A stretch of 64,000 nt of DNA. Origin: Methanorbis rubei. Lineage in GTDB: Archaea > Halobacteriota > Methanomicrobia > Methanomicrobiales > Methanocorpusculaceae. This document shows positions 1 to 64,000 of this stretch, piece by piece. The position numbers and the translations under genes were made by a program. The number at the start of each line of letters is the position of its first letter. The stretch's first letter is position 1. The DNA lies in contig NZ_JAWDKB010000007.1 in the NCBI RefSeq assembly GCF_032714495.1, positions 1 through 64,000 of the forward strand, in the 5' to 3' direction. The notes beneath the pieces are model-generated. The model was not told the origin of the DNA, did no database searches, and saw only the letters and a program-made list of their open reading frames with translations.

Positions 1-108
1 ATAGCAGAGAGGTTCCACCCGGACCCATTCCGAACCCGGCAGTTAAGCTCTCTTACGTCGGATACTGTACTGAGATACGCGAGTTCTCGGGAACTATTCA
101 ACGCTGCA
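1..108 (+). rRNA. rrf: 5S ribosomal RNA, 5' end outside the window
   Basis: The first ~108 bases match the body and 3' part of a 5S rRNA. They contain the conserved loop segments CCCATTCCGAAC and GGCAGTTAAGC and a closing GATACGCGAG...CTCGGGAAC arm. Only the first ~10-15 bases of the gene are missing at the window edge. No 23S or tRNA is visible downstream, so this is either the end of an rRNA operon or a solo 5S gene. The exact 3' end is uncertain by a few bases. Confidence 0.93.
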
Positions 109-182
109 CCCCCTTCCTTTTGATTGATTGTTTTGTAATGTTTTTTTGAAGAGCGGGGAGCTTTTGTGAATTTTGTTTGAAA

Positions 183-364
183 TGAAACGCGAATAGCGCG
201 AATCGCATGCCTTCGGCCTGCTCACCGCTTCTCGGAATAAAAATTTTCAGGATAGTATTCAAGGATTATTTTTTGGATGCATCTGGTTATTCAAAAATAT
301 GCTGATAATTTTCTTTATCTTTTGAAAAATCGCCATTGGCGATTTTTTATTCGCGTTTCACTCC
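183..364. repeat. Palindromic repeat, family II (CGCGAATA / AAAATCGCC)
   Basis: The left end carries CGCGAATAGCGCGAAT followed by the GCATGCCTTCGGCCTGC module. The right end carries AAAAATCGCCATTGGCGAT and then ATTCGCGTTTCA, so the outer ends are inverted repeats. The same arms occur at 11126-11284 and 38051-38551. No credible gene lies inside. Confidence 0.75.
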
Positions 365-387
365 AAACAACAAAAGTCTCGTCGACC

Positions 388-471
388 ATGACCCAAGCAT
401 CTGCTCCGGTGTTCGGCATGGTTGTCGGGCTGTTCGCAGCTGGTCTGCTGATCAGAAGGCGACTCTCGTAA
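388..471 (+). pseudogene. Orphan C-terminal membrane-anchor fragment of a surface protein
   Basis: This reading frame has no plausible 5' part; upstream it runs into a palindromic repeat. It encodes about 27 residues ending APVFGMVVGLFAAG...RRRLS and a stop: a short Pro/Phe/Gly motif, one hydrophobic helix, then an arginine cluster. That layout resembles the C-terminal sorting tags (PGF-CTERM-like) of archaeal surface proteins. A near-identical tail occurs at 4724-4807. I read it as the remnant of a surface-protein gene whose body was lost or replaced. It could also be a tiny membrane peptide. Confidence 0.5.
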
Positions 472-588
472 GAGAGTAACCACTCTTCTTTTTTCTGCTC
501 AGGACTTGGTGTCAAGTCTGGGTAAAACCGCGCACGAACCTCGCAGACCCAATGGCTCGGTTGTATTTCATGCGAATTTGAAAATACG

Positions 589-664
589 TTTCGAGAGTTT
601 TTTGATCAGTAATTTATGGCGAATATGTGGTTTTTGATCAATTCTGATCAGCAATCTCTCGAAA
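589..664. promoter_or_regulatory. Inverted repeat with TGATCA sites upstream of the surface-protein gene
   Basis: TTTCGAGAG (589-597) and CTCTCGAAA (656-664) form inverted arms. Between them, TGATCA occurs three times (about 603-608, 635-640, 645-650). The rest of 472-886 is AT-rich with no gene. This may be an operator or hairpin for the gene starting at 887; function is inferred from position only. Confidence 0.35.
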
Positions 665-886
665 AAGAATCTGCGAGAGGTCTTCAATCCGGATTTTATG
701 GTCATACATTAGGTCTGCTTGAAAATAAAGCTCAGAATGAGTAGAACGGAATAATTATTCTCGCGAATAACCCGGGCAAGTTTTATTTTCTCTCAAAAAC
801 CACGTACAAATGTCTTAGGATTACATGACCTGATTTTGAGAAACTCTGCTGTTTCTGCAAGCTCATCTCTCCTGAGGAGGAATCAC

Positions 887-3800
887 ATGCTTTTACGAAC
901 ATGCGGGACACAATGTCCCAAAACCGAGGCAGGAGAACTTGGACGCGGTGGTGTACTCGCGGTCAAAGCTCCTGAACGAAGAGAAGACCCAGACCGCACT
1001 ATGGCTGCGGCTGCCGCTTCTGAAGGAAAAAATACTACAAAATATCTCTGGCTTGCAACTACCTCTCTTTTACTAATATTCTTGCTGATGGCGGGAGCTG
1101 TCAGTGCAGAAGGATGGAATGTCGTTACAACAGCAGAAGAACTGCGATCCAATCTCACTGTCGGCAACAATGTAACACTTGGCGACTCTTTCACCGATGC
1201 AGGCACATCCTCACTGATCATTGAAAATGCAAATCCTGTACTTGATCTGAACGGCAAGACGCTCACTTTTTCGGGAATTACAAATAGTGCACTTGTCATC
1301 GGCAATGATACCGCAAACAAAAAAGGATCACTCACCATTCAGGACTCACTCGGAAATGGTGGAATAAAAGTACCAAATGGATACTTATTTTTCGTGCGAA
1401 ACGCCAGCACTCTCACCCTGAACGCAGGTTCGTTTGAGGCAAAATATTTTGTTGTCTCCACAAATGCCAACGGAGAGTGGAATGACCCAACCATCACCAT
1501 CGGCCAGGATGTGACCCTCACCACACCAGACACAGCGATCTATATCCCTGCACAAGGGAGCAACGTGACCATTACCGGTGCGAAAATCAACGGAGGTCTT
1601 GGTGGAGTATGCGTCGCATCCGGTAATGTTACCATCACCGATACCGAGATCACTGTTTCGGGTCAGAGTAGCCCGCGATGGAACGACGTAGACGGATCTG
1701 CAGATGACGGATCGGCTGTTGTAGTGCAGAAAAAGAGTGCTGCATACAAAGGTGATGTCAATCTGAAACTTCTGGGCAACACCGTCGTCGACGGTCCCAC
1801 CGCAGATGCACTGCATAATTACATCCGCAAAAATCCTGATGATCCAGGAAAAACCACCGTAACTATTGCAGATACTGTTCGGTTCAACGGAGCACTCAGA
1901 AGCTATCAGTATGGTACCGCCACAAGTGATATCGGCGGCATATTCCAGAATGAAAGCGGCGAAATTCTTCTCTATCCCGGTTTAAGTCAGGATGGTGTTG
2001 CATGGGGCGGTGACGCCGTCAATGGCTGGACGCTTACCATCTCCAAATCCGGCAGTTACAAACTGATGGAGAGTTTCGATTACGCTCCCTACACGAGTGC
2101 CAACCGGCTTTCTATCACCAATGACGTAACCCTCGATCTGAATGGTCACACCATCACCGCTCAGAGAGCCTCATCTGCTGGTGATACCGCATTCATCAGT
2201 GTGAGCGAGAAAACGCTGACCATCAACGGAAACGGAGGTGGAATTTCCACCTCAGGTACAAGTTCTGACGGTTTCAAGTCATGTCTCTTCCTTGCTGGAA
2301 AGAACAGCACATTAACGATAAACTCTGGAACATTCTCCAGCAACGGAATTGTCATCTCTGAGAACGGAGCTGTAAGCCCGAGTTATGCAAACCCAACCAT
2401 CATCCTCAACGGCGGAACTTTCACCTCATCGAACTCTACGGCGGTTTACATGACTGCGGATGACGGCACGCTTACCGTTGCAGACGGAGTTGCCATCACC
2501 GGCAAGACTGCGGGTATTGAGATACGCTCAGGCAAGGCAGAAATCACCGGCGGCAAAATTCATGCAACCGGCAGTAACAATTATCCGCCCTTATCAGCGG
2601 TTCCTGCAAACCCAATCAGTGACGGCTCGGCTATTGTTCTCGTTTCAAAACCGGATGCATACACAGCAGATATTGAGTTGACGGTTGGTGGAACCAGCAC
2701 AGAGCTCATCAGCACGAATGGTGCAGCGATCCGCAACTATGTCCGCAATGGGGATGGAAAGGGCGGTATCAAAGCCTCTAACGATACGATCAACGTGATC
2801 GTTTCAGATACCGCGAAGCTTTCCGGAAAGACAGCAGTGATCGAGAACACTCATTACTCCGGCGATACAACTCCTGTCGTCGGCACCTTCAACCTCAACG
2901 GCGGTTACTACAAATGTACTGATGCTGCCGCGGGAGTTCTGCTGAAAGATGTTACTCCCACGTATCTGGCGAATCACATTATGAGCGATACTCCGGTCAT
3001 GGACGGCTATTACGGCATCATCTCAGTCGAACCGATACATTCGCCGGGCGGAACGGTTAATGATGCCTGCGGCTGCATCGATGTCAGTGCGGGGGACATA
3101 GAACTGATTGGAAACACAGTAAACATCACCGTTCCCGAGATATCTGGTGTGGTTGCCGTAAACTTCACATTGACCTATCCGGGCGGGGTAGAGGTATATG
3201 GAAACCAGATTCAGCCAAATGTCTCCGGCGAGATCCCCAAAGTAGAGATGATCTATTCTCCGGTTTCACTGAGGGTTTTCGAAGTTGGTCGGTTTTATCT
3301 GACAGTTGAAGGAAATCCAACCGGAGCAGAAAATCTCTCCAGACTTCTGAACGGGACTGCAATTCCGTTTATCTCAACCGAAATAAACGATGAGGCGAGA
3401 GACAAACTTCCCACTACAGCTGTCTACATCGGCATGGTTACGGTGGATTACACCAACTACAGCAGATATGTTGGCACTCCAACCCTGCTGATGACGTTTG
3501 GCATTCTGGATGTCGGCGAGTTTGAGGGCATGGATTACCGGAAAATATTTGTTTTCCATGTTGACAAGGACGGTAAGGTAACGAAGATACCCACAACTCA
3601 GAGTTATCATGGCAATGATTGGTACACGTTCACCGCCACTTTCACCGATGCATCTCCACTGATTCTTGCCTATGATCCGAGCGGCGGCCCGGGCCCGGTT
3701 CCCCCGGGGCCTTCAGATTCTTCTGACGGCAACATGGAAAACGCGTTCCGTGTCCTCTTCGATTCCAAAGGCGGCAGTTTTGTACAACCGGCAACGTATC

Positions 3801-4372
3801 TTTCCTACGGTGACCGCGTTCCAAAGCCCAGTGAACCAACTAAAGATGGTTACACTTTCTCAGGCTGGCACAAGGATGAGGCATGCACGATTCTCTGGAT
3901 CTTCAGCGAGGATGCAATTCCTGGCGACATGACGCTGTATGCGAAGTGGATCAGCACCGCAACTCCAGTTGTAACCCCGTCAGTAGAACCGACAACAGAG
4001 CCTCCGGTACCAACCATGCAGCCCACCGCCGCACCAACAATTACGGACGTCACCATCTCACCGCCGATTGAGATTGATGACGACAGCAAATCTGGTACCG
4101 AAAATAACGGGGTGTTCTTCATTATCCTCCTACTGTTGCTGCTGTTCCTCCTGTTCCTGATCTATCTCCTCCGCCACACCGTAATCTTCCTTGTTCATAC
4201 AGCGGAAGGTATCGAAAAGTATCGCATCAGAATCTGGCATGGGAAAAAAATCGATCCGAAAAAACTACCCGAACTTCTCAGAACAGCCGACTGGTATCTC
4301 GACAAAGAACACAGTAACCGCTGGGACATGAAAGAAGATCGTGTCACCCGAAATATCACGCTCTATCACTAA
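887..4372 (+). CDS. Giant surface protein: beta-helix repeats, InlB-type repeat, C-terminal membrane anchor
   Basis: About 1161 residues. The start at ATG 887 is chosen for the GAGGAGG ribosome site six bases upstream. Residues 1-50 form an odd hydrophilic extension before a signal-type hydrophobic helix (~52-71) ending AVSA. Two long halves (~nt 1120-1980 and 2025-2950) repeat the theme VTLDLNG(K/H)T(L/I)T, typical of right-handed parallel beta-helix adhesins. A Gly/Pro linker follows. Residues ~953-1021 are an InlB/Flg_new-like repeat (GYTFSGWHKD, LYAKW). After a Thr/Pro-rich stalk comes a Leu-rich transmembrane helix (~1073-1095) and a basic cytoplasmic tail of ~65 residues. Likely a cell-surface adhesin or S-layer-associated protein; the ligand is unknown. 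The tail differs from the short RRR anchors found on both sides of the gene. Confidence 0.85.
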   Translation: MLLRTCGTQCPKTEAGELGRGGVLAVKAPERREDPDRTMAAAAASEGKNTTKYLWLATTSLLLIFLLMAGAVSAEGWNVVTTAEELRSNLTVGNNVTLGDSFTDAGTSSLIIENANPVLDLNGKTLTFSGITNSALVIGNDTANKKGSLTIQDSLGNGGIKVPNGYLFFVRNASTLTLNAGSFEAKYFVVSTNANGEWNDPTITIGQDVTLTTPDTAIYIPAQGSNVTITGAKINGGLGGVCVASGNVTITDTEITVSGQSSPRWNDVDGSADDGSAVVVQKKSAAYKGDVNLKLLGNTVVDGPTADALHNYIRKNPDDPGKTTVTIADTVRFNGALRSYQYGTATSDIGGIFQNESGEILLYPGLSQDGVAWGGDAVNGWTLTISKSGSYKLMESFDYAPYTSANRLSITNDVTLDLNGHTITAQRASSAGDTAFISVSEKTLTINGNGGGISTSGTSSDGFKSCLFLAGKNSTLTINSGTFSSNGIVISENGAVSPSYANPTIILNGGTFTSSNSTAVYMTADDGTLTVADGVAITGKTAGIEIRSGKAEITGGKIHATGSNNYPPLSAVPANPISDGSAIVLVSKPDAYTADIELTVGGTSTELISTNGAAIRNYVRNGDGKGGIKASNDTINVIVSDTAKLSGKTAVIENTHYSGDTTPVVGTFNLNGGYYKCTDAAAGVLLKDVTPTYLANHIMSDTPVMDGYYGIISVEPIHSPGGTVNDACGCIDVSAGDIELIGNTVNITVPEISGVVAVNFTLTYPGGVEVYGNQIQPNVSGEIPKVEMIYSPVSLRVFEVGRFYLTVEGNPTGAENLSRLLNGTAIPFISTEINDEARDKLPTTAVYIGMVTVDYTNYSRYVGTPTLLMTFGILDVGEFEGMDYRKIFVFHVDKDGKVTKIPTTQSYHGNDWYTFTATFTDASPLILAYDPSGGPGPVPPGPSDSSDGNMENAFRVLFDSKGGSFVQPATYLSYGDRVPKPSEPTKDGYTFSGWHKDEACTILWIFSEDAIPGDMTLYAKWISTATPVVTPSVEPTTEPPVPTMQPTAAPTITDVTISPPIEIDDDSKSGTENNGVFFIILLLLLLFLLFLIYLLRHTVIFLVHTAEGIEKYRIRIWHGKKIDPKKLPELLRTADWYLDKEHSNRWDMKEDRVTRNITLYH

Positions 4373-4652
4373 GAGCGCTGTATAATATCCGACAGATTCA
4401 CACTGATCCCCTATGTGCGATCCGTGTGAATCTCTTCGTTTGGATTACTGATCGATGTGCACTCTTGTCGTCTTCTGGGCATATGTCGGTAAATATCTTC
4501 AGAAAACCCTCAAAAATCACTGCTGGCGTTGTTTCATTTGCGTTATTTACGCGAAACTGCGAAGCTGCGAAGCAGTGAACACGGCGGAATGGTATGTGAT
4601 TACGACCCTGCTTGCAGGGGAACCAAGCAAGCCATAGGTATGCGAGTGAATC

Positions 4653-4730
4653 CGAGCCGGGTTGATTCTGTGGGCTGCTCCGCCCATTACGGGCGGAAGC
4701 CGTCCCACATTAGAATCGAAGCGGGGAGGG
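4653..4730. repeat. Palindromic repeat, family IV (GATTCTGTGGGCTG / CACATTAGAATC)
   Basis: GAGCCGGGTTGATTCTG begins the element. A GC-rich hairpin (CCGCCCATTACGGGCGG) forms the centre, and CATTAGAATC..AAGCGGGG ends it. The element shares these blocks with 5986-6094 and 6331-6442. It runs directly into the orphan anchor fragment at 4724-4807, so a repeat now replaces the missing body of that gene. Confidence 0.7.
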
Positions 4731-4807
4731 AGGCTCCTGCTCCGGTGTTCGGTGTGGTTATTGGGCTGTTCGCGGCTGGTGTACTGATGAGAAGGAGGTC
4801 TCCATAA
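4724..4807 (+). pseudogene. Second orphan C-terminal membrane-anchor fragment
   Basis: The in-frame tail reads APAPVFGVVIGLFAAGVLMRRR plus two residues and a stop, matching the fragment at 388-471 at most positions. Upstream it is continuous with a palindromic repeat, not with protein-like sequence. Together the two fragments flank the intact surface gene at 887-4372. They are probably decayed or recombined ends of surface-protein genes. Expression as a small membrane peptide cannot be excluded. Confidence 0.5.
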
Positions 4808-5122
4808 GACGAAAAACCGTCTTCGGGGTGCGAGAGAAAAACAACTTCTCTTTTCCACTCCGCAAGATTATTTAAGCAACGGATGATATTACATTGAGAG
4901 TACATTTGGTCTCATGGTGAGGCCACTCGTCACTGCCAAACCGAACTCAAAGGCTGCCTGAGGCAGTACTGGCGGCCATAGATAATTCTGCGCAAAATAT
5001 GATGATCCAGATACTTTTCATGTAATTCCTATCTGGAAATGGGTACACACATATGCCCGCCATCAAAACAGCACACTGCGCGGGATTATCTGCCGATACC
5101 GGTAAAAAACAATTTTTTTTTG

Positions 5123-5297
5123 AATAGGACTTACGCGGTGATGAGTTTCATTGTTTGGGATTTTTCTGTAGGTGGTCTCGCTTGAAGTAACCACGTATCG
5201 CATGCCTTTGGCCTGCGATACGTGGTTGCCCCAAATAAAATCAAGGACAAAGAATCCCTTTTTTTCTTATGTTATTTCATACCGCGTAAGTCCTATT
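5123..5297. repeat. Palindromic element, family I (17-bp perfect terminal inverted repeats)
   Basis: The ends AATAGGACTTACGCGGT (5123-5139) and its exact complement (5281-5297) bound a 175-bp element. Its interior folds again (AACCACGTATCGCA...TGCGATACGTGGTT around a GGCC centre). It has no coding capacity. Related elements lie at 14357-14428, 38175-38505, 49951-50031 and 53716-53905, so this looks like a non-autonomous (MITE-like) mobile repeat. It occupies part of the 4808-5493 gap, in which I see no gene. Confidence 0.8.
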
Positions 5298-5493
5298 GAT
5301 ATAAAACCGCTTATTGATGCGAATCTGTAATCTGTTGATTGTTCTGTCTTTTTCCCTAAATTTTCTCACTTCTGTCGAAAAACGCCCGCGAACTCGCATT
5401 GATTACTGATCACAACTAATACTCTTCTGTTGCAAAGCGGCCGCTCCTGTAACACCAAAAACTCCACACAAAAAACAAAAGGAAACAACTGAA

Positions 5494-5985
5494 ATGCCAC
5501 TCGACTTCACCCCCACCTCTATTCAGAAAGCCGCAAAACGCGTCTTCACGGTGCCCATCACCAATGCCGCCGCGTTTGATGCAAACATCGCCGCACTCAA
5601 AGACGAGACCAATCCTCTCGGCACAATCGCAGGCGGCATCACCACCACCGAAGCGTACTACAAAGCAACGATCGCCTACCTCAACCCGCTTGGGAAAGTT
5701 CTCGGCACCATTGTTGTCACCGCCCCGACCCGTGATACCTATGACAGCGTGATCGCAGATATTCTTGCAGACACTGCCATCAGCACTGCGTTTGGTGAGA
5801 ACACCATCGCCGACCGCAACAATACCAAAGATAACTGGTACGTCAAACTCAGACTCCGCGACCCGACCGGCGAGACCTATTACCTCGCCTTCAACAGAGG
5901 GGAGCTTAAGATCAGCTCTTACGGAGATGATGCCATCCTCGCCAGAGCCGAGGCATGGGCGGATACAATCACCAACCTAAACTAA
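5494..5985 (+). CDS. Unrecognised 163-residue soluble protein
   Basis: Not recognised. The start is ATG 5494, preceded by the purine stretch AAAGGAAACAACTGAA. The product is Thr/Ala-rich with no signal peptide or membrane helix. The N-terminus TPTSIQKAAKRVFTVPIT is followed by several short predicted strands, and the C-terminal ~70 residues (NWYVKLRLRDPTGETYYLAF) look like a beta-rich fold. Codons strongly favour C in third position, as in the lipoprotein gene downstream. It lies among palindromic repeats in an accessory region, so recent acquisition (plasmid or virus) is possible but unproven. Confidence 0.65.
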   Translation: MPLDFTPTSIQKAAKRVFTVPITNAAAFDANIAALKDETNPLGTIAGGITTTEAYYKATIAYLNPLGKVLGTIVVTAPTRDTYDSVIADILADTAISTAFGENTIADRNNTKDNWYVKLRLRDPTGETYYLAFNRGELKISSYGDDAILARAEAWADTITNLN

Positions 5986-6094
5986 CCGCCCCGCTTCAAT
6001 TCTAATATGGGACTGCGGGCCTTTGGCCCGCAGCCCCATAGAATTAAACCGGCTCGGCATCTCTCGTCCCTTCGGGACTCGGTCTCACGGTTGA
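5986..6094. repeat. Palindromic repeat, family IV, left copy
   Basis: Starts one base after the preceding stop codon: CCGCCCCGCTTC..ATTCTAATATGGGACTGCGGGCC, a GGCCCGCAG return arm, then AACCGGCTCGGCATCTCTCG and CTCACGGTT. Most of it is the reverse complement of 6331-6442, so the small gene at 6142-6291 sits between inverted copies. The hairpin directly after 5985 may also act as a transcript 3' end. Confidence 0.75.
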
Positions 6095-6141
6095 TTGAGA
6101 TTATTTGAAAACTGACTACACAACGAAACGGAGAAACAATC

Positions 6142-6291
6142 ATGGACACCATCACCACCATCCTCATCATCGGCATTGCTGCCCAAGGCATTACCGGCGC
6201 TGTCCTCATCCTCGCAGGACCCATTTACGCCTGGAACGACCGGTGGCTTGACAGAACTCATCGGACAACTGCTGATGAAAATCGGGAGTAA
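6142..6291 (+). CDS. Small putative membrane protein (49 residues)
   Basis: ATG at 6142, preceded by CGGAGAAACAATC, opens a 49-residue frame. It has one hydrophobic helix (ITTILIIGIAAQGITG through LILAGPIYAW) and a charged tail (RWLDRTHRTTADENRE). It is not recognised. The last 50 bases are repeated 200 bp downstream. The two differences between copies are silent in the +1 frame (GGLTELIGQLLMKIGSK) but change residues in this frame, so the original tail may have been read in the other frame and the gene may be frameshifted. Confidence 0.45.
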   Translation: MDTITTILIIGIAAQGITGAVLILAGPIYAWNDRWLDRTHRTTADENRE

Positions 6292-6330
6292 AATCTCGAT
6301 CTATTTTTTTAAAATTCGTTTTTCCTGCTT

Positions 6331-6442
6331 AACCGTGAGAACGAGTCCCGAAGGGACGAGAGATGCCGAGCCGGTTTGATTCTGTGGGCTGTGCCGCCCG
6401 TTACGGGCGGAAACAGCTCACATTAGAATCAGAGCGGGGCGG
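6331..6442. repeat. Palindromic repeat, family IV, right (inverted) copy
   Basis: AACCGTGAGAACGAGTCCC...GCCGAGCCGGTTTGATTCTGTGGG, a CCGCCCGTTACGGGCGG hairpin, then CATTAGAATCAGAGCGGGGCGG. Reverse-complement homologue of 5986-6094 and direct homologue of 4653-4730. It lies between the two copies of the 53-bp direct repeat. Confidence 0.75.
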
Positions 6443-6494
6443 GTGGCTTGACAGAACTCATCGGGCAACTGCTGATGAAGATCGGGAGTAAAAT
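6442..6494 (+). repeat. 53-bp direct duplication of the end of the small gene
   Basis: Bases 6442-6494 repeat 6242-6294 with two mismatches, exactly 200 bp apart, starting GGTGGCTTGACAG and ending GAGTAAAATC. The intervening DNA is a family IV palindrome. This is either a segmental duplication of the gene 3' end or a trace of element insertion. The rest of 6495-6733 shows no gene; it is the AT-rich upstream region of the lipoprotein. Confidence 0.8.
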
Positions 6495-6733
6495 CCCAAC
6501 CTTATTTTTTGCGCGAACCGCTCAGTCCAATATCACATATCAATTCTGCAAACAACTCCCCTTCCTCCCTCTCCCGAAATCCTCCTCATCCACATTGCCC
6601 CTCGTTCTCTCATCAGGTACGTCATAGGGAATTTCCTGAAATTTCATTTCATTTTGAAAACCAACCTCATATAACTGAGAAAAAAATTGTAGTTAAAGCT
6701 ACCCTTTTAATCTCTACAGACCAACGATAAGAT

Positions 6734-8134
6734 ATGAAACGCACAGGACTTGTGTTACTCGCCCTCATACTCGTAGGCGGACTCGTCTTTGCAGCAGGCT
6801 GCATAACAGCCCCTGCATCTCAGTCCCCTGAGGGCAAATGGATCCTCACCGATTTCGGATCCAACGCGACCCCAGACCACCCGATGGGTGTCATCGACCT
6901 TCAGATAGCTGGCACCAACGTCTCCGGCAACAGCGGCGTAAACCAGTACTTCGGCACTGCCACCATCGACGCAGCCAACGGAAAAATCAGCTTCGTCACG
7001 CTCGGCACCACCAGAATGGCAGGATCCGAAGAGATGATGGCACAGGAACAGGCATACCTTGCAGCCCTTGCCAACGTTACCGGTTACAAAGTTGCTGACG
7101 GCAACCTCATCCTGACCGACTCTGCTGGCGCAGTTCTTCTCACGTTCGCAGCAATGCCTGCCGTAACCCTTGACAAAACCTCATGGATTCTTGCCGACGA
7201 CAAAAACGTCACCCTTGAGTTCGCCAACGGCATATTCAACGGCAACGCTCCGGTCAACTTCTACTCAGGCGCATGGTATGTCACCGGAACCAACGGCATC
7301 CAGTTCGGCAACGTCATCTCCACACTGATGGCAGGGCCGACAGACGCAATGAACGCAGAGTCTGCCTACTTCAAAGCGCTCGCCAACACAACCAGCTACA
7401 AAATCACTAACGGAAACCTCGTCCTCATGGACGCCTCCGGCAGCACTCTCCTGACCTTCAGGGAAAATATTGTCGAAATTGGCATCACCATCACCGGCAG
7501 CTGGACGCTCTCCACCGACAAAAACGTAACCATCGACTTCGACACATTCGGCGAGGTCAGCGGCAAAGCTCCGGTTAACTCTTACTTCGGCAACGTAACC
7601 ATCACCGGCACCACCATCAGCTTCGGCCCGATCGGTTCCACCAAGATGGCAGGACCTGAAGTCGCGATGAACGCTGAGTCCGCATACTTCGCAGCTCTTG
7701 CGAACGCCACCGGTTACAAGTACGGTTCAACCACCCTTGACCTGCTTGACGCCGACGGCAACACCATCCTGACCTTTGTCAGACCGGTCAACGCAGGCCC
7801 TATCTCTGCAAAAGCCCTGCCCGGCATGGAAAAACACGGGCTCGTGAACGAGTGGCTCCTTGCTGACGACAACGCTGTTACCCTCACCTTCACGTCCGAA
7901 GGCACCTTCAACGGACATGCTCCGGTCAACTCCTACTCCGGCAGCTACACCGAGACCCCTGACAGCCTTATCCTCAGCGATGTTATCACCACCCTTATGG
8001 CAGGGCCGGAAGCTGCGATGAATGCTGAGTCTGCATATTATGCGGCTCTCGGCAAAGTTGCTGACTACAGAGTCGTTGACGGCAGACTCTACCTCAACGA
8101 TGCGGCAGGAAATACTCTGCTGACGTTTGTGTGA
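6734..8134 (+). CDS. Lipoprotein with four META (HslJ-like) domains
   Basis: 466 residues. The N-terminal signal MKRTGLVLLALILVGGLVFA ends in a lipobox (FAAGC, Cys23), so the protein is probably lipid-anchored outside the cell. Four tandem copies of a ~100-residue META/DUF306 domain follow (about 30-140, 145-235, 240-350, 365-466). Each carries G.W.L, a G.(A/S)(P/G)VN.Y.G strand, TTLMAGPE.AMNAESAY and a final NTLLTF block. META domains occur in HslJ and in secreted stress or adhesion proteins; the role here is unknown. The gene is monocistronic, in an accessory region, with strongly C-biased codons. Confidence 0.9.
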   Translation: MKRTGLVLLALILVGGLVFAAGCITAPASQSPEGKWILTDFGSNATPDHPMGVIDLQIAGTNVSGNSGVNQYFGTATIDAANGKISFVTLGTTRMAGSEEMMAQEQAYLAALANVTGYKVADGNLILTDSAGAVLLTFAAMPAVTLDKTSWILADDKNVTLEFANGIFNGNAPVNFYSGAWYVTGTNGIQFGNVISTLMAGPTDAMNAESAYFKALANTTSYKITNGNLVLMDASGSTLLTFRENIVEIGITITGSWTLSTDKNVTIDFDTFGEVSGKAPVNSYFGNVTITGTTISFGPIGSTKMAGPEVAMNAESAYFAALANATGYKYGSTTLDLLDADGNTILTFVRPVNAGPISAKALPGMEKHGLVNEWLLADDNAVTLTFTSEGTFNGHAPVNSYSGSYTETPDSLILSDVITTLMAGPEAAMNAESAYYAALGKVADYRVVDGRLYLNDAAGNTLLTFV

Positions 8135-8163
8135 ATATCATATCCCCAAACACACCAAACCAA

Positions 8164-8178
8164 TTTTTTTCTTTTTTG
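8164..8178 (+). terminator. T-rich transcription terminator after the META lipoprotein
   Basis: TTTTTTTCTTTTTT lies 30 bases after the stop codon. Runs of T on the coding strand are the usual archaeal termination signal. Confidence 0.5.
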
Positions 8179-8205
8179 TGGTTTTGTCTATTAATTCCTG
8201 CTTCC

Positions 8206-8400
8206 CACTATTCGCACGCCGTTCCGTCGTGCTCACTGCTTCGCAGCTTCACAGAAAAAAACATCACAGAGAGGCGTGAACATCACTGAATCCGAAACAA
8301 TTCATTTCTGTGACGTTCACGTTTGCTCCGTGATGTTTTCTGCGATGTTCAGTGTGTTCCGTTTTTCCGTGGGCGGAGCAGGCAAAGCCGAAAAAAAGTA
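8206..8400. repeat. Palindromic element, family III (CCGTGGGCGGAGC)
   Basis: Contains CATCACAGAGAGGCGTGAAC paired with GTTCACGTTTGCTCCGTGATG and ends CCGTTTTTCCGTGGGCGGAGC. It closely matches 9487-9748. It fills most of the gap between the lipoprotein and the membrane protein on the other strand. No coding sequence is evident. Confidence 0.75.
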
Positions 8401-8405
8401 TGAAT

Positions 8406-9053
8406 TCAGTTCTGCCGTCTTCGGATCAGAATAACCCCGATCAGAATCACAACCCCGATCACCAGAACAACATAAGGATCGATGGTGAACAGTTCTGTTG
8501 TTGGCAGGAAGCTGTAGAGCAGAAGAAATCCTGCAAGCACAACAACCACTCCGCCGTAGCCGAGAATCCGGTTTCTCCATACATGTTCTCCCGGCAGTCC
8601 CCAGACAACTCGGGAAAGAAACCACATAACCGCGGTCCCGCAGACAATACCAAACAGAATCGATACAAAGAATGCCGGAGTTACCATCATCGCCGTTCCG
8701 GGCAGCGTGCCGTTCAGAAAAATTGTTGCTATCAGCAGCGCGATTCCGGTGTAGAGCAGAAGTTCGACAACATCCAGAACCTTGGTCAGCGGGGTCTTTT
8801 TTCTACCGTTTGCGATCAGCTCGTTGCAGAACAGGGTGTAATCCTCACCGATTACCTCTGCAAACGAATCATTTCGCTCCTGCGCCTCAAGTGCCATGCC
8901 GGTCAGATCCTTTCGAATGGTCTCCACCTCAAGGTCTGTTAAGGCAGACGCGGTCAGGTAAAAATACATTCGCGTGATCAGACTGCTGTTCTCTCTTGTC
9001 AGTTCTTTTTCCAGTGCATTGTTTTCTTTTCTGAGTTGTGATAATTTTGACAT
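8406..9053 (-). CDS. PadR-associated membrane protein (DUF1048/HAAS-like)
   Basis: 215 residues starting MSKLSQLRKEN. The N-terminal ~90 residues are helical and charged (HAAS/DUF1048-like). Four hydrophobic helices follow, and the tail RRRQN is basic. The start is one base after the stop of the PadR regulator upstream, so the two are co-transcribed. In bacteria such proteins are commonly encoded with PadR-family repressors and are thought to transmit a membrane signal. The family name is assigned by resemblance and pairing, so it is only moderately certain. Confidence 0.8.
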   Translation of the reverse strand: MSKLSQLRKENNALEKELTRENSSLITRMYFYLTASALTDLEVETIRKDLTGMALEAQERNDSFAEVIGEDYTLFCNELIANGRKKTPLTKVLDVVELLLYTGIALLIATIFLNGTLPGTAMMVTPAFFVSILFGIVCGTAVMWFLSRVVWGLPGEHVWRNRILGYGGVVVVLAGFLLLYSFLPTTELFTIDPYVVLVIGVVILIGVILIRRRQN

Positions 9054-9054
9054 G

Positions 9055-9381
9055 TTATTTTTCCTCGGTAAGTATGCGGCCTGTGGCCTGCGAAATCTCC
9101 TGCCAGGCAAGAACAAACTCTGCCGCAGTTTCACTGCCGGTTTTGGTGAGATGATAGTATTTTCTGCTCGGACCAAGGGGCGAAATCCGGTACTCGGACT
9201 CGATGAGATTTTTTTTCTCAAGCCGCACCAGAAGAGGATAAATGGTTCCCTCCCTGACGTCAGTAAATCCGTAATGGATCAGTTTCTCCATAATCTCGTA
9301 CCCGTAGGTGGTTTCATGGCCGATGATCTTCAGAATGCATCCTTCAAGCGTTCCTTTCATCAGCTGCGTTTTGTCAAACAT
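9055..9381 (-). CDS. PadR-family transcriptional regulator
   Basis: 108 residues. The start MFDKTQLMKGTLEGCIL is typical of PadR, followed by winged-helix features: YGYEIMEKL, REGTIYPLL(V)RLEKKNLI and GPSRKYYHLT. It should bind DNA as a dimer and repress its own operon with the downstream membrane protein. A perfect palindrome at 9410-9430 in its promoter supports autoregulation. Longer upstream starts are rejected because they would read through that operator. Confidence 0.93.
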   Translation of the reverse strand: MFDKTQLMKGTLEGCILKIIGHETTYGYEIMEKLIHYGFTDVREGTIYPLLVRLEKKNLIESEYRISPLGPSRKYYHLTKTGSETAAEFVLAWQEISQATGRILTEEK

Positions 9382-9409
9382 TGTTCTTCTGCCTATTGTG
9401 TATTGCAAG

Positions 9410-9430
9410 CTACTTTGTAATACAAAGTAG
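9410..9430 (-). promoter_or_regulatory. Putative PadR operator palindrome
   Basis: Perfect 10-bp arms CTACTTTGTA / TACAAAGTAG around one central base, 29 bases upstream of the padR start. A degraded half-site (GTATTGCAAG) lies next to it. The spacing would place it over the core promoter, as expected for autorepression. Confidence 0.75.
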
Positions 9431-9486
9431 TGATCAGAAATAGGAAGTAAGATCCTAAATACGTTGTGGTTACTGAGGTGTTGCCA

Positions 9487-9748
9487 ATAAATTCGTTTAT
9501 TACTAGCTAACATTCATCGTAGCTCCGCCCACGGAAAAACAGAACACACGGAAACTTCACCGAAAAAAACATCACAGAGAGGCGTGAACATCACGGCAAT
9601 GAATTTTTTTCGGATTCTGTGATGTTCACGTCTGCTCCGTGATGTTTTTCTGAGATATTCAGTGTGTTCCGTTTTTCCGTGGGCGGAGCAGTGAGCAGGC
9701 CGAGAGCATGCGAATCGTGGGCGAAGCAGGCAAAGCCACAAAAAAATA
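9487..9748. repeat. Palindromic element, family III, long copy
   Basis: Runs from CCAATAAATTCGTTTATT through CGTAGCTCCGCCCACGG to the inverted CCGTGGGCGGAGC, then the AGCAGGCCGAGAGCATGCG module. The internal arms AACATCACAGAGAGGCGTGAAC and TTCACGTCTGCTCCGTGATG pair. The same left flank occurs at 14087 and a degraded form near 20040. No gene is visible. A T-run on the minus strand (9736-9757) probably terminates the agmatinase transcript. Confidence 0.75.
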
Positions 9749-9757
9749 AAAAAAAAA

Positions 9758-10612
9758 TTATTCGGTATGAGCGCAGTAATGCCCTGCAATGAACTCGCGG
9801 ATCAGGTGCGCCGCAACAACCGCGGTCTGGCCGGAATCGTTTGGCAGAACCTCAACATAATCAAAACCAACCGCATTCTTCGCAAATCGTCTGATCACTG
9901 ACCGCACGTCCACCGGCGTCAGCCCGAACGGCTCAGGCGTTCCAAGGCCCGGCGTCATACAGCAGTCGATGGCGTCTGCATCTATTGAAAGATACACCGA
10001 ATCCTCGCCGATCATCTGCCCGACCTCATCCAGAACCGACCGCATTCCGCGTTCGAGCACATCATCAGCCGTGTAGAGATGGAATCTCTCGCGTGCCTCG
10101 GCAAACTCATCCCGTGTCCCGCTCCGGGGACCAATGATCACAATGTTTTCCACGTTTTCAGAAACTCGCGCCGTAACACAGTCATGATTAAACCGGGACC
10201 CGCGGAACTCCTCAAGCATATCCAGATGCGCATCGCAGACAACATACCACTTCGGCGCAACCGCCCGCACCGCGCCGATGGTGAGCGAGTGCTCGCCGCC
10301 GATCATAACCGGAATCTTCTCATCCTTCAGCAGATCAGAGACCGCGTCCTCCACTTGTCCGCAGACAAGGTCGGGAACGCAGTCGCAGTACATATCCCCC
10401 ATATCATGGAACAAAATCTCCGGCATCTCCACATCATGGAACGGCAGATAAGTCTCCACATTGTATGATGCTGCCCGAATTGCGAGCGGTGCATCACGTG
10501 CCCCGGCTTTAAACGTCGTAGTTGCATCAAACGGAACGCCAAAGATCACATACCGGGCGTCCTGATACGTAGCGTCTGCATCTGCGAAAAGAGTGTTGGA
10601 AAAAGACTGCAT
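9758..10612 (-). CDS. speB: Agmatinase (ureohydrolase family)
   Basis: 284 residues. Hydrolyses agmatine to putrescine and urea in polyamine synthesis. The binuclear manganese ligands are visible in GGEHS, DAHLD and SIDADAID; the following GLGTPEPFGL matches the family loop. Length is normal. The gene lies 18 bases downstream of aIF5A on the same strand, so the two form an operon. The pairing makes sense because polyamine supplies the aminobutyl group for hypusine on aIF5A. Arginase is less likely given the archaeal context. Confidence 0.93.
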   Translation of the reverse strand: MQSFSNTLFADADATYQDARYVIFGVPFDATTTFKAGARDAPLAIRAASYNVETYLPFHDVEMPEILFHDMGDMYCDCVPDLVCGQVEDAVSDLLKDEKIPVMIGGEHSLTIGAVRAVAPKWYVVCDAHLDMLEEFRGSRFNHDCVTARVSENVENIVIIGPRSGTRDEFAEARERFHLYTADDVLERGMRSVLDEVGQMIGEDSVYLSIDADAIDCCMTPGLGTPEPFGLTPVDVRSVIRRFAKNAVGFDYVEVLPNDSGQTAVVAAHLIREFIAGHYCAHTE

Positions 10613-10630
10613 GGGTGGTATTGTGCAGTC

Positions 10631-11011
10631 TTATCGGTCAAGCTTGCGCTTGCCAAGGGATTCGATGTAAGGAACTTCCTGAGCCGGCTGGAAGGTTGCG
10701 ACAATTTCATCATCGACAACAAGCTCGAAGTTGTTGAAGTCTTTCATATCCATGAACGTCACAACGTTTCCTGCGATCGTTAAAATCTGGCCGGTCTTGC
10801 GCTCCACGATGGGTGCGTAAACGGTCGAGGACGTCGGGGAAACGACTGAGCGTTTCTGTCCGTCAAAGAGACCGACAACGTCGAGTCTTGCTTTTGCTGC
10901 TCCATGCTTTCCCGGCTTGGAGATAGAGATGCTCTGAATCTTGCACGGCTCGTCGTCAACAACAACGTAGCGGCCTTCCTTGAGCTTGCCAACTTCTGTC
11001 TGTTCCTTCAT
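10631..11011 (-). CDS. eif5a: Translation factor aIF5A
   Basis: 126 residues. Relieves ribosome stalling, for example at polyproline. The hypusination loop SKPGKHGAAK is present, with the target lysine at about residue 35. An SH3-like N-domain is followed by an OB-fold C-domain. It is first in an operon with agmatinase. The upstream region (11012-11344) holds a family II repeat. Confidence 0.97.
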   Translation of the reverse strand: MKEQTEVGKLKEGRYVVVDDEPCKIQSISISKPGKHGAAKARLDVVGLFDGQKRSVVSPTSSTVYAPIVERKTGQILTIAGNVVTFMDMKDFNNFELVVDDEIVATFQPAQEVPYIESLGKRKLDR

Positions 11012-11125
11012 AATTAACTCTGACTAATTATGCGAGGTAATTGCTTATGAGTGTTCCGACACTGATTGCTGGAAAGCTGATATTCATGCTCGTTGGTGAT
11101 GTGTGGGGGATGTGTGGAGGAAAAA

Positions 11126-11284
11126 ACGCGAATAGCGCGAATAGCGCGAATAAAAAATCGCCAATGGCGATTTTTCAAAAGATAATTTGTATTTTTCACC
11201 GATTGATATGCAGAAAAATAAGTAATCTTGATGAAATTCTAAAAATCGCCTTTGGCGATTTTTTATTCGCGTTCTTCGCGTTTC
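11126..11284. repeat. Palindromic repeat, family II, complete copy
   Basis: CGCGAATAGCGCGAATA and AAAATCGCCAATGGCGAT on the left are mirrored by AAAAATCGCCTTTGGCGAT and TTATTCGCGTTCTTCGCG on the right, around an AT-rich core of ~60 bp. It lies between divergent aIF5A and the phosphatase gene and could affect both promoters. I see no gene in 11012-11344. Confidence 0.85.
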
Positions 11285-11344
11285 AGATATCTGTTTCACC
11301 CACCGCTGATTTCATGAGGGTGCCGCACTAATACCAATATATCT

Positions 11345-12136
11345 ATGGTAACGCCGTTTCAGTTTCTGTCTGCATGCGATGAAGTGGGAACAATCATGTC
11401 CAAAGAGCTTGCTCCGCTGATTGGGACTGCCTACGGCGGCGAAGAACTTTGTATCGGCGCTGACAACACACCGACCGAGCGCATCGATCAGATTGCCGAG
11501 GATATTGTGTTCACGTACTTTCGGGAGAAGAAGATCTGTTGTTCGCTTCTTTCCGAGGAGGCCGGGATGGTGGATATCGGCGGTGAATCAGGAATTGCAT
11601 ATCTTGATCCGGTTGACGGCACGTTTAATGCGGTCGCCGGCATTCCGTTTTATGCTCTCTCTATCGCCTTATCCGACGGCGAGAAGATGATCGCAGGGTA
11701 TGTGATGAATCTCTCGAACGGCGAGCGGTTCACCGCAATTCGTGGAGAGGGTGCGTATCTGAACGGCGAGCCGATTCAGGTATCAACGGAAACCATGCTG
11801 GATCACTCTGCGATGAGCGTGTATGCAAAAAAATTTGACATGACCCGGATGATGGAACTTGGCCACAAGATCCGGCGCTGGCGGCTACTTGGAGCATCTG
11901 CTCTTGAGCTGTGTTATGTTGCCTGCGGGAGGCTTGACGGGTTTGTGGATATGCGCAACACGCTTCGGGTGACTGATGCTGCGGCAGGTATTTTGATTTG
12001 TCAGGAGGCAGGCGGCCGCGTGTCTCTGCCGGACGGGAGTCCGGTGGTGTTTGCTGATAATGTTGTTTCAGGAACCTGTCTTGTTGCGACGAACCGCGTG
12101 ATTCACCGAAAGGTGATTGAGTATCTGAGGTCATGA
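11345..12136 (+). CDS. Inositol monophosphatase / FBPase / NADP phosphatase family
   Basis: 263 residues. Metal-dependent phosphatase fold: LLSEEAG (Glu ligand), DPVDGTFNAVAGIPFY (Asp ligands) and VTDAAAGILICQEAGG near the C-terminus. The stop overlaps the start of NAD kinase (ATGATGA). In Methanocaldococcus MJ0917 the equivalent phosphatase and NAD kinase are fused, and the phosphatase acts on NADP. By analogy this enzyme may be an NADP phosphatase; inositol-1-phosphate or fructose-1,6-bisphosphate remain possible substrates. Confidence 0.88.
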   Translation: MVTPFQFLSACDEVGTIMSKELAPLIGTAYGGEELCIGADNTPTERIDQIAEDIVFTYFREKKICCSLLSEEAGMVDIGGESGIAYLDPVDGTFNAVAGIPFYALSIALSDGEKMIAGYVMNLSNGERFTAIRGEGAYLNGEPIQVSTETMLDHSAMSVYAKKFDMTRMMELGHKIRRWRLLGASALELCYVACGRLDGFVDMRNTLRVTDAAAGILICQEAGGRVSLPDGSPVVFADNVVSGTCLVATNRVIHRKVIEYLRS

Positions 12137-12954
12137 TGAAGGTCTGTGTTGTTTCCAGGATTGATCTCAAGGAACCAATCGAAAATGCCCAGTCGCTTGG
12201 GTGGATGCTGCTTGACAGCGGGCACGAGGTGGTGTATGAGGATTCGGTGGCGTCAGAACTTGGATACGAGGGAGTCTCTCTTTCCTCTCCTGATTTTTCT
12301 GCGGATCTTGTTGTGGTGCTTGGGGGTGATGGCAGTGTGCTTCGGGTGGTGCGGATGCTGGCCCGCCAGATTCCGGTCGTCGGGGTGAATCAGGGTAGGG
12401 TTGGTTTTCTTACGGATCTTGAGCGGGAGCATGCATGCGCTGTTCTTTCAAATCTTACGCTGCCGCTTGCGGTTGAGCCGCGCATGCGTCTTTCTATTGA
12501 GCAGGACGGGAAGCTGCTTGGTTCAGCTTTGAATGAGGCTGTTGTGGTGACGTCGCGGCCTGCGAAGATGCTTCAGTTCGCGACGTTTGTTAACGGAAGT
12601 AAGGTTGGCGAGTTTCGTGCGGACGGTCTGATTATTGGAACGCCTACGGGCTCAACCGCGTATGCGATGAGTGCGGGCGGCCCTATTGTGGATCCTTTGA
12701 TTGAGGCGTTTGTGCTGGTGCCGCTTGCTCCGTATATGCTGTCTTCGCGTCCGTATCTGATCTCGTCGCAGAGTGAGATTGAGGTGCGGCTGGTGAGCAG
12801 TAAGCCTGCGCAGCTGGTTCTTGACGGGCAGATGCAGATTGATTTGGGCGAGGAGGCGACGCTTGTGGTGCGCAAGTCGCTTGAGCCTGCGCTGTTTCTG
12901 AATGTTGGCCGGAGTTTCTTTGAGAAGGTTGAGCAGAAGCTCCGCCTTCTCTGA
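12133..12954 (+). CDS. nadK: NAD kinase
   Basis: 273 residues. Phosphorylates NAD to NADP. GGDGS is at residues 64-68, the NE motif (LNEAVV) lies mid-protein, and GTPTGSTAYAMSAGGP is the diagnostic glycine-rich loop. Two consecutive ATG codons (12133, 12136) overlap the preceding stop, indicating translational coupling with the phosphatase. The two could act as an opposing NAD/NADP switch. Confidence 0.96.
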   Translation: MMKVCVVSRIDLKEPIENAQSLGWMLLDSGHEVVYEDSVASELGYEGVSLSSPDFSADLVVVLGGDGSVLRVVRMLARQIPVVGVNQGRVGFLTDLEREHACAVLSNLTLPLAVEPRMRLSIEQDGKLLGSALNEAVVVTSRPAKMLQFATFVNGSKVGEFRADGLIIGTPTGSTAYAMSAGGPIVDPLIEAFVLVPLAPYMLSSRPYLISSQSEIEVRLVSSKPAQLVLDGQMQIDLGEEATLVVRKSLEPALFLNVGRSFFEKVEQKLRLL

Positions 12955-12963
12955 TTTTTTTTT
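12935..12963 (+). terminator. Hairpin plus T-run after nadK
   Basis: AGAAG and CTTCT around CTCCGC, followed by nine T residues starting at the stop codon. Convincing 3' end for the phosphatase-nadK operon. Confidence 0.55.
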
Positions 12964-13033
12964 GGTTGTGGGTGTGTTTGTATATTCGTATGGGGTTTAT
13001 TGCGGGTGCTCGCTCGTTTTTTTTTGTCCTTGG

Positions 13034-13276
13034 TTTTGCTTGGAGCAACCACGGAATGCACTGAAATTTCACGGAGCTTCACGGAAAAAATGCACGGAGA
13101 ACGCCTGCGGCGCCGGAATGCACGGAACATAAATACCCTTAGATTCTTCCGTGCATTCCGGCGCCGCAGGCGTTCTCCGTGCATTTTTGCGAAGCAATGA
13201 GCAGGCCAAAGGCATGCGATTTCATTTTTTCCGTGAAGCTCTGTGTTCTCCGTGCATTCCGTGGTTATTCTGATAG
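13034..13276. repeat. Large palindrome with perfect 42-bp arms (family III-like)
   Basis: Bases 13086-13127 and 13147-13188 are exact reverse complements around a 19-base loop. An outer, less perfect pair (CAACCACGGAATGCACTG... and ...CCGTGCATTCCGTGGTT) extends the structure to about 240 bp. An inserted GCGAAGCAATGAGCAGGCC..GGCATGCG module breaks one arm. No gene is credible in 12964-13352. Confidence 0.85.
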
Positions 13277-13321
13277 AAAATCACTGTCCCCCCTAACGAA
13301 CACCCCAAGAAAATGAGGAAT

Positions 13322-13330
13322 GATTATATA
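13322..13330 (+). promoter_or_regulatory. TATA box for the DUF169 gene
   Basis: GATTATATAA lies ~25 bases before the ATG at 13353, the spacing expected for a leaderless or nearly leaderless archaeal transcript. Confidence 0.55.
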
Positions 13331-13352
13331 ACAGTCCCGCCTATGTTCATGC

Positions 13353-14060
13353 ATGGAAGGAATGAAATCAAACCCTGATTTCGCAGCGATTTCCGCTGTT
13401 CTCAAGGATAATCTGGATCTTACCGGCTCACCGGTCGCGGTCAGGATCGCGACCTCGCCTGATCAGATTCCGTCAAACATCAAAGAAATCGAAGAGACCG
13501 TCCGTCACTGTAAAATGATCTCCCTCGCCCGCGAAGGCCAGGTGTTCTACGCAACTGATGCCAAGCATCAGTGCGGCGGCGGCGCATGGGCGCTGGGATT
13601 CCGCAGCAAAAGCGAGTCTCTGAGAACCGGCGAGCATTATTTCCGTCTCGGCAAGTACGAATCCATCTCTTCGAGCCGCAGAACCATGGAAAGCGTTCCA
13701 AATCTTCCGCAGGAAACCTATGCAACCATCTATGCTCCGCTGGAAAAAGCAGAGTTCGCTCCAAACGTTGTGTTGATCTTTGCCAAACCCAAAGCAATGC
13801 TCAAACTTGCCCAGACTGTGCTCTTCCGGCTCGGCGGCAGAATTTATCCGCAGTTCTCCGGCATCCAGTCCGTGTGTTCTGATGCAACAGCTTACCCTCT
13901 CCTCAGCGGAAAACCCAACTTCTCCCTCGGATGCGACGGCTCGCGCAAGTTCTCGGGCATCGCTGACGAAGAGATGGTCGCCGGACTGCCGGTGGAAATT
14001 CTCGCAGAAATTGCTGAGAGTCTTGCAACTGTGGTGAACGCCGCAGGCTCGAAAAAATAA
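13353..14060 (+). CDS. DUF169-family protein
   Basis: 235 residues, soluble. Matches the DUF169 pattern: a start resembling a helical sensor, SPVAVRI, a conserved Cys region (HCKMI, HQCGGGAWALGF), ETYATIYAPLEKAEFAPNVVLIF and LSLGCDGSR near the end. Conserved cysteines suggest metal or cofactor binding, but no reaction is established for the family. Isolated gene with its own TATA box. Confidence 0.82.
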   Translation: MEGMKSNPDFAAISAVLKDNLDLTGSPVAVRIATSPDQIPSNIKEIEETVRHCKMISLAREGQVFYATDAKHQCGGGAWALGFRSKSESLRTGEHYFRLGKYESISSSRRTMESVPNLPQETYATIYAPLEKAEFAPNVVLIFAKPKAMLKLAQTVLFRLGGRIYPQFSGIQSVCSDATAYPLLSGKPNFSLGCDGSRKFSGIADEEMVAGLPVEILAEIAESLATVVNAAGSKK

Positions 14061-14086
14061 CTCTTTTTTACAATCCGGCTTTGCCC

Positions 14087-14346
14087 ATAAATTCGTTTAT
14101 TGGTGAACACTGTTCGGCATTATTTGTTGTTCCGCCCACGGAAAAACGGAACACATGCCTTCGGCCTGCTTACTGTTTCGCAGGAACACACGGAAATCTC
14201 ACAGAAAAACATCACGGAAATGAAATGTTTTCGGATTCCGTGATGTTTTTTTTTCTATGTGTTCTGTGTGCTCTGTGCATTCCCGCGAAGCTGCGAAGCA
14301 GTGAGCACGACGGAACGGCGTGCGAAGCGGGGAGCAGGCCGTAGGC
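14087..14346. repeat. Palindromic element, family III
   Basis: Left flank CATAAATTCGTTTATT and GTTCCGCCCACGGAAAAACGG as in 9487-9748. The centre has AACATCACGGAA..TTCCGTGATG arms. The right part has GAAGCGGGGAGCAGGCCGTAGGCATG. It runs straight into half of a family I element at 14357. No gene in 14061-14447. Confidence 0.75.
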
Positions 14347-14356
14347 ATGTGAATCG

Positions 14357-14428
14357 TGTTTACTCCAAGTGAGGCCAAGGACAGAAAAATCTCAGGACGA
14401 TGAAATTCATCACCGCGTAACTCCTATT
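14357..14428. repeat. Half-copy of the family I element
   Basis: GTTTACTCCAAGTGAGGCC...CAGAAAAATCTC..GATGAAATTCATC ends in the terminal repeat ACCGCGTAACTCCTATT. Only the right half is present; the left half is replaced by family III sequence, showing recombination between element types. Confidence 0.7.
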
Positions 14429-14447
14429 TTCAGCAAAAAAAGAAAAA

Positions 14448-15098
14448 TCAGGCTCCCCGCTTGAGCGAGTAAACCTCATACACCATCATCAGCGCAAGAA
14501 TCACGACCCCTGCAACAAAGAAAACGGTCACCGCATCATGAATCCAGAGCGGTATTGCAGAGTTCGCCGCGTCAGTCATCATCTCTGTCGGCGATGCTGT
14601 AAGCAGAGTCGGCTGACCGACGTCCATTACTACTGCCCCGCTCTTGGCAACCATAGGCAGTCCTCCGTGAGGTGGTGCCGGCTGAATAAAGCCGAGAAGT
14701 GTTGACGGAATCGCCAGCCCCAGAGCACAGATAATTGCCAGCGCTCCTGCGGCAACACCATAACGTTCCACAATTCCCCGAACATCCACCTTCTTCTTCG
14801 GAGCAATAATTACTACCTGATCCTTTACCGCATAGATCTTCATCTCGCGGCCTTTTGCGCTCCAGCGGGTATCCGTGACCTCAATCAGACCTGCCGACAG
14901 CATATTTTCCAGATGATATTTTACGGTCGTCAAAGGAAGGCTGCTTCGCTCTGCCAAAGCTGTTGCACTCATCGGGCAATCGGAAAGGGCATTGAACAGA
15001 TCTGCTGAAGTCGGGGAAGACATAGCTTTTGCAATCTTCTGCGCCTCAGACGAACCCTGTTCAACAACCACAACATTCTCGTCTGTCACCGTTATCAC
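14448..15098 (-). CDS. Membrane-anchored ArsR-like winged-helix protein
   Basis: 216 residues from a GTG start at 15098; no ATG is available before the HTH. Residues ~20-85 form an ArsR-type winged helix (LFNALSDCPMSATALAERSSLPLTTVKYHLENM). Two hydrophobic segments follow (AAGALAIICALGLAIP and VTVFFVAGVVILALMMVYEVY) with an outer loop between them. This layout suggests a membrane-bound transcriptional sensor; target unknown. A possible TATA (TTTATAATT, minus strand) lies ~40 bases upstream. Confidence 0.8.
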   Translation of the reverse strand: MITVTDENVVVVEQGSSEAQKIAKAMSSPTSADLFNALSDCPMSATALAERSSLPLTTVKYHLENMLSAGLIEVTDTRWSAKGREMKIYAVKDQVVIIAPKKKVDVRGIVERYGVAAGALAIICALGLAIPSTLLGFIQPAPPHGGLPMVAKSGAVVMDVGQPTLLTASPTEMMTDAANSAIPLWIHDAVTVFFVAGVVILALMMVYEVYSLKRGA

Positions 15099-15206
15099 GA
15101 CCTGTATAGACTTACCTCAAGATTGGACGCAAAATTATAAAACCTTCTGGTAAACTTCGAATACATTGGTAGTCAAGAAAAATTTCAGGGATTGGTCGCA
15201 TTTCAG

Positions 15207-15260
15207 CCCACGGAAAACACGGAACGCAGGCCGAAGGCATGCGTTCCGTTTTTCCGTGGG
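15207..15260. repeat. Minimal family III hairpin
   Basis: CCCACGGAAAACACGGAACGCA and its near-perfect complement enclose the GGCCGAAGGC module, a 54-bp hairpin. The smallest member of the family, it seems to show the core structure. It lies between the ArsR-like gene and map. Confidence 0.7.
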
Positions 15261-15303
15261 AGGCAGAACTCAAGACCCTCCACTGAAAAATCTCAAAAAA
15301 AAA

Positions 15304-16182
15304 TTATCTGGTTGTTACAACCGGTCCTTCTTCAGAAACAATAATCGTATGCTCAAACTGGGCAACAAAACTCCCCGGCGTGTCTGATAAGCAGTGATAC
15401 ACATACATATTTCCCTGTCGAAGAAGCGACGGCAGTGCAAGGTCAGCCTTTGGCACATTCAGCCATCTGCGGGAGAACGGCAGGCCCTGCATAACCTCGG
15501 CACGCTTCATAATCTTTCGCGCAGTTGGCGACCGCACGGACCCGTCTGCTACCACCTGATAAATTTCCGCCCTTGGTGTCTCATGCACCATGCCGGTCCC
15601 GGTCGTTGCGAAGGGCTCTATTGCCACAACATTACCCTCGCGCAGAACTGCTGAGCCGAACATGCCGGTGTTTGGAATTGAGGGGCCGTGATGCAGATCA
15701 TATCTCGCCACACCATGACCGGTCAGATTCAAAATCGGCTTGAACCCGTACGAAGTAATCGCTGCTTCCACTGCCGCACCAATCTCGCTCACCACAACTT
15801 CGGGCATCACAACGTTGATAGCTGCTTCGAGCGCTGCCTGCGCAGCCTCGCACAGCTTCCCGTGATCGCCGCCAAGATCCACCGTCATCGCCGTATCTGC
15901 AATATATCCATCGATGTGGGTACCAATATCCAGCTTCACCAGATCGCCTTCGATGAAGGTTCGCTCATCGACAGGCGACGGCGAGTCATGGGCCGCAACC
16001 TCGTTTAAGGAAATATTTGGCGGAAACGACAGCATCGCACCCGCTGACTCGATTTGTTCAACAACCATATCAAAAATATCGCCCATCAGAACCCCGGGTT
16101 TTATCTCTGCTGCACAGCTGTGCAGCACCTGCTTTGCAACTCTCCCTGCTTCCAGATAGTTGTCCAGCTCGGCATCATTCAT
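15304..16182 (-). CDS. map: Methionine aminopeptidase, type II
   Basis: 292 residues. Removes the initiator methionine. Metal ligands: DIGTHIDGYIADTAMTVD (two Asp), LTGHGVARYDLHHGP (His), AIEPFATTG (Glu) and FEHTII (Glu). The insert after the third ligand marks the archaeal/eukaryotic type II enzyme. The start ATG overlaps the stop of the upstream peptidase by four bases (ATGA), so the two peptidases are one operon. Confidence 0.96.
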   Translation of the reverse strand: MNDAELDNYLEAGRVAKQVLHSCAAEIKPGVLMGDIFDMVVEQIESAGAMLSFPPNISLNEVAAHDSPSPVDERTFIEGDLVKLDIGTHIDGYIADTAMTVDLGGDHGKLCEAAQAALEAAINVVMPEVVVSEIGAAVEAAITSYGFKPILNLTGHGVARYDLHHGPSIPNTGMFGSAVLREGNVVAIEPFATTGTGMVHETPRAEIYQVVADGSVRSPTARKIMKRAEVMQGLPFSRRWLNVPKADLALPSLLRQGNMYVYHCLSDTPGSFVAQFEHTIIVSEEGPVVTTR

Positions 16183-17312
16183 ACTATTAATTGTTCGTCG
16201 AAGTTAGTAAACCTGTCAAATCCGTTCTCTGTAATTACCCCCATATCCTCAAGCCGTACTCCCCCCACACCCGGGTAGTAGAGGCCTGGTTCGATGGTTA
16301 CAACGTTTCCCGGCTCAAGAATGCCGCCCGCAAGTGACAACGATGGCCCTTCATGAATCTCAAGACCCACGCCGTGTCCGAGGCTGTGAATAAATCCTGA
16401 CGAGCCTGCGGTTACATATCCTCTCTCGGCAAAAAAGTCCACCACTGCCTTGTGCACATCTGCTCCCGAAATTCCGGGAGCAAGCATCTCTGCTGCCAGC
16501 TCTTTTGCTTCATGCACGACCGCATACATCTGCACAATCTCTTCACGCGGGGCACCTTTTGAAATCGTTCTTGCCATGTCGGCAAAGTATCCGTTTGCCA
16601 GACTGCGGGGAAACACATCCATAACAATCGGTTGGTTTGCATACAGCTGCCCGGTTCCCAGGCAGTGCGGCATTGCCGTGTCGGTCCCGCACGAGATGAT
16701 GGTGTCGCGCTCCTCGCACTTCCAGGGACGAAGGGATGCTGCAATCACATCCCTGACCTTCTCCGAAGTCACGGGCTCATCCTCAAATATCAGTCCTTTG
16801 TCCTCTCCGACCTCTGACTTTCTGATAAGATCCACCGCACAGCGGGTGGCCTCTTCGTTTCTTTTCTGCACTTCGCGTATCAGTGCGATTTCATCTGAGG
16901 ACTTCACCGTCCGCATTCCTGCAACCGTTCCCCGGTCAACGATAACGTCTGCAACACTCATCAGGGTCTGGGCAAAACCCACCGGCATGGAGGAGGGGAC
17001 AAGGAGTTTTTTTCCGGCAAAGTTTCCGATCATGTGTGCGGTTGCAACTTCTGCATCCTGATACTCTTTCAGGAGATCAGGGAGTCCTGCCGCGCTCCTT
17101 GTTACCACGTTGCATGTTGTCTCTCTGCGCGCACGCAGTTCCTCCATCGATGAAACAATTACTGTTCCCTCTCCTTCTTTCGAATAAATGTAGATGTAGG
17201 GGTCCGATGTCAAAAATCCTGCCAAATATCGCATGTCTGCGTTTTCCGACGAGTCATAGACGACGTATGCATCACAGTTTTTTTCGGTTAGGGCATCTGC
17301 CAGATCTCTCAT
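16179..17312 (-). CDS. pepQ: Xaa-Pro aminopeptidase/dipeptidase (M24 family)
   Basis: 377 residues: a creatinase-like N-domain (~1-140), then a pita-bread catalytic domain with VMDVFPRS..GYFADMART (two Asp), SLGHGVGLEIHEGP (His), VTIEPGLYYPG (Glu) and RLEDMGVIT (Glu). Cleaves Xaa-Pro bonds in peptides. First gene of an operon with map. Dipeptidase versus aminopeptidase cannot be decided from sequence. Confidence 0.92.
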   Translation of the reverse strand: MRDLADALTEKNCDAYVVYDSSENADMRYLAGFLTSDPYIYIYSKEGEGTVIVSSMEELRARRETTCNVVTRSAAGLPDLLKEYQDAEVATAHMIGNFAGKKLLVPSSMPVGFAQTLMSVADVIVDRGTVAGMRTVKSSDEIALIREVQKRNEEATRCAVDLIRKSEVGEDKGLIFEDEPVTSEKVRDVIAASLRPWKCEERDTIISCGTDTAMPHCLGTGQLYANQPIVMDVFPRSLANGYFADMARTISKGAPREEIVQMYAVVHEAKELAAEMLAPGISGADVHKAVVDFFAERGYVTAGSSGFIHSLGHGVGLEIHEGPSLSLAGGILEPGNVVTIEPGLYYPGVGGVRLEDMGVITENGFDRFTNFDEQLIV

Positions 17313-17378
17313 AGTTCATCTACAGATCTGTTGTAGAGAGATGTAGTATTTATTGCTCGGACACCGATGTACATACTA

Positions 17379-17729
17379 ATGGACGATAAAGAACAGATGA
17401 TGTTTAAGGGGAAATTTACTATCCTCGTTGTTCTCCTCAACGTCATCATCTTCTCCGCTGCTGTTGCTGTCTGCGTGTGGGCAATAATTGATGACAGTTA
17501 CTGGTTCAAACTGCCGGTTGTTGTCGCTGCCGCTCTCATTTGCGCTGTATCTGTTCTAATTTTTGTTCCCCGCTACAAAGCAACCAGAGCATGGCTGCAA
17601 GTTCACGGAACAACCAAAGAGGAACGGCTTGCCATCGCAAAGAAAGAGGACGACGAGTACCGTGCACGGATTCGCGCGGAACTGGAAGCCGAGATGCGAG
17701 AAGAAGAAAGCAAAGATAAACAGGATTGA
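17379..17729 (+). CDS. Small two-helix membrane protein, unrecognised
   Basis: About 116 residues if started at MDDKEQMMFKG (17379); an ATG 12 bases earlier is possible. Two transmembrane helices (~15-35 and 45-62) are followed by a long charged, probably coiled, cytoplasmic tail (EERLAIAKKEDDEYRARIRAELEAEM). Seven bases separate it from the winged-helix gene downstream, so they may work together. No known function. Confidence 0.75.
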   Translation: MDDKEQMMFKGKFTILVVLLNVIIFSAAVAVCVWAIIDDSYWFKLPVVVAAALICAVSVLIFVPRYKATRAWLQVHGTTKEERLAIAKKEDDEYRARIRAELEAEMREEESKDKQD

Positions 17730-17736
17730 TGATATC

Positions 17737-18039
17737 ATGCTGAGCAAAATCAAAGGAGAAGTGGAGCTGCTTGAGCGCCATCTGTCGGTTATGCGGGTTG
17801 TTGCCAGAACCGGACCGATTGGTATTATGAAACTCACCGAAGAACTCAGTCAGCCCCAGCATCGGATACGCTATTCTCTGCGGGTTCTTGAGCAGATGCA
17901 GTACATCAAGGCAACTCCTGCGGGCGCTGTTGCAACGCCGAAGGCATATGAGATGCTTGAACATTTTGATGAGGAGCTTGAGGGTCTGATTCGGCAGCTT
18001 GCGGTTCTTCATCAGGATAAAACCATCTCCAAATCATAA
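17737..18039 (+). CDS. Winged-helix DNA-binding protein (100 residues)
   Basis: Starts MLSKIKGEVELLERHL. Helix-turn-helix region IGIMKLTEELSQPQHRIRYSLRVLEQMQYI, then a wing (ATPAGAVATPKA) and a C-terminal helix likely used for dimerisation. Predicted transcriptional regulator; target unknown. Probably co-transcribed with the small membrane protein upstream. A longer in-frame upstream extension overlaps that gene and is rejected. Confidence 0.82.
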   Translation: MLSKIKGEVELLERHLSVMRVVARTGPIGIMKLTEELSQPQHRIRYSLRVLEQMQYIKATPAGAVATPKAYEMLEHFDEELEGLIRQLAVLHQDKTISKS

Positions 18040-18110
18040 TCTTTAATACAACAGGTTGCCTATGTATTTAGGCAAGACACGTGCGAAATACCTTCGTAAT
18101 GTGTTCGATT

Positions 18111-18183
18111 GCCGCCATAACTCAGTTGGTAGAGTGGCTGGCTGTTAACCAGCATGTCACAGGTTCGAGTCCTGTTGGCGGCG
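18111..18183 (+). tRNA. tRNA-Asn (GTT)
   Basis: 73 nt. Acceptor GCCGCCA/TGGCGGC, anticodon loop CTGTTAA, T-arm ACAGGTTCGAGTCCTGT. CCA is not encoded. The following 362 bp up to 18545 contain no gene I can support. Confidence 0.97.
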
Positions 18184-18545
18184 CTTCTTTTGTTTTTCTG
18201 TTCAGTGTTTTTTTTCATGAAATATTTCTGTCTTTGTCATTCTGGTTTTGTCTGCGCCTGTTTCTCGTATCCATGACATTTTCTGACGAAGTGTATTCCT
18301 GTAGAACTACTGGGTTGTTGGAAGTGCTTCTGAAATTGGCATGAACTGCGAACTGTTCGGTGTGAAGCGGTGTTTTTCGCGGGCAATTTGCATATATTCA
18401 GAATTATTTGCCGAATGATCAACCGACGAACAGGTTTAAGTAGATGTATGTCGAATATAATGTGTTCTTCTGCAAGGGAACAAATTTCTTTCGGGAAGCA
18501 GATTCGTCTGCATTCCCATTTTCTGTATTATCTGCCAGTAGCATT
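18184..18545. other. Intergenic region between two tRNAs
   Basis: T-rich after the first tRNA (TTTTGTTTTTCTG, then TTTTTTTT), consistent with termination. A TTTAAGTA element near 18434 could be part of the promoter of the next tRNA or a small RNA. No repeat-family element and no protein-like frame seen. Confidence 0.4.
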
Positions 18546-18617
18546 GGGCCTGTAGCTTAGTGGTGGAGCGCCCGGCTCATAACCGGGTGGTCGTGGGTTC
18601 GAACCCCTCCGGGCCCA
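18546..18617 (+). tRNA. tRNA with CAT anticodon (elongator Met or agmatidine-type Ile2)
   Basis: 72 nt. Acceptor GGGCCTG/CGGGCCC with discriminator A; anticodon loop CTCATAA; T-arm TGGGTTCGAACCC. It lacks the AGC.. start of archaeal initiator tRNA. The GGGCC-type acceptor resembles tRNA-Ile, so this may be the Ile2 species whose C34 is modified with agmatine by TiaS. Elongator Met is the alternative. Confidence 0.93.
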
Positions 18618-18704
18618 TTTCTTGGGGATGTCTGTTGTATTTTTCTTTCTCCCGTTCAGTTGCGCATCCTACATCATTTTAACCGGTGAGCGACTCATTA
18701 TATA

Positions 18705-19013
18705 TGGGACTAGTCCGGGTGGCTTGGCGTCACCTGTAACCTGAAACAGCCAATATGCAGGGGACGAAGTTTGAGGACGGCTGTGGCAGTCCAACTGACG
18801 CGGCATATTCTGACGTTGATACCTCGTCCTGTGAGGTCAGCGGCGATGACGGGCACATCCGGAGGGATGTGCTCTCATCTCGTCGTGGGCACCGGTTCAG
18901 GCCCGGAAGGGAGCAGACCTACTGTGAACGCATGGCGCCCACGGGGTTGCGGGGCGGAGAAGGGGTATGTCAGAGAGGCTGGATGTGCGCTTTCAACCGA
19001 TAACGTGTCCCAT
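18705..19013 (+). ncRNA. srpRNA: Signal recognition particle (7S) RNA
   Basis: About 309 nt, the normal archaeal length. The 5' domain has CCGGGTGGCTTGGCGTCACCTG. The SRP54-binding helix 8 is unmistakable: GGTTCAGGCCCGGAAGGGAGCAG with the GGAAG tetraloop region. The 5' TGGGAC (18705-18710) pairs with the 3' GTCCCA (19007-19012), closing helix 1. TTTTAACC around 18677-18684 is a plausible promoter element. Confidence 0.95.
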
Positions 19014-19039
19014 CTTTTACTTTTACGAGGCATTTCTTC

Positions 19040-20005
19040 ATGGCAAAAGTGACTATCATTGGTGCAACCGGTCAGGTTGGTTCATACGCAGCCCATGCTG
19101 TATCGCAGTTTCCGCATGTTCAGGAAATGTGCCTCTACGGCAGACCTGGTAATGAGCAGTATCTTGACGGACTAGCGCATGATATGATGGACTCGTTTGC
19201 CGCACGAGGGACGAACACGAGAGTTACGTTTGGGACAAATCCCAAAGAGCTGCGTGGTTCTGACATTGTTGTTCTAACATCCGGGGTTCCAAGGAAACCT
19301 GATCAGTCCAGACTGGATCTTGCACTGGAAAATGCCAAGATTGTGCGCCACTTTGCTGAGCAGGTTGGCCGCATGGCACCTGATGCGATTCTTCTTGTGG
19401 TGACCAATCCGGTGGATATTATGACCTCCGTTGCCCTGAAATATTCGGGAATGATGCCGCACCGTGTGTTTGGTCTTGGCACGCATCTGGATTCAATGCG
19501 TCTGAAAGCATGCCTTGCCGAGTTCTTTAATGTGCATGTGAGTGAGGTTCACACCCGTATCATTGGCGAGCACGGCGATACGATGGTTCCCATGTGGTCG
19601 GCAACGACTGTCGGCGGTATTCAGATCGATAATATGATTGGTATTGCGAAGCTGCCGCGCGATGAGATGATTGAGCGGGTGAAAAACAGCGGCACGTATA
19701 TTATCAAAGCAAAAGGTGCGACCGTTTTTGGTCCTGGTGATGCTGTTGCCACGCTTGTCCGAACGATTGTTGAGGATGAGAACCGCATGCTGACGGTTTC
19801 AACGCAGATCCGGCGCGAAATTTTCGGGCATGACGGCGTTTGCATCAGTGTTCCAACGAGAATCACTCGAGGGGGAGTGTTTCCTATCGGCGTTCGCTTG
19901 TCTCCGACCGAGGAAGCTATGTTCAGCACTTCGGTGAAGATGATTAAGGAGCTTACCGAGCGGATTTATGCTGCTCTTGATGCGGATTCTTCAGAGACCG
20001 CATAA
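19040..20005 (+). CDS. mdh: Malate dehydrogenase (LDH-like, archaeal)
   Basis: 321 residues. Interconverts malate and oxaloacetate. N-terminal Rossmann loop GATGQVG; substrate loop SGVPRKPDQSRLDL with the arginines expected for dicarboxylates; VTNPVD; catalytic His in GEHGDTMVP. Closest by pattern to MJ0490-type enzymes. The YGRP after the second strand, in place of an acidic residue, could favour NADP; this is an inference. It directly follows the SRP RNA gene. Confidence 0.93.
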   Translation: MAKVTIIGATGQVGSYAAHAVSQFPHVQEMCLYGRPGNEQYLDGLAHDMMDSFAARGTNTRVTFGTNPKELRGSDIVVLTSGVPRKPDQSRLDLALENAKIVRHFAEQVGRMAPDAILLVVTNPVDIMTSVALKYSGMMPHRVFGLGTHLDSMRLKACLAEFFNVHVSEVHTRIIGEHGDTMVPMWSATTVGGIQIDNMIGIAKLPRDEMIERVKNSGTYIIKAKGATVFGPGDAVATLVRTIVEDENRMLTVSTQIRREIFGHDGVCISVPTRITRGGVFPIGVRLSPTEEAMFSTSVKMIKELTERIYAALDADSSETA

Positions 20006-20039
20006 TAATTTTATATTCTGTTTTACGGGTATTTGCTCT

Positions 20040-20133
20040 ACTTATTTGTTTACTGACAACTAACGTTAGTCGTAGCTCCGCCCATGGAACACATGCTTGT
20101 GGCCTGCTTACCGCTTCGCGGGAAAAGCGGAAC
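20040..20133. repeat. Degraded family III element
   Basis: TACTTATTTGTTTACTG then CGTAGCTCCGCCCATGGAACACATG, the TTGTGGCCTGC module and CCGCTTCGCGG. Matches the left half of 9487-9748 with several changes. Confidence 0.55.
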
Positions 20134-20188
20134 TTACATGAAAGTACAATAAGCAGCCAAATTTGCAATGAAAAGAAAAAAAAAGTAT

Positions 20189-20449
20189 TTAGAGCAGCCG
20201 GTTCAGAGATTCAATCTCTGCGCGATCGATGCCTGCAATGCCTGCAAACATGCCTTCGATCTTGTCGCCGGAGCCTTCCTCATCTTCTGCGATCACCATG
20301 AGCTTGATTGCGGAGAGGCCAAATCCAATTGGTTCCACTCTCATATCCTGAATGCCTGGGATCTTTGCCTTAATGTCGGCCTGAAGCTTTGCCATGTCAA
20401 CTTCCGGGGATTCCGGCATGACTTTAATGATTACTGCGACTTCGCCCAT
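20189..20449 (-). CDS. ef1b: Translation elongation factor aEF-1beta
   Basis: 86 residues from ATG 20449 (MGEVAVIIKVMPESPE), the usual family start; a GTG nine bases earlier is possible. Nucleotide-exchange factor for EF-1alpha; alpha-beta sandwich ending with VEPIGFGLSAIKLMV. It lies nine bases after a zinc-ribbon gene, a pairing often seen in euryarchaea. Confidence 0.95.
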   Translation of the reverse strand: MGEVAVIIKVMPESPEVDMAKLQADIKAKIPGIQDMRVEPIGFGLSAIKLMVIAEDEEGSGDKIEGMFAGIAGIDRAEIESLNRLL

Positions 20450-20458
20450 ATTATTCAC

Positions 20459-20620
20459 TTATGGTCCCTGGAATCCGCATTTCGGACAGGTGTATTTTAC
20501 GCTCTGCTTGCGGCAGTATGCGCAGCGGTAAATAACTTCTCCACAGTCCGGGCACTTAAATTCTGTTGCACCGCGCTCTGCGAGCGGGGCATTACATGAC
20601 GTACATTTCGTAGCTGCCAT
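20459..20620 (-). CDS. Small zinc-ribbon protein (HVO_2753-like)
   Basis: 53 residues with four CxxC motifs: CTSC, CPDC, CAYC and CPKC, forming two zinc-binding sites. Starts MAATKCTSCNAPLAERG. It matches the small archaeal zinc-finger family encoded beside aEF-1beta. Function is not settled; a translation-linked role is suggested by the neighbour. Too short for many automatic gene calls. Confidence 0.9.
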   Translation of the reverse strand: MAATKCTSCNAPLAERGATEFKCPDCGEVIYRCAYCRKQSVKYTCPKCGFQGP

Positions 20621-20684
20621 TCGATCAAACTCTCTAAATTATTAGTTCCCCACAATTATAAACGTGTGGCCTTCACCACTCTGA

Positions 20685-21269
20685 TTACTGGAGGCGGGTT
20701 CCCAGCACATTTTCTCCGGAGAGATACTGTATCAGGCGTTTTGGCTTGCGTCCATTGAGTATTACTGCCTTGATATGATATTTATTAAGAATCTGCACGC
20801 AGCAGGGATCAATGACATCTGTGGTCGTGCCGAGGGTAAGTTCAGGCAAAAGTTTTCCGTTCGTTACTACGCCGTCCACTGATTTGAGAAGTATCAGCTG
20901 GCAGCCCAGCTCTCCTGCAACCCATGCCGCAATCGAGTCTGAGGTTATGTCCCATGAGTGGGGCAGAGGGTCGTACTCACGAAGAAATGTGTAGGGAAGA
21001 AATATTTCTGCGCCGCTTTCTGGCATGGTGCAGTGGCTCGTTGTTTTCAGGCCGAAGGTTGAGAGATACCAGCCATATTGATCCATCGCAGCGACTGCCA
21101 TCCAGTGTGCGGCGTCTCCGTCGATGCCGAGGTCTCGGACGTCATTGGCAAACACTCCTCCGCCGGGAATTATCAGCGCCGGAGTTTTGATCTCCCCAAA
21201 CTCGTGCAGAATATCTTCTGCAACATCGATCAGGCTGCCGCCAATTTTTATCACAACTCCTTCGGTCAT
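20685..21269 (-). CDS. mfnE: Amino-acid-kinase-fold protein, likely MfnE of methanofuran synthesis
   Basis: 194 residues from ATG 21269. Amino acid kinase fold: KIGGSL at the start, IPGGG, and LLKSVDGVV for nucleotide binding. In methanogens this short version (MJ0458 type) is MfnE, which phosphorylates 5-(aminomethyl)-3-furanmethanol phosphate to the diphosphate for methanofuran assembly. It is divergent from the PLD-like gene, 46 bases apart. Function is assigned by family resemblance; the separate mfnB gene at 35989-36678 supports it. Confidence 0.82.
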   Translation of the reverse strand: MTEGVVIKIGGSLIDVAEDILHEFGEIKTPALIIPGGGVFANDVRDLGIDGDAAHWMAVAAMDQYGWYLSTFGLKTTSHCTMPESGAEIFLPYTFLREYDPLPHSWDITSDSIAAWVAGELGCQLILLKSVDGVVTNGKLLPELTLGTTTDVIDPCCVQILNKYHIKAVILNGRKPKRLIQYLSGENVLGTRLQ

Positions 21270-21315
21270 AGATATCTGCAATACTATTAATCAGTCTCAT
21301 GACACAAAAACCAGT

Positions 21316-22992
21316 ATGAGATCATGGTTGGCCGCAGTTGTTTTTGTTCTCGCATGTCTCACTATTCCTTCCGCATCCGCGTTTCTGATAACCGAGGTCT
21401 GCCCTGACGGGTATGCGAAAGGTGATGGGGATGAGTATTTTGTCCTTTCAGGATCGGGGAGTCTTGACGGGTGGGTGGTGACCGACGGGGAAGGCTCGGT
21501 TCGTTTTCCTACCGGGTCGGCTTCGCGGGAATCTCTGACTGTGGCGCGTGATGGCGCTGCCTACTATGATGTTCACGGCATCCACCCTGACTATGAAATT
21601 TTGTCCACGCTTGACGTTGTTCCTGATATGGTCTCCACCGGCAGATTTCAGATGGCAAACACGAAGGATGATGTCACTCTGCTTTTTTACGATGAACCAG
21701 TTCAGTTCTTCTCATGGCCCGAGGATTTTTCCTCCAAGAATGGAATGATTCATGTGTTTTCCGAAGGTGTCTGGGATGAACGCATACAGCGCATCGGTCA
21801 GAGCAGTTTTGTTCCTGAGACCTTCACCGCAGACTCGGTGACGCTGTTTGTGTCGCCCGACTCCTCGTTTGAGGTGGTGAATGGTGTCATAACAGCAACG
21901 CAGTCTGAGATGCTCATCTCTATGTATGAGTTTACGCACCCGGAGCTTGCCGAGTCTGTTGCTGACGCTGCTTTGCGCGGTGTGAATGTAACTTTGCTTG
22001 TCGAAGGGGGTCCCGTGGGCGGCATGAGTTCTGAAGAGAAAGGTGTCCTGAATTATCTGACGGACGCGGGCGTGTCGATTTACACGATCGAAAGCATGGA
22101 TACAAAACCTGCCAGATACCGGTATCTCCACACAAAGTATCTTGTCTCTGACGACTTCGTCACGCTTGTTCTCTCTGAAAACTTCAAACCAACCGGCATT
22201 CCTCTTCCGGGGACTCGCGGAAACAGGGGGTGGGGTGCGGCTGTCTACAGCACCGGCGTTGCAAGCTATTTCAGCAAGGTCTTTTCCGCAGACCTTGGCG
22301 GGTATGACATCTACTCATATGTTCGAACATCTGATCCGTTTCCGCCTTCCTGGTCTGATGAAGATATTGTGGTTCATTTCCCTGCGCGCTCCATCCAAAA
22401 TGTTCTGGTAACGCCGGTCATTTCTCCTGATACCAGCCACTTAATTCCTGATCTTGTCCTCTCTGCTGAGAAAAGAGTTGATCTTCAGCAGGCATACATC
22501 TCCCCATATCCAAACAGCGCGCGCAATATTTGGCTGGATTATGTGCTTGATGCGGGGGGTCGCGGCATTGATGTACGGGTGATGCTTGACGGCATGTACT
22601 ACAACACGGACGGCGAGCATGACAACGACGAAACCGCTGCAAATATCAATCGGCTGTCTGAAAACGATGATATTCTTGTGGAAGCACGTCTGATGCATCC
22701 GAGCCAATCAATTACGAAACTGCACAACAAAGGGGTGATAGTTGATATGAAATACGTACTTGTGAGTTCTGTCAACTGGAATTATAATTCTCCAAATAAT
22801 AATCGTGAATCAGGGATTATCATCGAAAATGCGGATGCAGCCAGATATTTTTCTGATGTTTTTGATTTTGACTGGAATGATGGATCCGGCGAATTTCGAA
22901 TCGCTGCTCCCGGTGGGGTTGATCTGCGCTACGCCGTAGTCGTCGTAATTGTAATGTTACTGTTTGTCATTTGGCTACTGAAACGACGTTAA
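21316..22992 (+). CDS. Exported, membrane-anchored phospholipase-D-superfamily protein
   Basis: 558 residues from ATG 21316 (MRSWLAAVVFVLACL, a clear signal peptide). Residues ~20-150 resemble a lamin-tail-like beta domain (FLITEVCPDGYAKGDGDEYFVL). Two PLD domains carry HTKYLVSD and HNKGVIVD, both complete HxK(x)4D motifs. A C-terminal transmembrane helix ends LLKRR, placing the enzyme on the outer face. It could be a phosphodiesterase or nuclease acting on extracellular DNA or lipid; the substrate is unknown. Confidence 0.9.
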   Translation: MRSWLAAVVFVLACLTIPSASAFLITEVCPDGYAKGDGDEYFVLSGSGSLDGWVVTDGEGSVRFPTGSASRESLTVARDGAAYYDVHGIHPDYEILSTLDVVPDMVSTGRFQMANTKDDVTLLFYDEPVQFFSWPEDFSSKNGMIHVFSEGVWDERIQRIGQSSFVPETFTADSVTLFVSPDSSFEVVNGVITATQSEMLISMYEFTHPELAESVADAALRGVNVTLLVEGGPVGGMSSEEKGVLNYLTDAGVSIYTIESMDTKPARYRYLHTKYLVSDDFVTLVLSENFKPTGIPLPGTRGNRGWGAAVYSTGVASYFSKVFSADLGGYDIYSYVRTSDPFPPSWSDEDIVVHFPARSIQNVLVTPVISPDTSHLIPDLVLSAEKRVDLQQAYISPYPNSARNIWLDYVLDAGGRGIDVRVMLDGMYYNTDGEHDNDETAANINRLSENDDILVEARLMHPSQSITKLHNKGVIVDMKYVLVSSVNWNYNSPNNNRESGIIIENADAARYFSDVFDFDWNDGSGEFRIAAPGGVDLRYAVVVVIVMLLFVIWLLKRR

Positions 22993-23035
22993 AAAAAGTT
23001 TTGTTTTATATCTGTTGGTCGGTTCACAGACAATT

Positions 23036-23275
23036 TTACGCTGATGCCGGAGTTGTGCCGGTGGTGAGCTTTGGCTGATAAATTGCCTGTCTGGCATCAC
23101 GGAAGTTGAACTTCTCGATGATGAGTCCCTGTTCCTTCAGGCGCTTTAAAGCATATCGAACGGTACGCGGAGCAAGTCCGGTGCCCGCAACGATATCCTT
23201 GTGGGTCTGGGATCCAGTCCTCTCCAGGAGATGGTAAATCGTGATACACGATTGGGGCAAATTTGTTCTTTGCAT
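23036..23275 (-). CDS. Winged-helix regulator, paralogue A
   Basis: 79 residues from ATG 23275. Motif HKDIVAGTGLAPRTVRYALKRLKEQGLI, a MarR/ArsR-like HTH, then EKFNFRDARQAIY. It is ~60% identical by eye to the protein at 23486-23725. The upstream palindrome TTGTTCGT/ACGAACAA (23316-23337) is a likely operator, suggesting autoregulation. Confidence 0.87.
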   Translation of the reverse strand: MQRTNLPQSCITIYHLLERTGSQTHKDIVAGTGLAPRTVRYALKRLKEQGLIIEKFNFRDARQAIYQPKLTTGTTPASA

Positions 23276-23315
23276 ACAAAACAATTGTCTTGTAAGTATA
23301 AATAGTTTTGTTATT

Positions 23316-23337
23316 TTGTTCGTATTGTCACGAACAA
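23316..23337. promoter_or_regulatory. Putative operator of the twin winged-helix regulators
   Basis: TTGTTCGT and ACGAACAA with a 6-base spacer, ~41 bases upstream of regulator A. The same half-site ACGAACAA occurs at 23727-23734, immediately upstream of regulator B. Confidence 0.6.
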
Positions 23338-23485
23338 TATGGAAAAATGCCCCTAAATGAGCTTTGATAGTTCATTTATGGGATTACTGCTTGTAAACGG
23401 AAAAACCGGTCACAATTTGTTGATTTATTTTTACTATGAATTTTACAAAAAAGAAGAAATTTCTGGTTTTTTCTCAAACCATCAA

Positions 23486-23725
23486 CTACACCGTAGCCTG
23501 TGTAGGTGCTGCAGGGATCTTACTCGAGTAAAGAATCTGCCGTGCATCGCGGAAATTGAACTTCTCCACGAGCATATCGTGTTCCTTTAACTTTTTCAGC
23601 GCGTAACGGATGGTTCTTGGTGATAATCCCGTTAACTGGGCGATTTCCTTGTGTGTCAGAGAGTTGTACGGATCAAGTACTGTGAGCACTTTGACCGATG
23701 ACTTGGGGAGTTCTGTTTTAGTCAT
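23486..23725 (-). CDS. Winged-helix regulator, paralogue B
   Basis: 79 residues from ATG 23725. HKEIAQLTGLSPRTIRYALKKLKEHDML followed by EKFNFRDARQILY, the same layout and length as regulator A, so a tandem duplication. An ACGAACAA half-site touches its start (23727-23734). Possible cross-regulation or heterodimers. Targets unknown. Confidence 0.87.
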   Translation of the reverse strand: MTKTELPKSSVKVLTVLDPYNSLTHKEIAQLTGLSPRTIRYALKKLKEHDMLVEKFNFRDARQILYSSKIPAAPTQATV

Positions 23726-23726
23726 A

Positions 23727-23734
23727 ACGAACAA
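23727..23734. promoter_or_regulatory. Operator half-site upstream of regulator B
   Basis: ACGAACAA, identical to one arm of the palindrome at 23316-23337, lies two bases upstream of the start codon of regulator B. Confidence 0.45.
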
Positions 23735-23819
23735 TCGACTTCTGCAGATATATAATTATTCATGGTGCCAAATGCAGCAACATACAAGTATGTCCGCATC
23801 AATATATTGAAAAATAGAC

Positions 23820-24179
23820 ATGCTTACACAGCCGGAACGACGAGCGGTCCTTCTTCTTGCCGGAGTTGTACTGCTGCTCCTGGCGTTTCATCTGGGAACA
23901 ACTCTTTTTGTACCGGACGGCGGGGCAGTGGCATACTCAGCTGATCTTGCTGACGGTGTGCTGGTAAAACACACCGGTACTGTTTTAGATCTCACTTTTA
24001 CCAAAACTGGCGGTCATTTGATCGTCAACGTATCCGGAACTGATGTGTTCGTGCCTGGCGGCGCATCAAAACTCACCCTGCTTGTTGGCGATCAGGTAAC
24101 CCTGCGCGGCATTACTGAGACATATTCCGGAAAAAAAGAGATTATAGTGAATGATCCTTCAGATATTGCGAAAATTTAG
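23820..24179 (+). CDS. Membrane-anchored OB-fold protein
   Basis: 119 residues. One N-terminal transmembrane helix (VLLLAGVVLLLLAFHLG), then an extracellular domain with the strand pattern of an OB fold (HTGTVLDLTFTKTGGHLIVNV..LTLLVGDQVTLRGITETYSGKKEIIV). It may bind nucleic acid or sugar. No neighbour clarifies the role. Its stop overlaps the stop of the convergent small gene. Confidence 0.72.
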   Translation: MLTQPERRAVLLLAGVVLLLLAFHLGTTLFVPDGGAVAYSADLADGVLVKHTGTVLDLTFTKTGGHLIVNVSGTDVFVPGGASKLTLLVGDQVTLRGITETYSGKKEIIVNDPSDIAKI

Positions 24180-24358
24180 TTCCGGTTGGCTTTACCCGGA
24201 ACACCCTCTCCCTCGATGACCTTTATCTGATTACCAAGGGACTTCTTCTTTGACGGTTCAGTTCCCTCAACTTTCGTTGACTTGATTTTGGATTTGCGGC
24301 CTTCAACACCCGCGCCAGTGTCGCTGCCCTCGTGAATGTCATTAAATTTTATCCGCAT
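24176..24358 (-). CDS. Small charged protein, unrecognised
   Basis: 60 residues (MRIKFNDIHEGSDTGAGVEG...), rich in Lys, Glu and Gly with no hydrophobic core, so probably disordered or RNA-binding. It is divergent from the gene at 24414 and shares stop-codon bases with the OB-fold gene. Reading the opposite strand gives no alternative. Likely real but the evidence is limited to composition and fit. Confidence 0.55.
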   Translation of the reverse strand: MRIKFNDIHEGSDTGAGVEGRKSKIKSTKVEGTEPSKKKSLGNQIKVIEGEGVPGKANRN

Positions 24359-24413
24359 ACTGATTCATTGGCCCACAACAATAAAGTCATTTGCCTCAAG
24401 ACTATTACAGCAG

Positions 24414-24818
24414 ATGACTGAGCTTCCCAATACCGGCGACCGCGTGGATGTTCTTATACTTCGCGACCTGCGGCAGACCGAGCACATCAACGTCTACCTC
24501 TATATGGATGAAGAGATTGCCAAAACCTCAGACCTTGCCGCTGACCTGCAGAAGTACCGGCTCATTGATCCTGACTTCAGGCCCGTGATGGAAATTGAAG
24601 AGTGGTTTAAGGTCATGCAAAAACAGATGCGCCAGATCGCAGGACCTGGTGCAAAGGTTGAAACAATGTTTGCCGAAGAGCCGCTGCATGCAGAAATTCT
24701 CGGCTCAGGAATAATTCAGACCGCGGTCGGTCCGAGGACGTATCTCAAAGCCCTGCTTCCGTATCTTGACGAGATGGAAGACATCCATTACTCGGACGCA
24801 ACCCTTCCCAGTAAATAA
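24414..24818 (+). CDS. Conserved-looking hypothetical protein (134 residues)
   Basis: Starts MTELPNTGDRVDVLILRDLRQTEHINVYLYMDEE. Soluble, alpha/beta, with a helical middle (EEWFKVMQKQMRQIAGPGAKVET) and a C-terminal VGPRTYLKALLPYLDEMEDIHY. I do not recognise the family. Its 3' end overlaps the convergent methylthiotransferase gene by 31 bases, so both ends of the pair are compact. Confidence 0.75.
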   Translation: MTELPNTGDRVDVLILRDLRQTEHINVYLYMDEEIAKTSDLAADLQKYRLIDPDFRPVMEIEEWFKVMQKQMRQIAGPGAKVETMFAEEPLHAEILGSGIIQTAVGPRTYLKALLPYLDEMEDIHYSDATLPSK

Positions 24819-26044
24819 TGCCGGCGGTGTCCGGTAATTTCCACCGGTATTTTTGTCCCAAGGGGAATTTCCTGCATCACCACAATATTCTGATACGTCC
24901 GGTCGCGGGCAGTAACACTTCCTGCCCGCACCGCCTCAGTAACCACTGCGTCGACAACTCTACCAATCCAGGCCTCATTGTTTGCATCATACACCTGATT
25001 TGCCGCGTTCGTCAGAGCCCGTGACCGTTCCTTTTTTATCGGCTCAGGCAGTTTTTTCATCTTTGCTGCCGGCGTCCCGGGCCGGACTGAAAATCGCGTG
25101 ATGTTCACCTTGCCGGGTTTTGTGCTGAGAATCTGATCCACCGACGCCTTGCCGTCCGCATCAGTCTCTCCGGAAAATCCTGCGATGTAATCAGTAGAGA
25201 TGCGGATATCGGGGAACCGTTCGCGTGATCTTTTGCAGATCTCCTCATACTCTGCCGAGGTGTATCTGCGTCCCATCGTTTTCAAAACCGCGTCGGATCC
25301 TGACTGCACCGGCACATGCAGAAACAAAAAGATCTTCGGGTCGGTTAATGCATCCAAAAAATCATCCAGAATCGGCAGAAGCGTATCAGGATTTGCCATA
25401 CCTACTCTGATATGAAACTCTCCCGGAATCTTGCAGAGCGAACGCAGAAGATCAGGCAGCCGCCGTCCTGAGGTCATATCCATTCCCCAGGAACTCACAT
25501 CCTGTGCGGTCAGCTGAATCTCTGCAACTCCAGCTTCCACAAACCGCTCAGCCTGCGTTACAATATCCTCCTCAGAAAAACTCACCAGTTTCCCTCGTGC
25601 AAGTCTCGTAATACAGTAGGTGCAGTGGCCGTTACATCCTCTGGCAATCTGAAGAACCGCATGATCGCCGGAACTCACCGTCCCAACCTCACGGTAACAG
25701 GAATGAATCAGATCAGGATCAATAATTCCTGCGTCAGGGCACGCTTCAAGAACACGTTCGATGGAAATTCCTGGCAGACATCCGGTAATAATCAGGGTTT
25801 TTCCGGCAAACAGATTCATGCGTTCGTACATGTGCTTCTCGGTTTTATCCACCACAATGCAGGTGTTGATCAAAACTGCGTCTGCGTCTTCCGCAGTATC
25901 CACAACCGTGCAGCCCTGAGCCTTGGCTATCTCAATGATTTTTTCGGTGTCGCCGGCATTGTAGGTGCAGCCGTAGGTCTCAGCATACAGCCGGACATTT
26001 TTCAGCCGGTCCAGTGCCGCAGCTGTCAGAGCCGTTGAATCCAT
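24788..26044 (-). CDS. tRNA threonylcarbamoyladenosine methylthiotransferase (MiaB-like)
   Basis: 418 residues. Adds a methylthio group to t6A37 in tRNA. N-terminal UPF0004 domain with cysteines at ETYGCTYN, INTCIV and TGCLPG; radical SAM motif CNGHCTYC; C-terminal TRAM domain (~350-418). Length and order match the archaeal MiaB/CDKAL1 family. It has its own promoter region upstream of 26044, shared divergently with ppk. Confidence 0.94.
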   Translation of the reverse strand: MDSTALTAAALDRLKNVRLYAETYGCTYNAGDTEKIIEIAKAQGCTVVDTAEDADAVLINTCIVVDKTEKHMYERMNLFAGKTLIITGCLPGISIERVLEACPDAGIIDPDLIHSCYREVGTVSSGDHAVLQIARGCNGHCTYCITRLARGKLVSFSEEDIVTQAERFVEAGVAEIQLTAQDVSSWGMDMTSGRRLPDLLRSLCKIPGEFHIRVGMANPDTLLPILDDFLDALTDPKIFLFLHVPVQSGSDAVLKTMGRRYTSAEYEEICKRSRERFPDIRISTDYIAGFSGETDADGKASVDQILSTKPGKVNITRFSVRPGTPAAKMKKLPEPIKKERSRALTNAANQVYDANNEAWIGRVVDAVVTEAVRAGSVTARDRTYQNIVVMQEIPLGTKIPVEITGHRRHYLLGRVASE

Positions 26045-26124
26045 TCTGCATACTAATCTGTAGCGAACTAAATAACTAAGTATCTGAGAATACCATATTC
26101 ACTCTTATTCGGCTGGAAATCATC

Positions 26125-28224
26125 ATGGGCAAGAAACACAAGAAAAAAGAGAAGGAAGAGAAAAATTCCAAGTCCCTCGTTGAGAAAACGGCTCTCTGCG
26201 ATGACTGCGGCAGATACTTTAACCGTGAGTTGTCCTGGCTGAAGTTCAACGAGCGCATCCTCGAAGAAGCCCGCAATATTCGCAATCCTCTGCTGGAACG
26301 AGTCGCGTTTCTCGGCATTGTTGCCGGCAACTTGGACGAGTTCTTCATGGTGCGTGTCCCTGCATATCAGCGCGGCGCAACCCGGCAGAGCGATGAGTTT
26401 GAAGAGGTGGTCGGCAGCCGCACCCAGCTTGAGATGATCTACGACAGAACTATCTTCATGATGCGGATCGCTTCTTGGGTCTGGGCAAAGGAGCTGAAAC
26501 CTGAACTGGAAAAAGAAGGAATTGTTTTCCAGAAGTATGCGAAGATCAGTGAGTCTGAAAAGCATACGCTCCGAAAAGAGCTCTCGGCAATCCTTGCTGA
26601 GACTCCGGTTAACATCATTCGCGGCGACCGGTTTCAGGACATCGAGCAGAACGATTACCTCAAAGGCATGGGACTTCTCGCAAAGTCGGACCAAGGCCTT
26701 GCGGTAATTCCTCTTCAGGATATTCTGGACAAGTACGGGCGGTATGCAAAGGTTGGAAAACGAAAGGTATCCTACCTCTTCCGCGAGGATGTTCTGCGCA
26801 AAAACTATGATCTCTTCCTGCCCGGAGAGTCGACGAGTGCGGTTGTTCCAATCCGCATCACCCGCGACTCTGATCTGAACCTGAAAGGCGATGACGCAGA
26901 CGATTTGATCTCAGCGATCAAAGCTGCTCCCGAAACTCTTGCCAAAAAACTGCCGTCCCGTCTTGAAACCGAACAGTGGCTGCCGTTCGGATACACGACG
27001 CATCTGGTGGATGCCTTATCACTTCTGCCCGAACTGGTGTATGATGTTCCTTCCCCACTCGGACTTGCTGACCTGAAAAAGTTCCCGGTCACACGACCCG
27101 AGCTGAAGTTTTCTGCTTACGAGCCCTCCCTGCCGGTCGGTCTTGCCAACACAAGGGAGATCTTCTCCCATCTTGCGGACCGCGACATCATGCTGTTCAC
27201 CCCGTACAACAGCTTTGACGGGCTGGTGAACTTTTTGAATGCCGCGGCAAATGATGATGCAGTTCAGAAGATTCAGATGACCCTTTACCGGCTCGGCTCC
27301 GAGTCGCCGGTGGTTGCCGCCCTCATAGCCGCTGCGAAGAACGGCAAGGATGTAACTGTTGTTATTGAACTCAAGGCAAGCTTTGACGAGGAAGAAAACT
27401 TCCAGTGGGCAACCACTCTTGCCGAGAACGGGGTCACCGTCATTCACGGATTCCCGGGCCTGAAGGTTCATGCCAAATGCTGTCTGGTGACCCGTCTTGA
27501 AGACGACAAGCCGGTTCGGTACGGAACGGTTTCGACCGGCAACTATAATGCGAAAACCGCAAAAATTTACTCTGACATCTCGCTCTTCACCGCAGACTCA
27601 AGCATCTGCCGTGACATCTCGCTCCTCTTCTCTCACCTTGCGGGCGAGGAGAAAAAGCCTGAGTACAAACAGCTGATCGTCAGTCCGTACTTTATGGAGG
27701 ATCAGCTGCTCTCCCTCATTAAGCGGGAGACCGAGCACCACAAAGCCGGCAGTCATGGCTACATTGCGCTCAAGACCAACTCGCTGACGCACCGACCAAT
27801 CATCAACGCTTTGTATGAGGCGTCTAATGCCGGTGTGAAGATCGATTTGATTGTTCGCGGCATCTGCATGCTCAGGCCTGGTGTTCCGAATCTTTCTGAA
27901 AACATCAGGGTGACGTCGGTTGTTGGGCGGTTCCTTGAACACAGCAGAATATTTTACTTCCGTAACGACGGAGATGAGCAGGTGTTCATCGGAAGCCCTG
28001 ACATGATGTCAAGAAATCTGAAGCGCCGTGTTGAGATCATCTGCCCGGTTCATGACCGGAGAATCAAAAATGTGATCGTCAACAAAATTCTGCCGACTTT
28101 CATCCATGATTCGGTGCAGGGGTATGTGCTTCAGCATAACGGCGTGTATCTACCCCCCAAGCATCTTGCTTCGCATACCGGGTCGCAGCAGCAGTTTATT
28201 GAAATGAGAAGTGTATGGTGGTAG
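26125..28224 (+). CDS. ppk: Polyphosphate kinase (PPK1)
   Basis: 699 residues, full length. Makes polyphosphate from ATP. N-domain YFNRELSWLKFNERILEEA; FTPYNSFDGLVNFL; catalytic regions VHAKCCLVTR (phosphorylated His) and STGNYN; second active-site His in FLEHSRIFYF. The usual YAHLGTGN has become YGTVSTGN here. The stop overlaps the next gene by 14 bases, so it is co-expressed with an HD-domain protein. Confidence 0.96.
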   Translation: MGKKHKKKEKEEKNSKSLVEKTALCDDCGRYFNRELSWLKFNERILEEARNIRNPLLERVAFLGIVAGNLDEFFMVRVPAYQRGATRQSDEFEEVVGSRTQLEMIYDRTIFMMRIASWVWAKELKPELEKEGIVFQKYAKISESEKHTLRKELSAILAETPVNIIRGDRFQDIEQNDYLKGMGLLAKSDQGLAVIPLQDILDKYGRYAKVGKRKVSYLFREDVLRKNYDLFLPGESTSAVVPIRITRDSDLNLKGDDADDLISAIKAAPETLAKKLPSRLETEQWLPFGYTTHLVDALSLLPELVYDVPSPLGLADLKKFPVTRPELKFSAYEPSLPVGLANTREIFSHLADRDIMLFTPYNSFDGLVNFLNAAANDDAVQKIQMTLYRLGSESPVVAALIAAAKNGKDVTVVIELKASFDEEENFQWATTLAENGVTVIHGFPGLKVHAKCCLVTRLEDDKPVRYGTVSTGNYNAKTAKIYSDISLFTADSSICRDISLLFSHLAGEEKKPEYKQLIVSPYFMEDQLLSLIKRETEHHKAGSHGYIALKTNSLTHRPIINALYEASNAGVKIDLIVRGICMLRPGVPNLSENIRVTSVVGRFLEHSRIFYFRNDGDEQVFIGSPDMMSRNLKRRVEIICPVHDRRIKNVIVNKILPTFIHDSVQGYVLQHNGVYLPPKHLASHTGSQQQFIEMRSVWW

Positions 28225-28816
28225 TCTGAAAAAAAAGGATCTCACTCATGTGTATGACTCGGCAAAAATTCTCAACGAGGATTTTTGCCATGCTGATCAG
28301 GTGAGCCGTCTGGCTCTTGCTCTCTATGACTGTCTCGTTCCTGCGAGACACCACGGCAAGCAGACGCGGCGCATCCTTGCGGCTGCCTCACTTCTGCATG
28401 ATGTCGGCTGGGGAATTACGGGCGGCACTCACAACAAAACCGGCATGGAGTTTGTGCTGCACGACCGCACTCTGCCGTTCACTCCCCGCGAGCGCATACT
28501 GATCTCTCTGATCGTTCGGTATCACCGTGGTGCTCTTCCGAAGAGACGCCATTTTCTCTACGGCGATCTCAGCCGCCGTGACCGAAAGCTTGTGGATCTC
28601 ATCTCAGGCATTATCCGTGTTGCTGACGGCCTTGACCGCTCGCACATGAGTATTGTCAGGTCTGTTTCTGTAGAGCTTTCTAACAATACCATTCTTATCA
28701 CCTGTGAGGGTGCGGGAAGAGGCTCTCCTGAGCAGAGGACTGCCCTGAAAAAAGCGGATATGTTGATGAAGGTGTTTTCTTCCGGCATCAGGATTCGCTG
28801 GAAGACGGTAAAGTAA
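28211..28816 (+). CDS. HD-domain protein related to the PPX/GppA C-terminal domain
   Basis: 201 residues from GTG 28211, overlapping ppk. HD motif LLHDVGW, upstream HADQVSRLALALYD, downstream RYHRGALPKRRH and ADGLDRSH, as in the helical domain that follows the catalytic part of exopolyphosphatases. The PPX phosphatase domain itself is absent. Coupling to ppk suggests polyphosphate or nucleotide (ppGpp-type) turnover. Exact reaction unknown. Confidence 0.85.
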   Translation: MYGGSLKKKDLTHVYDSAKILNEDFCHADQVSRLALALYDCLVPARHHGKQTRRILAAASLLHDVGWGITGGTHNKTGMEFVLHDRTLPFTPRERILISLIVRYHRGALPKRRHFLYGDLSRRDRKLVDLISGIIRVADGLDRSHMSIVRSVSVELSNNTILITCEGAGRGSPEQRTALKKADMLMKVFSSGIRIRWKTVK

Positions 28817-28818
28817 TC

Positions 28819-29397
28819 TTACCGTTTCCAGAATCCTGACTTCTTTTGTGCGTCCTGTTCGCGGAAGTACTGCTCAAGCGATGCAATCTGGTCCCAGAGC
28901 GTGCGGACATCATTTCTGAGTGCGGTTACGTCTTCCGAAACTTTGGCAACCGCATCAAGGACTGCGGCGTTGTCATCAGCCATTTTTTCCCGTATCGCTG
29001 CCATCCGGTGATCCATGGTCTGAACCGCTGCCTGTGCTGATCTCATGGCAAGGATCAGTTCTTCTTCGATCTCAGTCCGGGGAATTGGTTTTGGCATCTC
29101 CTTTGGGGCTGCCGGCACCGACTCTATTCCCATCCGCTTCATGTCCTCGCGTGCCCGCTCCTCCAATGTTTTTCCTCCCCGAATGGCAGCGGTGATCACT
29201 TCTTCCGGCAGTCCCTGGCTTTGCAGATCTGCAATTTTTCTGAATCTGTCGACCATGTTCTCATCATACACCCGTACTTTGCCGATCTTTTTACAGGGGA
29301 GAATTGTTTCGTATCGGTCGGCAATGAGTCTGCACTCGCCTTCAGGAATTCCCAGAATTTCTGCAATGTCAGCTATTTTTCGTGTACTCTCAGTCAT
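28819..29397 (-). CDS. MerR-like HTH protein with coiled coil
   Basis: 192 residues. The N-terminal part (IADIAEILGIPEGECRLIADRY..KIGKVRVYDENMVDRFRKIADLQSQGL) looks like a MerR-type winged helix. After a Pro-rich linker, residues ~110-180 form a coiled coil (AAIREKMADDNAAVLDAV...LWDQIASLEQYF). A DNA-binding or nucleoid-type regulator is likely; target unknown. Its 3' end lies two bases from the convergent HD-domain gene. 29398-29543 holds no gene. Confidence 0.75.
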   Translation of the reverse strand: MTESTRKIADIAEILGIPEGECRLIADRYETILPCKKIGKVRVYDENMVDRFRKIADLQSQGLPEEVITAAIRGGKTLEERAREDMKRMGIESVPAAPKEMPKPIPRTEIEEELILAMRSAQAAVQTMDHRMAAIREKMADDNAAVLDAVAKVSEDVTALRNDVRTLWDQIASLEQYFREQDAQKKSGFWKR

Positions 29398-29543
29398 AGC
29401 AGTATCTACTCTTCTCTTAGGAGGATGAGTGATAAAAGGTTTGGGATGTGGCGTTTTGTATCTTTATTCATGAGCCATTCGCGAAGTGTTACATCTTAAG
29501 CTATAGCCAAGATCTCAAAAAAAAAAGAAAAATGAATTTCTGA

Positions 29544-30113
29544 TTATGCAGTCAGTTCTGCGTACTCTTTCTTGTACAGGTAGGCCTGCACAAACGAGAC
29601 GATACCTGCGATAACCAGAAGGATTCCTAAGACCAGTGCAAGGACCGGGGCTCCCTCGGTCGGGAACAGCAGGAAGAACAGACCAATGATGATACCAATG
29701 ATACCAAGGATCAGCATCAGAATTCTCTGTCCCCAGGAAAGTCCGCGGCTGAACGCAAAGATGACATCCGTAACTCCGGAGATTAACGCAATAATTCCAA
29801 TGAATACGGTTGCAATCCAGATCATCGTGTCAGGCGACACAAAGGAGATCAGTGAAATTACAATACCAATGATACCAAGAAGGATCATCCACCATGTGGC
29901 TTTTGGTTCGCCGAATGCAGAGAATCCTGAGAACAGGGCTGCAACCGAGACGAAGAGCAGGAGAATTGCGATCACATATGCACTCACGTTTAATGCTGCG
30001 AATGGGAATGCCAGACAGAAAATTCCCAGAACCAGAAGGACAATGCCTTTTAAGAGAAGCGTCTTCCAGGCTCCTGGAAGAAGCGTCTCCTCAATCACAA
30101 CAATGTTTGTCAT
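29544..30113 (-). CDS. DUF308/HdeD-like membrane protein, copy 1
   Basis: 189 residues from ATG 30113. Six hydrophobic helices in Gly/Ile-rich pairs (ILLGIIGIVISLISF, LILGIIGIIIGLFFLL) typical of HdeD/DUF308. In bacteria HdeD is linked to acid resistance; function here unknown. A TATA box at 30135-30145 lies ~25 bases upstream, so the message is probably leaderless. Paralogue of the next gene. Confidence 0.88.
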   Translation of the reverse strand: MTNIVVIEETLLPGAWKTLLLKGIVLLVLGIFCLAFPFAALNVSAYVIAILLLFVSVAALFSGFSAFGEPKATWWMILLGIIGIVISLISFVSPDTMIWIATVFIGIIALISGVTDVIFAFSRGLSWGQRILMLILGIIGIIIGLFFLLFPTEGAPVLALVLGILLVIAGIVSFVQAYLYKKEYAELTA

Positions 30114-30134
30114 ATACAAATCTTGTCGTTCCAA

Positions 30135-30145
30135 CCTATATAAGG
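30135..30145 (-). promoter_or_regulatory. TATA box of the first DUF308 gene
   Basis: CCTTATATAGG on the minus strand, ~25 bases upstream of ATG 30113, spacing for leaderless transcription. It shows that the two DUF308 genes have separate promoters. Confidence 0.55.
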
Positions 30146-30167
30146 TTCAGATTGAGACAAAAAAAGA

Positions 30168-30722
30168 TTAGGTGGTCTGGGCTGGTTTTTTTGCCATGAA
30201 CCCTTCGATAATTGCAAGGATTCCAAAGACCAGCAGGAAGATACCGGTTACCTGTACAAGAACAATTGCGCCCGTGAACGGCATCACAATGAACAGGATA
30301 CCAAGAATTACTCCAAGAACACCGGAGATTGCGACAAGAATACGGTTTGCTTCACCGGTCTTGTTCGCGATTGAAATTGCAATGTCCGTAAATCCACTAA
30401 TAAGGACGGTAATCGCAATCATGTACACGATGTAGAGCGTCATTATTGCCGGGAAGACAAACGCAAGAATTCCTCCAATGATTGCAAGAATTCCTAAAAC
30501 AATTACCCACCATGTACGTTTATACTCTCCAAGGAACGTGGATCCTGAGGTCAGAAGCTGAATTCCAAGAATGATAAGTACGATACCAAACAGCAGTTCA
30601 ATAGCAAGGATCGAACCGAAGGTAAAGATCAGCATGATAATACCAAGTATTATCATCAGGATACCCTTGAGAAGAAGAGACTTGAAGATGTCTCCTCCAA
30701 TCGGGGCTGAGGTTTCAGTCAT
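30168..30722 (-). CDS. DUF308/HdeD-like membrane protein, copy 2
   Basis: 184 residues from ATG 30722. Same six-helix layout as copy 1, with LLLKGI, VIVLGILAIIGGILAFVFP and VTGIFLLVFGILAIIEGFMAKK. Both genes have GTATATG at the start codon. An AT-rich box (TTTAATAG, minus strand, ~30750) lies ~30 bases upstream. Tandem duplication with divergence. Confidence 0.88.
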   Translation of the reverse strand: MTETSAPIGGDIFKSLLLKGILMIILGIIMLIFTFGSILAIELLFGIVLIILGIQLLTSGSTFLGEYKRTWWVIVLGILAIIGGILAFVFPAIMTLYIVYMIAITVLISGFTDIAISIANKTGEANRILVAISGVLGVILGILFIVMPFTGAIVLVQVTGIFLLVFGILAIIEGFMAKKPAQTT

Positions 30723-30790
30723 ATACAAGCAATTAGACTGCAAATGCTATTAAATCCTTGTATCAAGAGAAAAGGGTAAGTTTGACATCT

Positions 30791-30799
30791 ATTTATAAC
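30791..30799 (+). promoter_or_regulatory. TATA box for the PH-like/Yip1 operon
   Basis: ATTTATAAC lies ~30 bases before ATG 30826, consistent with a short or absent leader. Confidence 0.5.
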
Positions 30800-30825
30800 A
30801 AGAAATTCAGACTAATACAGATACT

Positions 30826-32904
30826 ATGTCGCCTGTAGAGATGCATGCCGGTGAAGTACGATATTATTCTTCTCCGGTCATGGTGAAAAATCAGCAGTAC
30901 ACTGGGATGTTAACCAGCGAACGGTTGATTATCGATGGTGGATCGGCCCCCCGCGAGTTTAAAATCACGAATATTTCCGCTGCGGATCCGGTCACTCTCC
31001 CCAGTGGCGAGCCTGGTCTGAAACTTGTTTTATCAACCCCGACCGGTCAGAAAGAGATGGTCTGGTCGTTTCCGGTAGGTGATATTTTCAAAGCAGGCGA
31101 GCAGCAGGCATGGGTGAATCAGATCCGTAAAGCGGTTGGTGAAAAACCGTTTGCTGTTCCGGGAGCACAACCTGCCGCTGCGCGCGCAATGCCGGCAGCT
31201 GCCTCCGCGGGTGCACCCCAGTCACCAGTATACTCTCCTGGCGAAATGGAGATCATGAAAACCGCAGGTGTTCGGATCAAGAGGACCTACTACACGCTGT
31301 ATCTGACTAATCTTCGACTGATTCTTCAGAACATCTCAGGGCAAATCGGTCGCGAGTTCGCTATTGCTGAGCTGATGGATGCGTCCCGAATGGAGGGTGA
31401 GTCTGGCGAGCCGTCCATTGCTCTGACTATTGGTTCACAGACCGGTGTCAAGCAGATGATTCTGACGTTCCCCTCTCCTGGTTCTCGTGAGGCATGGATG
31501 GTACAGCTTTCCGCAAAGCTTCCGACCCATGCGATGCCTCAGGTTCCCCAGATGGCTGCCCCTATGATGGGCGGCGGCGGTATGGGAATGGGAATGGGGT
31601 ATGGCGCCCCAGCCCCGGCCCAGAGTGCTCCGCAGATGCTTACTCTGCAGCCCGGAGAGAAAATCTACATGTCTTCTCCCGGCATCCGGGTAAAGCGTGA
31701 TGTGTTTACTGCGTATCTGACGAATACACGGTTTGTGCTGATGGGCAATTCAAACGGCATGCTTGCAATTGCCGGAGAGTTTGCGGTGAACGCGCTGAAG
31801 AAAGCGATCCGTATCGCAGGCGAGCTGGGCGAACCAGGGATCGGGTTAACCATTGCATCCCGTGATGGGGTGAAGGAGATGCATCTGCTTTTCCCGTCGA
31901 TGGATCTGCGGGAGATGTGGATCTCGAAGTTCGAAGAGGTTATTCTGCCTGAGGCACCACCGATGTACGGCAGCCCTGCTGCATCTGCTTCGCAGTACTC
32001 GGTTACGACTGTTGCCCCGCCGTCACGCGGCAATGCGCCGGTAAAATACTGTACTGTCTGCGGAGCACGCAATCATCCTGATGACCGATTCTGTGCGATG
32101 TGCGGCAAACCTCTGGCTGATGCAGGCGTCGGCACGGCAGGAGCTGCGGCAGCGTCCGCATCGATGAGTGAACCTTCGGTTCCGGATATGTTTGACGGCA
32201 GCGGTCGAAGTGAGCAGCCCAGGAAACGTAAAGAAAAACCAGCCAAACGCGGAAAAAAACCAAGACGTGATGAGTATGAGTATGATGAGCCGCGCACAAG
32301 ACGCGAACGTCCGCCGAAACGTGCACGTGCACCCAAAGAGACGAAGGCGAAGAAGCCGTACGAAGGCAGTATTGTTGGTTTCCTGACCCGACCCGCGGAT
32401 GCATTTGAGTATTATGGCCGCGAGGGTCCAAAGGATGCACTCGGTCTGTTCCTGATTTCAGGTATTGTCTGGGCTGTCATCTCGGTTGTGATGCTTGCGT
32501 TCGTTCTGCCGAAGGTTCTGCCTGTCACTGCTGCAGAGTTCCCGATTCTTGGGGCACTGTCGTCGAATATGATGGCGATGGTGATGCTGATTCTGGTGAT
32601 GTTTGTTCTCTGGATGATCTTTGTGATGATTCAGGGAGTACTGTCCGGCGTGTTTGCAAAAGTGTTTGGCGAGGATGCAAGTATTGGCGAGACCATTGCT
32701 GTGGTGATGCGAAGCTCGCTTCCTTATGCAGTTGTCGGATGGATTCCCGGATTTGGTATTATTATTGCCGCTCTCTGGTCATTGATTGCAACCATGAAAG
32801 GATTTGGCTCAGCACTTGATATGCGTGGAGGCGCAGCTGCAGGATGCGCAGTCCTCGGCCTTGTCGTGGTCGCGGTAATTCTTGTTGCACTTGGGATGAT
32901 CTGA
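30826..32904 (+). CDS. Three PH-like domains, zinc ribbon and Yip1-type membrane domain
   Basis: 692 residues, cytoplasmic N-terminus. Three ~100-residue PH/GRAM-like repeats (about 1-105, 129-235, 270-375), each with (R/K)(R/N)..YTxYLTNxRLxL-type strands, E(S/L)GEP(S/G)IxLTI and a final helix. Zinc ribbon CTVCGARN...CAMCGKPL at ~408-430. A very basic linker (465-510) precedes five hydrophobic segments resembling Yip1 (SIVGFLTRPADAFEYYGREGPKDAL, VGWIPGFGIII). Possibly a membrane-surface scaffold or sensor. It is followed by two exported PKD proteins with short spacing. Confidence 0.82.
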   Translation: MSPVEMHAGEVRYYSSPVMVKNQQYTGMLTSERLIIDGGSAPREFKITNISAADPVTLPSGEPGLKLVLSTPTGQKEMVWSFPVGDIFKAGEQQAWVNQIRKAVGEKPFAVPGAQPAAARAMPAAASAGAPQSPVYSPGEMEIMKTAGVRIKRTYYTLYLTNLRLILQNISGQIGREFAIAELMDASRMEGESGEPSIALTIGSQTGVKQMILTFPSPGSREAWMVQLSAKLPTHAMPQVPQMAAPMMGGGGMGMGMGYGAPAPAQSAPQMLTLQPGEKIYMSSPGIRVKRDVFTAYLTNTRFVLMGNSNGMLAIAGEFAVNALKKAIRIAGELGEPGIGLTIASRDGVKEMHLLFPSMDLREMWISKFEEVILPEAPPMYGSPAASASQYSVTTVAPPSRGNAPVKYCTVCGARNHPDDRFCAMCGKPLADAGVGTAGAAAASASMSEPSVPDMFDGSGRSEQPRKRKEKPAKRGKKPRRDEYEYDEPRTRRERPPKRARAPKETKAKKPYEGSIVGFLTRPADAFEYYGREGPKDALGLFLISGIVWAVISVVMLAFVLPKVLPVTAAEFPILGALSSNMMAMVMLILVMFVLWMIFVMIQGVLSGVFAKVFGEDASIGETIAVVMRSSLPYAVVGWIPGFGIIIAALWSLIATMKGFGSALDMRGGAAAGCAVLGLVVVAVILVALGMI

Positions 32905-32914
32905 GGTGGGAAGA

Positions 32915-33940
32915 ATGAGAAAAATTCTCATGCTGCTTCTGGTGCTGGGGATGGTGGCTGTGGGGGTGGGAGCAGTAGCGGCGAGTGATAACAACACTAC
33001 GAACACATCTGGTGATAATGGCACAATACCCACCACAGATCCGACGGAAAACACAACAACCGCGACTACTGCAACAACAACCGCTACGACTACGGCGACG
33101 ACGACTGCTACGACCACGACCACAACTACTGCAACAACAACCGCTACGAGTACGACGGCGACGACTGTTGCCACGACTACAGCCACGACAACGGCAACCA
33201 CTCCTAATCAGAATTACGTTGTGTCAATTGAAGCGAATCCTCTGAAGGGGGCTGTGCCTCTGAAAATCAATTTCAATATCAACACAACAATTCCGTCAAG
33301 TGACAGGGCGAAAATAGAATGGGAGTTCGGATATGACAGTGAATCGTGGAGCAGTCAGACGAGTCCTTCGTATACCTATGAAAAGGATGGCACGTATACG
33401 GTTACTCTTTCGATTACGACCAAATCAGATAATAAAAAATATCAGGCTGAGTCTGTAAAAATTAGTGTCTCTGATTTGATTGCTTCTTTTACTGCTTCTC
33501 CAACATCCGGTTCTGCCCCGCTTGAAGTCACGTTTACTGACACATCACAGGGTCCAACTTCATGGTTATGGACAATCTACAAAATGAACAGCCAGAACAC
33601 ACGTACTTCGATTGATACAAAGACCAGTCAGAACATGACATACACGTTTAATAACGAGGGAACATATGAGGTCGAACTTACTGCAAAAAAGGACTCTAAA
33701 TCAGTAACCACCTACAAAACCATCTCTGTCAGTGCCAAAGCAACAACTGCTCCGACCACCGCGAAAACAACCGCGGCTACGACTGCTCCGACAACTGCGG
33801 CTACAACATCCCCGGAAGTAAAAGCGGCTTCCCTCTCCGCAGATGATGAACTCATCCCAAATCCGATGGATGTCATAGACGAATTCATCCGCCTTTTCTT
33901 CGCAATGATGAATCCGGCGAAGTATAGCTTAGAGATATGA
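32915..33940 (+). CDS. Secreted PKD-domain protein with Thr-rich stalk
   Basis: 341 residues from ATG 32915 with a GAGGTG ribosome site six bases upstream. Signal peptide (MLLLVLGMVAVGVGAVAA), then a mucin-like run of Thr/Ala (~42-97), two PKD domains (IEWEFGYDS..YTYEKDGTYTVTLS and TSWLWTI..TFNNEGTYEVELTA), a second Thr/Ala stalk and a C-terminal amphipathic block IPNPMDVIDEFIRLFFAMMN. Likely surface-exposed and glycosylated. The C-terminal block recurs in the next gene and may anchor or sort the protein. Confidence 0.88.
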   Translation: MRKILMLLLVLGMVAVGVGAVAASDNNTTNTSGDNGTIPTTDPTENTTTATTATTTATTTATTTATTTTTTTATTTATSTTATTVATTTATTTATTPNQNYVVSIEANPLKGAVPLKINFNINTTIPSSDRAKIEWEFGYDSESWSSQTSPSYTYEKDGTYTVTLSITTKSDNKKYQAESVKISVSDLIASFTASPTSGSAPLEVTFTDTSQGPTSWLWTIYKMNSQNTRTSIDTKTSQNMTYTFNNEGTYEVELTAKKDSKSVTTYKTISVSAKATTAPTTAKTTAATTAPTTAATTSPEVKAASLSADDELIPNPMDVIDEFIRLFFAMMNPAKYSLEI

Positions 33941-33951
33941 GGTGATGTAAG

Positions 33952-34452
33952 ATGAAAAAATATGTAATTCTTTGTGCAATCCTGCTTACGGCGGCAGTAT
34001 TCGTATTTCCCGCGTCTGCTGCCATAATCGCTGACTTTTCGTACAGCGTTGACTCGTCCAACCCGATGACTATCCACTTTACTGACAAATCCACCGGTAA
34101 CCCAAATACCTGGTTCTGGAGTTTTGGCGAAAGTGGTGCTTTCTCCTCTGACCGAAATCCCACCTACACATTTAATGATGAAAAGGAGTTCCGGGTAGCT
34201 CTTGCCGCGTCTGACGGAACCTCTTCAAATGAAAATACAGCGATGAAATGGATCACCATTACTCGCAGTGGGGTTGTCGAGGACAACGGGGGCTCTTCCT
34301 CTTCCGGTGGAAGCTCGTCCAGCGGTTCATCCGGCATCAGCCTGCCTGAGTTCTCCATCGGCGGCATCAACATCCCGAACCCGCTGGATCTGATCGATGA
34401 ATACATCAAACTCATTCGCGTCATGATCATCCCGGCAAACTATCAGAAATAA
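33952..34452 (+). CDS. Secreted single-PKD protein
   Basis: 166 residues. A GAGGTGATG site overlaps the previous stop. Signal peptide (MKKYVILCAILLTAAVFVFPASA), one PKD domain (IADFSYSVDSSN..WFWSFGESG..YTFNDEKEFRVALAA), a Ser/Gly linker, and the C-terminal block IPNPLDLIDEYIKLIRVMII shared with the gene upstream. Same operon. No transmembrane helix apart from the signal, so the shared tail is the candidate attachment device. Confidence 0.87.
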   Translation: MKKYVILCAILLTAAVFVFPASAAIIADFSYSVDSSNPMTIHFTDKSTGNPNTWFWSFGESGAFSSDRNPTYTFNDEKEFRVALAASDGTSSNENTAMKWITITRSGVVEDNGGSSSSGGSSSSGSSGISLPEFSIGGINIPNPLDLIDEYIKLIRVMIIPANYQK

Positions 34453-34513
34453 TCCTACTTTTTTCAAATCTGCTTGAGCAGATTACTGTGAATAATTATA
34501 AAAAAAAGAATGT

Positions 34514-35983
34514 TCAGAGTCCCGCACGATAGTTCGGGGCCTCGTCGGTAATTAAAATATCATGCGGATGGCTCTCTTTGAGGCCTGCCGCAGTAATGCG
34601 CACGAAACGTGCGCTCTTTCGCATCGTCTCAATATCCTTGCTGCCGGTGTATCCCATTGCAGATTTTAAGCCGCCAATCGTCTGGTAAATTACATCATTT
34701 ACCATTCCGACGTATGGTGTCGCTCCCTCAACGCCTTCGGGCACATACTTTGTTGCGCCGATGCCTTTCTTCTGGAAGTACCGGTCGCTCGACTGGCCTG
34801 AGGTCATCACGCCAAGAGAACCCATACCGCGGTACTGCTTGTAGCGGCGGCCCTTGACCACAATGATCTTTCCCGGAGCCTCATCGGTTCCTGCAAACAT
34901 GCTGCCCATCATGACAGCCGAGGCACCGGCAACAATTGCCTTTGCGACATCGCCGCTGTACTTCACGCCGCCGTCGGCAATGACAGGGACTCCCGCAGGT
35001 CCTGCAATATCACAGACATTTGCGATTGCAGACACCTGCGGAACGCCAACACCTGCAACGATACGGGTCGTGCAGATGGAACCCGGGCCAATACCGACTT
35101 TGATACCGTCCACAAAGTCAACAAGCTCCTTTGCTGCCTGTGCTGTTGCAATGTTTCCTGCAACCACATCGCAGGAGACCGCTCCTTTGATGTCTTTTAC
35201 GCCTTTGACCACATGCATGTTGTGACCGTGGGCACAGTCAACAACAATTGCGTCAACTCCTGCTTCTGCAAGCATCAAAGCGCGGTTCATATCAAACGGA
35301 CCGACTGCTGCTGCAACCCTGAGGTTTCCTGATTTGTCGCGGTTTGCATTCGGGTACTGCTGTTTTTCCAGCAGATCCTGCATGGTGATGATACCAATCA
35401 ATTTTCCTTTGTCATCCACGACCGGCAGCCGCTCGACCTTCTTGGCATACATCATGTTGATGGCTTCATCAGCGGTGATGTTGTCCTTCACCGTGATCGG
35501 GCGCTTGGTCATGATCGTGTCAACGGTCTGTGAGCCCATCTTGTGAACCACTCCGCGCACGTCGCGACGGGAGACAATACCAACCAGTTTTCCTTTCAGG
35601 CCAACGACCGGAACGCCGCCGATGCCATGCATATCCATCAGATTTGCAACAAAGGCGATCGTTGTCTCAGGTGTAACGTAACGGACATCGCGCTCGATGA
35701 CCTTGTCCGCATTTTTCACGATGTTGACAAAGGCAACTTCCTGGTCCGGCGTACAGTTTCTGTGTAAAACTCCGATACCGCCAGCACGTGCCATGGCAAT
35801 TGCCATCGCCGACTCCGTGACCGTGTCCATTGCAGAACTCACGAGCGGAATTGAGATCGGAATGTTCTTGGAAAATCTTGACTTCACATCCACGTCGCTC
35901 GGCTCGGTCCATGACTCAGCCGGTTCGATCAGCACGTCGTCGAATGTTAATGCCGTTGGGATATTGAGTTTTTCACTGTACAT
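34514..35983 (-). CDS. guaB: IMP dehydrogenase
   Basis: 489 residues. Converts IMP to XMP for GMP synthesis. TIM barrel interrupted by two CBS domains (~95-210); catalytic Cys in GPGSICTTR; flap region YRGMGSLGVM. Starts five bases after the mfnB stop, so it is the second gene of an mfnB-guaB operon. Confidence 0.97.
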   Translation of the reverse strand: MYSEKLNIPTALTFDDVLIEPAESWTEPSDVDVKSRFSKNIPISIPLVSSAMDTVTESAMAIAMARAGGIGVLHRNCTPDQEVAFVNIVKNADKVIERDVRYVTPETTIAFVANLMDMHGIGGVPVVGLKGKLVGIVSRRDVRGVVHKMGSQTVDTIMTKRPITVKDNITADEAINMMYAKKVERLPVVDDKGKLIGIITMQDLLEKQQYPNANRDKSGNLRVAAAVGPFDMNRALMLAEAGVDAIVVDCAHGHNMHVVKGVKDIKGAVSCDVVAGNIATAQAAKELVDFVDGIKVGIGPGSICTTRIVAGVGVPQVSAIANVCDIAGPAGVPVIADGGVKYSGDVAKAIVAGASAVMMGSMFAGTDEAPGKIIVVKGRRYKQYRGMGSLGVMTSGQSSDRYFQKKGIGATKYVPEGVEGATPYVGMVNDVIYQTIGGLKSAMGYTGSKDIETMRKSARFVRITAAGLKESHPHDILITDEAPNYRAGL

Positions 35984-35988
35984 GTTGT

Positions 35989-36678
35989 TTACCTGACCAT
36001 CTGAATTGCTTTTGTCACCAACTCTGCTTTGACCATTGTTGTTCGGTCTCCGCCGCAGACCATGCCGCGGACACCGATAATCTCCGGATTGATCTCTTTG
36101 AGTACCGGAATGTCTTCAAACTTGAGGGAGCCTGCAAGTGCGGTTCCAAGGCCCAGAGATCTGTTCTGTTCGGTGAATGCCTTGAGAGCTTCCTTGTTCA
36201 TAAATTCAAACGTGCTTTTTCCGTCTTTTGCACCGGTGTCGATCATGGCAAAGTCAGCACCGCATTCTGCGGCGATCGGAGACATGATGTGCGGGGCAAT
36301 GCTGCCGAGTCTGGCGTAGTCAGAGTATGCAGCAATCACGACGGTTTTTTCCGGGAACGGTTCTTTGACGGCACGAACGACGCCTTCGATCACTTCGTGT
36401 GCAGCGTTTTTGTCATTGAACATGAGTCCAATTTTTACAAAGTCTGCGCCAGCACATGCAGCGCCGTATGCGGCGAGAGCTGCATTGCCCGGGGTCGGAC
36501 CATAGTCTCCGATTGCGGCAGAGACCGGTTTGTTTCCGGCAAGTTTCTTAATTTCGCGGATTACCCACGGAAAATTAGCACCAAGCGACCCTTCTGCAGG
36601 GCGTTTTACATCGATTATGTCAGCATCGAGGCAGAACTTTGCCTCTTCTATTGAACTTGGGCTGACTAGGAGTTTCAT
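35989..36678 (-). CDS. mfnB: (5-formylfuran-3-yl)methyl phosphate synthase, methanofuran biosynthesis
   Basis: 229 residues from ATG 36678. TIM-barrel DUF556 protein; MKLLVSPSSIEEA, DIIDVKRPAEGSLGANFPWVI (Schiff-base lysine region), FVKIGL and MIDTGAKDGKSTF match MJ1099 (MfnB), which condenses two glyceraldehyde-3-phosphates into the furan precursor. Longer upstream extensions overlap the divergent gene and are rejected. Confidence 0.93.
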   Translation of the reverse strand: MKLLVSPSSIEEAKFCLDADIIDVKRPAEGSLGANFPWVIREIKKLAGNKPVSAAIGDYGPTPGNAALAAYGAACAGADFVKIGLMFNDKNAAHEVIEGVVRAVKEPFPEKTVVIAAYSDYARLGSIAPHIMSPIAAECGADFAMIDTGAKDGKSTFEFMNKEALKAFTEQNRSLGLGTALAGSLKFEDIPVLKEINPEIIGVRGMVCGGDRTTMVKAELVTKAIQMVR

Positions 36679-36753
36679 GGATATTATATGGTCTTTACCC
36701 CTAATAAGGGCATTCAATTTATCGATTCCTATGGCATATATGTGGTGACAAGA

Positions 36754-37470
36754 ATGGATGTTGTACTCGCAGTAGATCTGAAAGGGGGCTATGTGGTGCA
36801 CGGTAGTTGCGGCAACCGCGCAAATTATCTGCCGTTGAACTGGGGTCTGTCGCCGTCGGCAGAGCCGTCGGCATATCTTTCGGTGATGGAGCCGAAGTAT
36901 TTGTACGCGGCAGACCTTGACCGAATCGAGTTTTCCGGGGATCATACAAAACTGATTCTTCGTCTTGCGGATTTTGTCGACGGTCTCTGGGTGGATCGCG
37001 GGTGCAGTATTCCTGAGGAGTATCTGTGTGGTCGCAACATTCACAATATTGTGGGCACGGAAACGATTGATGCACCAATGGACGAGTTTATGGGAGGTTT
37101 TCTGAGCGTGGATGTAAAGGACGGGCATGTTGTTGCGAGGCAGAATTTTTCCCAGCTTCTTCCCTCAGAAATATCTGATCCGTCAGGAGTCAGCCCTGAG
37201 GATGTTCTGAGGCTTTCAAATGATACGAACTTTGCAGGGTGTGTTCTACTGAATATTTCGTCTGTTGGAACATCGTCTGGTATTGATGCTGCTGTTGCCG
37301 AGAGTCTTCGCAGCTGTTGTGAGAAGACGCTGTTTTACGGGGGAGGTGTGCGGTCGACTGAGGATCTGGCGACTCTTGCGGACGCCGGGTTTGACGGGGC
37401 GATTGTTTCGACTGCTGTTCATAAGGGAACAGTGCCGCTGAAAATTATTCAGGAGGGTTCGTTTTGTTAA
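36754..37470 (+). CDS. HisA/HisF-like TIM-barrel protein
   Basis: 238 residues from ATG 36754. Begins MDVVLAVDLKGGYVVHG like HisA and ends with the barrel phosphate site YGGGVRSTEDLATLADAGFDGAIVSTAV. Its middle differs from true HisA. In methanogens such HisA-like proteins are found with mfnB, here divergent with a 75-base gap, so a role near methanofuran or another cofactor is possible. It overlaps tmk by seven bases. Confidence 0.82.
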   Translation: MDVVLAVDLKGGYVVHGSCGNRANYLPLNWGLSPSAEPSAYLSVMEPKYLYAADLDRIEFSGDHTKLILRLADFVDGLWVDRGCSIPEEYLCGRNIHNIVGTETIDAPMDEFMGGFLSVDVKDGHVVARQNFSQLLPSEISDPSGVSPEDVLRLSNDTNFAGCVLLNISSVGTSSGIDAAVAESLRSCCEKTLFYGGGVRSTEDLATLADAGFDGAIVSTAVHKGTVPLKIIQEGSFC

Positions 37471-38063
37471 TTACGCTTGAGGGTATTGACGGCGCCGGGA
37501 AGTCGACGCTGTATGCCGGGCTGAAGGGCAGACTTCTTGATCTTGATCCGCTGTTTACTAGGGAACCGGGCAGTCCGTATCTGGGTGATGCGGTGCGACG
37601 TGCGATTGCGAAGAATGATGATCCGCTTGTTGAGGCTGCACTGTTTGTGGCTGATCATGCGGTACATCTTTCTGATGTTGTCCGTCCGGCACTTTCGTGC
37701 GGTCGGGTTGTTATCTCGGACCGGTACTCAGACAGCAGGTTTGCATATCAGGAGGTATCACTTCAGGGCGTTCATCCCAATCCGAAGCAATGGCTTTCTG
37801 CAGTGCATGAGGGATGGTCGGTGCGGCCTGATATGACAATTCTCCTTGTGGTGCCGGTCTCTGTTGCGATGTCGCGTCTCGCCGGACGAGTCGAGCAGGA
37901 GCATTTCGAGCGGCAGGAATTTTTGGAGGCTGTGCAGAAAAATTATCTGGCACGTGCTGCTGAGGACCCGTCACGATTTTTGCTGGTGGATGCCTGCGGG
38001 AGTCCGGAGACTATTCTCGATTTTGTCGAGATGAGCATTCGTGCGAAATTGAAACGCGAATAG
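37464..38063 (+). CDS. tmk: Thymidylate kinase (TTG start)
   Basis: 199 residues. Makes dTDP from dTMP. P-loop GIDGAGKST, DR(Y) motif SDRYSDSRFAYQ, and a REPG loop near the start. The TTG start at 37464 is supported by AGGAGGG six bases upstream and by the family N-terminus (xITLEGIDGAGKST). The final codons KRE and the TAG stop lie inside a family II repeat (from 38051), so the repeat now defines the C-terminus. Confidence 0.94.
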   Translation: MLITLEGIDGAGKSTLYAGLKGRLLDLDPLFTREPGSPYLGDAVRRAIAKNDDPLVEAALFVADHAVHLSDVVRPALSCGRVVISDRYSDSRFAYQEVSLQGVHPNPKQWLSAVHEGWSVRPDMTILLVVPVSVAMSRLAGRVEQEHFERQEFLEAVQKNYLARAAEDPSRFLLVDACGSPETILDFVEMSIRAKLKRE

Positions 38064-38551
38064 CACGAATAGCGCGAATAAAAAAATCGCCAATGGCGAT
38101 TTTTAAGATTTTACTAGAATTACTTATTTTTAAATACATCTATCCGTTCGGGAAATTACAGACATTTTTTTTTGAATAGGACTTACGCGGTATGAAATAG
38201 CATAAGGAAAAGGGATTCTCTGTCCTAAGTTTCATTTGGGGCAACCACGGAACACACGGAGCACCACGGAAAAAAACACAGAATACCGCTCCACTTACGG
38301 AAAACACGGAAAGCCTAAGGAAGTTGGCATCTCAAAATGGTGACCTATACATATGCCCATGCTCTTAGGATTTCCGTATTTTCCGTAAGTGGAGCGGTAT
38401 TCTGTGTTTTTTCCGTGGAATTCCGTGTGTTCCGTGGTTACTCCAAGCGAGACCACCTACAGAAAAATCCCAAACAATGAAACTCATTACCGCGTAACTC
38501 CTATTTGAAAAATCGCCATTGGCGATTTTTTATTCGCGCTATTCGCGTTTT
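38051..38551. repeat. Family II palindrome split by a nested family I element
   Basis: Left arm GAAACGCGAATAGC..GCGCGAATA and AAAATCGCCAATGGCGAT; right arm AAAATCGCCATTGGCGAT and ATTCGCGCTATTCGCGTTT. Between them lies a complete family I element (38175-38505). I see no gene in 38064-38625. Confidence 0.85.
38175..38505. repeat. Family I element, longest copy, nested inside family II
   Basis: Ends AATAGGACTTACGCGGT and ACCGCGTAACTCCTATT. The interior has long inverted arms: AATACCGCTCCACTTACGG..AAACACGGA mirrored by TCCGTATTTTCCGTAAGTGG, and CAACCACGGAACACACGGA mirrored by TCCGTGTGTTCCGTGGTT. 331 bp, no coding capacity. Confidence 0.85.
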
Positions 38552-38625
38552 AAAATCTCACCCCCTATTCATCAACATCTTCGAAGACAAGATAATCCCC
38601 GGCGTCCAATACATACCTCATAGAT

Positions 38626-39516
38626 ATGATCAAACTGCAGACACCGGCAGCAAAGATCGGAGGCGTCTCCCTTACGAATCATATGCTCCTCGCCGCAGGA
38701 GTGCTCGGGACCACCGCCGCATCGCTGTCACGAATGCTTCGCCTCGGAGCAGGCGGAGTTGTTACCAAGTCCATCGGCCCGGAACCAAAGGACGGTCATC
38801 ACGGCCCGTCCTTAATTCCGATTGCAGGCGGCCTCATTAATGCCATGGGTCTCCCCAACCCGTCAAAAGAGTTTACGGATGAGATCGCTCCCTTACTTGC
38901 CGCACAAAAACCGATCGTTGTCAGCATCTTCGGCGGAACTCCTGCTGAGTTCGCCAAAGTTGCCGAGTGGTTCCCGAATGCCCAAGCGTTTGAACTCAAC
39001 CTCTCCTGCCCGCACGCCGAAGGATACGGTGCTGCGATTGGCGCAAACCCGCGTGTCGTGCGCGAGTGCACCGAAGCTGTGAAGGCGTTCGGGAAACCGG
39101 TCTGGGTCAAACTCACGCCAAACGTTGCAGACATCGGTGTCATCGGCCGTGCCGCTGAAGAAGGCGGTGCTGACGCAATTGTTGCCATCAACACCGTCAA
39201 AGCAATGCGCATCTCAACCGGCATGCGCCGTCCGGTTCTCGGCAACAAGTTCGGCGGCCTTTCCGGGACTGCGGTCTTTCCGATCGCGGTTCGATGCGTC
39301 TACGATCTCTACGAAGCATGCGACATTCCCATCATCGGTTGCGGCGGGATCTCCACCGCAGACAATGTGCTTGAGATGATGATGGCAGGAGCGTCTGCTG
39401 TTGAGATCGGCAGCGCGGTTTACGACAACGTCAATGTTTTCTCTGACATAGCAGAAGATCTTTACGCGGCAGACGGAATACCTGTTGAGGAAATCGTGGG
39501 GTGCGCTCATGACTGA
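38626..39516 (+). CDS. pyrD: Dihydroorotate dehydrogenase, class 1B catalytic subunit
   Basis: 296 residues. Oxidises dihydroorotate to orotate in pyrimidine synthesis using FMN. NLSCPHAEGYG holds the catalytic Cys; NAMGLPNPS and CGGISTADN bind FMN. It overlaps pyrK by eight bases, so the enzyme is the NAD-linked PyrDK type. First gene of a seven-gene operon running to 46165. Confidence 0.96.
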   Translation: MIKLQTPAAKIGGVSLTNHMLLAAGVLGTTAASLSRMLRLGAGGVVTKSIGPEPKDGHHGPSLIPIAGGLINAMGLPNPSKEFTDEIAPLLAAQKPIVVSIFGGTPAEFAKVAEWFPNAQAFELNLSCPHAEGYGAAIGANPRVVRECTEAVKAFGKPVWVKLTPNVADIGVIGRAAEEGGADAIVAINTVKAMRISTGMRRPVLGNKFGGLSGTAVFPIAVRCVYDLYEACDIPIIGCGGISTADNVLEMMMAGASAVEIGSAVYDNVNVFSDIAEDLYAADGIPVEEIVGCAHD

Positions 39517-40270
39517 GGAACACATGCCGACAGTGACCACCATCACCGCCGTGATCGATGAAACACCGACGGTGAAAACTTTCGTCTTTGACGAACTGTT
39601 CAACTTCCGACCAGGCCAGTTCTGCATGGTCTGGATACCGGGCGTTGACGAAATACCGATGGCGTTCTCTGCGGCAAACGCAATCACCGTAATGAAAGTG
39701 GGCGACGCAACGTCGGCTCTCTTCAACTGCAAAGCAGGCGACAAGATTGGTATCCGGGGGCCGTTCGGCAACGGATTTTATCCGACCGGCCGCGTGCTCG
39801 CTATCGGCGGAGGCATCGGGGTCACACCGCTCTTCACCCTTGCCGCGACCGGCGAGGTTGACACCTTTATCCTTGGTGCAAGGACTGCTGCGGAACTCGT
39901 TTTCCCCAATGAACTTGCAGGCGTTACCGATCTGAAAATTGCGACTGATGACGGAACCCGCGGCTATCATGGTTTTGTCACCGGCATTCTCGACCAGCTT
40001 GACGTCACCGAGTACGACACCATCTGTGTCTGCGGCCCTGAGATGATGATGAAAGGAATTCTCGACCGGCTTGTTGCCAAAGGAATCGAGTCACGCGGTC
40101 AGTTTTCCATGCACCGGTACATGAAATGCGGAGTTGGTGTCTGCGGCTCCTGCTGCATGGACCATGAAGGCCTTCGCGTCTGCCGCGACGGCCCGGTTTT
40201 TACCGGTGATTTCATCAAAGACAGTGAGTTTGCCCACCATCACAGGGGACCAAGCGGAAGAAAGGAGTAA
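39509..40270 (+). CDS. pyrK: Dihydroorotate dehydrogenase electron-transfer subunit
   Basis: 253 residues from ATG 39509. Ferredoxin-reductase fold with FAD and NAD sites (GGGIGVTPLF) and a C-terminal 2Fe-2S cluster (KCGVGVCGSCCMDHEGLRVC). Passes electrons from PyrD to NAD. The usual RP(F/M)S flavin motif is replaced by IPMAFS, which could alter flavin handling. Confidence 0.94.
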   Translation: MTEEHMPTVTTITAVIDETPTVKTFVFDELFNFRPGQFCMVWIPGVDEIPMAFSAANAITVMKVGDATSALFNCKAGDKIGIRGPFGNGFYPTGRVLAIGGGIGVTPLFTLAATGEVDTFILGARTAAELVFPNELAGVTDLKIATDDGTRGYHGFVTGILDQLDVTEYDTICVCGPEMMMKGILDRLVAKGIESRGQFSMHRYMKCGVGVCGSCCMDHEGLRVCRDGPVFTGDFIKDSEFAHHHRGPSGRKE

Positions 40271-40274
40271 AGTC

Positions 40275-40925
40275 ATGAAACCAGTAGTAAAAACCATTAC
40301 CTGTCCAAAGTGCGGATCAAAGCAGGACTTCACGATGTATCCAAGCATCAACGCCTCTTCTGATCCCGGTCTTGCGGAAAAATATACGGAAGGAAGCCTC
40401 ACCATGCTCGCCTGCAATGAATGCGGATTTTCAGGAAAAGTCGAGTATCCTATGCTCTACCATGATCTGGAGCGGAAGTACTCGGTGTTCTTTGCTCCGG
40501 ACAGTGAGGATCGCGAGGCAAAACTTCCGAATGTTCTGCCTGCCCATCTGTTGCCTGAGATGCAGCTGCGGCTGACTCACAGCTCTGACGATCTTCGCGA
40601 GAAGACGTTCATCTTCCGCGATCATCTGGATGACCGGATTGTTGAAACCATGAAGGACTCGATCCTTCGTGAGATGTCGGCACGACATGAAGAGACGGTT
40701 CCTGACAAGCTCTACTATGCAGAGGATCTGTTCGAGTGCGCTGGCCGCTCGCTGATCTTTGTGCCGCAGAAAGGCGATGAGTTCCTTGAGCCGATCAAGG
40801 TCCCGTTCGATACCTATGAAAAGATCAAAATGCTGATGCACGGCATCTGGGATCGTCCTGTGTCTGGATACACGGTAGTTGACAGCATCTGGGTTCAGTC
40901 AGCAGCGCCAAAGGAGCGATCATGA
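40275..40925 (+). CDS. CpXC-domain protein, copy 1
   Basis: 216 residues from ATG 40275, four bases after pyrK. N-terminal zinc-ribbon-like CPKCGSKQDFTMYPSINAS..LACNECGFSG defines the CpXC domain, followed by a ~150-residue alpha/beta region. No known function. Overlaps the next paralogue by four bases. Confidence 0.85.
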   Translation: MKPVVKTITCPKCGSKQDFTMYPSINASSDPGLAEKYTEGSLTMLACNECGFSGKVEYPMLYHDLERKYSVFFAPDSEDREAKLPNVLPAHLLPEMQLRLTHSSDDLREKTFIFRDHLDDRIVETMKDSILREMSARHEETVPDKLYYAEDLFECAGRSLIFVPQKGDEFLEPIKVPFDTYEKIKMLMHGIWDRPVSGYTVVDSIWVQSAAPKERS

Positions 40926-41620
40926 TAACTGAAGAAGACTCCATCATCTGCCCGGACTGTGGTCATGAGCAGCAGATCACTATCTGCCCTTCGGTGAATG
41001 TGACAACCGACCCCGAGCTGCGGGAGAAGGTTCTCTCAGGCGAAATATTTCTTTTCACGTGCGATGAGTGCGGCTGCTCCGGTTTTGCCGGACACCCGTT
41101 TGTTTATGAGGACAAAGAGGCGGCAGGCGGTTTTCTGATTTATCTTGAGCCTGACTGCCCGGACCGTGTTGTCGGTGTTGACGGGGATATTGCTGATCAG
41201 GTGATTTATCGGGAGAAACCGATGCGGCTGGTGGGCGATCTGAATGCGCTGAAGGAGAAGATCTTCATCTTTGAAGCAGATCTCGATGACCGCGTGATGG
41301 AGCTTTTCAAGATGCTGACCTTAACCAAACTGAGCTCCGACAACCCTGATCAGGTGCCTGACCATCTGCTTTTCACAAAAGTTCAGGAGAATGAAGAGGG
41401 CAAACAGATTGTGCTCGCAGCATTTAAGGAAAACAAATACATCGGTGTTCTTGAACTGCCGTACTCGCTCTACCAGACCTGTGTGGTGACCGGCGGCCCT
41501 ATCTGGGATGTACCGACCGTTGACTGCGCAGCTGTTGATCAGGAGTGGATAGCCGAGCGGCTGAAGGAGTGCGATGAGGACGATGGTGAGGAAGAGGAGG
41601 ATGACCATGCAGAGCAGTGA
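40922..41620 (+). CDS. CpXC-domain protein, copy 2
   Basis: 232 residues. CPDCGHEQQITICPSVNVT..FTCDECGCSGFAG matches copy 1; both keep the EKxFIFxxxLDDRxxE block. The C-terminus is very acidic (EDDGEEEEDDHAEQ). Tandem duplicates inside a pyrimidine/arginine/tRNA-amidation operon. They may be a pair of small zinc-binding accessory proteins; function unknown. Confidence 0.85.
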   Translation: MITEEDSIICPDCGHEQQITICPSVNVTTDPELREKVLSGEIFLFTCDECGCSGFAGHPFVYEDKEAAGGFLIYLEPDCPDRVVGVDGDIADQVIYREKPMRLVGDLNALKEKIFIFEADLDDRVMELFKMLTLTKLSSDNPDQVPDHLLFTKVQENEEGKQIVLAAFKENKYIGVLELPYSLYQTCVVTGGPIWDVPTVDCAAVDQEWIAERLKECDEDDGEEEEDDHAEQ

Positions 41621-43088
41621 TCAGATCCGTAAAGGCCGTCTCGGCGGCGACCGGAGTTCTGCTGTTGCAGAGTTTCTTGCGTCGATGGATGCCGACCGAC
41701 GGATTGCGTACTGCGACATCCGCGTGGATATGGCGCACATTCTGATGCTTGTCCGACAGAATCTCATCGACAAGAAATCTGCGCAGCTGCTTCTTTCACA
41801 TCTGCATCGCTACAAAGAGGAGGGTCTTCCTGAGTCGGTGTTTGATCCAAATCATGAGGATATTCATGCAGGAATCGAAGCGCAGCTGATCGCTGATGCC
41901 GGCGCTGATGCTGGCGGAAGAATGCATCTTGGCCGCAGCAGAAATGACGAGGTTGCAACCTGCCTTCGGATGCAGACCCGTGAGGATATTCTGGAGATTC
42001 TTGCAGGCCTTGCAGCCCTTCGCCGCGCTTTGATCGATCAGGCTGCGCGACACACCGCGAGTATCATGCCGGGCTTCACCCACTTTCAGCATGCGCAGCC
42101 GACGACGCTTGCACATTATCTGCTTGCTTATGAAGCGATGTTTGCGCGGGATTTCAGCCGGCTGACCGATGCATACCGCCGGCTCAACGAGTCGCCGCTC
42201 GGTTCGGCAGCGTTTGCGGGAACTGGTTTTGCAATAGACCGTGCACTGACCGCAGAGTATCTCGGATTCTCTGCTCCCATGACCAACTCCATGGATGGTG
42301 TTGCATCCCGGGACTTTATTCTTGAAGTCCTGTCAGCTCTTTCGATTCTGATGACAAATGTCAGCCGTCTGTGTGAGGAGCTGGTGCTCTGGATCAGTGC
42401 GTTCATCAGGTTTGTGGACCTGGATGATGCCTACTGTTCGACGAGTTCGATTATGCCGCAGAAGAAAAATCCCGACACCGCGGAGATTATGCGCGGCAAA
42501 TCGGGTGTTGCGTCAGGAGAACTGATGGCAGGCATCACGCTGATGAAGGGTCTGCCGATGAGCTACAACCGCGACATGCAGGATTTAACGCCGCACCTGT
42601 GGCGGAGTCTTGATGCGGCAGAGTCTTCACTGCCGATTCTTGCGGATATGATTCAGACCGCGTCATTCAACACTGCGCGAATGGCCGAGGAGTCGGACCG
42701 CGGCAACTCAACAGCCACTGAACTCGCGGACCTCATGGTCCGTGAGTTTGGGATGCCTTTCAGAACAGCCCACAACATCGTCGGCCGTGCGGTCAAGCTT
42801 GGTGGTCTGTCGCTTGAGATCACGGAGACTGCCGGAAAAGAGATATGCGGCTGGTCACTGATAGAGAAAGGACTGACACAGAAGCACATCGACCGTGCTC
42901 TCTCTCCGCTTGGAATGGTTGAAGCAAAGAAGAGTGCTGGCGCTCCAAGTCCTGCGATGATGAGAACTGCTGTCGCACACGCGGCTGCGGCTCTCGACTC
43001 TGACGAGTCGACCGCTGCGGCTCTTCGCACCGCACTGTCTGCGGCTGATGACAAAATAGAATCTGATTACATGAGGTTAACTGCATGA
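41607..43088 (+). CDS. argH: Argininosuccinate lyase
   Basis: 493 residues from ATG 41607, six bases after GGAGG; an ATG at 41601 is closer than ideal. Splits argininosuccinate into arginine and fumarate. HLGRSRNDE, PGFTHFQHAQPTT and the signature STSSIMPQKKNPDTAEI are all present. Overlaps the second CpXC gene by 14 bases and gatD by four. Confidence 0.97.
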   Translation: MQSSDQIRKGRLGGDRSSAVAEFLASMDADRRIAYCDIRVDMAHILMLVRQNLIDKKSAQLLLSHLHRYKEEGLPESVFDPNHEDIHAGIEAQLIADAGADAGGRMHLGRSRNDEVATCLRMQTREDILEILAGLAALRRALIDQAARHTASIMPGFTHFQHAQPTTLAHYLLAYEAMFARDFSRLTDAYRRLNESPLGSAAFAGTGFAIDRALTAEYLGFSAPMTNSMDGVASRDFILEVLSALSILMTNVSRLCEELVLWISAFIRFVDLDDAYCSTSSIMPQKKNPDTAEIMRGKSGVASGELMAGITLMKGLPMSYNRDMQDLTPHLWRSLDAAESSLPILADMIQTASFNTARMAEESDRGNSTATELADLMVREFGMPFRTAHNIVGRAVKLGGLSLEITETAGKEICGWSLIEKGLTQKHIDRALSPLGMVEAKKSAGAPSPAMMRTAVAHAAAALDSDESTAAALRTALSAADDKIESDYMRLTA

Positions 43089-44326
43089 GTTTTTCCAACA
43101 GCGATCCTGTGAACGTGGCGTTTGCGGGTCTTGAACTTCACGGGATGTACATCTCCGGCGATGCCGACTACGCAGTCGTGAAACTTTCGAGCGGCTACAA
43201 CATCTGTGTGCCGGCCTCGGTCTGCACTGCTGCCCCTGAACGTGCGGCGGCAACTCCCGCAAAAGTTACGGCTGAACCTTTGAAGCAGGATGCAAAACTG
43301 CCGCTGCTTGCAATCGTCTCCACCGGCGGAACGATTGCGAGCACGGTTGACTACCGAACAGGCGCAGTCTCCTCCAAGTTCACTGCTGAAGATATTGTCC
43401 GCTCAATTCCGGAGCTTGCAGTCATCGCCCGCTACCACACGCTCCAGCCGTTCAATGTTCTTTCAGAGAACATGAATCCTGCAATGTGGCAGGAGCTTGC
43501 CCGCGCGGTTCATGATGAGATTGCATCAGGAGCAAAGGGTGTCATCGTAACCCATGGGACTGATACGATGCTCTACAGTGCTGCTGCGGTCTCCTTCATG
43601 CTTGAGACGCCGGTGCCGGTGATCTTTGTCGGCGCCCAGCGGTCTGCCGACCGGCCGAGCAGCGACAATGCGATGAATGCCATCTGCTCAGTGAAGGCCG
43701 GCATCTCAGACCTCGGCGAGGTTGTGGTGTGCATGCATGCAACGTCAGATGATGTTGCTTGCGCCCTTCACCGCGGAACGCGTGTTCGGAAGAATCACAC
43801 CTCCCGCCGCGATGCGTTCCAGAGTGTTGGCAGAGGGCCGGTCGGTGTGGTCTCCTATCCTGACGGAAACGTCAACCTGACCGGTGACGCCGTGCTTCGC
43901 GGCACGCATGAACTTCGGCTGTTTGACCGGCTTGAACCGAACTGCGGCCTTCTCCAGTACTATCCGGGAATGAATCCAAATCTCTTCGATGCATTTTCCG
44001 GCTGCCGCGGGCTTGTCATCTCAGGAACTGGTCTTGGCCATGTGGGTACCGACTGCATCGAAAAGATAGCTGCGCTGAACGCTTCCGGGACTTTTGTAGT
44101 GATGACGTCCCAGTGTCAGGCAGGCGAGGTATGCGACCGCGTGTATGAGACCGGCCGCGATCTGCTTGCGGCAGGTGTTGTCGAGGGCGGCAGCATGCTG
44201 CCTGAGGTTGCGCTCGTGAAGCTGATGTGGGTTCTTGGCAACACTTCGCGCCCTGAGGACGCGGTTCGGATGATGCAGACGAACCTGAAAGGGGAGCTTG
44301 ATTATGATCTGTGGAGGGAGATGTAA
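43085..44326 (+). CDS. gatD: Glu-tRNA(Gln) amidotransferase subunit D
   Basis: 413 residues. An N-terminal small beta domain (~1-70) is followed by an asparaginase-type domain with VSTGGTIAS and THGTDTM. It releases ammonia from asparagine or glutamine for GatE. The archaeal GatDE route makes Gln-tRNA, so no GlnRS is expected. Stop directly followed by gatE. Confidence 0.96.
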   Translation: MSFSNSDPVNVAFAGLELHGMYISGDADYAVVKLSSGYNICVPASVCTAAPERAAATPAKVTAEPLKQDAKLPLLAIVSTGGTIASTVDYRTGAVSSKFTAEDIVRSIPELAVIARYHTLQPFNVLSENMNPAMWQELARAVHDEIASGAKGVIVTHGTDTMLYSAAAVSFMLETPVPVIFVGAQRSADRPSSDNAMNAICSVKAGISDLGEVVVCMHATSDDVACALHRGTRVRKNHTSRRDAFQSVGRGPVGVVSYPDGNVNLTGDAVLRGTHELRLFDRLEPNCGLLQYYPGMNPNLFDAFSGCRGLVISGTGLGHVGTDCIEKIAALNASGTFVVMTSQCQAGEVCDRVYETGRDLLAAGVVEGGSMLPEVALVKLMWVLGNTSRPEDAVRMMQTNLKGELDYDLWREM

Positions 44327-46165
44327 ATGACCGACTTCGATTACGCGTCCCTTGGCCTGAAGGCGGGAATTGAGATTCACCAGCAGCTGAACACCAAAGA
44401 GAAGCTGTTTTCGCACACGCCGACACTCATCCGCGACTCAGCGGACCACACCGGCGAAGTTCGCCGGTATCTGCGTGTCGCAACGTCAGAGATGGGTGAT
44501 GTGGACCGTGCGGCAAAGGAAGAGATGATGCAGGCCCGGCTGTTTACGTATTACACGTATGACACAACCGGTCTTGTGGAGATCGACGAGCAGCCGCCTG
44601 CCCCGATGAATCCTGACGCGCTGGATCTTGTGCTGACGATTGCCAAGATGTTTGGCATGACGCCTCTGCCGCAGATTCACACGATGCGCAAGATGATTGT
44701 GGACGGCTCTGCCACAAGCGGTTTTCAGCGGACTGCACTTGTTGCGCTGAACGGTGCAATTGATAACACCTGCCGGATTGAGACCGTCGCTGTTGAAGAG
44801 GATGCCTGTCAGCGCGTGACTGACGAGGTGTTTTCGGTTGACCGGCTTGGTATTCCTTTAATTGAGATCACGACCGCTCCCTGTATGAAAACGCCTGAGC
44901 AGGTGCATGATGTGGCCCAGTACATCGGTATGACGCTTCGTTCGACCGGCCGTGTGAAGCGCGGTCTCGGCACGATTCGTCAGGATGTGAACGTGTCCAT
45001 CCGTGACGGCGCACGTGTTGAGATCAAAGGTGTGCAGGAGCTTGATCTGATTGCCGAGGTCGTCCGCCGCGAGGTGCAGCGTCAGCTGTCGCTTCTTGCG
45101 ATCAAGGACGAGCTTGCCGCACGCAGTGCACTCGTGAACGGCGAGGTGTATGATGTCACTTCCGTCTTTGCAGGCACACAGTCGCAGGTGCTGAAGAAGG
45201 CAAAGACGATTCTGGGAACGGTGCTTCACGGCTTTGCAGGCCTTGTCGGTATGGAGATTCAACCGAACCGTCGGCTTGGGTCTGAGATGTCGGATTATGC
45301 AAAGAAGTGCGGGGTCGGCGGACTGTTCCACACCGACGAGCTTCCGGCGTACGGCGTGACAAAGGAGGAGGTCGCACTCCTTAAGGAGACTCTTGGTGCA
45401 GGTGAGTCTGATGCTGTGGTTATTGTTGCGGCAACGGAACAGAAGTGCCGGTGCGCTATTCAGATGGTTATCAACCGCGCGAAGATGGCGATGGAAGGTA
45501 TTCCTGAAGAGACGCGCAAGATGCTTGAGGGCGGGTCCACTGCCTACATGCGTCCCCTGCCGGGAGCTGCACGGATGTATCCTGAAACTGATATTCTTCC
45601 GGTGCCGGTGTCGCAACCCTACTGGGAGAGCATTGCAATGCCTGAGCTTCTGACCGATAAGGCGAAACGGTTTGTTGCCGAGTACGGTCTTGATGCCGGC
45701 ATGGCGCGTCAGATGGCGTTCTCTGAGAAGCTGCCGCTGTTTGAGCGTGCGGTTGCGGAGGGTGTTCGTCCGGTGTTTGCCGCGCGGACTATCCTTGCCT
45801 CCCTCAAAGAGCTCTCCCGCGCAGGCGTGACTGCTGACGCGATTCCTGACGACTCGGTGATTGCGGTGATGATAGCTGTTGAGGCGGGTCATGCAGCAAA
45901 AGAGGCGGTTGCTGATATTCTGTCTGCATGCGCTCGCGGCATGACGCTTGATGAGGCAGTATCCACGGTTGCTCCGGCATTCTCCCGCGAGGAACTGCAG
46001 ACACTTGTCCGCGGTATTGTGACCGATCGTGCGGAGTTCATCAAGTCGCGTGGAAAGGCGGCTCTTGGCCCGGTAATGGGTGTTGTGATGAAGGAAGTGC
46101 GTGGAAGAATCGATGGAAAAGTCGTTTCCGAGGTTCTGGATGAGGAACTCGGACGAATCGTCTGA
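44327..46165 (+). CDS. gatE: Glu-tRNA(Gln) amidotransferase subunit E
   Basis: 612 residues. GatB-like kinase/transferase domain (GLKAGIEIHQQLNT, DGSATSGFQRT, RIETVAVEEDACQ, IRQDVNVSI), an inserted AspRS-like domain (~270-400), then the helical and YqeY-like tail (GPVMGVVMKEVRGRIDG). Last gene of the operon. It starts right after the gatD stop, with no spacer. Confidence 0.97.
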   Translation: MTDFDYASLGLKAGIEIHQQLNTKEKLFSHTPTLIRDSADHTGEVRRYLRVATSEMGDVDRAAKEEMMQARLFTYYTYDTTGLVEIDEQPPAPMNPDALDLVLTIAKMFGMTPLPQIHTMRKMIVDGSATSGFQRTALVALNGAIDNTCRIETVAVEEDACQRVTDEVFSVDRLGIPLIEITTAPCMKTPEQVHDVAQYIGMTLRSTGRVKRGLGTIRQDVNVSIRDGARVEIKGVQELDLIAEVVRREVQRQLSLLAIKDELAARSALVNGEVYDVTSVFAGTQSQVLKKAKTILGTVLHGFAGLVGMEIQPNRRLGSEMSDYAKKCGVGGLFHTDELPAYGVTKEEVALLKETLGAGESDAVVIVAATEQKCRCAIQMVINRAKMAMEGIPEETRKMLEGGSTAYMRPLPGAARMYPETDILPVPVSQPYWESIAMPELLTDKAKRFVAEYGLDAGMARQMAFSEKLPLFERAVAEGVRPVFAARTILASLKELSRAGVTADAIPDDSVIAVMIAVEAGHAAKEAVADILSACARGMTLDEAVSTVAPAFSREELQTLVRGIVTDRAEFIKSRGKAALGPVMGVVMKEVRGRIDGKVVSEVLDEELGRIV

Positions 46166-46244
46166 TGTTTTCCGACTCTGCGAATCTGAAAATCATTAAG
46201 ATATATTTAAGTGAATTAGGCACGAACAAGATAAGGAGTTCAAT

Positions 46245-46514
46245 ATGGGAAAGACAGGCAGCGTTAACTGGCACCAGGTAAAAGGTGTTAGCGGTCAGAT
46301 CAGACTCGTTCCCCAGAGAGAGGGCGAGGTTAAGAAACCGGGACCGAATCAGAGATTCAAGAGATCAAGCATTGTTTCCAAGATCGAAAGCCGCATGGCA
46401 AACACCCAGCAACAGGGACGCCGCGGACCGAAGATCGCAGACCAGCGCATTCGCCGCCGGATCCGCAGATCTAAGAAGTCGATGATGGGCGCAAAGGCAA
46501 AAGCAAAGCGCTGA
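46245..46514 (+). CDS. Small basic protein, possibly DUF5350
   Basis: 89 residues with a strong ribosome site (AAGGAGTTCAAT) and an AT-rich promoter (TATATTTAAG, ~46203). Very basic, Arg/Lys-rich, with GEVKKPGPNQRFKRSS and a C-terminal RRRIRRSKKSMMGAKAKAKR. It resembles a methanogen-restricted small protein I recall as DUF5350; the name is tentative. Composition suggests RNA or ribosome binding. Monocistronic. Confidence 0.8.
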   Translation: MGKTGSVNWHQVKGVSGQIRLVPQREGEVKKPGPNQRFKRSSIVSKIESRMANTQQQGRRGPKIADQRIRRRIRRSKKSMMGAKAKAKR

Positions 46515-46656
46515 TATTGTCTTAACAATAATCTCATCATCAATAATGGTGGGTGTATTCCCTCCATTCCAAGTTTTTCAGTTTGTTTTTATTTTGTGAC
46601 TTTTTTGGTATCTCAACCCTTCATAACCCTGCAGCGCCTATAAATAGGTAACAATT

Positions 46657-47895
46657 ATGGTGCATCTCACAGTTGATATTGGCGGGCGTCCCGGATCTGA
46701 CTGCCGGGGTTTTTGTGCCTACTGTTACTTCAAGCACGCAAAGGATGTGCCAGCATTCGGCTGCCGGTACTGCCTCCCGTTCTTGAAAGGCTGTGACTAC
46801 TGCACCCGCGGTGTAAAAGAAGAGTATGCCGGATTTTTGCCGCTGAAAGATGTCGCCGACTCATTCCTCGCCGACCTTCAGTCGGTGACTGATGAAGTGA
46901 CCCGCATCACCATCTCCGGCGGAGGTGATCCCAGCTGCTACCCTGAGTTTACTGACCTCTTCGAACTGCTTGGAACACTGGAAGTCCCGCTGCATATCGG
47001 ATACACCAGCGGCAAAGGTTTTGACGATCCCGCTATCGCAGACTTTCTGATCGCACACAACCTTCGGGAGATATCGTTCACCGTGTTTGCCGCTGATGCA
47101 AATCTCAGGCGTGAGTGGATGCATGACCCAACACCCGAGGCTTCACTTGAGATCATCCGTCGCCTTGCAGCAGAAATAGAGGTCTATGCAGCCGTCGTGA
47201 TCCTGCCAGGCATCAATGACGGCGCCGTCCTCACCCAGACACTTTCGTGGCTCAGCGATGTCGGTGTCAAAGGCGTAATTCTGATGCGGTTTGCAAACAC
47301 TCCTGAGCAGGGTCTGATCCTTGGCAACGCACCAATTCTTCCAAACCAGCGGACGCACACCGTCGAAGAGTTCAGAGAAATTCTGAAAGAGTCCGGCGCA
47401 GCATTTCCTTCGCTCAGGATATCTGGAACCCCGCTGTATGATCCTGCATTCGACTCCCCGTTCGCACTGCGGAATATGCCGGATCTGCTGGACCGGCTCC
47501 CGAAAATTCATAAAAAGGGAACCCTTATAACCGGAGCGGTTGCAACACCTTATATCAGATCAATAGTGTCGGCATGTGGCGGCGACCCTTCTTCGGTTGT
47601 CGGTGTCGCAAAAGAAATTGCATGCCTGATAACCATTGACGATCTCAGACAGCTTGATCTGTCTGTCCTTGAAGATACGGTAATAATTCCCGGTCGTGCC
47701 TTTCTGCATGATGCAGAGGCGGAGAAGGTCCTTTCTGCAGATGGTGTTTCCAGGACCGTTATCCGCGGACCTGAGATGCTCTCTGCCGACGGAGAGACAA
47801 GCATGGGTATGAGTGAGATCGATGTCCTTACCATGGAGATGGAAGGATTTTCTGCTCTTATCAGGTTGATAAATCAGTATGGATGCTCCACATGA
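46657..47895 (+). CDS. mmp10: Methanogenesis marker 10: McrA arginine C-methyltransferase (radical SAM)
   Basis: 412 residues. Installs 5-(S)-methylarginine in the active-site region of methyl-CoM reductase. Radical SAM motif CRGFCAYC at residues 16-23, then further cysteines FGCRYC..GCDYC for an extra metal site; GGGDP and C-terminal TEMEG-like region conserved. TATA (CCTATAAATAGG, ~46637-46648) upstream. It overlaps the RNase III-like gene by four bases. Confidence 0.95.
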   Translation: MVHLTVDIGGRPGSDCRGFCAYCYFKHAKDVPAFGCRYCLPFLKGCDYCTRGVKEEYAGFLPLKDVADSFLADLQSVTDEVTRITISGGGDPSCYPEFTDLFELLGTLEVPLHIGYTSGKGFDDPAIADFLIAHNLREISFTVFAADANLRREWMHDPTPEASLEIIRRLAAEIEVYAAVVILPGINDGAVLTQTLSWLSDVGVKGVILMRFANTPEQGLILGNAPILPNQRTHTVEEFREILKESGAAFPSLRISGTPLYDPAFDSPFALRNMPDLLDRLPKIHKKGTLITGAVATPYIRSIVSACGGDPSSVVGVAKEIACLITIDDLRQLDLSVLEDTVIIPGRAFLHDAEAEKVLSADGVSRTVIRGPEMLSADGETSMGMSEIDVLTMEMEGFSALIRLINQYGCST

Positions 47896-48335
47896 CATAT
47901 GCGGAATTATACGATAAAATAGGATACACATTCAAAAATGAAGAGTATCTCAATTACGCATTGACGCGGACAGCGTACGCCCGCGAACATGAGATTCCGA
48001 TGAGTGAAACCATGGACTCGTTTGCAGTCCTTGGGGACGCGGCGCTGGATCTTGTCATGATTAAAGAGATCATTATGGACGGCGAGTACGACAAGGGCGA
48101 GATCACCCGCAAAAAAATCGATTCGGTCAACATGACTGTTGTCAGAAAAATTGCCGAGGAACTGGATCTCCCCTCCTACATGCGATGGGGCAAAGGCGAG
48201 GTCCGCATGCAAATATGGACGAGCGGCCGTGTCTCTGCAGAATGTTTTGAAGCACTGGTCGGTGCGGCATACATGGACGGTGGTATTGATGCTGCCGCGA
48301 AAATTATCAACACCGTCCGCCGCGTGAAACCATAA
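47892..48335 (+). CDS. RNase III-domain protein without dsRBD
   Basis: 147 residues from ATG 47892 (MTYAELYDKIG). RNase III fold: FAVLGDAALDLVM and AECFEALVGAAYMDGG. Compared with the E. coli catalytic set, the Glu of LEFLGD is Ala, but LGD and FEAL are kept; AD.FEAL has Glu in place of Asp. There is no double-stranded RNA-binding domain, so it resembles a mini-RNase III. Overlaps mmp10, so co-transcribed. Confidence 0.88.
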   Translation: MTYAELYDKIGYTFKNEEYLNYALTRTAYAREHEIPMSETMDSFAVLGDAALDLVMIKEIIMDGEYDKGEITRKKIDSVNMTVVRKIAEELDLPSYMRWGKGEVRMQIWTSGRVSAECFEALVGAAYMDGGIDAAAKIINTVRRVKP

Positions 48336-48507
48336 GATGTGCTTTGCATCGGATGTTCCGACTTCTGAGCTTTTCGATGCCGGTATTTTTCTTTTCTGAA
48401 TTTTTTCTTTAAATATTGTCTTCGTGGTGCCTCACACAATTCGTCAATTCATTAGACGGTCATCATATCATAATTTATTTCTTCGGAATGCGATACATTA
48501 TGGTATC

Positions 48508-48789
48508 ATGGTGAAGGTGAAGGCATCGCATATTCTGGTGAAGACCGAGTCTGAGGCAAAGCAGTTGATGAAGCAGCTCTCTGACGGGGATGATTTTGCA
48601 AAGCTTGCAACGCTCTACTCTCAGTGTCCTTCCGGCAAGTCCGGCGGCGATCTCGGATATTTCGGAAAGGGTCAGATGGTTAAGCCGTTCGAGGACGCAG
48701 CGTTTAAGGCAAAGGCCGGTGAGGTTGTGGGTCCGGTAAAGACGCAGTTCGGCTGGCATGTGATCAAAGTTACCGATGTGAAAAATTAA
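48508..48789 (+). CDS. ppiC: Parvulin-type peptidyl-prolyl isomerase
   Basis: 93 residues, a single catalytic domain: [54 protein letters not shown]. No signal peptide or anchor, so cytoplasmic. It catalyses proline isomerisation in folding proteins. The 172 bases upstream contain no gene. Confidence 0.95.
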
Positions 48790-48808
48790 GGATTTTCTGG
48801 TGTTGTGA

Positions 48809-49903
48809 ATGGATGCTGCTACCTTTTTGTGCTGCGTTGAGGCGATAAAAAGCGGAGATGCTGCAATTCAGGAGGATGCAGCAAATCAGATCGCGGCTCT
48901 GAATGATCCTTTGATGCTGCCGCAGATTCAGCATTATGTCTCTGACGCAAGTCCGCTCGTGCGGCGGGTGATGCTCTGGACACTCAGGAATTATACTTCG
49001 CAGATTGAGTACTCATCCCTGCTTTCCTGTCTGCGTGATCCAGACATGGCAGTGCGCGAGGCTGCTCTTGTGTTGTTTATGGAAGGAGGCAGCGCGTCAA
49101 CCTGCGCACTTGTTGATGCGGTGTCCTCGACCGATGACTCTCTGCGGTTTTCCGCTGTTGAGGCACTCGGTCAGTTCCGTACAGCCGAGGCTGTTCTTCC
49201 TCTGATTGCTGCGGCGGTGTCGGAAAATCCTGATATCCGCGAGGTAGCGGTTCTGTCGCTTGGTGTGTATGCGGATGCACGTGTGATTCCACCACTCATC
49301 GCAGCACTCAACGACGCACCGGAGATTCGTCTTGCTGCGCTTGAGGGGCTGAAGACCCGCCCTCTTTCTTCTGTTGATGCAGGGAAGGTGTCCGGTTGCC
49401 TATCTGATGCCGACCCTGCGATTCGCGCGGCAGCAGTCGCGGTCCTTGGCGAGCATGCCCCGGACTCCTGCGCTGATGATGAGAGTTCGGCAGTCCGTCG
49501 CACTGCTGCCCAGGTTATTGCGTCCCCGGAGATTCTTGGAAAGCTGTGCGGCGATGCTGAACCTTCGGTCCGGATGGCAGCAGCAGAGTCTGTCGGCAAA
49601 CGAAAGTATGCACTTGAGGATGTTTTGCTGCCGCTGCTTTCCGATGAGGTTCCGGGTGTCCGCCGTGCTGCGGTAACCGGACTTGCGTTTTCACAAAGGC
49701 CGGATGTTGTCTCTGCACTGATTGGATGCCTGTCTGATCCAAAGCCGGGTGTGCAGGCTGCGGCAGCAACAGCTCTTGGTGAGATCGGCGGCGATGAGGT
49801 AATTGCGGCGCTGTCTGCATCATCACAAAGCGGCAATGCAATTCTTCGCGGCATTATGAAGAACGCTCTCTCTGCGGCGATGAAGAAATCGTCGTCTGAA
49901 TAA
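48809..49903 (+). CDS. HEAT-repeat protein
   Basis: 364 residues built almost entirely of ~31-residue HEAT/PBS-lyase-type repeats (for example DPDMAVREAALVLF, DADPAIRAAAVAVLGE, DEVPGVRRAAVTGLA, DPKPGVQAAAATALGEIGG). An all-helical scaffold for protein binding. It starts 19 bases after the parvulin, a possible operon. No enzymatic residues seen. Confidence 0.9.
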   Translation: MDAATFLCCVEAIKSGDAAIQEDAANQIAALNDPLMLPQIQHYVSDASPLVRRVMLWTLRNYTSQIEYSSLLSCLRDPDMAVREAALVLFMEGGSASTCALVDAVSSTDDSLRFSAVEALGQFRTAEAVLPLIAAAVSENPDIREVAVLSLGVYADARVIPPLIAALNDAPEIRLAALEGLKTRPLSSVDAGKVSGCLSDADPAIRAAAVAVLGEHAPDSCADDESSAVRRTAAQVIASPEILGKLCGDAEPSVRMAAAESVGKRKYALEDVLLPLLSDEVPGVRRAAVTGLAFSQRPDVVSALIGCLSDPKPGVQAAAATALGEIGGDEVIAALSASSQSGNAILRGIMKNALSAAMKKSSSE

Positions 49904-49950
49904 TGTGTTGACGCTGTGCCGCGAAAAAATTTCATCGATTTTTTTTTATC

Positions 49951-50031
49951 TGGGTCTCGCTTGGAGTAACCAAATAAAACCACATACGGGGAATCCCAAG
50001 CAATGATGTTCATCACTGCATAACTTCCATT
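49951..50031. repeat. Degraded right half of a family I element
   Basis: GGGTCTCGCTTGGAGTAACC..., GGGAATCCCAAGCAATGATG and a worn terminal repeat ACTGCATAACTTCCATT. It lies between convergent genes; a T-run at 49939-49947 just before it ends the HEAT transcript. Confidence 0.6.
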
Positions 50032-50063
50032 GAAAAATAAAAAAAAAGTTTTGAACTCTGCTC

Positions 50064-51260
50064 TCAGATCTTCTGCCCGCACTCAGAACAGAATTTTGTT
50101 CCTGCCAAAAGCTCTGCCCCACAGGCAGGACACTTCGGTGACCCGATCGGAGTTCCGCACTCAGGGCAGAACTTTGCACCTGCGGCAAGTGCTGCACCGC
50201 ATTTTGCACATTTGCCTGCTGCCGCGGGCGGCGCCATAGCTGTTCCGCACTCAGGACAGAACTTCGTTCCTGTCGGCGCTGCAGTCCCGCACTTCTGGCA
50301 CTGGACCTGCGATGTGCCCGGCTGACCGCCGAACGGAGCAGGCTGGCCCGCTGCCATTCCTGCCATGCCCTGGGCCATCATATTGCCCATACCGACACCG
50401 GCCCCCATACCTGCACCCATCATCGCAAAGCCTGCGCCTTCGCCGCCGCCCTGCGCGGCGCCAGCCCCTATCCCCTCAATCGCCTTACCGGACTGGTACT
50501 GGATATAGTTCACGCCAAGAGCTGACATTGCGCCGCGCTTGTTGATCGCCTCCTGAACCTCCTCAGGCATATTGATGTTCAGACCGGCGAACTTCATGAT
50601 CTTTACGCCGTAAATCTCGGTCTCGCGGCCAAGCTTTGCGAGGCAAAGCTGCTCAATCTCCTGCAAGTATGCAGGCATATCAAGAACTCCCATCTGTTTC
50701 TTTGCCTTCAGCTCGCCCAGCGTGTCATTGAGGACAACAACAATCTGCGCCTTAAGCCAGTCAACAATTTCCTCAGACTTCGTCAGACCCTTGGTGCCGA
50801 CAAATTCCGTAATCAGCTGGAGCGGGGCGACAACCTTGTACGAGAACTGGCCGAATATTCTCAGCTGCACAACGCCGAAGTCCACGTCGCGGAATGCCAG
50901 AGGTTGGCTTGTTCCGAACTTATCCCGGAACTCTCTCTTCTGCACCCAGAAGAACTCGCCGATCTGCACATTACCGAGAACCGTTCCTGCGATATCTTTG
51001 AGAACCGGAATGTTTTGGGTCGTCAGTGCATACCGGTCAGGCCGGTCAAAGACCGCGAGAGCCTTTCCGTCACGGAAGAAGATACCATACTCATCCTCGC
51101 GAACGAGAACGTTGTCGTTCCACATCACGTTTCTCGGGAGGCGCCACATCACATTGTCGCCTTTCTTGTCCTCAACCCAGTAGAAACCTTTTCTGGAGTC
51201 TGCCCCTTCAATATCGGAGCCGGATCCGATTTTTTTGTTAACTTTCGAAAATAATGCCAT
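50064..51260 (-). CDS. SPFH-domain protein with four zinc ribbons
   Basis: 398 residues. N-terminal SPFH-like domain of the 'virion core' type (VMWRLPRNVMWNDNVLVREDEYGIFF, FGVVQLRIFGQFSYKVV), then a Gly/Ala/Met-rich hinge (~285-320) and four CxxC-x(n)-CxxC zinc ribbons (~325-398). SPFH proteins form membrane-associated rings. Its start overlaps the stop of the next gene upstream, part of a four-gene minus-strand cluster. Confidence 0.88.
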   Translation of the reverse strand: MALFSKVNKKIGSGSDIEGADSRKGFYWVEDKKGDNVMWRLPRNVMWNDNVLVREDEYGIFFRDGKALAVFDRPDRYALTTQNIPVLKDIAGTVLGNVQIGEFFWVQKREFRDKFGTSQPLAFRDVDFGVVQLRIFGQFSYKVVAPLQLITEFVGTKGLTKSEEIVDWLKAQIVVVLNDTLGELKAKKQMGVLDMPAYLQEIEQLCLAKLGRETEIYGVKIMKFAGLNINMPEEVQEAINKRGAMSALGVNYIQYQSGKAIEGIGAGAAQGGGEGAGFAMMGAGMGAGVGMGNMMAQGMAGMAAGQPAPFGGQPGTSQVQCQKCGTAAPTGTKFCPECGTAMAPPAAAGKCAKCGAALAAGAKFCPECGTPIGSPKCPACGAELLAGTKFCSECGQKI

Positions 51261-51796
51261 TACAATGCACCAAGCCCTGCCATTGTGATAATGCGCTTTT
51301 CAAACACTGCCGATAACTCAGAAAGTCCGGAGCGGATGTCGCGGAGATCTGCTTTCACCAGACCAAAGTCTCCTGAATCACTTGACGCAAGAGCCGTTCT
51401 GCAAAGCTCGCCGAGACCGTTGATTCCTTCAACGAGAGCAAGATCAAACTCATAGAGCGTATTCAGTTCAGCATCGGTGACTCTGTATGCCGGAGAGATT
51501 CCTGAGTAACCCTGCTCTGCGTGGCGGACTCTGCTCTCCGCGGTCTTTGCCGCAGAGACGACCGTTGCAATGTCGTTCATCATATCCAGTTCAAGTGCAT
51601 TGCCTGCCCGTTCGCGAATCAGTTCAAGCGGCTGCAGGACATTTGACTTCAGAAGATCTGCAATCTGCACCCGAAGCAGGGAATCTGCAATGCGCAGATC
51701 CTCTTTCTGCCGGTATCCGCGAAATCCCGGAATGCCCAGCTGAATCTTCTTCAAAAGGCCGCGGTCATCCTCAACTTTGTTTCGTAAATCTGTCAT
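51260..51796 (-). CDS. Helical protein co-encoded with the SPFH protein
   Basis: 178 residues, all-helical with coiled-coil stretches (MTDLRNKVEDDRGLLKKIQLGIPGFRGYRQKEDLRIADSLL). No signal peptide or membrane helix. Stop and next start overlap (TAATG). Not recognised; probably a partner of the SPFH/zinc-ribbon protein. Confidence 0.78.
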   Translation of the reverse strand: MTDLRNKVEDDRGLLKKIQLGIPGFRGYRQKEDLRIADSLLRVQIADLLKSNVLQPLELIRERAGNALELDMMNDIATVVSAAKTAESRVRHAEQGYSGISPAYRVTDAELNTLYEFDLALVEGINGLGELCRTALASSDSGDFGLVKADLRDIRSGLSELSAVFEKRIITMAGLGAL

Positions 51797-51824
51797 ATTT
51801 TCAAACTCGTTCGATATACTTTTG

Positions 51825-52151
51825 TTACTTCTTTGCCGCGATATATACTATTGCAGCAAGCGCGATTCCGATCAGTGCTCCGCCAAGAACCAGCAGCAGG
51901 TCAGCTCCTGAGTAGAGCAGAATGAATATTGCGCCAATTATTGCAAACAGCGCTCCGGCTCCTGTGATTACCGGCTCTTTTTTGCCGACTGCAAAGGATA
52001 ATGCGATCATTATGAGGCCGGTGCCAAGAAGGAACACGCCTGCCGCAGCCAGAAGACCAGTGCCTAAGTGCCCGATCAGAACCGCAATGCCAAGCATCAG
52101 GACAACACTCAGCCAGCCGATCTGAAATCGCTTGTTTTCAGTATTTCCCAT
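51825..52151 (-). CDS. Small four-helix membrane protein
   Basis: 108 residues from ATG 52151 with GGAG ten bases upstream. Four hydrophobic segments (IGWLSVVLMLGIAVLIG, LLAAAGVFLLGTGLIMI, VITGAGALFAIIGAIFILL, LLLVLGGALIGIALAAI). It lies 28 bases upstream of the helical-protein gene and probably belongs with the SPFH cluster as a membrane partner. Unknown function. Confidence 0.78.
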   Translation of the reverse strand: MGNTENKRFQIGWLSVVLMLGIAVLIGHLGTGLLAAAGVFLLGTGLIMIALSFAVGKKEPVITGAGALFAIIGAIFILLYSGADLLLVLGGALIGIALAAIVYIAAKK

Positions 52152-52224
52152 TACTTTTCTCCGTTCATGTGGATATCTGTTTTCAGAATTGGATACTGCG
52201 AGGCAAAGAACTTTCTCCGAAGGG

Positions 52225-52551
52225 CTACTCTGAGAGTTTGCCAAGCCTGATGCGGCATGCGGTCATCTTCTCAAACTCACCGCGTGCCTCATAACAGTTG
52301 GCGAGGCCTTCAAGAGAGTTCTGCGCGTCAGGCCGCAGTACCAGTGACCGCTCAAATGAGGCAACTGCGTCCCCGTACCGCTCAAGGCCCGCGAGTGACT
52401 GCCCGAGTCCGCACCATGCATCCGCATCGTTTGGTGTTAAGTCGCACAACTGCTGAAATGCCGCGGCAGCTTTCTCAAAACGCTTTGCCGCGAGAAGTTC
52501 ATCAGCGGTCTGCTTCCAGAACACCGGATTATTCGTCGGGTGAAATGTCAT
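52225..52551 (-). CDS. TPR-repeat protein
   Basis: 108 residues with two or three tetratricopeptide repeats (FEKAAAAFQQLCDLTPNDADAWCGLGQSLAGLERYGDAVASFERSLVLRPDAQ). Protein-protein interaction module. First in the minus-strand cluster, just downstream of a tRNA. A partner role for the SPFH group is inferred from position. Confidence 0.82.
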   Translation of the reverse strand: MTFHPTNNPVFWKQTADELLAAKRFEKAAAAFQQLCDLTPNDADAWCGLGQSLAGLERYGDAVASFERSLVLRPDAQNSLEGLANCYEARGEFEKMTACRIRLGKLSE

Positions 52552-52614
52552 GCCAGATACATCAACCCGCAGAGCAAAAAAACAAACTGATCACAGAATC
52601 AAACAAAAGAAAAG

Positions 52615-52687
52615 TGCTGATATCGGGATTCGAACCCGAGTCGCTGGCGTGAAAGGCCAGCATGATTGGCCACTACACTATATCAGC
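52615..52687 (-). tRNA. tRNA-Glu (TTC)
   Basis: 73 nt on the minus strand. Acceptor GCTGATA/TATCAGC, anticodon loop CTTTCAC, T-arm with GGTTCGAATCC. Differs from the second tRNA-Glu at 63112-63184 mainly in the anticodon arm. Confidence 0.96.
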
Positions 52688-52755
52688 AGGGCAGTCTTGC
52701 CTATAAAGGTTGACGTTGGCAAATAAAAAGATTATGATTAGCCTCTGAGATTCGC

Positions 52756-53619
52756 TCAGTAGGCGTCGCCTTCGGTTCTGGTGACTTCCTGAAATACCGG
52801 AAGCAGCTTGCGGTAGACTGACCCTGGCTTACCGTCGCCGACAATACGGCCGTCGATCTTGGTGATTGCGCAGATTTCAGCAGCGGTTCCTGTGACCATT
52901 ACTTCGTCTGCGGTGTAGAGATCGAACAGACCAAGTTCGCAGACCTCATAGGGCACACCGATCTTGTCCAGAAGCTCAAGAAGCACCTGACGGGTGATTC
53001 CCTTGAGGTTGTTGATGGTTGGCGGCGTGTAGAGTTTGCCGTTCTTTACCAGATAGATGTTGTCGCCTGAGCCTTCTGCAAGTTTTCCGGTGCGGTCAAG
53101 GAAGATTGCCTCGTCGCCGCCTTTGTAATTTGCCTCAATTTTTCCAAGGATATTGTTGAGATAGTTCAGGGACTTGATGTTTGGCGGAAGGGAGTCCGGC
53201 GTGTTTCTGCGGACACACACGGTTACTCCGGTCAGACCGGTCTCATAGAGGTCGCCGTACATTGCGCCCCACTCGCTTGCTGCGCAGACCACGGTCGGTT
53301 TTGGGCATCTGTGCGGGTCAAGACCCATCGAACCGACACCGCGGCTGATGATCGGGCGGATGTAGGCATTTTTGAGATTATTTTTGCGCAGCGTCTCTTT
53401 GATGATCTCTGCCATCTCTTCCTTTGTTACGGGAGGCACAAGATCAATCGCCTTTGCTGAGTCAAACAGACGGTCCACGTGCTCGGCAAGCCGGAACACA
53501 CGTCCGTCGTAGGCACGGATTCCCTCGAACACACCATCGCCGTAGAGGAAACCGTGATCAAAAATGGATACCTTCGCCTCGTTTTCGGGGAAGAATTTTC
53601 CATCGATATATACTAACAT
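52756..53619 (-). CDS. ilvE: Branched-chain amino acid aminotransferase
   Basis: 287 residues. PLP class IV enzyme for Ile, Leu and Val synthesis. [34 protein letters not shown] (PLP lysine), [12 protein letters not shown] and [10 protein letters not shown] are present. Normal length. Upstream 53620-54196 has no gene but two repeat structures. Confidence 0.95.
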
Positions 53620-53715
53620 GAAAGTATTATTGTTGGTTCTTCGTTATAATTCCTATCCTATCATTTACTCTGTGTTTGTGGTTATTCCAAATGAAACCAA
53701 GATGGAAAAATTTCA

Positions 53716-53905
53716 AATAGGAGTTACGCGGTGTGAAATAGCATAAGAAAAAGGGTTTCTCTGTCCTCGGTTTTATTTGGGGCAACCACGGAACATACTG
53801 AACACACGGAATTCCGTGTGCTCAGTGTGTTCCGTGTTTACTCCGAGCGAGACCACCTACAGATAATTTTCAAACGATGTATCTCACCACCGCGGAACTC
53901 TGTTT
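53716..53905. repeat. Family I element upstream of ilvE
   Basis: Ends AATAGGAGTTACGCGGT and ACCGCGGAACTCTGTTT. The interior has GGGGCAACCACGGAACAT mirrored by GTTCCGTGTTTACTCC and a central ACACACGGAATTCCGTGTG palindrome. 190 bp. Confidence 0.78.
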
Positions 53906-53913
53906 GAGGATAG

Positions 53914-54169
53914 TTTTGTTGCCGGGAGTGCGGCAACAAAATTATACTCGTAAAATCTTTAAAATAAGATAATATCCTCATATAACAGTAATTCATATTT
54001 TTGTTGCCGCTGTTGCCGCTAAAACCGTATTCTGTATATGAATAATTTTTTACTTACAAACACAATGTCAAAACATCGGCAACACAAAATAAAAATCCGC
54101 AGTATTTGGTTTGAATCAAAAATAACTCCCGAATGTGAGTCAGTTTTGTTGCCGCATGATGCGGCAACA
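53914..54169. repeat. Cluster of TTGCCGC palindromes and half-sites
   Basis: Perfect palindrome TTTTGTTGCCG/CGGCAACAAAA (53914-53941), tandem TGTTGCCGC TGTTGCCGC (~54002-54019), a CGGCAACAC half-site (~54077), and palindrome TGTTGCCGCA/TGCGGCAACA (54147-54169). AT-rich DNA separates them. No gene. It looks like a multi-site binding region (operator cluster or iteron-like); function unknown. Confidence 0.6.
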
Positions 54170-54196
54170 TATCATGGACCTATATCTTAAGTCCTC

Positions 54197-54598
54197 TCAT
54201 GCACCGTGAACCCAGTCGCCTTTGCGGTCGCCGGTGATCTCCTGCTTCCAGATAGGAACTCTCTCCTTCAATCGCTCGATGATGTAGCGCGAACCTTCGT
54301 ATGCCTCAGGACGGTGGCCGGCACCGACCACAATCACCACAATCGTCTCGCCAAGGGTGAGTCTGCCGTAGCGGTGGATGATGTCCACTGAGTTCAGCTG
54401 AAACTTTTCTATTGCTTCAGCAGCAATATCTGCAAGATCTTTTTCAGCGACCGGAACAAACGCCTCAATTTCGAGAGCGTCCATGTTGTCATCACGGACA
54501 CAGCCGATAAACACAATCTGAGCGCCGTCAGCATGCGTTCGTGATGCAGCGATCAGTGCGCCGATATCAATATTCTCTTTTTGTACTGCAAGTACCAT
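54197..54598 (-). CDS. moaE: Molybdopterin synthase large subunit MoaE
   Basis: 133 residues. Inserts sulfur from MoaD into precursor Z. FIGCVRDD, HRYGRLTLGE, VGAGHRPEAY and catalytic lysines in ERLKERVPIWKQE. Last gene of the ycaO-tfuA-E1-moaD-moaE operon, six bases after moaD. Confidence 0.95.
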   Translation of the reverse strand: MVLAVQKENIDIGALIAASRTHADGAQIVFIGCVRDDNMDALEIEAFVPVAEKDLADIAAEAIEKFQLNSVDIIHRYGRLTLGETIVVIVVGAGHRPEAYEGSRYIIERLKERVPIWKQEITGDRKGDWVHGA

Positions 54599-54604
54599 TT
54601 TTCT

Positions 54605-54883
54605 TTATCCTCCCGAGACCGGCGGGTAGAGCACGATCTCATCACCCTCACCTACGGTGATTTCTGCTGCCTCTTCTGAGTCGATACGCTCGCGGTTGTA
54701 CATGATGATAACATGACCGCGAAGTCTGTTCTCTTCAAAGAGCTCCCCGCGTGCTGCGGGGATTATTTCTGCGAACTTCTCAAGAGCCGCAAGAACTGTT
54801 GCCCCTGAGTCTGTAGTGATCATATTTTTTTCGCCGAACTGTTCGCGAAACTTCGCGAACGCCAGTATTGTTACTTCAGTCAT
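54605..54883 (-). CDS. moaD: MoaD/ThiS-family sulfur carrier
   Basis: 92 residues from ATG 54883. Ubiquitin-like fold ending in the required Gly-Gly (YPPVSGG, terminal). The C-terminus is adenylated by an E1-like enzyme and thiolated. It overlaps that enzyme's gene by four bases. With MoaE it should make molybdopterin; it might also give sulfur to other acceptors. Confidence 0.93.
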   Translation of the reverse strand: MTEVTILAFAKFREQFGEKNMITTDSGATVLAALEKFAEIIPAARGELFEENRLRGHVIIMYNRERIDSEEAAEITVGEGDEIVLYPPVSGG

Positions 54884-55611
54884 TGGGTATCCTCGGTAAT
54901 GGTTTTTCCTGAACAGACAGAACATCTCGAACTTTTCTTTACCGAGAAAACATCCATGCTGTTCACTGCCCCGTCCCAGAGCAGGAGTTTTCCTGCAAGG
55001 TTATCCGGAGAACCGGTCAGGTATTTTATGGTCTCCTGCGCTTCAATCGACCCGATAACCCCTGCGGCCGATCCAAGAATTGGCGTGCCTTTCGTGGTCT
55101 GGGCGTTTGGGAATATGCAGGATAAGCACGGGGTAATGCCCGGGATTATCAGTGTTGCCTGACCGGAAAGGCCTGCGACTCCTCCATGCATAAGAGGAAT
55201 TCCTGTTCTTTGCGAAAATTCATTGAGCACATATCGGGCTACGAAGTTGTCCATCGCATCAACGATGATGTCGGCATCCCCTATCAGCTGCGGCGCAGTT
55301 TTTTCATCGATGAACGAGGAGAACGCGGTTACTTTGATGTCAGGGTTGAAGGCTTCAAGAGTCAGCTTCGCTGACGCTGCTTTTGGCATGCCGATCCGAT
55401 CCTGCCGGTGCAGAATCTGGCGGTTCAGGTTGGTGACTTCCACCACATCGCAGTCAGCGACCCTGATGTGGCCGACGCCTGCTGCCGCAAGATAGAGTGC
55501 GACCGGTGAACCGAGCCCGCCGGCTCCTGCGAGAAACACGGTAGCCTCGTCAAGTTTTCTCTGGCCCTCGTTCCCGATGACCGGAATTTGTCGGATGTAT
55601 CGCTCGTTCAT
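54880..55611 (-). CDS. moeB: E1-like sulfur-carrier adenylyltransferase (MoeB/ThiF/HesA)
   Basis: 243 residues from ATG 55611. ATP loop GAGGLGSPVALYLAAAGVG, DCDVVEVTNLNRQ, DAMDNF. Two CxxC pairs, CLSC and CSVC, bind zinc. No rhodanese domain. Adenylates the Gly-Gly end of MoaD. Start and stop overlap tfuA and moaD by four bases each, so the enzyme is translated with the thioamidation genes. Confidence 0.93.
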   Translation of the reverse strand: MNERYIRQIPVIGNEGQRKLDEATVFLAGAGGLGSPVALYLAAAGVGHIRVADCDVVEVTNLNRQILHRQDRIGMPKAASAKLTLEAFNPDIKVTAFSSFIDEKTAPQLIGDADIIVDAMDNFVARYVLNEFSQRTGIPLMHGGVAGLSGQATLIIPGITPCLSCIFPNAQTTKGTPILGSAAGVIGSIEAQETIKYLTGSPDNLAGKLLLWDGAVNSMDVFSVKKSSRCSVCSGKTITEDTQ

Positions 55612-56246
55612 ACCATACCTCGTACTGTTTTCAGGCACTCAACCGCGTCATGGCGTTTCTGATCCACGGCGTTTGTTTTCAGCCACAGGGCAAGTGCAGA
55701 TTTTGTATCCTCTGCAATTCCCGCATCACGGAGAACCCGCCGGTAGGTGCGGTCAGGATAATAGATTGCCTTGCAGGCACGAAGAAGCTCTGCCTCTTCT
55801 TCATCACTGATGACCGCGGCCTCCTTTGCCGCGGCAAAACTTGCGCGGATGTTCACCATCGGTTCAGAGAGGGCAGTGTGCGTTTCCGGATCATAGACGA
55901 GCCCCACTTCATCGTCGGCATTGATTTTTCCATCCTTATACCACCGATAAATCTCGCCGATGCCGATCATTCCAAGCGTGTCCATCTCCGACGCCCGCAG
56001 AGCTCCCATCGAGGACGAGCCGACCACTTTGATGCCGGAACGAATCGCCGAAAGAATTTCGCGGTGGCCTACCGCTCGGTCCTGAAAGAACACGCCGTCG
56101 ATTAAGACGATTACTTTTGCACCTGACGCTGCGGCTGCGGTCAGGTCACCGCGCTTTGCCGGAGGCAGATACTCTGCGTCCGAAAGAATTGTCCGCGCCT
56201 CTTCAGGCGGTAGACTTGGGCCGATGAATACGACGGCGCTCGGCAT
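55608..56246 (-). CDS. tfuA: TfuA-like protein, partner of YcaO
   Basis: 212 residues from ATG 56246. MPSAVVFIGPSLPPEEA, PPAKRGDL, VIVLIDGVFFQDRAV and SSMGALRASEMDTLGMIGIGEIYRWYKDG are hallmarks of TfuA. In methanogens TfuA with YcaO makes the thioglycine of McrA, perhaps by delivering sulfide. It overlaps ycaO by 44 bases in a different frame, and the E1-like gene by four. Confidence 0.93.
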   Translation of the reverse strand: MPSAVVFIGPSLPPEEARTILSDAEYLPPAKRGDLTAAAASGAKVIVLIDGVFFQDRAVGHREILSAIRSGIKVVGSSSMGALRASEMDTLGMIGIGEIYRWYKDGKINADDEVGLVYDPETHTALSEPMVNIRASFAAAKEAAVISDEEEAELLRACKAIYYPDRTYRRVLRDAGIAEDTKSALALWLKTNAVDQKRHDAVECLKTVRGMV

Positions 56247-57429
56247 CAATGCACCTCTTACCTCTGCGTTCATTATCAATCGTAAAGCACTCAAGCCCCG
56301 GAACAATCACGCGGACGACCGGAATTTCAAGGCCAGGGTCGGTGAGGTCGCACACAATCACCCGTTCGAGACCCGCGGCCTTCAGCCGTTCAATGATTGC
56401 GAGAATGTCGGTCTTGAAGTCCGGTGTCGCGCAACCCGCGATCTCAGAGAACGATTTTGTCGACTCGGTCTTGAACCAGTAGGCATTCATCCTCTTCACG
56501 CGATCATAGCCCATCATCTCGCGGAACGATGCGATGGTTGCATCCTCGCGTGCTCCGTGAATCTGCGTTGCCCGGCTTTGCGCTACTTCGGAGAGTGCCC
56601 GAATCACCGCAATCTCAGGATTTGTGTGGGTCCCCATTCCAATTGTCAGAAGCCTCGGGTCTTTGAGGGTGACGTCGTCAGCAACCGCTGCAATCGTCGG
56701 GACGCCGAGGTCAGAGGTGATGTCCTTCAGCGTGACTTCGACCCCTGCCTCCGTAAACTTTGCAAGCATCTCGGCGGCATGGCCGGTGAGGTCGGTGATT
56801 GCCGGTCCTGTCTCCCGCGTTGCTTCGACCAGCGACCATGAGTCACGCTCGATGACCTCGGTCAGGGCATAGAAGACTGCCTCTTCGATTGTGTTGCCGG
56901 ATGCAATCCCGTTGGAGCTGGAGCGGAAGAGTCCGGGAAGGTAGTGGGGGTTTGGATGAATCACGGTGCAGAGGGGGACTTTTACCGGGCAGTTGTTCGT
57001 AAGGTCCCATGCATCCATCCAGGGAAGTTCCATGCGGGCATCGGTTGTTTTCGGAAGGATGAGATCTTCAGGGTGAATACAGTCCTCGGTGAGGGAGAGC
57101 ATCTCATACGAAGTCGCCGCAAGATCGCGCGGCATGGCTTCTGCTGAGTAGCGTTCAATTCCTTCCATGATTCCTGCGACCCGTGCCTCGGCTTCGGTTC
57201 CTCCTTTTCCGTTATAGACGGAGATCGCACCGTCCGCTGCGGTCGGGCGGATACAGGAGTAGACCGGTATTCCGATCCGGTCAAGGTTTGTTATATCTGC
57301 AACACGGGTGATGCCGACAATCTGGACCAGCGGTTCGATGGATGCAAGCGTCTCCTCAGGAGTTTTGCTGCGTTCGGTCTGGCCGCAGTAGACTTTCGGA
57401 GACGGTTGAAGCTCTATCATTGTATTCAT
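56203..57429 (-). CDS. ycaO: YcaO cyclodehydratase-family enzyme (McrA thioamidation)
   Basis: 408 residues. YcaO domain: GKGGTEAEARVAGIMEGIERYSAE, FRSSSNGIASGNTIEEAVFYALTEVIERDSW, TNPEIAVIRALSEVAQSRATQIHG. ATP-dependent activation of a peptide backbone amide; in methanogens it forms thioglycine in McrA. Only one YcaO is in the window. First gene of the operon, divergent from fdhD. Confidence 0.93.
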   Translation of the reverse strand: MNTMIELQPSPKVYCGQTERSKTPEETLASIEPLVQIVGITRVADITNLDRIGIPVYSCIRPTAADGAISVYNGKGGTEAEARVAGIMEGIERYSAEAMPRDLAATSYEMLSLTEDCIHPEDLILPKTTDARMELPWMDAWDLTNNCPVKVPLCTVIHPNPHYLPGLFRSSSNGIASGNTIEEAVFYALTEVIERDSWSLVEATRETGPAITDLTGHAAEMLAKFTEAGVEVTLKDITSDLGVPTIAAVADDVTLKDPRLLTIGMGTHTNPEIAVIRALSEVAQSRATQIHGAREDATIASFREMMGYDRVKRMNAYWFKTESTKSFSEIAGCATPDFKTDILAIIERLKAAGLERVIVCDLTDPGLEIPVVRVIVPGLECFTIDNERRGKRCIDAERRRIHRPKSTA

Positions 57430-57540
57430 AATCGTTCGGGAACGCTATTGAGGATTTCGCTCAGAGCGTTCGCATGATTTTATATGTTGTCCCCGCGAAC
57501 ATATGAACATTCACACTGTGAAATTCTGTTGGAGATGGAT
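57430..57540. promoter_or_regulatory. Divergent promoter between ycaO operon and fdhD
   Basis: Inverted repeat GAACGCT (57440-57446) / AGCGTTC (57465-57471), then TTTTATATG (57478-57486) as a TATA candidate for fdhD. A shared regulator for both directions is plausible, not shown. Confidence 0.45.
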
Positions 57541-59010
57541 ATGAGTACAAGCCTCCTTACGTCCTGCAAAGGCTACCGGTACGAGAACGGAACTGTTGCC
57601 GAGATCGATGATGTCGTGGTCAGTGAAGAGGTCATCACCCTCCATCTCAATGGATCAGAGTATCTGAAAATTGTTGCGAGCAACGAGTATCTCACCGAGT
57701 TTGGCGCAGGTTTTTTCATCGCATCGGGAGTTGCGGAAAAAATTCTTTCAGTGTGTGTTGACGGGACTGATATTTTTGTGGACGCAGTAGTTCGGGATGC
57801 GCCTTCTGCGAAAACAGAGAGATGCGTGAGCAGTGACGGAACAATAACGCCGGATGAGATCTTTTCCCTTCGCGAATCTCTGAATGCCGAGGCATGGCAG
57901 CAGTCCGGCGGTCTGCACTGCGCAGCACTCTGGCACAATCACTCCTGTGCGTTTGTGGCGTCTGATATCGGCAGGCACAATGCGGTTGACAAGGTGATCG
58001 GATGGATGGTGCTTCAGGGGCTGGCCCCCTCCCTCTGCGCGATCGGCTGCACCGGCAGGCAACCGGCAGGCATGGTTGCAAAAGCGGTGAATGCTGGCAT
58101 CCCAATTATCGTATCCCGTGCTGCGGCAACGCTTCAAGGAGCAGCGCTTGCAGAGTCGTCTGGCGTTACGCTGGTTGGGTTTGCCCGCGAAGGCAGGTTC
58201 ACCGTCTACTCCCGTCCCAACCGTATAACTGATCTGAATCCAACATCCGGCGAGCCAAAACCTGCGCAGAACTGCGGAGCTCTTGCCTCCCCGCTTCGCG
58301 GTCTTCGCTACCGCGACGGTACTGTAGTGCCTGTTGAGGATGCCGCGGTTGCCGAGGATGTGGTAACTCTGTATCTGAACGGCAGTGAGTTCATCAAAAC
58401 CGTCGCAAGCCTTGAGCATCTGTCTGAGTTTGCGGTAGGATTTTTTGTGGATGCAGGGCTTGTCTGCTCTGCATCAGATATCAGATCCGTGAAGGTCGAA
58501 GGGGCCTCTGTGTATGTGGACGCGGTCTGCACTGTCTGTGTTGCAGGCGAGATGGAGTCTTCCGGAGGATTTGCCCCGCACAAACCCCGCGGTCATGCCG
58601 AGGCCGGCGGCAGCATTACGCCTGATGAAATATTCATCATCCGTGAAGCAATCAACGCCGAGGTCTGGGACGCAACCGGCGGTCTGCACTGTGCGGTGCT
58701 GTTCCATAACCATCAGGTGGTGTTCCTTGCGTCAGACATCGGCAGGCACAACGCGGTCGACAAGGTGATCGGGTACATGATCCTGAACAATATTCCCCCA
58801 ACCGAGTGTGCGATCGGCAGCACCGGCAGACAGCCTGCCGGAATGGTGACAAAAGCCGCGAATGCTGGCATTCCTATTATTGTATCCCGTGCCGCATCAA
58901 CCGAGAAAGGGATCAAAACCGCGCAAACCTCGCACGTGACCCTCATCTGCTTTGCCCGCCCGCCGCGGTTTACGATCTATACGCATCCGGAACGTGTCGA
59001 TATGAAATAA
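57541..59010 (+). CDS. fdhD: Tandem double FdhD sulfurtransferase
   Basis: 489 residues from ATG 57541, seven bases after GGAG; upstream ATGs have no spacing. Two complete FdhD domains in one chain (~10-230 and ~258-485), about twice the normal length. Each has EEVxTLxLNGSE, GGLHCA, SDIGRHNAVDKVIG, GIPIIVSRAA and FAR..RFT(V/I)Y. FdhD moves sulfur to the molybdenum/tungsten cofactor of formate dehydrogenase. The canonical CxxC is reduced to one Cys in domain 1 and displaced (CTVC) in domain 2, and the usual SxE motif is TGRQPAGMV in both. Confidence 0.92.
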   Translation: MSTSLLTSCKGYRYENGTVAEIDDVVVSEEVITLHLNGSEYLKIVASNEYLTEFGAGFFIASGVAEKILSVCVDGTDIFVDAVVRDAPSAKTERCVSSDGTITPDEIFSLRESLNAEAWQQSGGLHCAALWHNHSCAFVASDIGRHNAVDKVIGWMVLQGLAPSLCAIGCTGRQPAGMVAKAVNAGIPIIVSRAAATLQGAALAESSGVTLVGFAREGRFTVYSRPNRITDLNPTSGEPKPAQNCGALASPLRGLRYRDGTVVPVEDAAVAEDVVTLYLNGSEFIKTVASLEHLSEFAVGFFVDAGLVCSASDIRSVKVEGASVYVDAVCTVCVAGEMESSGGFAPHKPRGHAEAGGSITPDEIFIIREAINAEVWDATGGLHCAVLFHNHQVVFLASDIGRHNAVDKVIGYMILNNIPPTECAIGSTGRQPAGMVTKAANAGIPIIVSRAASTEKGIKTAQTSHVTLICFARPPRFTIYTHPERVDMK

Positions 59011-59020
59011 AAAAAGATAT

Positions 59021-59365
59021 TTAGTTTTCAGCGTCAGCGGCCTTCTTCGCCCGCTTTACCCGCTCTTTTGTGGTAAAACCGGTGATGTGATCCAGATACT
59101 GGCGGAATCTTTTGTTGGTGTCAAGAATAATCTTGTCTGCCTGTTCGTCAGGCATTGCAAGGACTTCTTTATTGGTCTCGGTGTCAACGATGACGGTTTT
59201 GTTTTTCTCTCCGGCCCAGACCTCAAGACGCGACATGCTCCCGTACGAGATCTTGTAGTGTCCATCCTTTTCTGCTGGTGTTGCCTCAAAGATGTCAGTG
59301 AATCCTGCGGCAATGCGGTCAGGCAGATCCTTGGTCATTCCACGCTTAACTTCATATTCCTGCAT
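59021..59365 (-). CDS. DUF5611-like conserved archaeal protein
   Basis: 114 residues. MQEYEVKRGMTKDL..., a central SYGSMSRLEVWAGEKNKTVIVDTET strand region and a basic tail TGFTTKERVKRAKKAA. The pattern fits a small archaeal family I recall as DUF5611. Cytoplasmic; function unknown. Convergent with fdhD, 10 bases apart. Confidence 0.82.
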   Translation of the reverse strand: MQEYEVKRGMTKDLPDRIAAGFTDIFEATPAEKDGHYKISYGSMSRLEVWAGEKNKTVIVDTETNKEVLAMPDEQADKIILDTNKRFRQYLDHITGFTTKERVKRAKKAADAEN

Positions 59366-59464
59366 TGTACTGTATCTCTATTTGACGCGGGAATTTAAGT
59401 ATTTGTCAATTGGAAATATTTGCACGATGAGAACCTTTATTCAAATCCAGGAGTATGTATCCAC

Positions 59465-60202
59465 ATGGATGTAACCGAAGCCGTCCGCGTGGAGTCCCCT
59501 GCGCCGACAGCAAAAGAGATTATACTTCTGACCGGTTTCCCGGGTGCAGGTCTTGTGGGGAGTATTGCCCTGCAGTACCTTGTGGAAACCGCAGGTTTTG
59601 TTCACCTCGGCAATGTCACGAGCAGATTTCTGCCGCAGATCTCTCTTGCCACTAACGGCCTTGCCCAGGCACCGGTCAGGCTGTATGAAAAGGACAACTA
59701 CGTCGCAATTCTTGCCGACGTACCAGTTCCACCGCAGGTATCCTACGAGTTCTCTGCTGCCATGATTGCATGGTTCTCCAAGAAAACCACCATAACTGAT
59801 ATTGTGGTTGTTGGAGGAGTCAGTTCCAGCGGCGAAACAGAAAGGGTGTTTGGTGTTGCAACAACTCCTGAAGCGCTGGAAAAGATCAAGGATACCACAA
59901 TCATTCTTCCCGCACTCAGCATCACCGGAGTTTCCGGCAGCCTCATCATCGAAGCACAGCTTCGCGGCATTCCCGCAACCGGATTTCTGGTGGAGACCAA
60001 CTTCAATGTCGATCCGCGTGCGGCAATTGAAGCGCTGAAAGCTCTCAACAGCCGGTACGGATTCAATGTCGATACCGCTCCATTAATGGAGCAGGCCGAT
60101 CAGGTGGAGGCCATGATGCACCAGCTGGCAAATGATGTACTGGATCAGGAGCAGTCCGAGGAAAAACCGATCTCTGCCGGTGAGCAGATGATGTACGGGT
60201 GA
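59465..60202 (+). CDS. PAC2-family protein, proteasome-assembly-chaperone homologue
   Basis: 245 residues from ATG 59465. PAC2 fold with LLTGFPGAGLVGSIALQYLVE, ISLATNGLAQAPVRLYE and VVGGVSSSGETERVFGVAT. Archaeal relatives (PbaB type) help build the proteasome core. Followed within a few bases by the DUF473 gene, so an operon. Confidence 0.9.
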   Translation: MDVTEAVRVESPAPTAKEIILLTGFPGAGLVGSIALQYLVETAGFVHLGNVTSRFLPQISLATNGLAQAPVRLYEKDNYVAILADVPVPPQVSYEFSAAMIAWFSKKTTITDIVVVGGVSSSGETERVFGVATTPEALEKIKDTTIILPALSITGVSGSLIIEAQLRGIPATGFLVETNFNVDPRAAIEALKALNSRYGFNVDTAPLMEQADQVEAMMHQLANDVLDQEQSEEKPISAGEQMMYG

Positions 60203-60207
60203 GTGTG

Positions 60208-60600
60208 ATGCAGCTGATAGGTCTTGCCGGAATCTCTCCCGAAGTTATTGTCGAACTGAAGAAAGGTCGTCCGAGAACCGTGGAGTTTGTCAGTGCCCAG
60301 AATGTGGTGTCAGCATCTGCTGTAAAAGTGGGCGATCCGGTGTTCATCTCCTCTGTTCCGCAGGACGATCTGACGGCTGGCGATCCAGGAATCATTGCAA
60401 CGGTCACTGCTTCTGCAGTTACGATGCAGCGAATTTCAAGCGCGGTTCCTGGCGTCTACCATGAAGAGCGTGAGCGTCTGTCTGTTCGTCTGCAGCTGAA
60501 GATTGCCTGCACCTCTCACATCAAACGGGTTTTGGACCGCGGATGCTGCAAAGTCCTCCTTGTAGATGTGGTGGAGTGCAGCTGTCCGCGGGCAAAATAA
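60208..60600 (+). CDS. DUF473-family protein
   Basis: About 130 residues from ATG 60208; a GTG at 60199 overlaps the previous stop and is possible. MQLIGLAGISPEVIVELKKGRPRTVEFVS then a beta domain GDPVFISSVPQDDLTAGDPGIIATV, and cysteines near the end (CACT, CCK, CSC). Conserved in methanogens, function unknown. Operon with the PAC2 gene. Confidence 0.85.
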   Translation: MQLIGLAGISPEVIVELKKGRPRTVEFVSAQNVVSASAVKVGDPVFISSVPQDDLTAGDPGIIATVTASAVTMQRISSAVPGVYHEERERLSVRLQLKIACTSHIKRVLDRGCCKVLLVDVVECSCPRAK

Positions 60601-60680
60601 CTCTCATATCCTATTTTTGCGATTTTATTTGAGGAGAATTTATTATCTGGAAACTCCTATAGATTAGAGCATTCATCCGC

Positions 60681-60755
60681 GGGCTTGTGGCTTAGCCAGG
60701 ATATAGCGTCGGGCTTCTAACCCGAATGTCGGGGGTTCGAATCCCTCCAGGCCCG
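60681..60755 (+). tRNA. tRNA-Arg (TCT)
   Basis: 75 nt. Acceptor GGGCTTG/CAGGCCC, anticodon loop CTTCTAA, T-arm GGGGGTTCGAATCCCTC. A T-run follows as terminator. Confidence 0.96.
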
Positions 60756-60980
60756 TTTTTTCGTCATTTTTCTTTCATCTTTACCGACACCTTTATTAAT
60801 TCTGAGGTAGATTTATGTTTGTAAGCAGTTTACGGAGGTGAACTGCGAAAATATGTGATTAAGCTGCAAGGGTTGTACAGGACTTATCACTTGATGATGA
60901 AGTCGGAATTGTCTGCTGAATAAATGTGTTTTCTTGTGTCTCTTTTATCTGATTGCTGAATCAATACTGTATAGTATCCA

Positions 60981-61871
60981 ATGCCAGATGACACTCCTGC
61001 TGATATTCTGATCTCTTCTGCCGAATCCCTGCTTAACGCTGCCTCTGATGAGGTTTCCTCAGGCAATCCGGAAGCTGCCGCAGAACTTTTGGAAAAAGCC
61101 GTAACCGATCTGTTGACTGCTGGCTCCTGCATGGTTTCTGGCATCCCATCAGAAGATATTACCGCACTCGAAAGCAGTCTGGCACGCATTCTTCGCGCAC
61201 TTGCGGAGAGGTTTGGCATCCTGCCCGAAGATCATCAGCCGATCTTTGCCCTGCTCCCTGATGCCAGACTCGTTCTGGATGAGGGGACAGCCCAGGCCGC
61301 GCAGACGCATCAACCGGTTTCCGGCGTCCGTGATGTGGTGCTGGCAGTGTATGAATCTGACGATGGGGAAACCCTGCACTCTGACGAGGAGACGGACCGT
61401 TATATCTCGATTGGAAAAATGCTTCTTGAGCTTCTTGAAGGACAGCGGACACTTCAGGACGCGGTGTTTGCCGAGGACGGGGCATATGATGCGTTTCTGG
61501 GCGTCGCGTCTCCCTATCTGATGGCAGGCGCTGCCTACCTTAGCGGAGAGGATGCATCTGAGTCCTATGATGAGAAAATTCCAAAAATGCTTGACGGTCC
61601 GGTTAAACGACTGCTCAGACTGCTGGTGTCCCTTTTGACATCCGCATTCATGTCAGGACTTTTACTGCTGGTGATCCGCAGACTGCTTGCCGCACGAAAG
61701 ATCCGTCCGGGCATTATGGACAATGTTATCTTTGCAGGATCTGTTGCGTCCCTAGTTGCTGCAAACCTGCCGATGCTTATTGACGGCGCACTGCAGACGG
61801 CAGCAGAGCTGCGCGAGCTGCATCATATCATCGTTCAATCGAACGACGGATTTGATATCCCAGTTGAGTAA
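60981..61871 (+). CDS. Unrecognised protein with two C-terminal membrane helices
   Basis: 296 residues. A helical N-terminal domain (~1-75) rich in Ala/Glu (SSGNPEAAAELLEKAVTDLL, TPR/MIT-like), a middle with LLELLEGQRTLQDAVF, then two hydrophobic segments (~225-245 and 258-278). No signal peptide. Convergent with the DRG GTPase. Not recognised. The 225 bases before it (60756-60980) have no gene. Confidence 0.75.
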   Translation: MPDDTPADILISSAESLLNAASDEVSSGNPEAAAELLEKAVTDLLTAGSCMVSGIPSEDITALESSLARILRALAERFGILPEDHQPIFALLPDARLVLDEGTAQAAQTHQPVSGVRDVVLAVYESDDGETLHSDEETDRYISIGKMLLELLEGQRTLQDAVFAEDGAYDAFLGVASPYLMAGAAYLSGEDASESYDEKIPKMLDGPVKRLLRLLVSLLTSAFMSGLLLLVIRRLLAARKIRPGIMDNVIFAGSVASLVAANLPMLIDGALQTAAELRELHHIIVQSNDGFDIPVE

Positions 61872-61889
61872 CAACCAAAAAAAGTATTT

Positions 61890-63002
61890 TTAGAGTTTTG
61901 TTACGATGGTGACAATGTCACCGTCGGCAACTTTGTGCTGCAGACCCACTTTTGCCGCATCATGCTTGACCGAGGTTCCCCAGATCTTTGCATATCTGAA
62001 CTGGTCCACGAAGTCGCGGTGAAGTCTGCGGCAGACATCTTCGATGGTACTGCCTCTTCGCATGATCATCGGCTCTTCCATGTCAGCCTCTTCGCCGTAG
62101 GGCTTCATGTAGATGCGGATGAATCCGAGATAGTCATAGATTGCATCCTGCAGTTTTTCAAGATTGTAGCCTGAGTGCGCAGAGATCATAATCGGATCAA
62201 CGCCGTACTTTTCCCGCATTCCGTCCTCCACTTCTTTTCGCTCGTCTTCTGAGATGAGGTCCACTTTGTTGATGGAGATGAATGCAGGGATATACATACG
62301 GTTGCCCATCATTGCGTCAATGACATCGTCCTGCGTCACATTGTTGCCGCGGATAAGAACATCTGCGTTCATGACCTTGCTTTCTGCAAGGATTGCACGA
62401 ACCTCTTCAATATCCATGTCAACCGCACCGACGGTGTTTAAGCGTATACCGCCGTATCCGGTCCGTTTGATGGTGATATCAGGCTTTGGTTTATTGATTC
62501 TGATACCTGCGTCGTAGAGCTCATGCATCAGCACATCCACGTGGACACCGTTGAACACGTCTCCGAGGATGACAATCAGATCTGCCGTTCTGACGACCGC
62601 GATTACTTCCTTTCCGCGGCCTTTGCCCATTGCTGCTCCCGCAATAAGACCTGGAATATCCAGAATCTGAATCTTTGCACCCTTATACTCCATCAGTCCC
62701 GGGACTACCGTCAGGGTTGTGAATGCATATGCTGCGGTCTCGCTTTCTGCTCCGGTCAGTTTATTCAGGAGCGTGGACTTACCAACCGACGGGAAACCCA
62801 CAAGAACGATCGTTCCGTCGCCGGATTTTTTCACCGAGTATCCTTCGCCACCTCCGGCAGACTTCATTGCGCGGCTGACGGCATCATCCTTAATCTTGGC
62901 GAGTTTGGCTTTGAGCCGGCCGATATGCTGCGAAGTTGCCTTGTTATATCTGGTATTTCTGATCTCATCCTCTAAGGATTTGATCTCTTCGTCAAGGCCC
63001 AT
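61890..63002 (-). CDS. DRG/Obg-type GTPase with TGS domain
   Basis: 370 residues. Helical N-terminus, G1 GFPSVGKST, G2/G3 DIPGLIAGA, G4 NKVDL, G5 SAHS, and a C-terminal TGS domain ending LQHKVADGDIVTIVTKL. Developmentally regulated GTP-binding protein family, ribosome-associated. Full length. Confidence 0.95.
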   Translation of the reverse strand: MGLDEEIKSLEDEIRNTRYNKATSQHIGRLKAKLAKIKDDAVSRAMKSAGGGEGYSVKKSGDGTIVLVGFPSVGKSTLLNKLTGAESETAAYAFTTLTVVPGLMEYKGAKIQILDIPGLIAGAAMGKGRGKEVIAVVRTADLIVILGDVFNGVHVDVLMHELYDAGIRINKPKPDITIKRTGYGGIRLNTVGAVDMDIEEVRAILAESKVMNADVLIRGNNVTQDDVIDAMMGNRMYIPAFISINKVDLISEDERKEVEDGMREKYGVDPIMISAHSGYNLEKLQDAIYDYLGFIRIYMKPYGEEADMEEPMIMRRGSTIEDVCRRLHRDFVDQFRYAKIWGTSVKHDAAKVGLQHKVADGDIVTIVTKL

Positions 63003-63111
63003 TGTCTTAGCATATTCGTTCTGTTATTAGATGAACATATGGAATCACTTCTGCGGTGTATCGGTATCTATAAATATCGCTTACGATAACATTAGTTACG
63101 CAAGTTCTCTT

Positions 63112-63184
63112 GCTGATATAGTGTAGTGGCCAATCATGTCGGCCTCTCACGCCGACGACTGGGGTTCGAATCCCCATATCAGCA
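63112..63184 (+). tRNA. tRNA-Glu (CTC)
   Basis: 73 nt. GCTGATA/TATCAGC acceptor, anticodon loop CTCTCAC, T-arm GGGGTTCGAATCCCC. A TATA candidate (TCTATAAATATC) lies ~40 bases upstream. Sister of the TTC tRNA-Glu at 52615-52687. Confidence 0.96.
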
Positions 63185-63230
63185 CTCCTTTTCTTTATCA
63201 TCTCTTACAGACAACATTGTGTACTTTTCC

Positions 63231-64000
63231 ATGTATGATGTCATCGTAGTCGGTGCAGGACCGACCGGTTCCACCGCCGCCCGCCTTTGCGCTCGTGCCG
63301 GGCTTTCGACGCTTGTTGTCGAGGAGCATGCGGCAGTCGGCTATCCGGTGCAGTGTGCCGGACTTCTGTCCAACTCAGCGTTTGCCGAGTGCGAGGTGTC
63401 GGGAGCGAGTGTTTTCAACATGGTCAGCGGCGCAAAAATCTGCGGCTCACCCGGGCATGAGCTTTCCTTTGACGCAAAAACGCCAAAGGCATATGTCGTG
63501 GACCGCGGACGGCTGGATCATGAGATGGCAGAACGCGCCGCAGAAAGCGGTGCGGAATTTCTTCTGAAAACCTATGTCACAAGCATCAACCCGGAAAAAC
63601 GAGTGATCACTACAACAGGTGTGCGGGGAAAAGAAGAGATTCCCTATAAAATTCTCATCGCAGCCGACGGGCCGCGGAGCGTTGTTGCCAGAGGCCTTGG
63701 CATCGCCCCTTCGCGCTTCATCTACTCAGGCATTCAGGCTGAGATACGGTGGGACGGCAGTCCCAACCTTGTTGAGCTGCATCCCAATGCCTCGCCGGAT
63801 TTTTTTGCCTGGGTGATTCCGCTCTCAGCATCCCGCGCACGAATCGGACTCTGCGGTCTGAAGGATGTTCCCGCTCGGTTTGCTGCGTTCGCCGCGAAAT
63901 TTTCGCCGTCCAACATCCATGAGGTCACCGGCACCATTCCCTTAGGCATCAGAAGCCGCACCTACGGTTCAGGCTGTATGATTGCCGGCGACGCTGCCGG
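63231..64000 (+). CDS. Geranylgeranyl reductase family protein, 3' end outside window
   Basis: First 256 residues of a flavoprotein; the frame is open to the window edge. FAD-binding GAGPTGSTAARLCARAG, VVEEHAAVGYPVQCAGLL, DRGRLDHEMAERA, AADGPRSVVAR and the start of the second FAD motif IAGDAAG. Family members saturate the isoprenoid chains of archaeal membrane lipids. No stop or frameshift inside. Confidence 0.92.
   Translation, partial: MYDVIVVGAGPTGSTAARLCARAGLSTLVVEEHAAVGYPVQCAGLLSNSAFAECEVSGASVFNMVSGAKICGSPGHELSFDAKTPKAYVVDRGRLDHEMAERAAESGAEFLLKTYVTSINPEKRVITTTGVRGKEEIPYKILIAADGPRSVVARGLGIAPSRFIYSGIQAEIRWDGSPNLVELHPNASPDFFAWVIPLSASRARIGLCGLKDVPARFAAFAAKFSPSNIHEVTGTIPLGIRSRTYGSGCMIAGDAA

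Follow-up and report, generated by a model that had tools for sequence, protein, structure and literature searches.

The locus beside the rRNA operon

The window analysed here is the 64,000 nt that begin contig C7 of a 1.83-Mb Methanocorpusculum genome, and it opens inside a 5S rRNA gene. The features of interest are the following, all on the forward strand.

1-112 (+): 5S rRNA gene, lacking its 5' part because the contig begins within it (Rfam RF00001, 66.8 bits)
113-375 (+): rRNA 3' flank with the dispersed repeat RepB at 325-357 (BLASTN to L049 1-416; colinear with G004:C9)
388-471 (+): orphan tail 1, ATG at 388 to TAA at 471, homology from about 376; MTQASAPVFGMVVGLFAAGLLIRRRLS
472-886 (+): spacer colinear with a C1 array spacer (559-897 against L001 9153-9491, 60.9%, E 9e-14)
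887-4372 (+): surface-protein gene, ATG at 887, 1161 aa (Pfam PF09479, 65.9 bits)
3746-3946 (+): Flg_new domain at the joint of body and anchor (DNA 3719-3950 is 80-82% identical to paralogs)
4055-4369 (+): alternative anchor, a membrane helix and cytoplasmic domain (RHTV...LYH), from alignment and a Flg_new profile match
4370-4478 (+): 3' flank travelling with the alternative anchor, 92.8% identical to G004 L024 12732-12840
4595-4730 (+): dispersed hairpin module (4595-4645) and palindromic repeat RepA (4643-4730)
4724-4807 (+): frame of orphan tail 2, homology from about 4731, fused to the end of RepA; APAPVFGVVIGLFAAGVLMRRRSP
4832-5108 (+): conserved element, 72% to L049 2155-2442, at which colinearity with G004:C9 resumes
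5494-5985 (+): gene for a 163-aa protein with no Pfam or NCBIfam match; RepA and a 49-aa ORF typically come after genes of this family
6142-6291 (+): 49-aa membrane ORF, conserved in L001, L049, L110 and L115
6331-6441 (+): another RepA copy, with direct repeats on both sides (6242-6309 and 6442-6510, 91%)
6442-6491 (+): residues 35-49 of the 49-aa ORF as an orphan 3' end, which serves as a control for tail 2

The corresponding contig of a sister species (G004) begins at the same 5S base, is colinear with the window up to about 375 and again from about 4830, and holds other cargo between these points; the segment 376-4830 is therefore lineage-specific. The G004 cargo at this rRNA-flank site is another gene, 1.4 kb long, which matches nothing in Pfam and lacks an anchor of this kind; neither tail is present there. 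In a further genome, G005, only about 0.7 kb separates the 5S gene from the next conserved gene. The preliminary description of this DNA had envisaged a place where surface-protein bodies are exchanged. Compared between species only, the site does differ in cargo between the two, but what G004 carries is not another body of the surface-protein family.

The same description had both tails running upstream into repeat DNA rather than a protein body. Neither has a body, and tail 2 does sit directly on RepA (4643-4730). What precedes tail 1, however, is the 3' flank of the 5S rRNA gene, ending at about 375, of which some 18 nt of locus-specific sequence, also found in the sister species, separate RepB from the tail. 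An assembly misjoin at RepB is unlikely because of this conserved stretch.

The element at 4832-5108 also occurs at L074 4879-5017 and L001 11879-12038, in addition to L049. It is non-coding, lies downstream of several surface-protein genes, and its copies end in a common TCTGCCGAxACCGG. An Rfam search of 4832-5108 returned no family at the gathering threshold, and we regard the element as a candidate small RNA or regulatory element.

The tails belong to a family of surface-protein ends

Both tails are intact 3' ends of a PGF-CTERM-like surface-protein family and encode PVFGxVxGLFAAGxLxRRR, the motif that the preliminary description had noted at 388-471 and 4724-4807. An HMM made from 14 other tails, with both window tails excluded, scored tail 1 at 55.3 bits and tail 2 at 45.1 bits, while the next frame in the window reached 5.2; the full tail HMM gave top scores of 4.8-10.0 on ten Markov-random windows. 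Together, these scores rule out a chance origin. Both tails have kept an open frame, their stop codon and every invariant position, and neither has a signal peptide or stalk.

The tail also ends other, full-length proteins, as the preliminary description had anticipated. At E <= 1e-9, 38 tails were found across four genomes (G000, G004, G008, which is M. petauri, and G024). In the same genome, the tail terminates two genes of the C1 array (L001, 937 and 744 aa) and three C5 genes (L031), and these paralogs carry a signal peptide and stalk, that is, a secreted-protein context for the tail. An archaeosortase A, likewise expected, is encoded there as well (TIGR04125, 204 bits, C1:115497-116288). 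Standard PGF-CTERM membership was rejected, as scores fall short of the curated cut-offs: tail 1 reaches 14.6 against 24.5 bits for TIGR04126 and 15.5 against 18.8 bits for PF18204, and tail 2, in its frame, 13.6 against 24.5 bits for TIGR04126. Three long proteins with canonical PGF-CTERM ends (G000:C10:3304, G000:C10:20076 and G000:C5:169461; 34.8 bits each) are candidate S-layer proteins, two of them at opposite ends of one short contig (C10).

Could the tails be translated alone, each as a membrane microprotein with one helix? An in-frame ATG starts tail 1 as well as a duplicate tail at G004:C6, and the frames are open. Tail 2, however, lacks that ATG; the longer frames that contain the tails read through repeat DNA with no conserved start or signal peptide, and the sister locus has neither tail. 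We consider independent expression very improbable.

Within the family, the tails resemble those of the arrays. The DNA of tail 1 is 81% identical to L001 8794-8909 in the C1 array, and the order of tail 1, spacer and gene is that of an array junction. A tail tree, based on 66 bases only, places both tails among the C1 and C3 array tails and unites them with two G004 C3 tails in one clade (support 0.895). We had also considered tail 2 as a specific descendant of a tail of the G004:C3:58k type, which has the same downstream element; the tree gives this no support. The two window tails are each other's best match (82%), and together they bound the lineage-specific segment at both ends (375/376 and about 4830). 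This arrangement could reflect homologous recombination from tail to tail, in which an array unit of tail, spacer, gene and tail was excised and then integrated at a pre-existing tail. However, the pairing is weak, since the runners-up match at 79-80%, the event would require an already body-less tail at the target, and RepA is fused to tail 2 and absent at tail 1. We therefore regard such an event as unlikely.

The gene between the tails is built from exchangeable parts

The 1161-aa protein consists of a signal leader, a repetitive body, a Flg_new domain, a P/T-rich stalk, a membrane helix and a Flg_new-like cytoplasmic domain. The earlier observation that the intact gene uses a different anchor from the tails thus holds, the last two parts being that anchor. 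The cytoplasmic domain spans about 66 aa and its resemblance to Flg_new is supported by a profile match of 95% over 46 columns, from which we class it as Flg_new-like. The parts of the protein have different nearest relatives. The leader resembles those of array genes; the body, with matches taken from alignment coordinates, is closest to a G024 protein that has a PGF tail (57% over 477 aa); and the stretch from Flg_new to 106 nt beyond the stop is nearest to a G004 gene with a GLUG body (84.7% at the DNA level). The 3' end has 79% protein identity to a G004 gene with a different body. Measured against the genomes sampled, gene 887-4372 is by these alignments a mosaic. A search of genome contigs with the entire 1161-aa protein yielded no passing match.

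The alternative anchor is complete in 5 of the 232 genomes of the order, with a 27-aa fragment in a sixth; all six are Methanocorpusculum, with one or two copies per genome. It occurs in five proteins with four body types: GLUG (twice), the body of the 1161-aa protein, Flg_new_2 and LRR_5. The third member of the G004 C3 array is an alternative-anchor gene, and the matching C1 array here has no such gene. A gut bacterium carries the same anchor design: in a Lachnospiraceae MAG from sheep colon, L091 5092-6156 encodes a 355-aa protein made of Flg_new, a membrane helix and Flg_new. Transfer of this design between gut bacteria and methanogens is possible.

Other gene pairs in the family behave similarly. 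In one M. petauri pair, a 207-nt leader is 99.0% identical and Flg_new 90.7% identical, but no part of the bodies aligns at 80%; in G024, the genes at C8 and C6:89k are 86-91% identical at both ends with a diverged middle. On these comparisons, the swapping of bodies and anchors in the surface-protein family is real, with Flg_new as the joint. At G008:C33 of M. petauri (L063 1300-1900, minus strand), a helix of the alternative type ends at a TGA with an in-frame remnant of a PGF-like tail immediately behind it, giving two anchors in series, an arrangement comparable to that of gene 887-4372 and tail 2.

Body-less tails were found at three further loci in the genus, and a 27-aa orphan end of the alternative anchor at G022:C3:13136-13216 (L116) is a relic of the other anchor. 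Away from contig ends in four genomes, 5 of 37 tails lie in short frames against none of 46 Flg_new domains (p = 0.015). These small numbers suggest that relics in the family are mainly 3' ends.

Since the anchor type switches between body families, the tails might be silent donors, kept as spare anchors that recombine onto surface genes in the manner of orphan Rhs and CdiA ends; for the Rhs ends, re-fusion onto the main gene by recombination is known (PMC3967940). However, the orphans here lack the upstream shared segment (Flg_new) that this would need, and in a self-BLAST neither tail is similar to the present 3' end of gene 887-4372, whereas the published rhs case has 522 bp at 95% identity (PMC3967940). 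A donor role is improbable.

RepA and copied gene ends

The second RepA separates the complete end of the 49-aa ORF from a 5'-truncated copy of that end, which lies 1.7 kb from tail 2; at the equivalent site, G004 has a single ORF end and no RepA. A unit of 163-aa gene, RepA, 49-aa ORF, RepA and truncated ORF copy (5494-6510 in the window) recurs at several places in the genome (noted for L001, L049, L110, L114 and L115). Among 21 RepA copies in two related genomes, several of them clustered and with junctions classed by our own reading, 12 abut an opposite-strand stop codon, 7 a 5'-truncated gene end on the same strand and 2 neither. Five of the seven truncated ends derive from the 49-aa ORF, which is unrelated to the surface proteins. 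Direct repeats of 69-198 bp surround five RepA copies, and at several loci the gene end is thus also present upstream. For example, at G004:C6 an intact tail precedes RepA, and the tail is repeated after RepA together with 30 nt of 3' flank (98% identical); the duplicate adjoins a gene that has retained its own tail.

Tail 2 conforms to this pattern in all but one respect: the 260 bp upstream of RepA contain no intact partner, and its history as a duplicate is consequently drawn by analogy. An empty-site alignment at tail 2 could not fix a precise target duplication, as the left half (4595-4645) is a dispersed module; being a repeat, that module cannot prove descent. RepA folds as long hairpins (-61.3 and -46.8 kcal/mol), a palindromic structure as in a MITE. 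A short fixed target-site duplication of the MITE type was not found at RepA, where flanking repeats are 69-198 bp and variable, or absent. As a tentative conjecture that we think possible rather than likely, RepA may be a mobile or recombinogenic Methanocorpusculum palindrome whose insertion at the 3' ends of genes duplicates long target stretches of variable length; it would thereby make start-less spare ends and loosen the 3' ends of surface genes for anchor swaps at Flg_new.

Origin of the two tails

We favour, with a probability of roughly two in three, the reading that the tails are non-functional relics of a repeat-linked 3'-end duplication (tail 2) and an array rearrangement (tail 1), and not part of a programmed exchange system. 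They would be the 3' remains of PGF-CTERM-like genes of the archaeosortase type, lying in the lineage-specific segment of about 376-4830 and belonging to a family with fast turnover. An array-derived segment of tail, spacer and next gene would have come to the rRNA 3' flank with the upstream body missing, tail 1 being the very end of that lost array neighbour. Tail 2 would be the product of a RepA-linked duplication of a 3' end. The primary tail in front of RepA was then probably lost as recombination at Flg_new gave the gene the 3' module it has now (Flg_new, stalk, helix, cytoplasmic domain and 3' flank), and the spare tail stayed behind; we infer the order of these two steps. Both tails probably have no function. 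Against the relic reading, the open frames, stops and invariant positions are retained beyond what old relics need, and tail 1 lies away from any RepA copy, so that two separate histories must be invoked.

The preliminary description had instead read the tails as the footprint of a cassette locus, an expression site at which surface bodies are repeatedly exchanged by recombination and an anchor tail is left each time. In favour of this reading, bodies and anchors of the family demonstrably recombine, the rRNA-adjacent site carries different cargo in the sister species, and relics are biased to 3' ends. Exchange within the family is real, but a dedicated cassette locus as the source of the tails is not supported. 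The sister cargo is a gene with no match in Pfam and without such an anchor, and orphan tails also occur at unrelated loci, at G004:C6 beside a gene that is still tailed. The RepA pattern copies the ends of a non-surface ORF too, and tail 1 is better read as the end of a lost array neighbour. We consider the cassette locus unlikely, if slightly less so than recombination from tail to tail.

The relic reading explains a pattern that might pass for a cassette system. The analysis also shows a methanogen genus combining leaders, bodies and two kinds of anchor interchangeably into surface proteins. One of these anchors has the Flg_new-like cytoplasmic domain that a gut Lachnospiraceae protein likewise contains. 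RepA-linked copying of gene ends is one way in which gene fragments could arise in an archaeon, and it is open to test.

Comparison with known systems

The nearest published parallel to the tails is found in the orphan 3' ends of rhs and cdiA, which a newly inserted 3' end has pushed out of place (PMC3967940, PMC6336857). As there, the tails are start-less 3' fragments of a large surface gene, and tail 2 (4731-4807), a family 3' end, lies downstream of an intact gene with a different 3' end. Unlike them, the tails encode an anchor instead of a toxin and immunity gene, belong to an archaeon, and in one case are fused to a palindromic repeat. Long segments in common with the main gene allow the rhs and cdiA orphans to re-fuse; the tails show none.

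RepA resembles REP elements and MITEs (PMC2817692, PMC10969869) in that it is short, palindromic and non-coding, lies at the 3' ends of genes in either orientation, and is polymorphic between species. What sets it apart are the 69-198 bp direct repeats found with several of its copies and its fusion to truncated gene ends, and no transposase has been identified for it here.

The tails share with the PGF-CTERM/ArtA signal (TIGR04126, PF18204; ArtA, TIGR04125) a tripartite C-terminus of short motif, hydrophobic helix and basic cluster, placement on secreted, stalked surface proteins, and an ArtA gene in the genome. They differ in their motif, which is P-x-x-G (PVFG) and not PGF, in their sub-cut-off scores, and in the two copies that have no body.

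Lastly, Flg_new and GLUG proteins have been proposed as features of host association in methanogens (PMC9723798). The adhesin-like proteins described from host-associated methanogens, in which Flg_new is the Listeria-Bacteroides repeat, likewise contain both domains in large surface proteins, some with PGF-CTERM (PMC9723798). In the family analysed here, by contrast, Flg_new joins exchangeable bodies to two anchor types, and an extra Flg_new-like domain stands behind the membrane helix.
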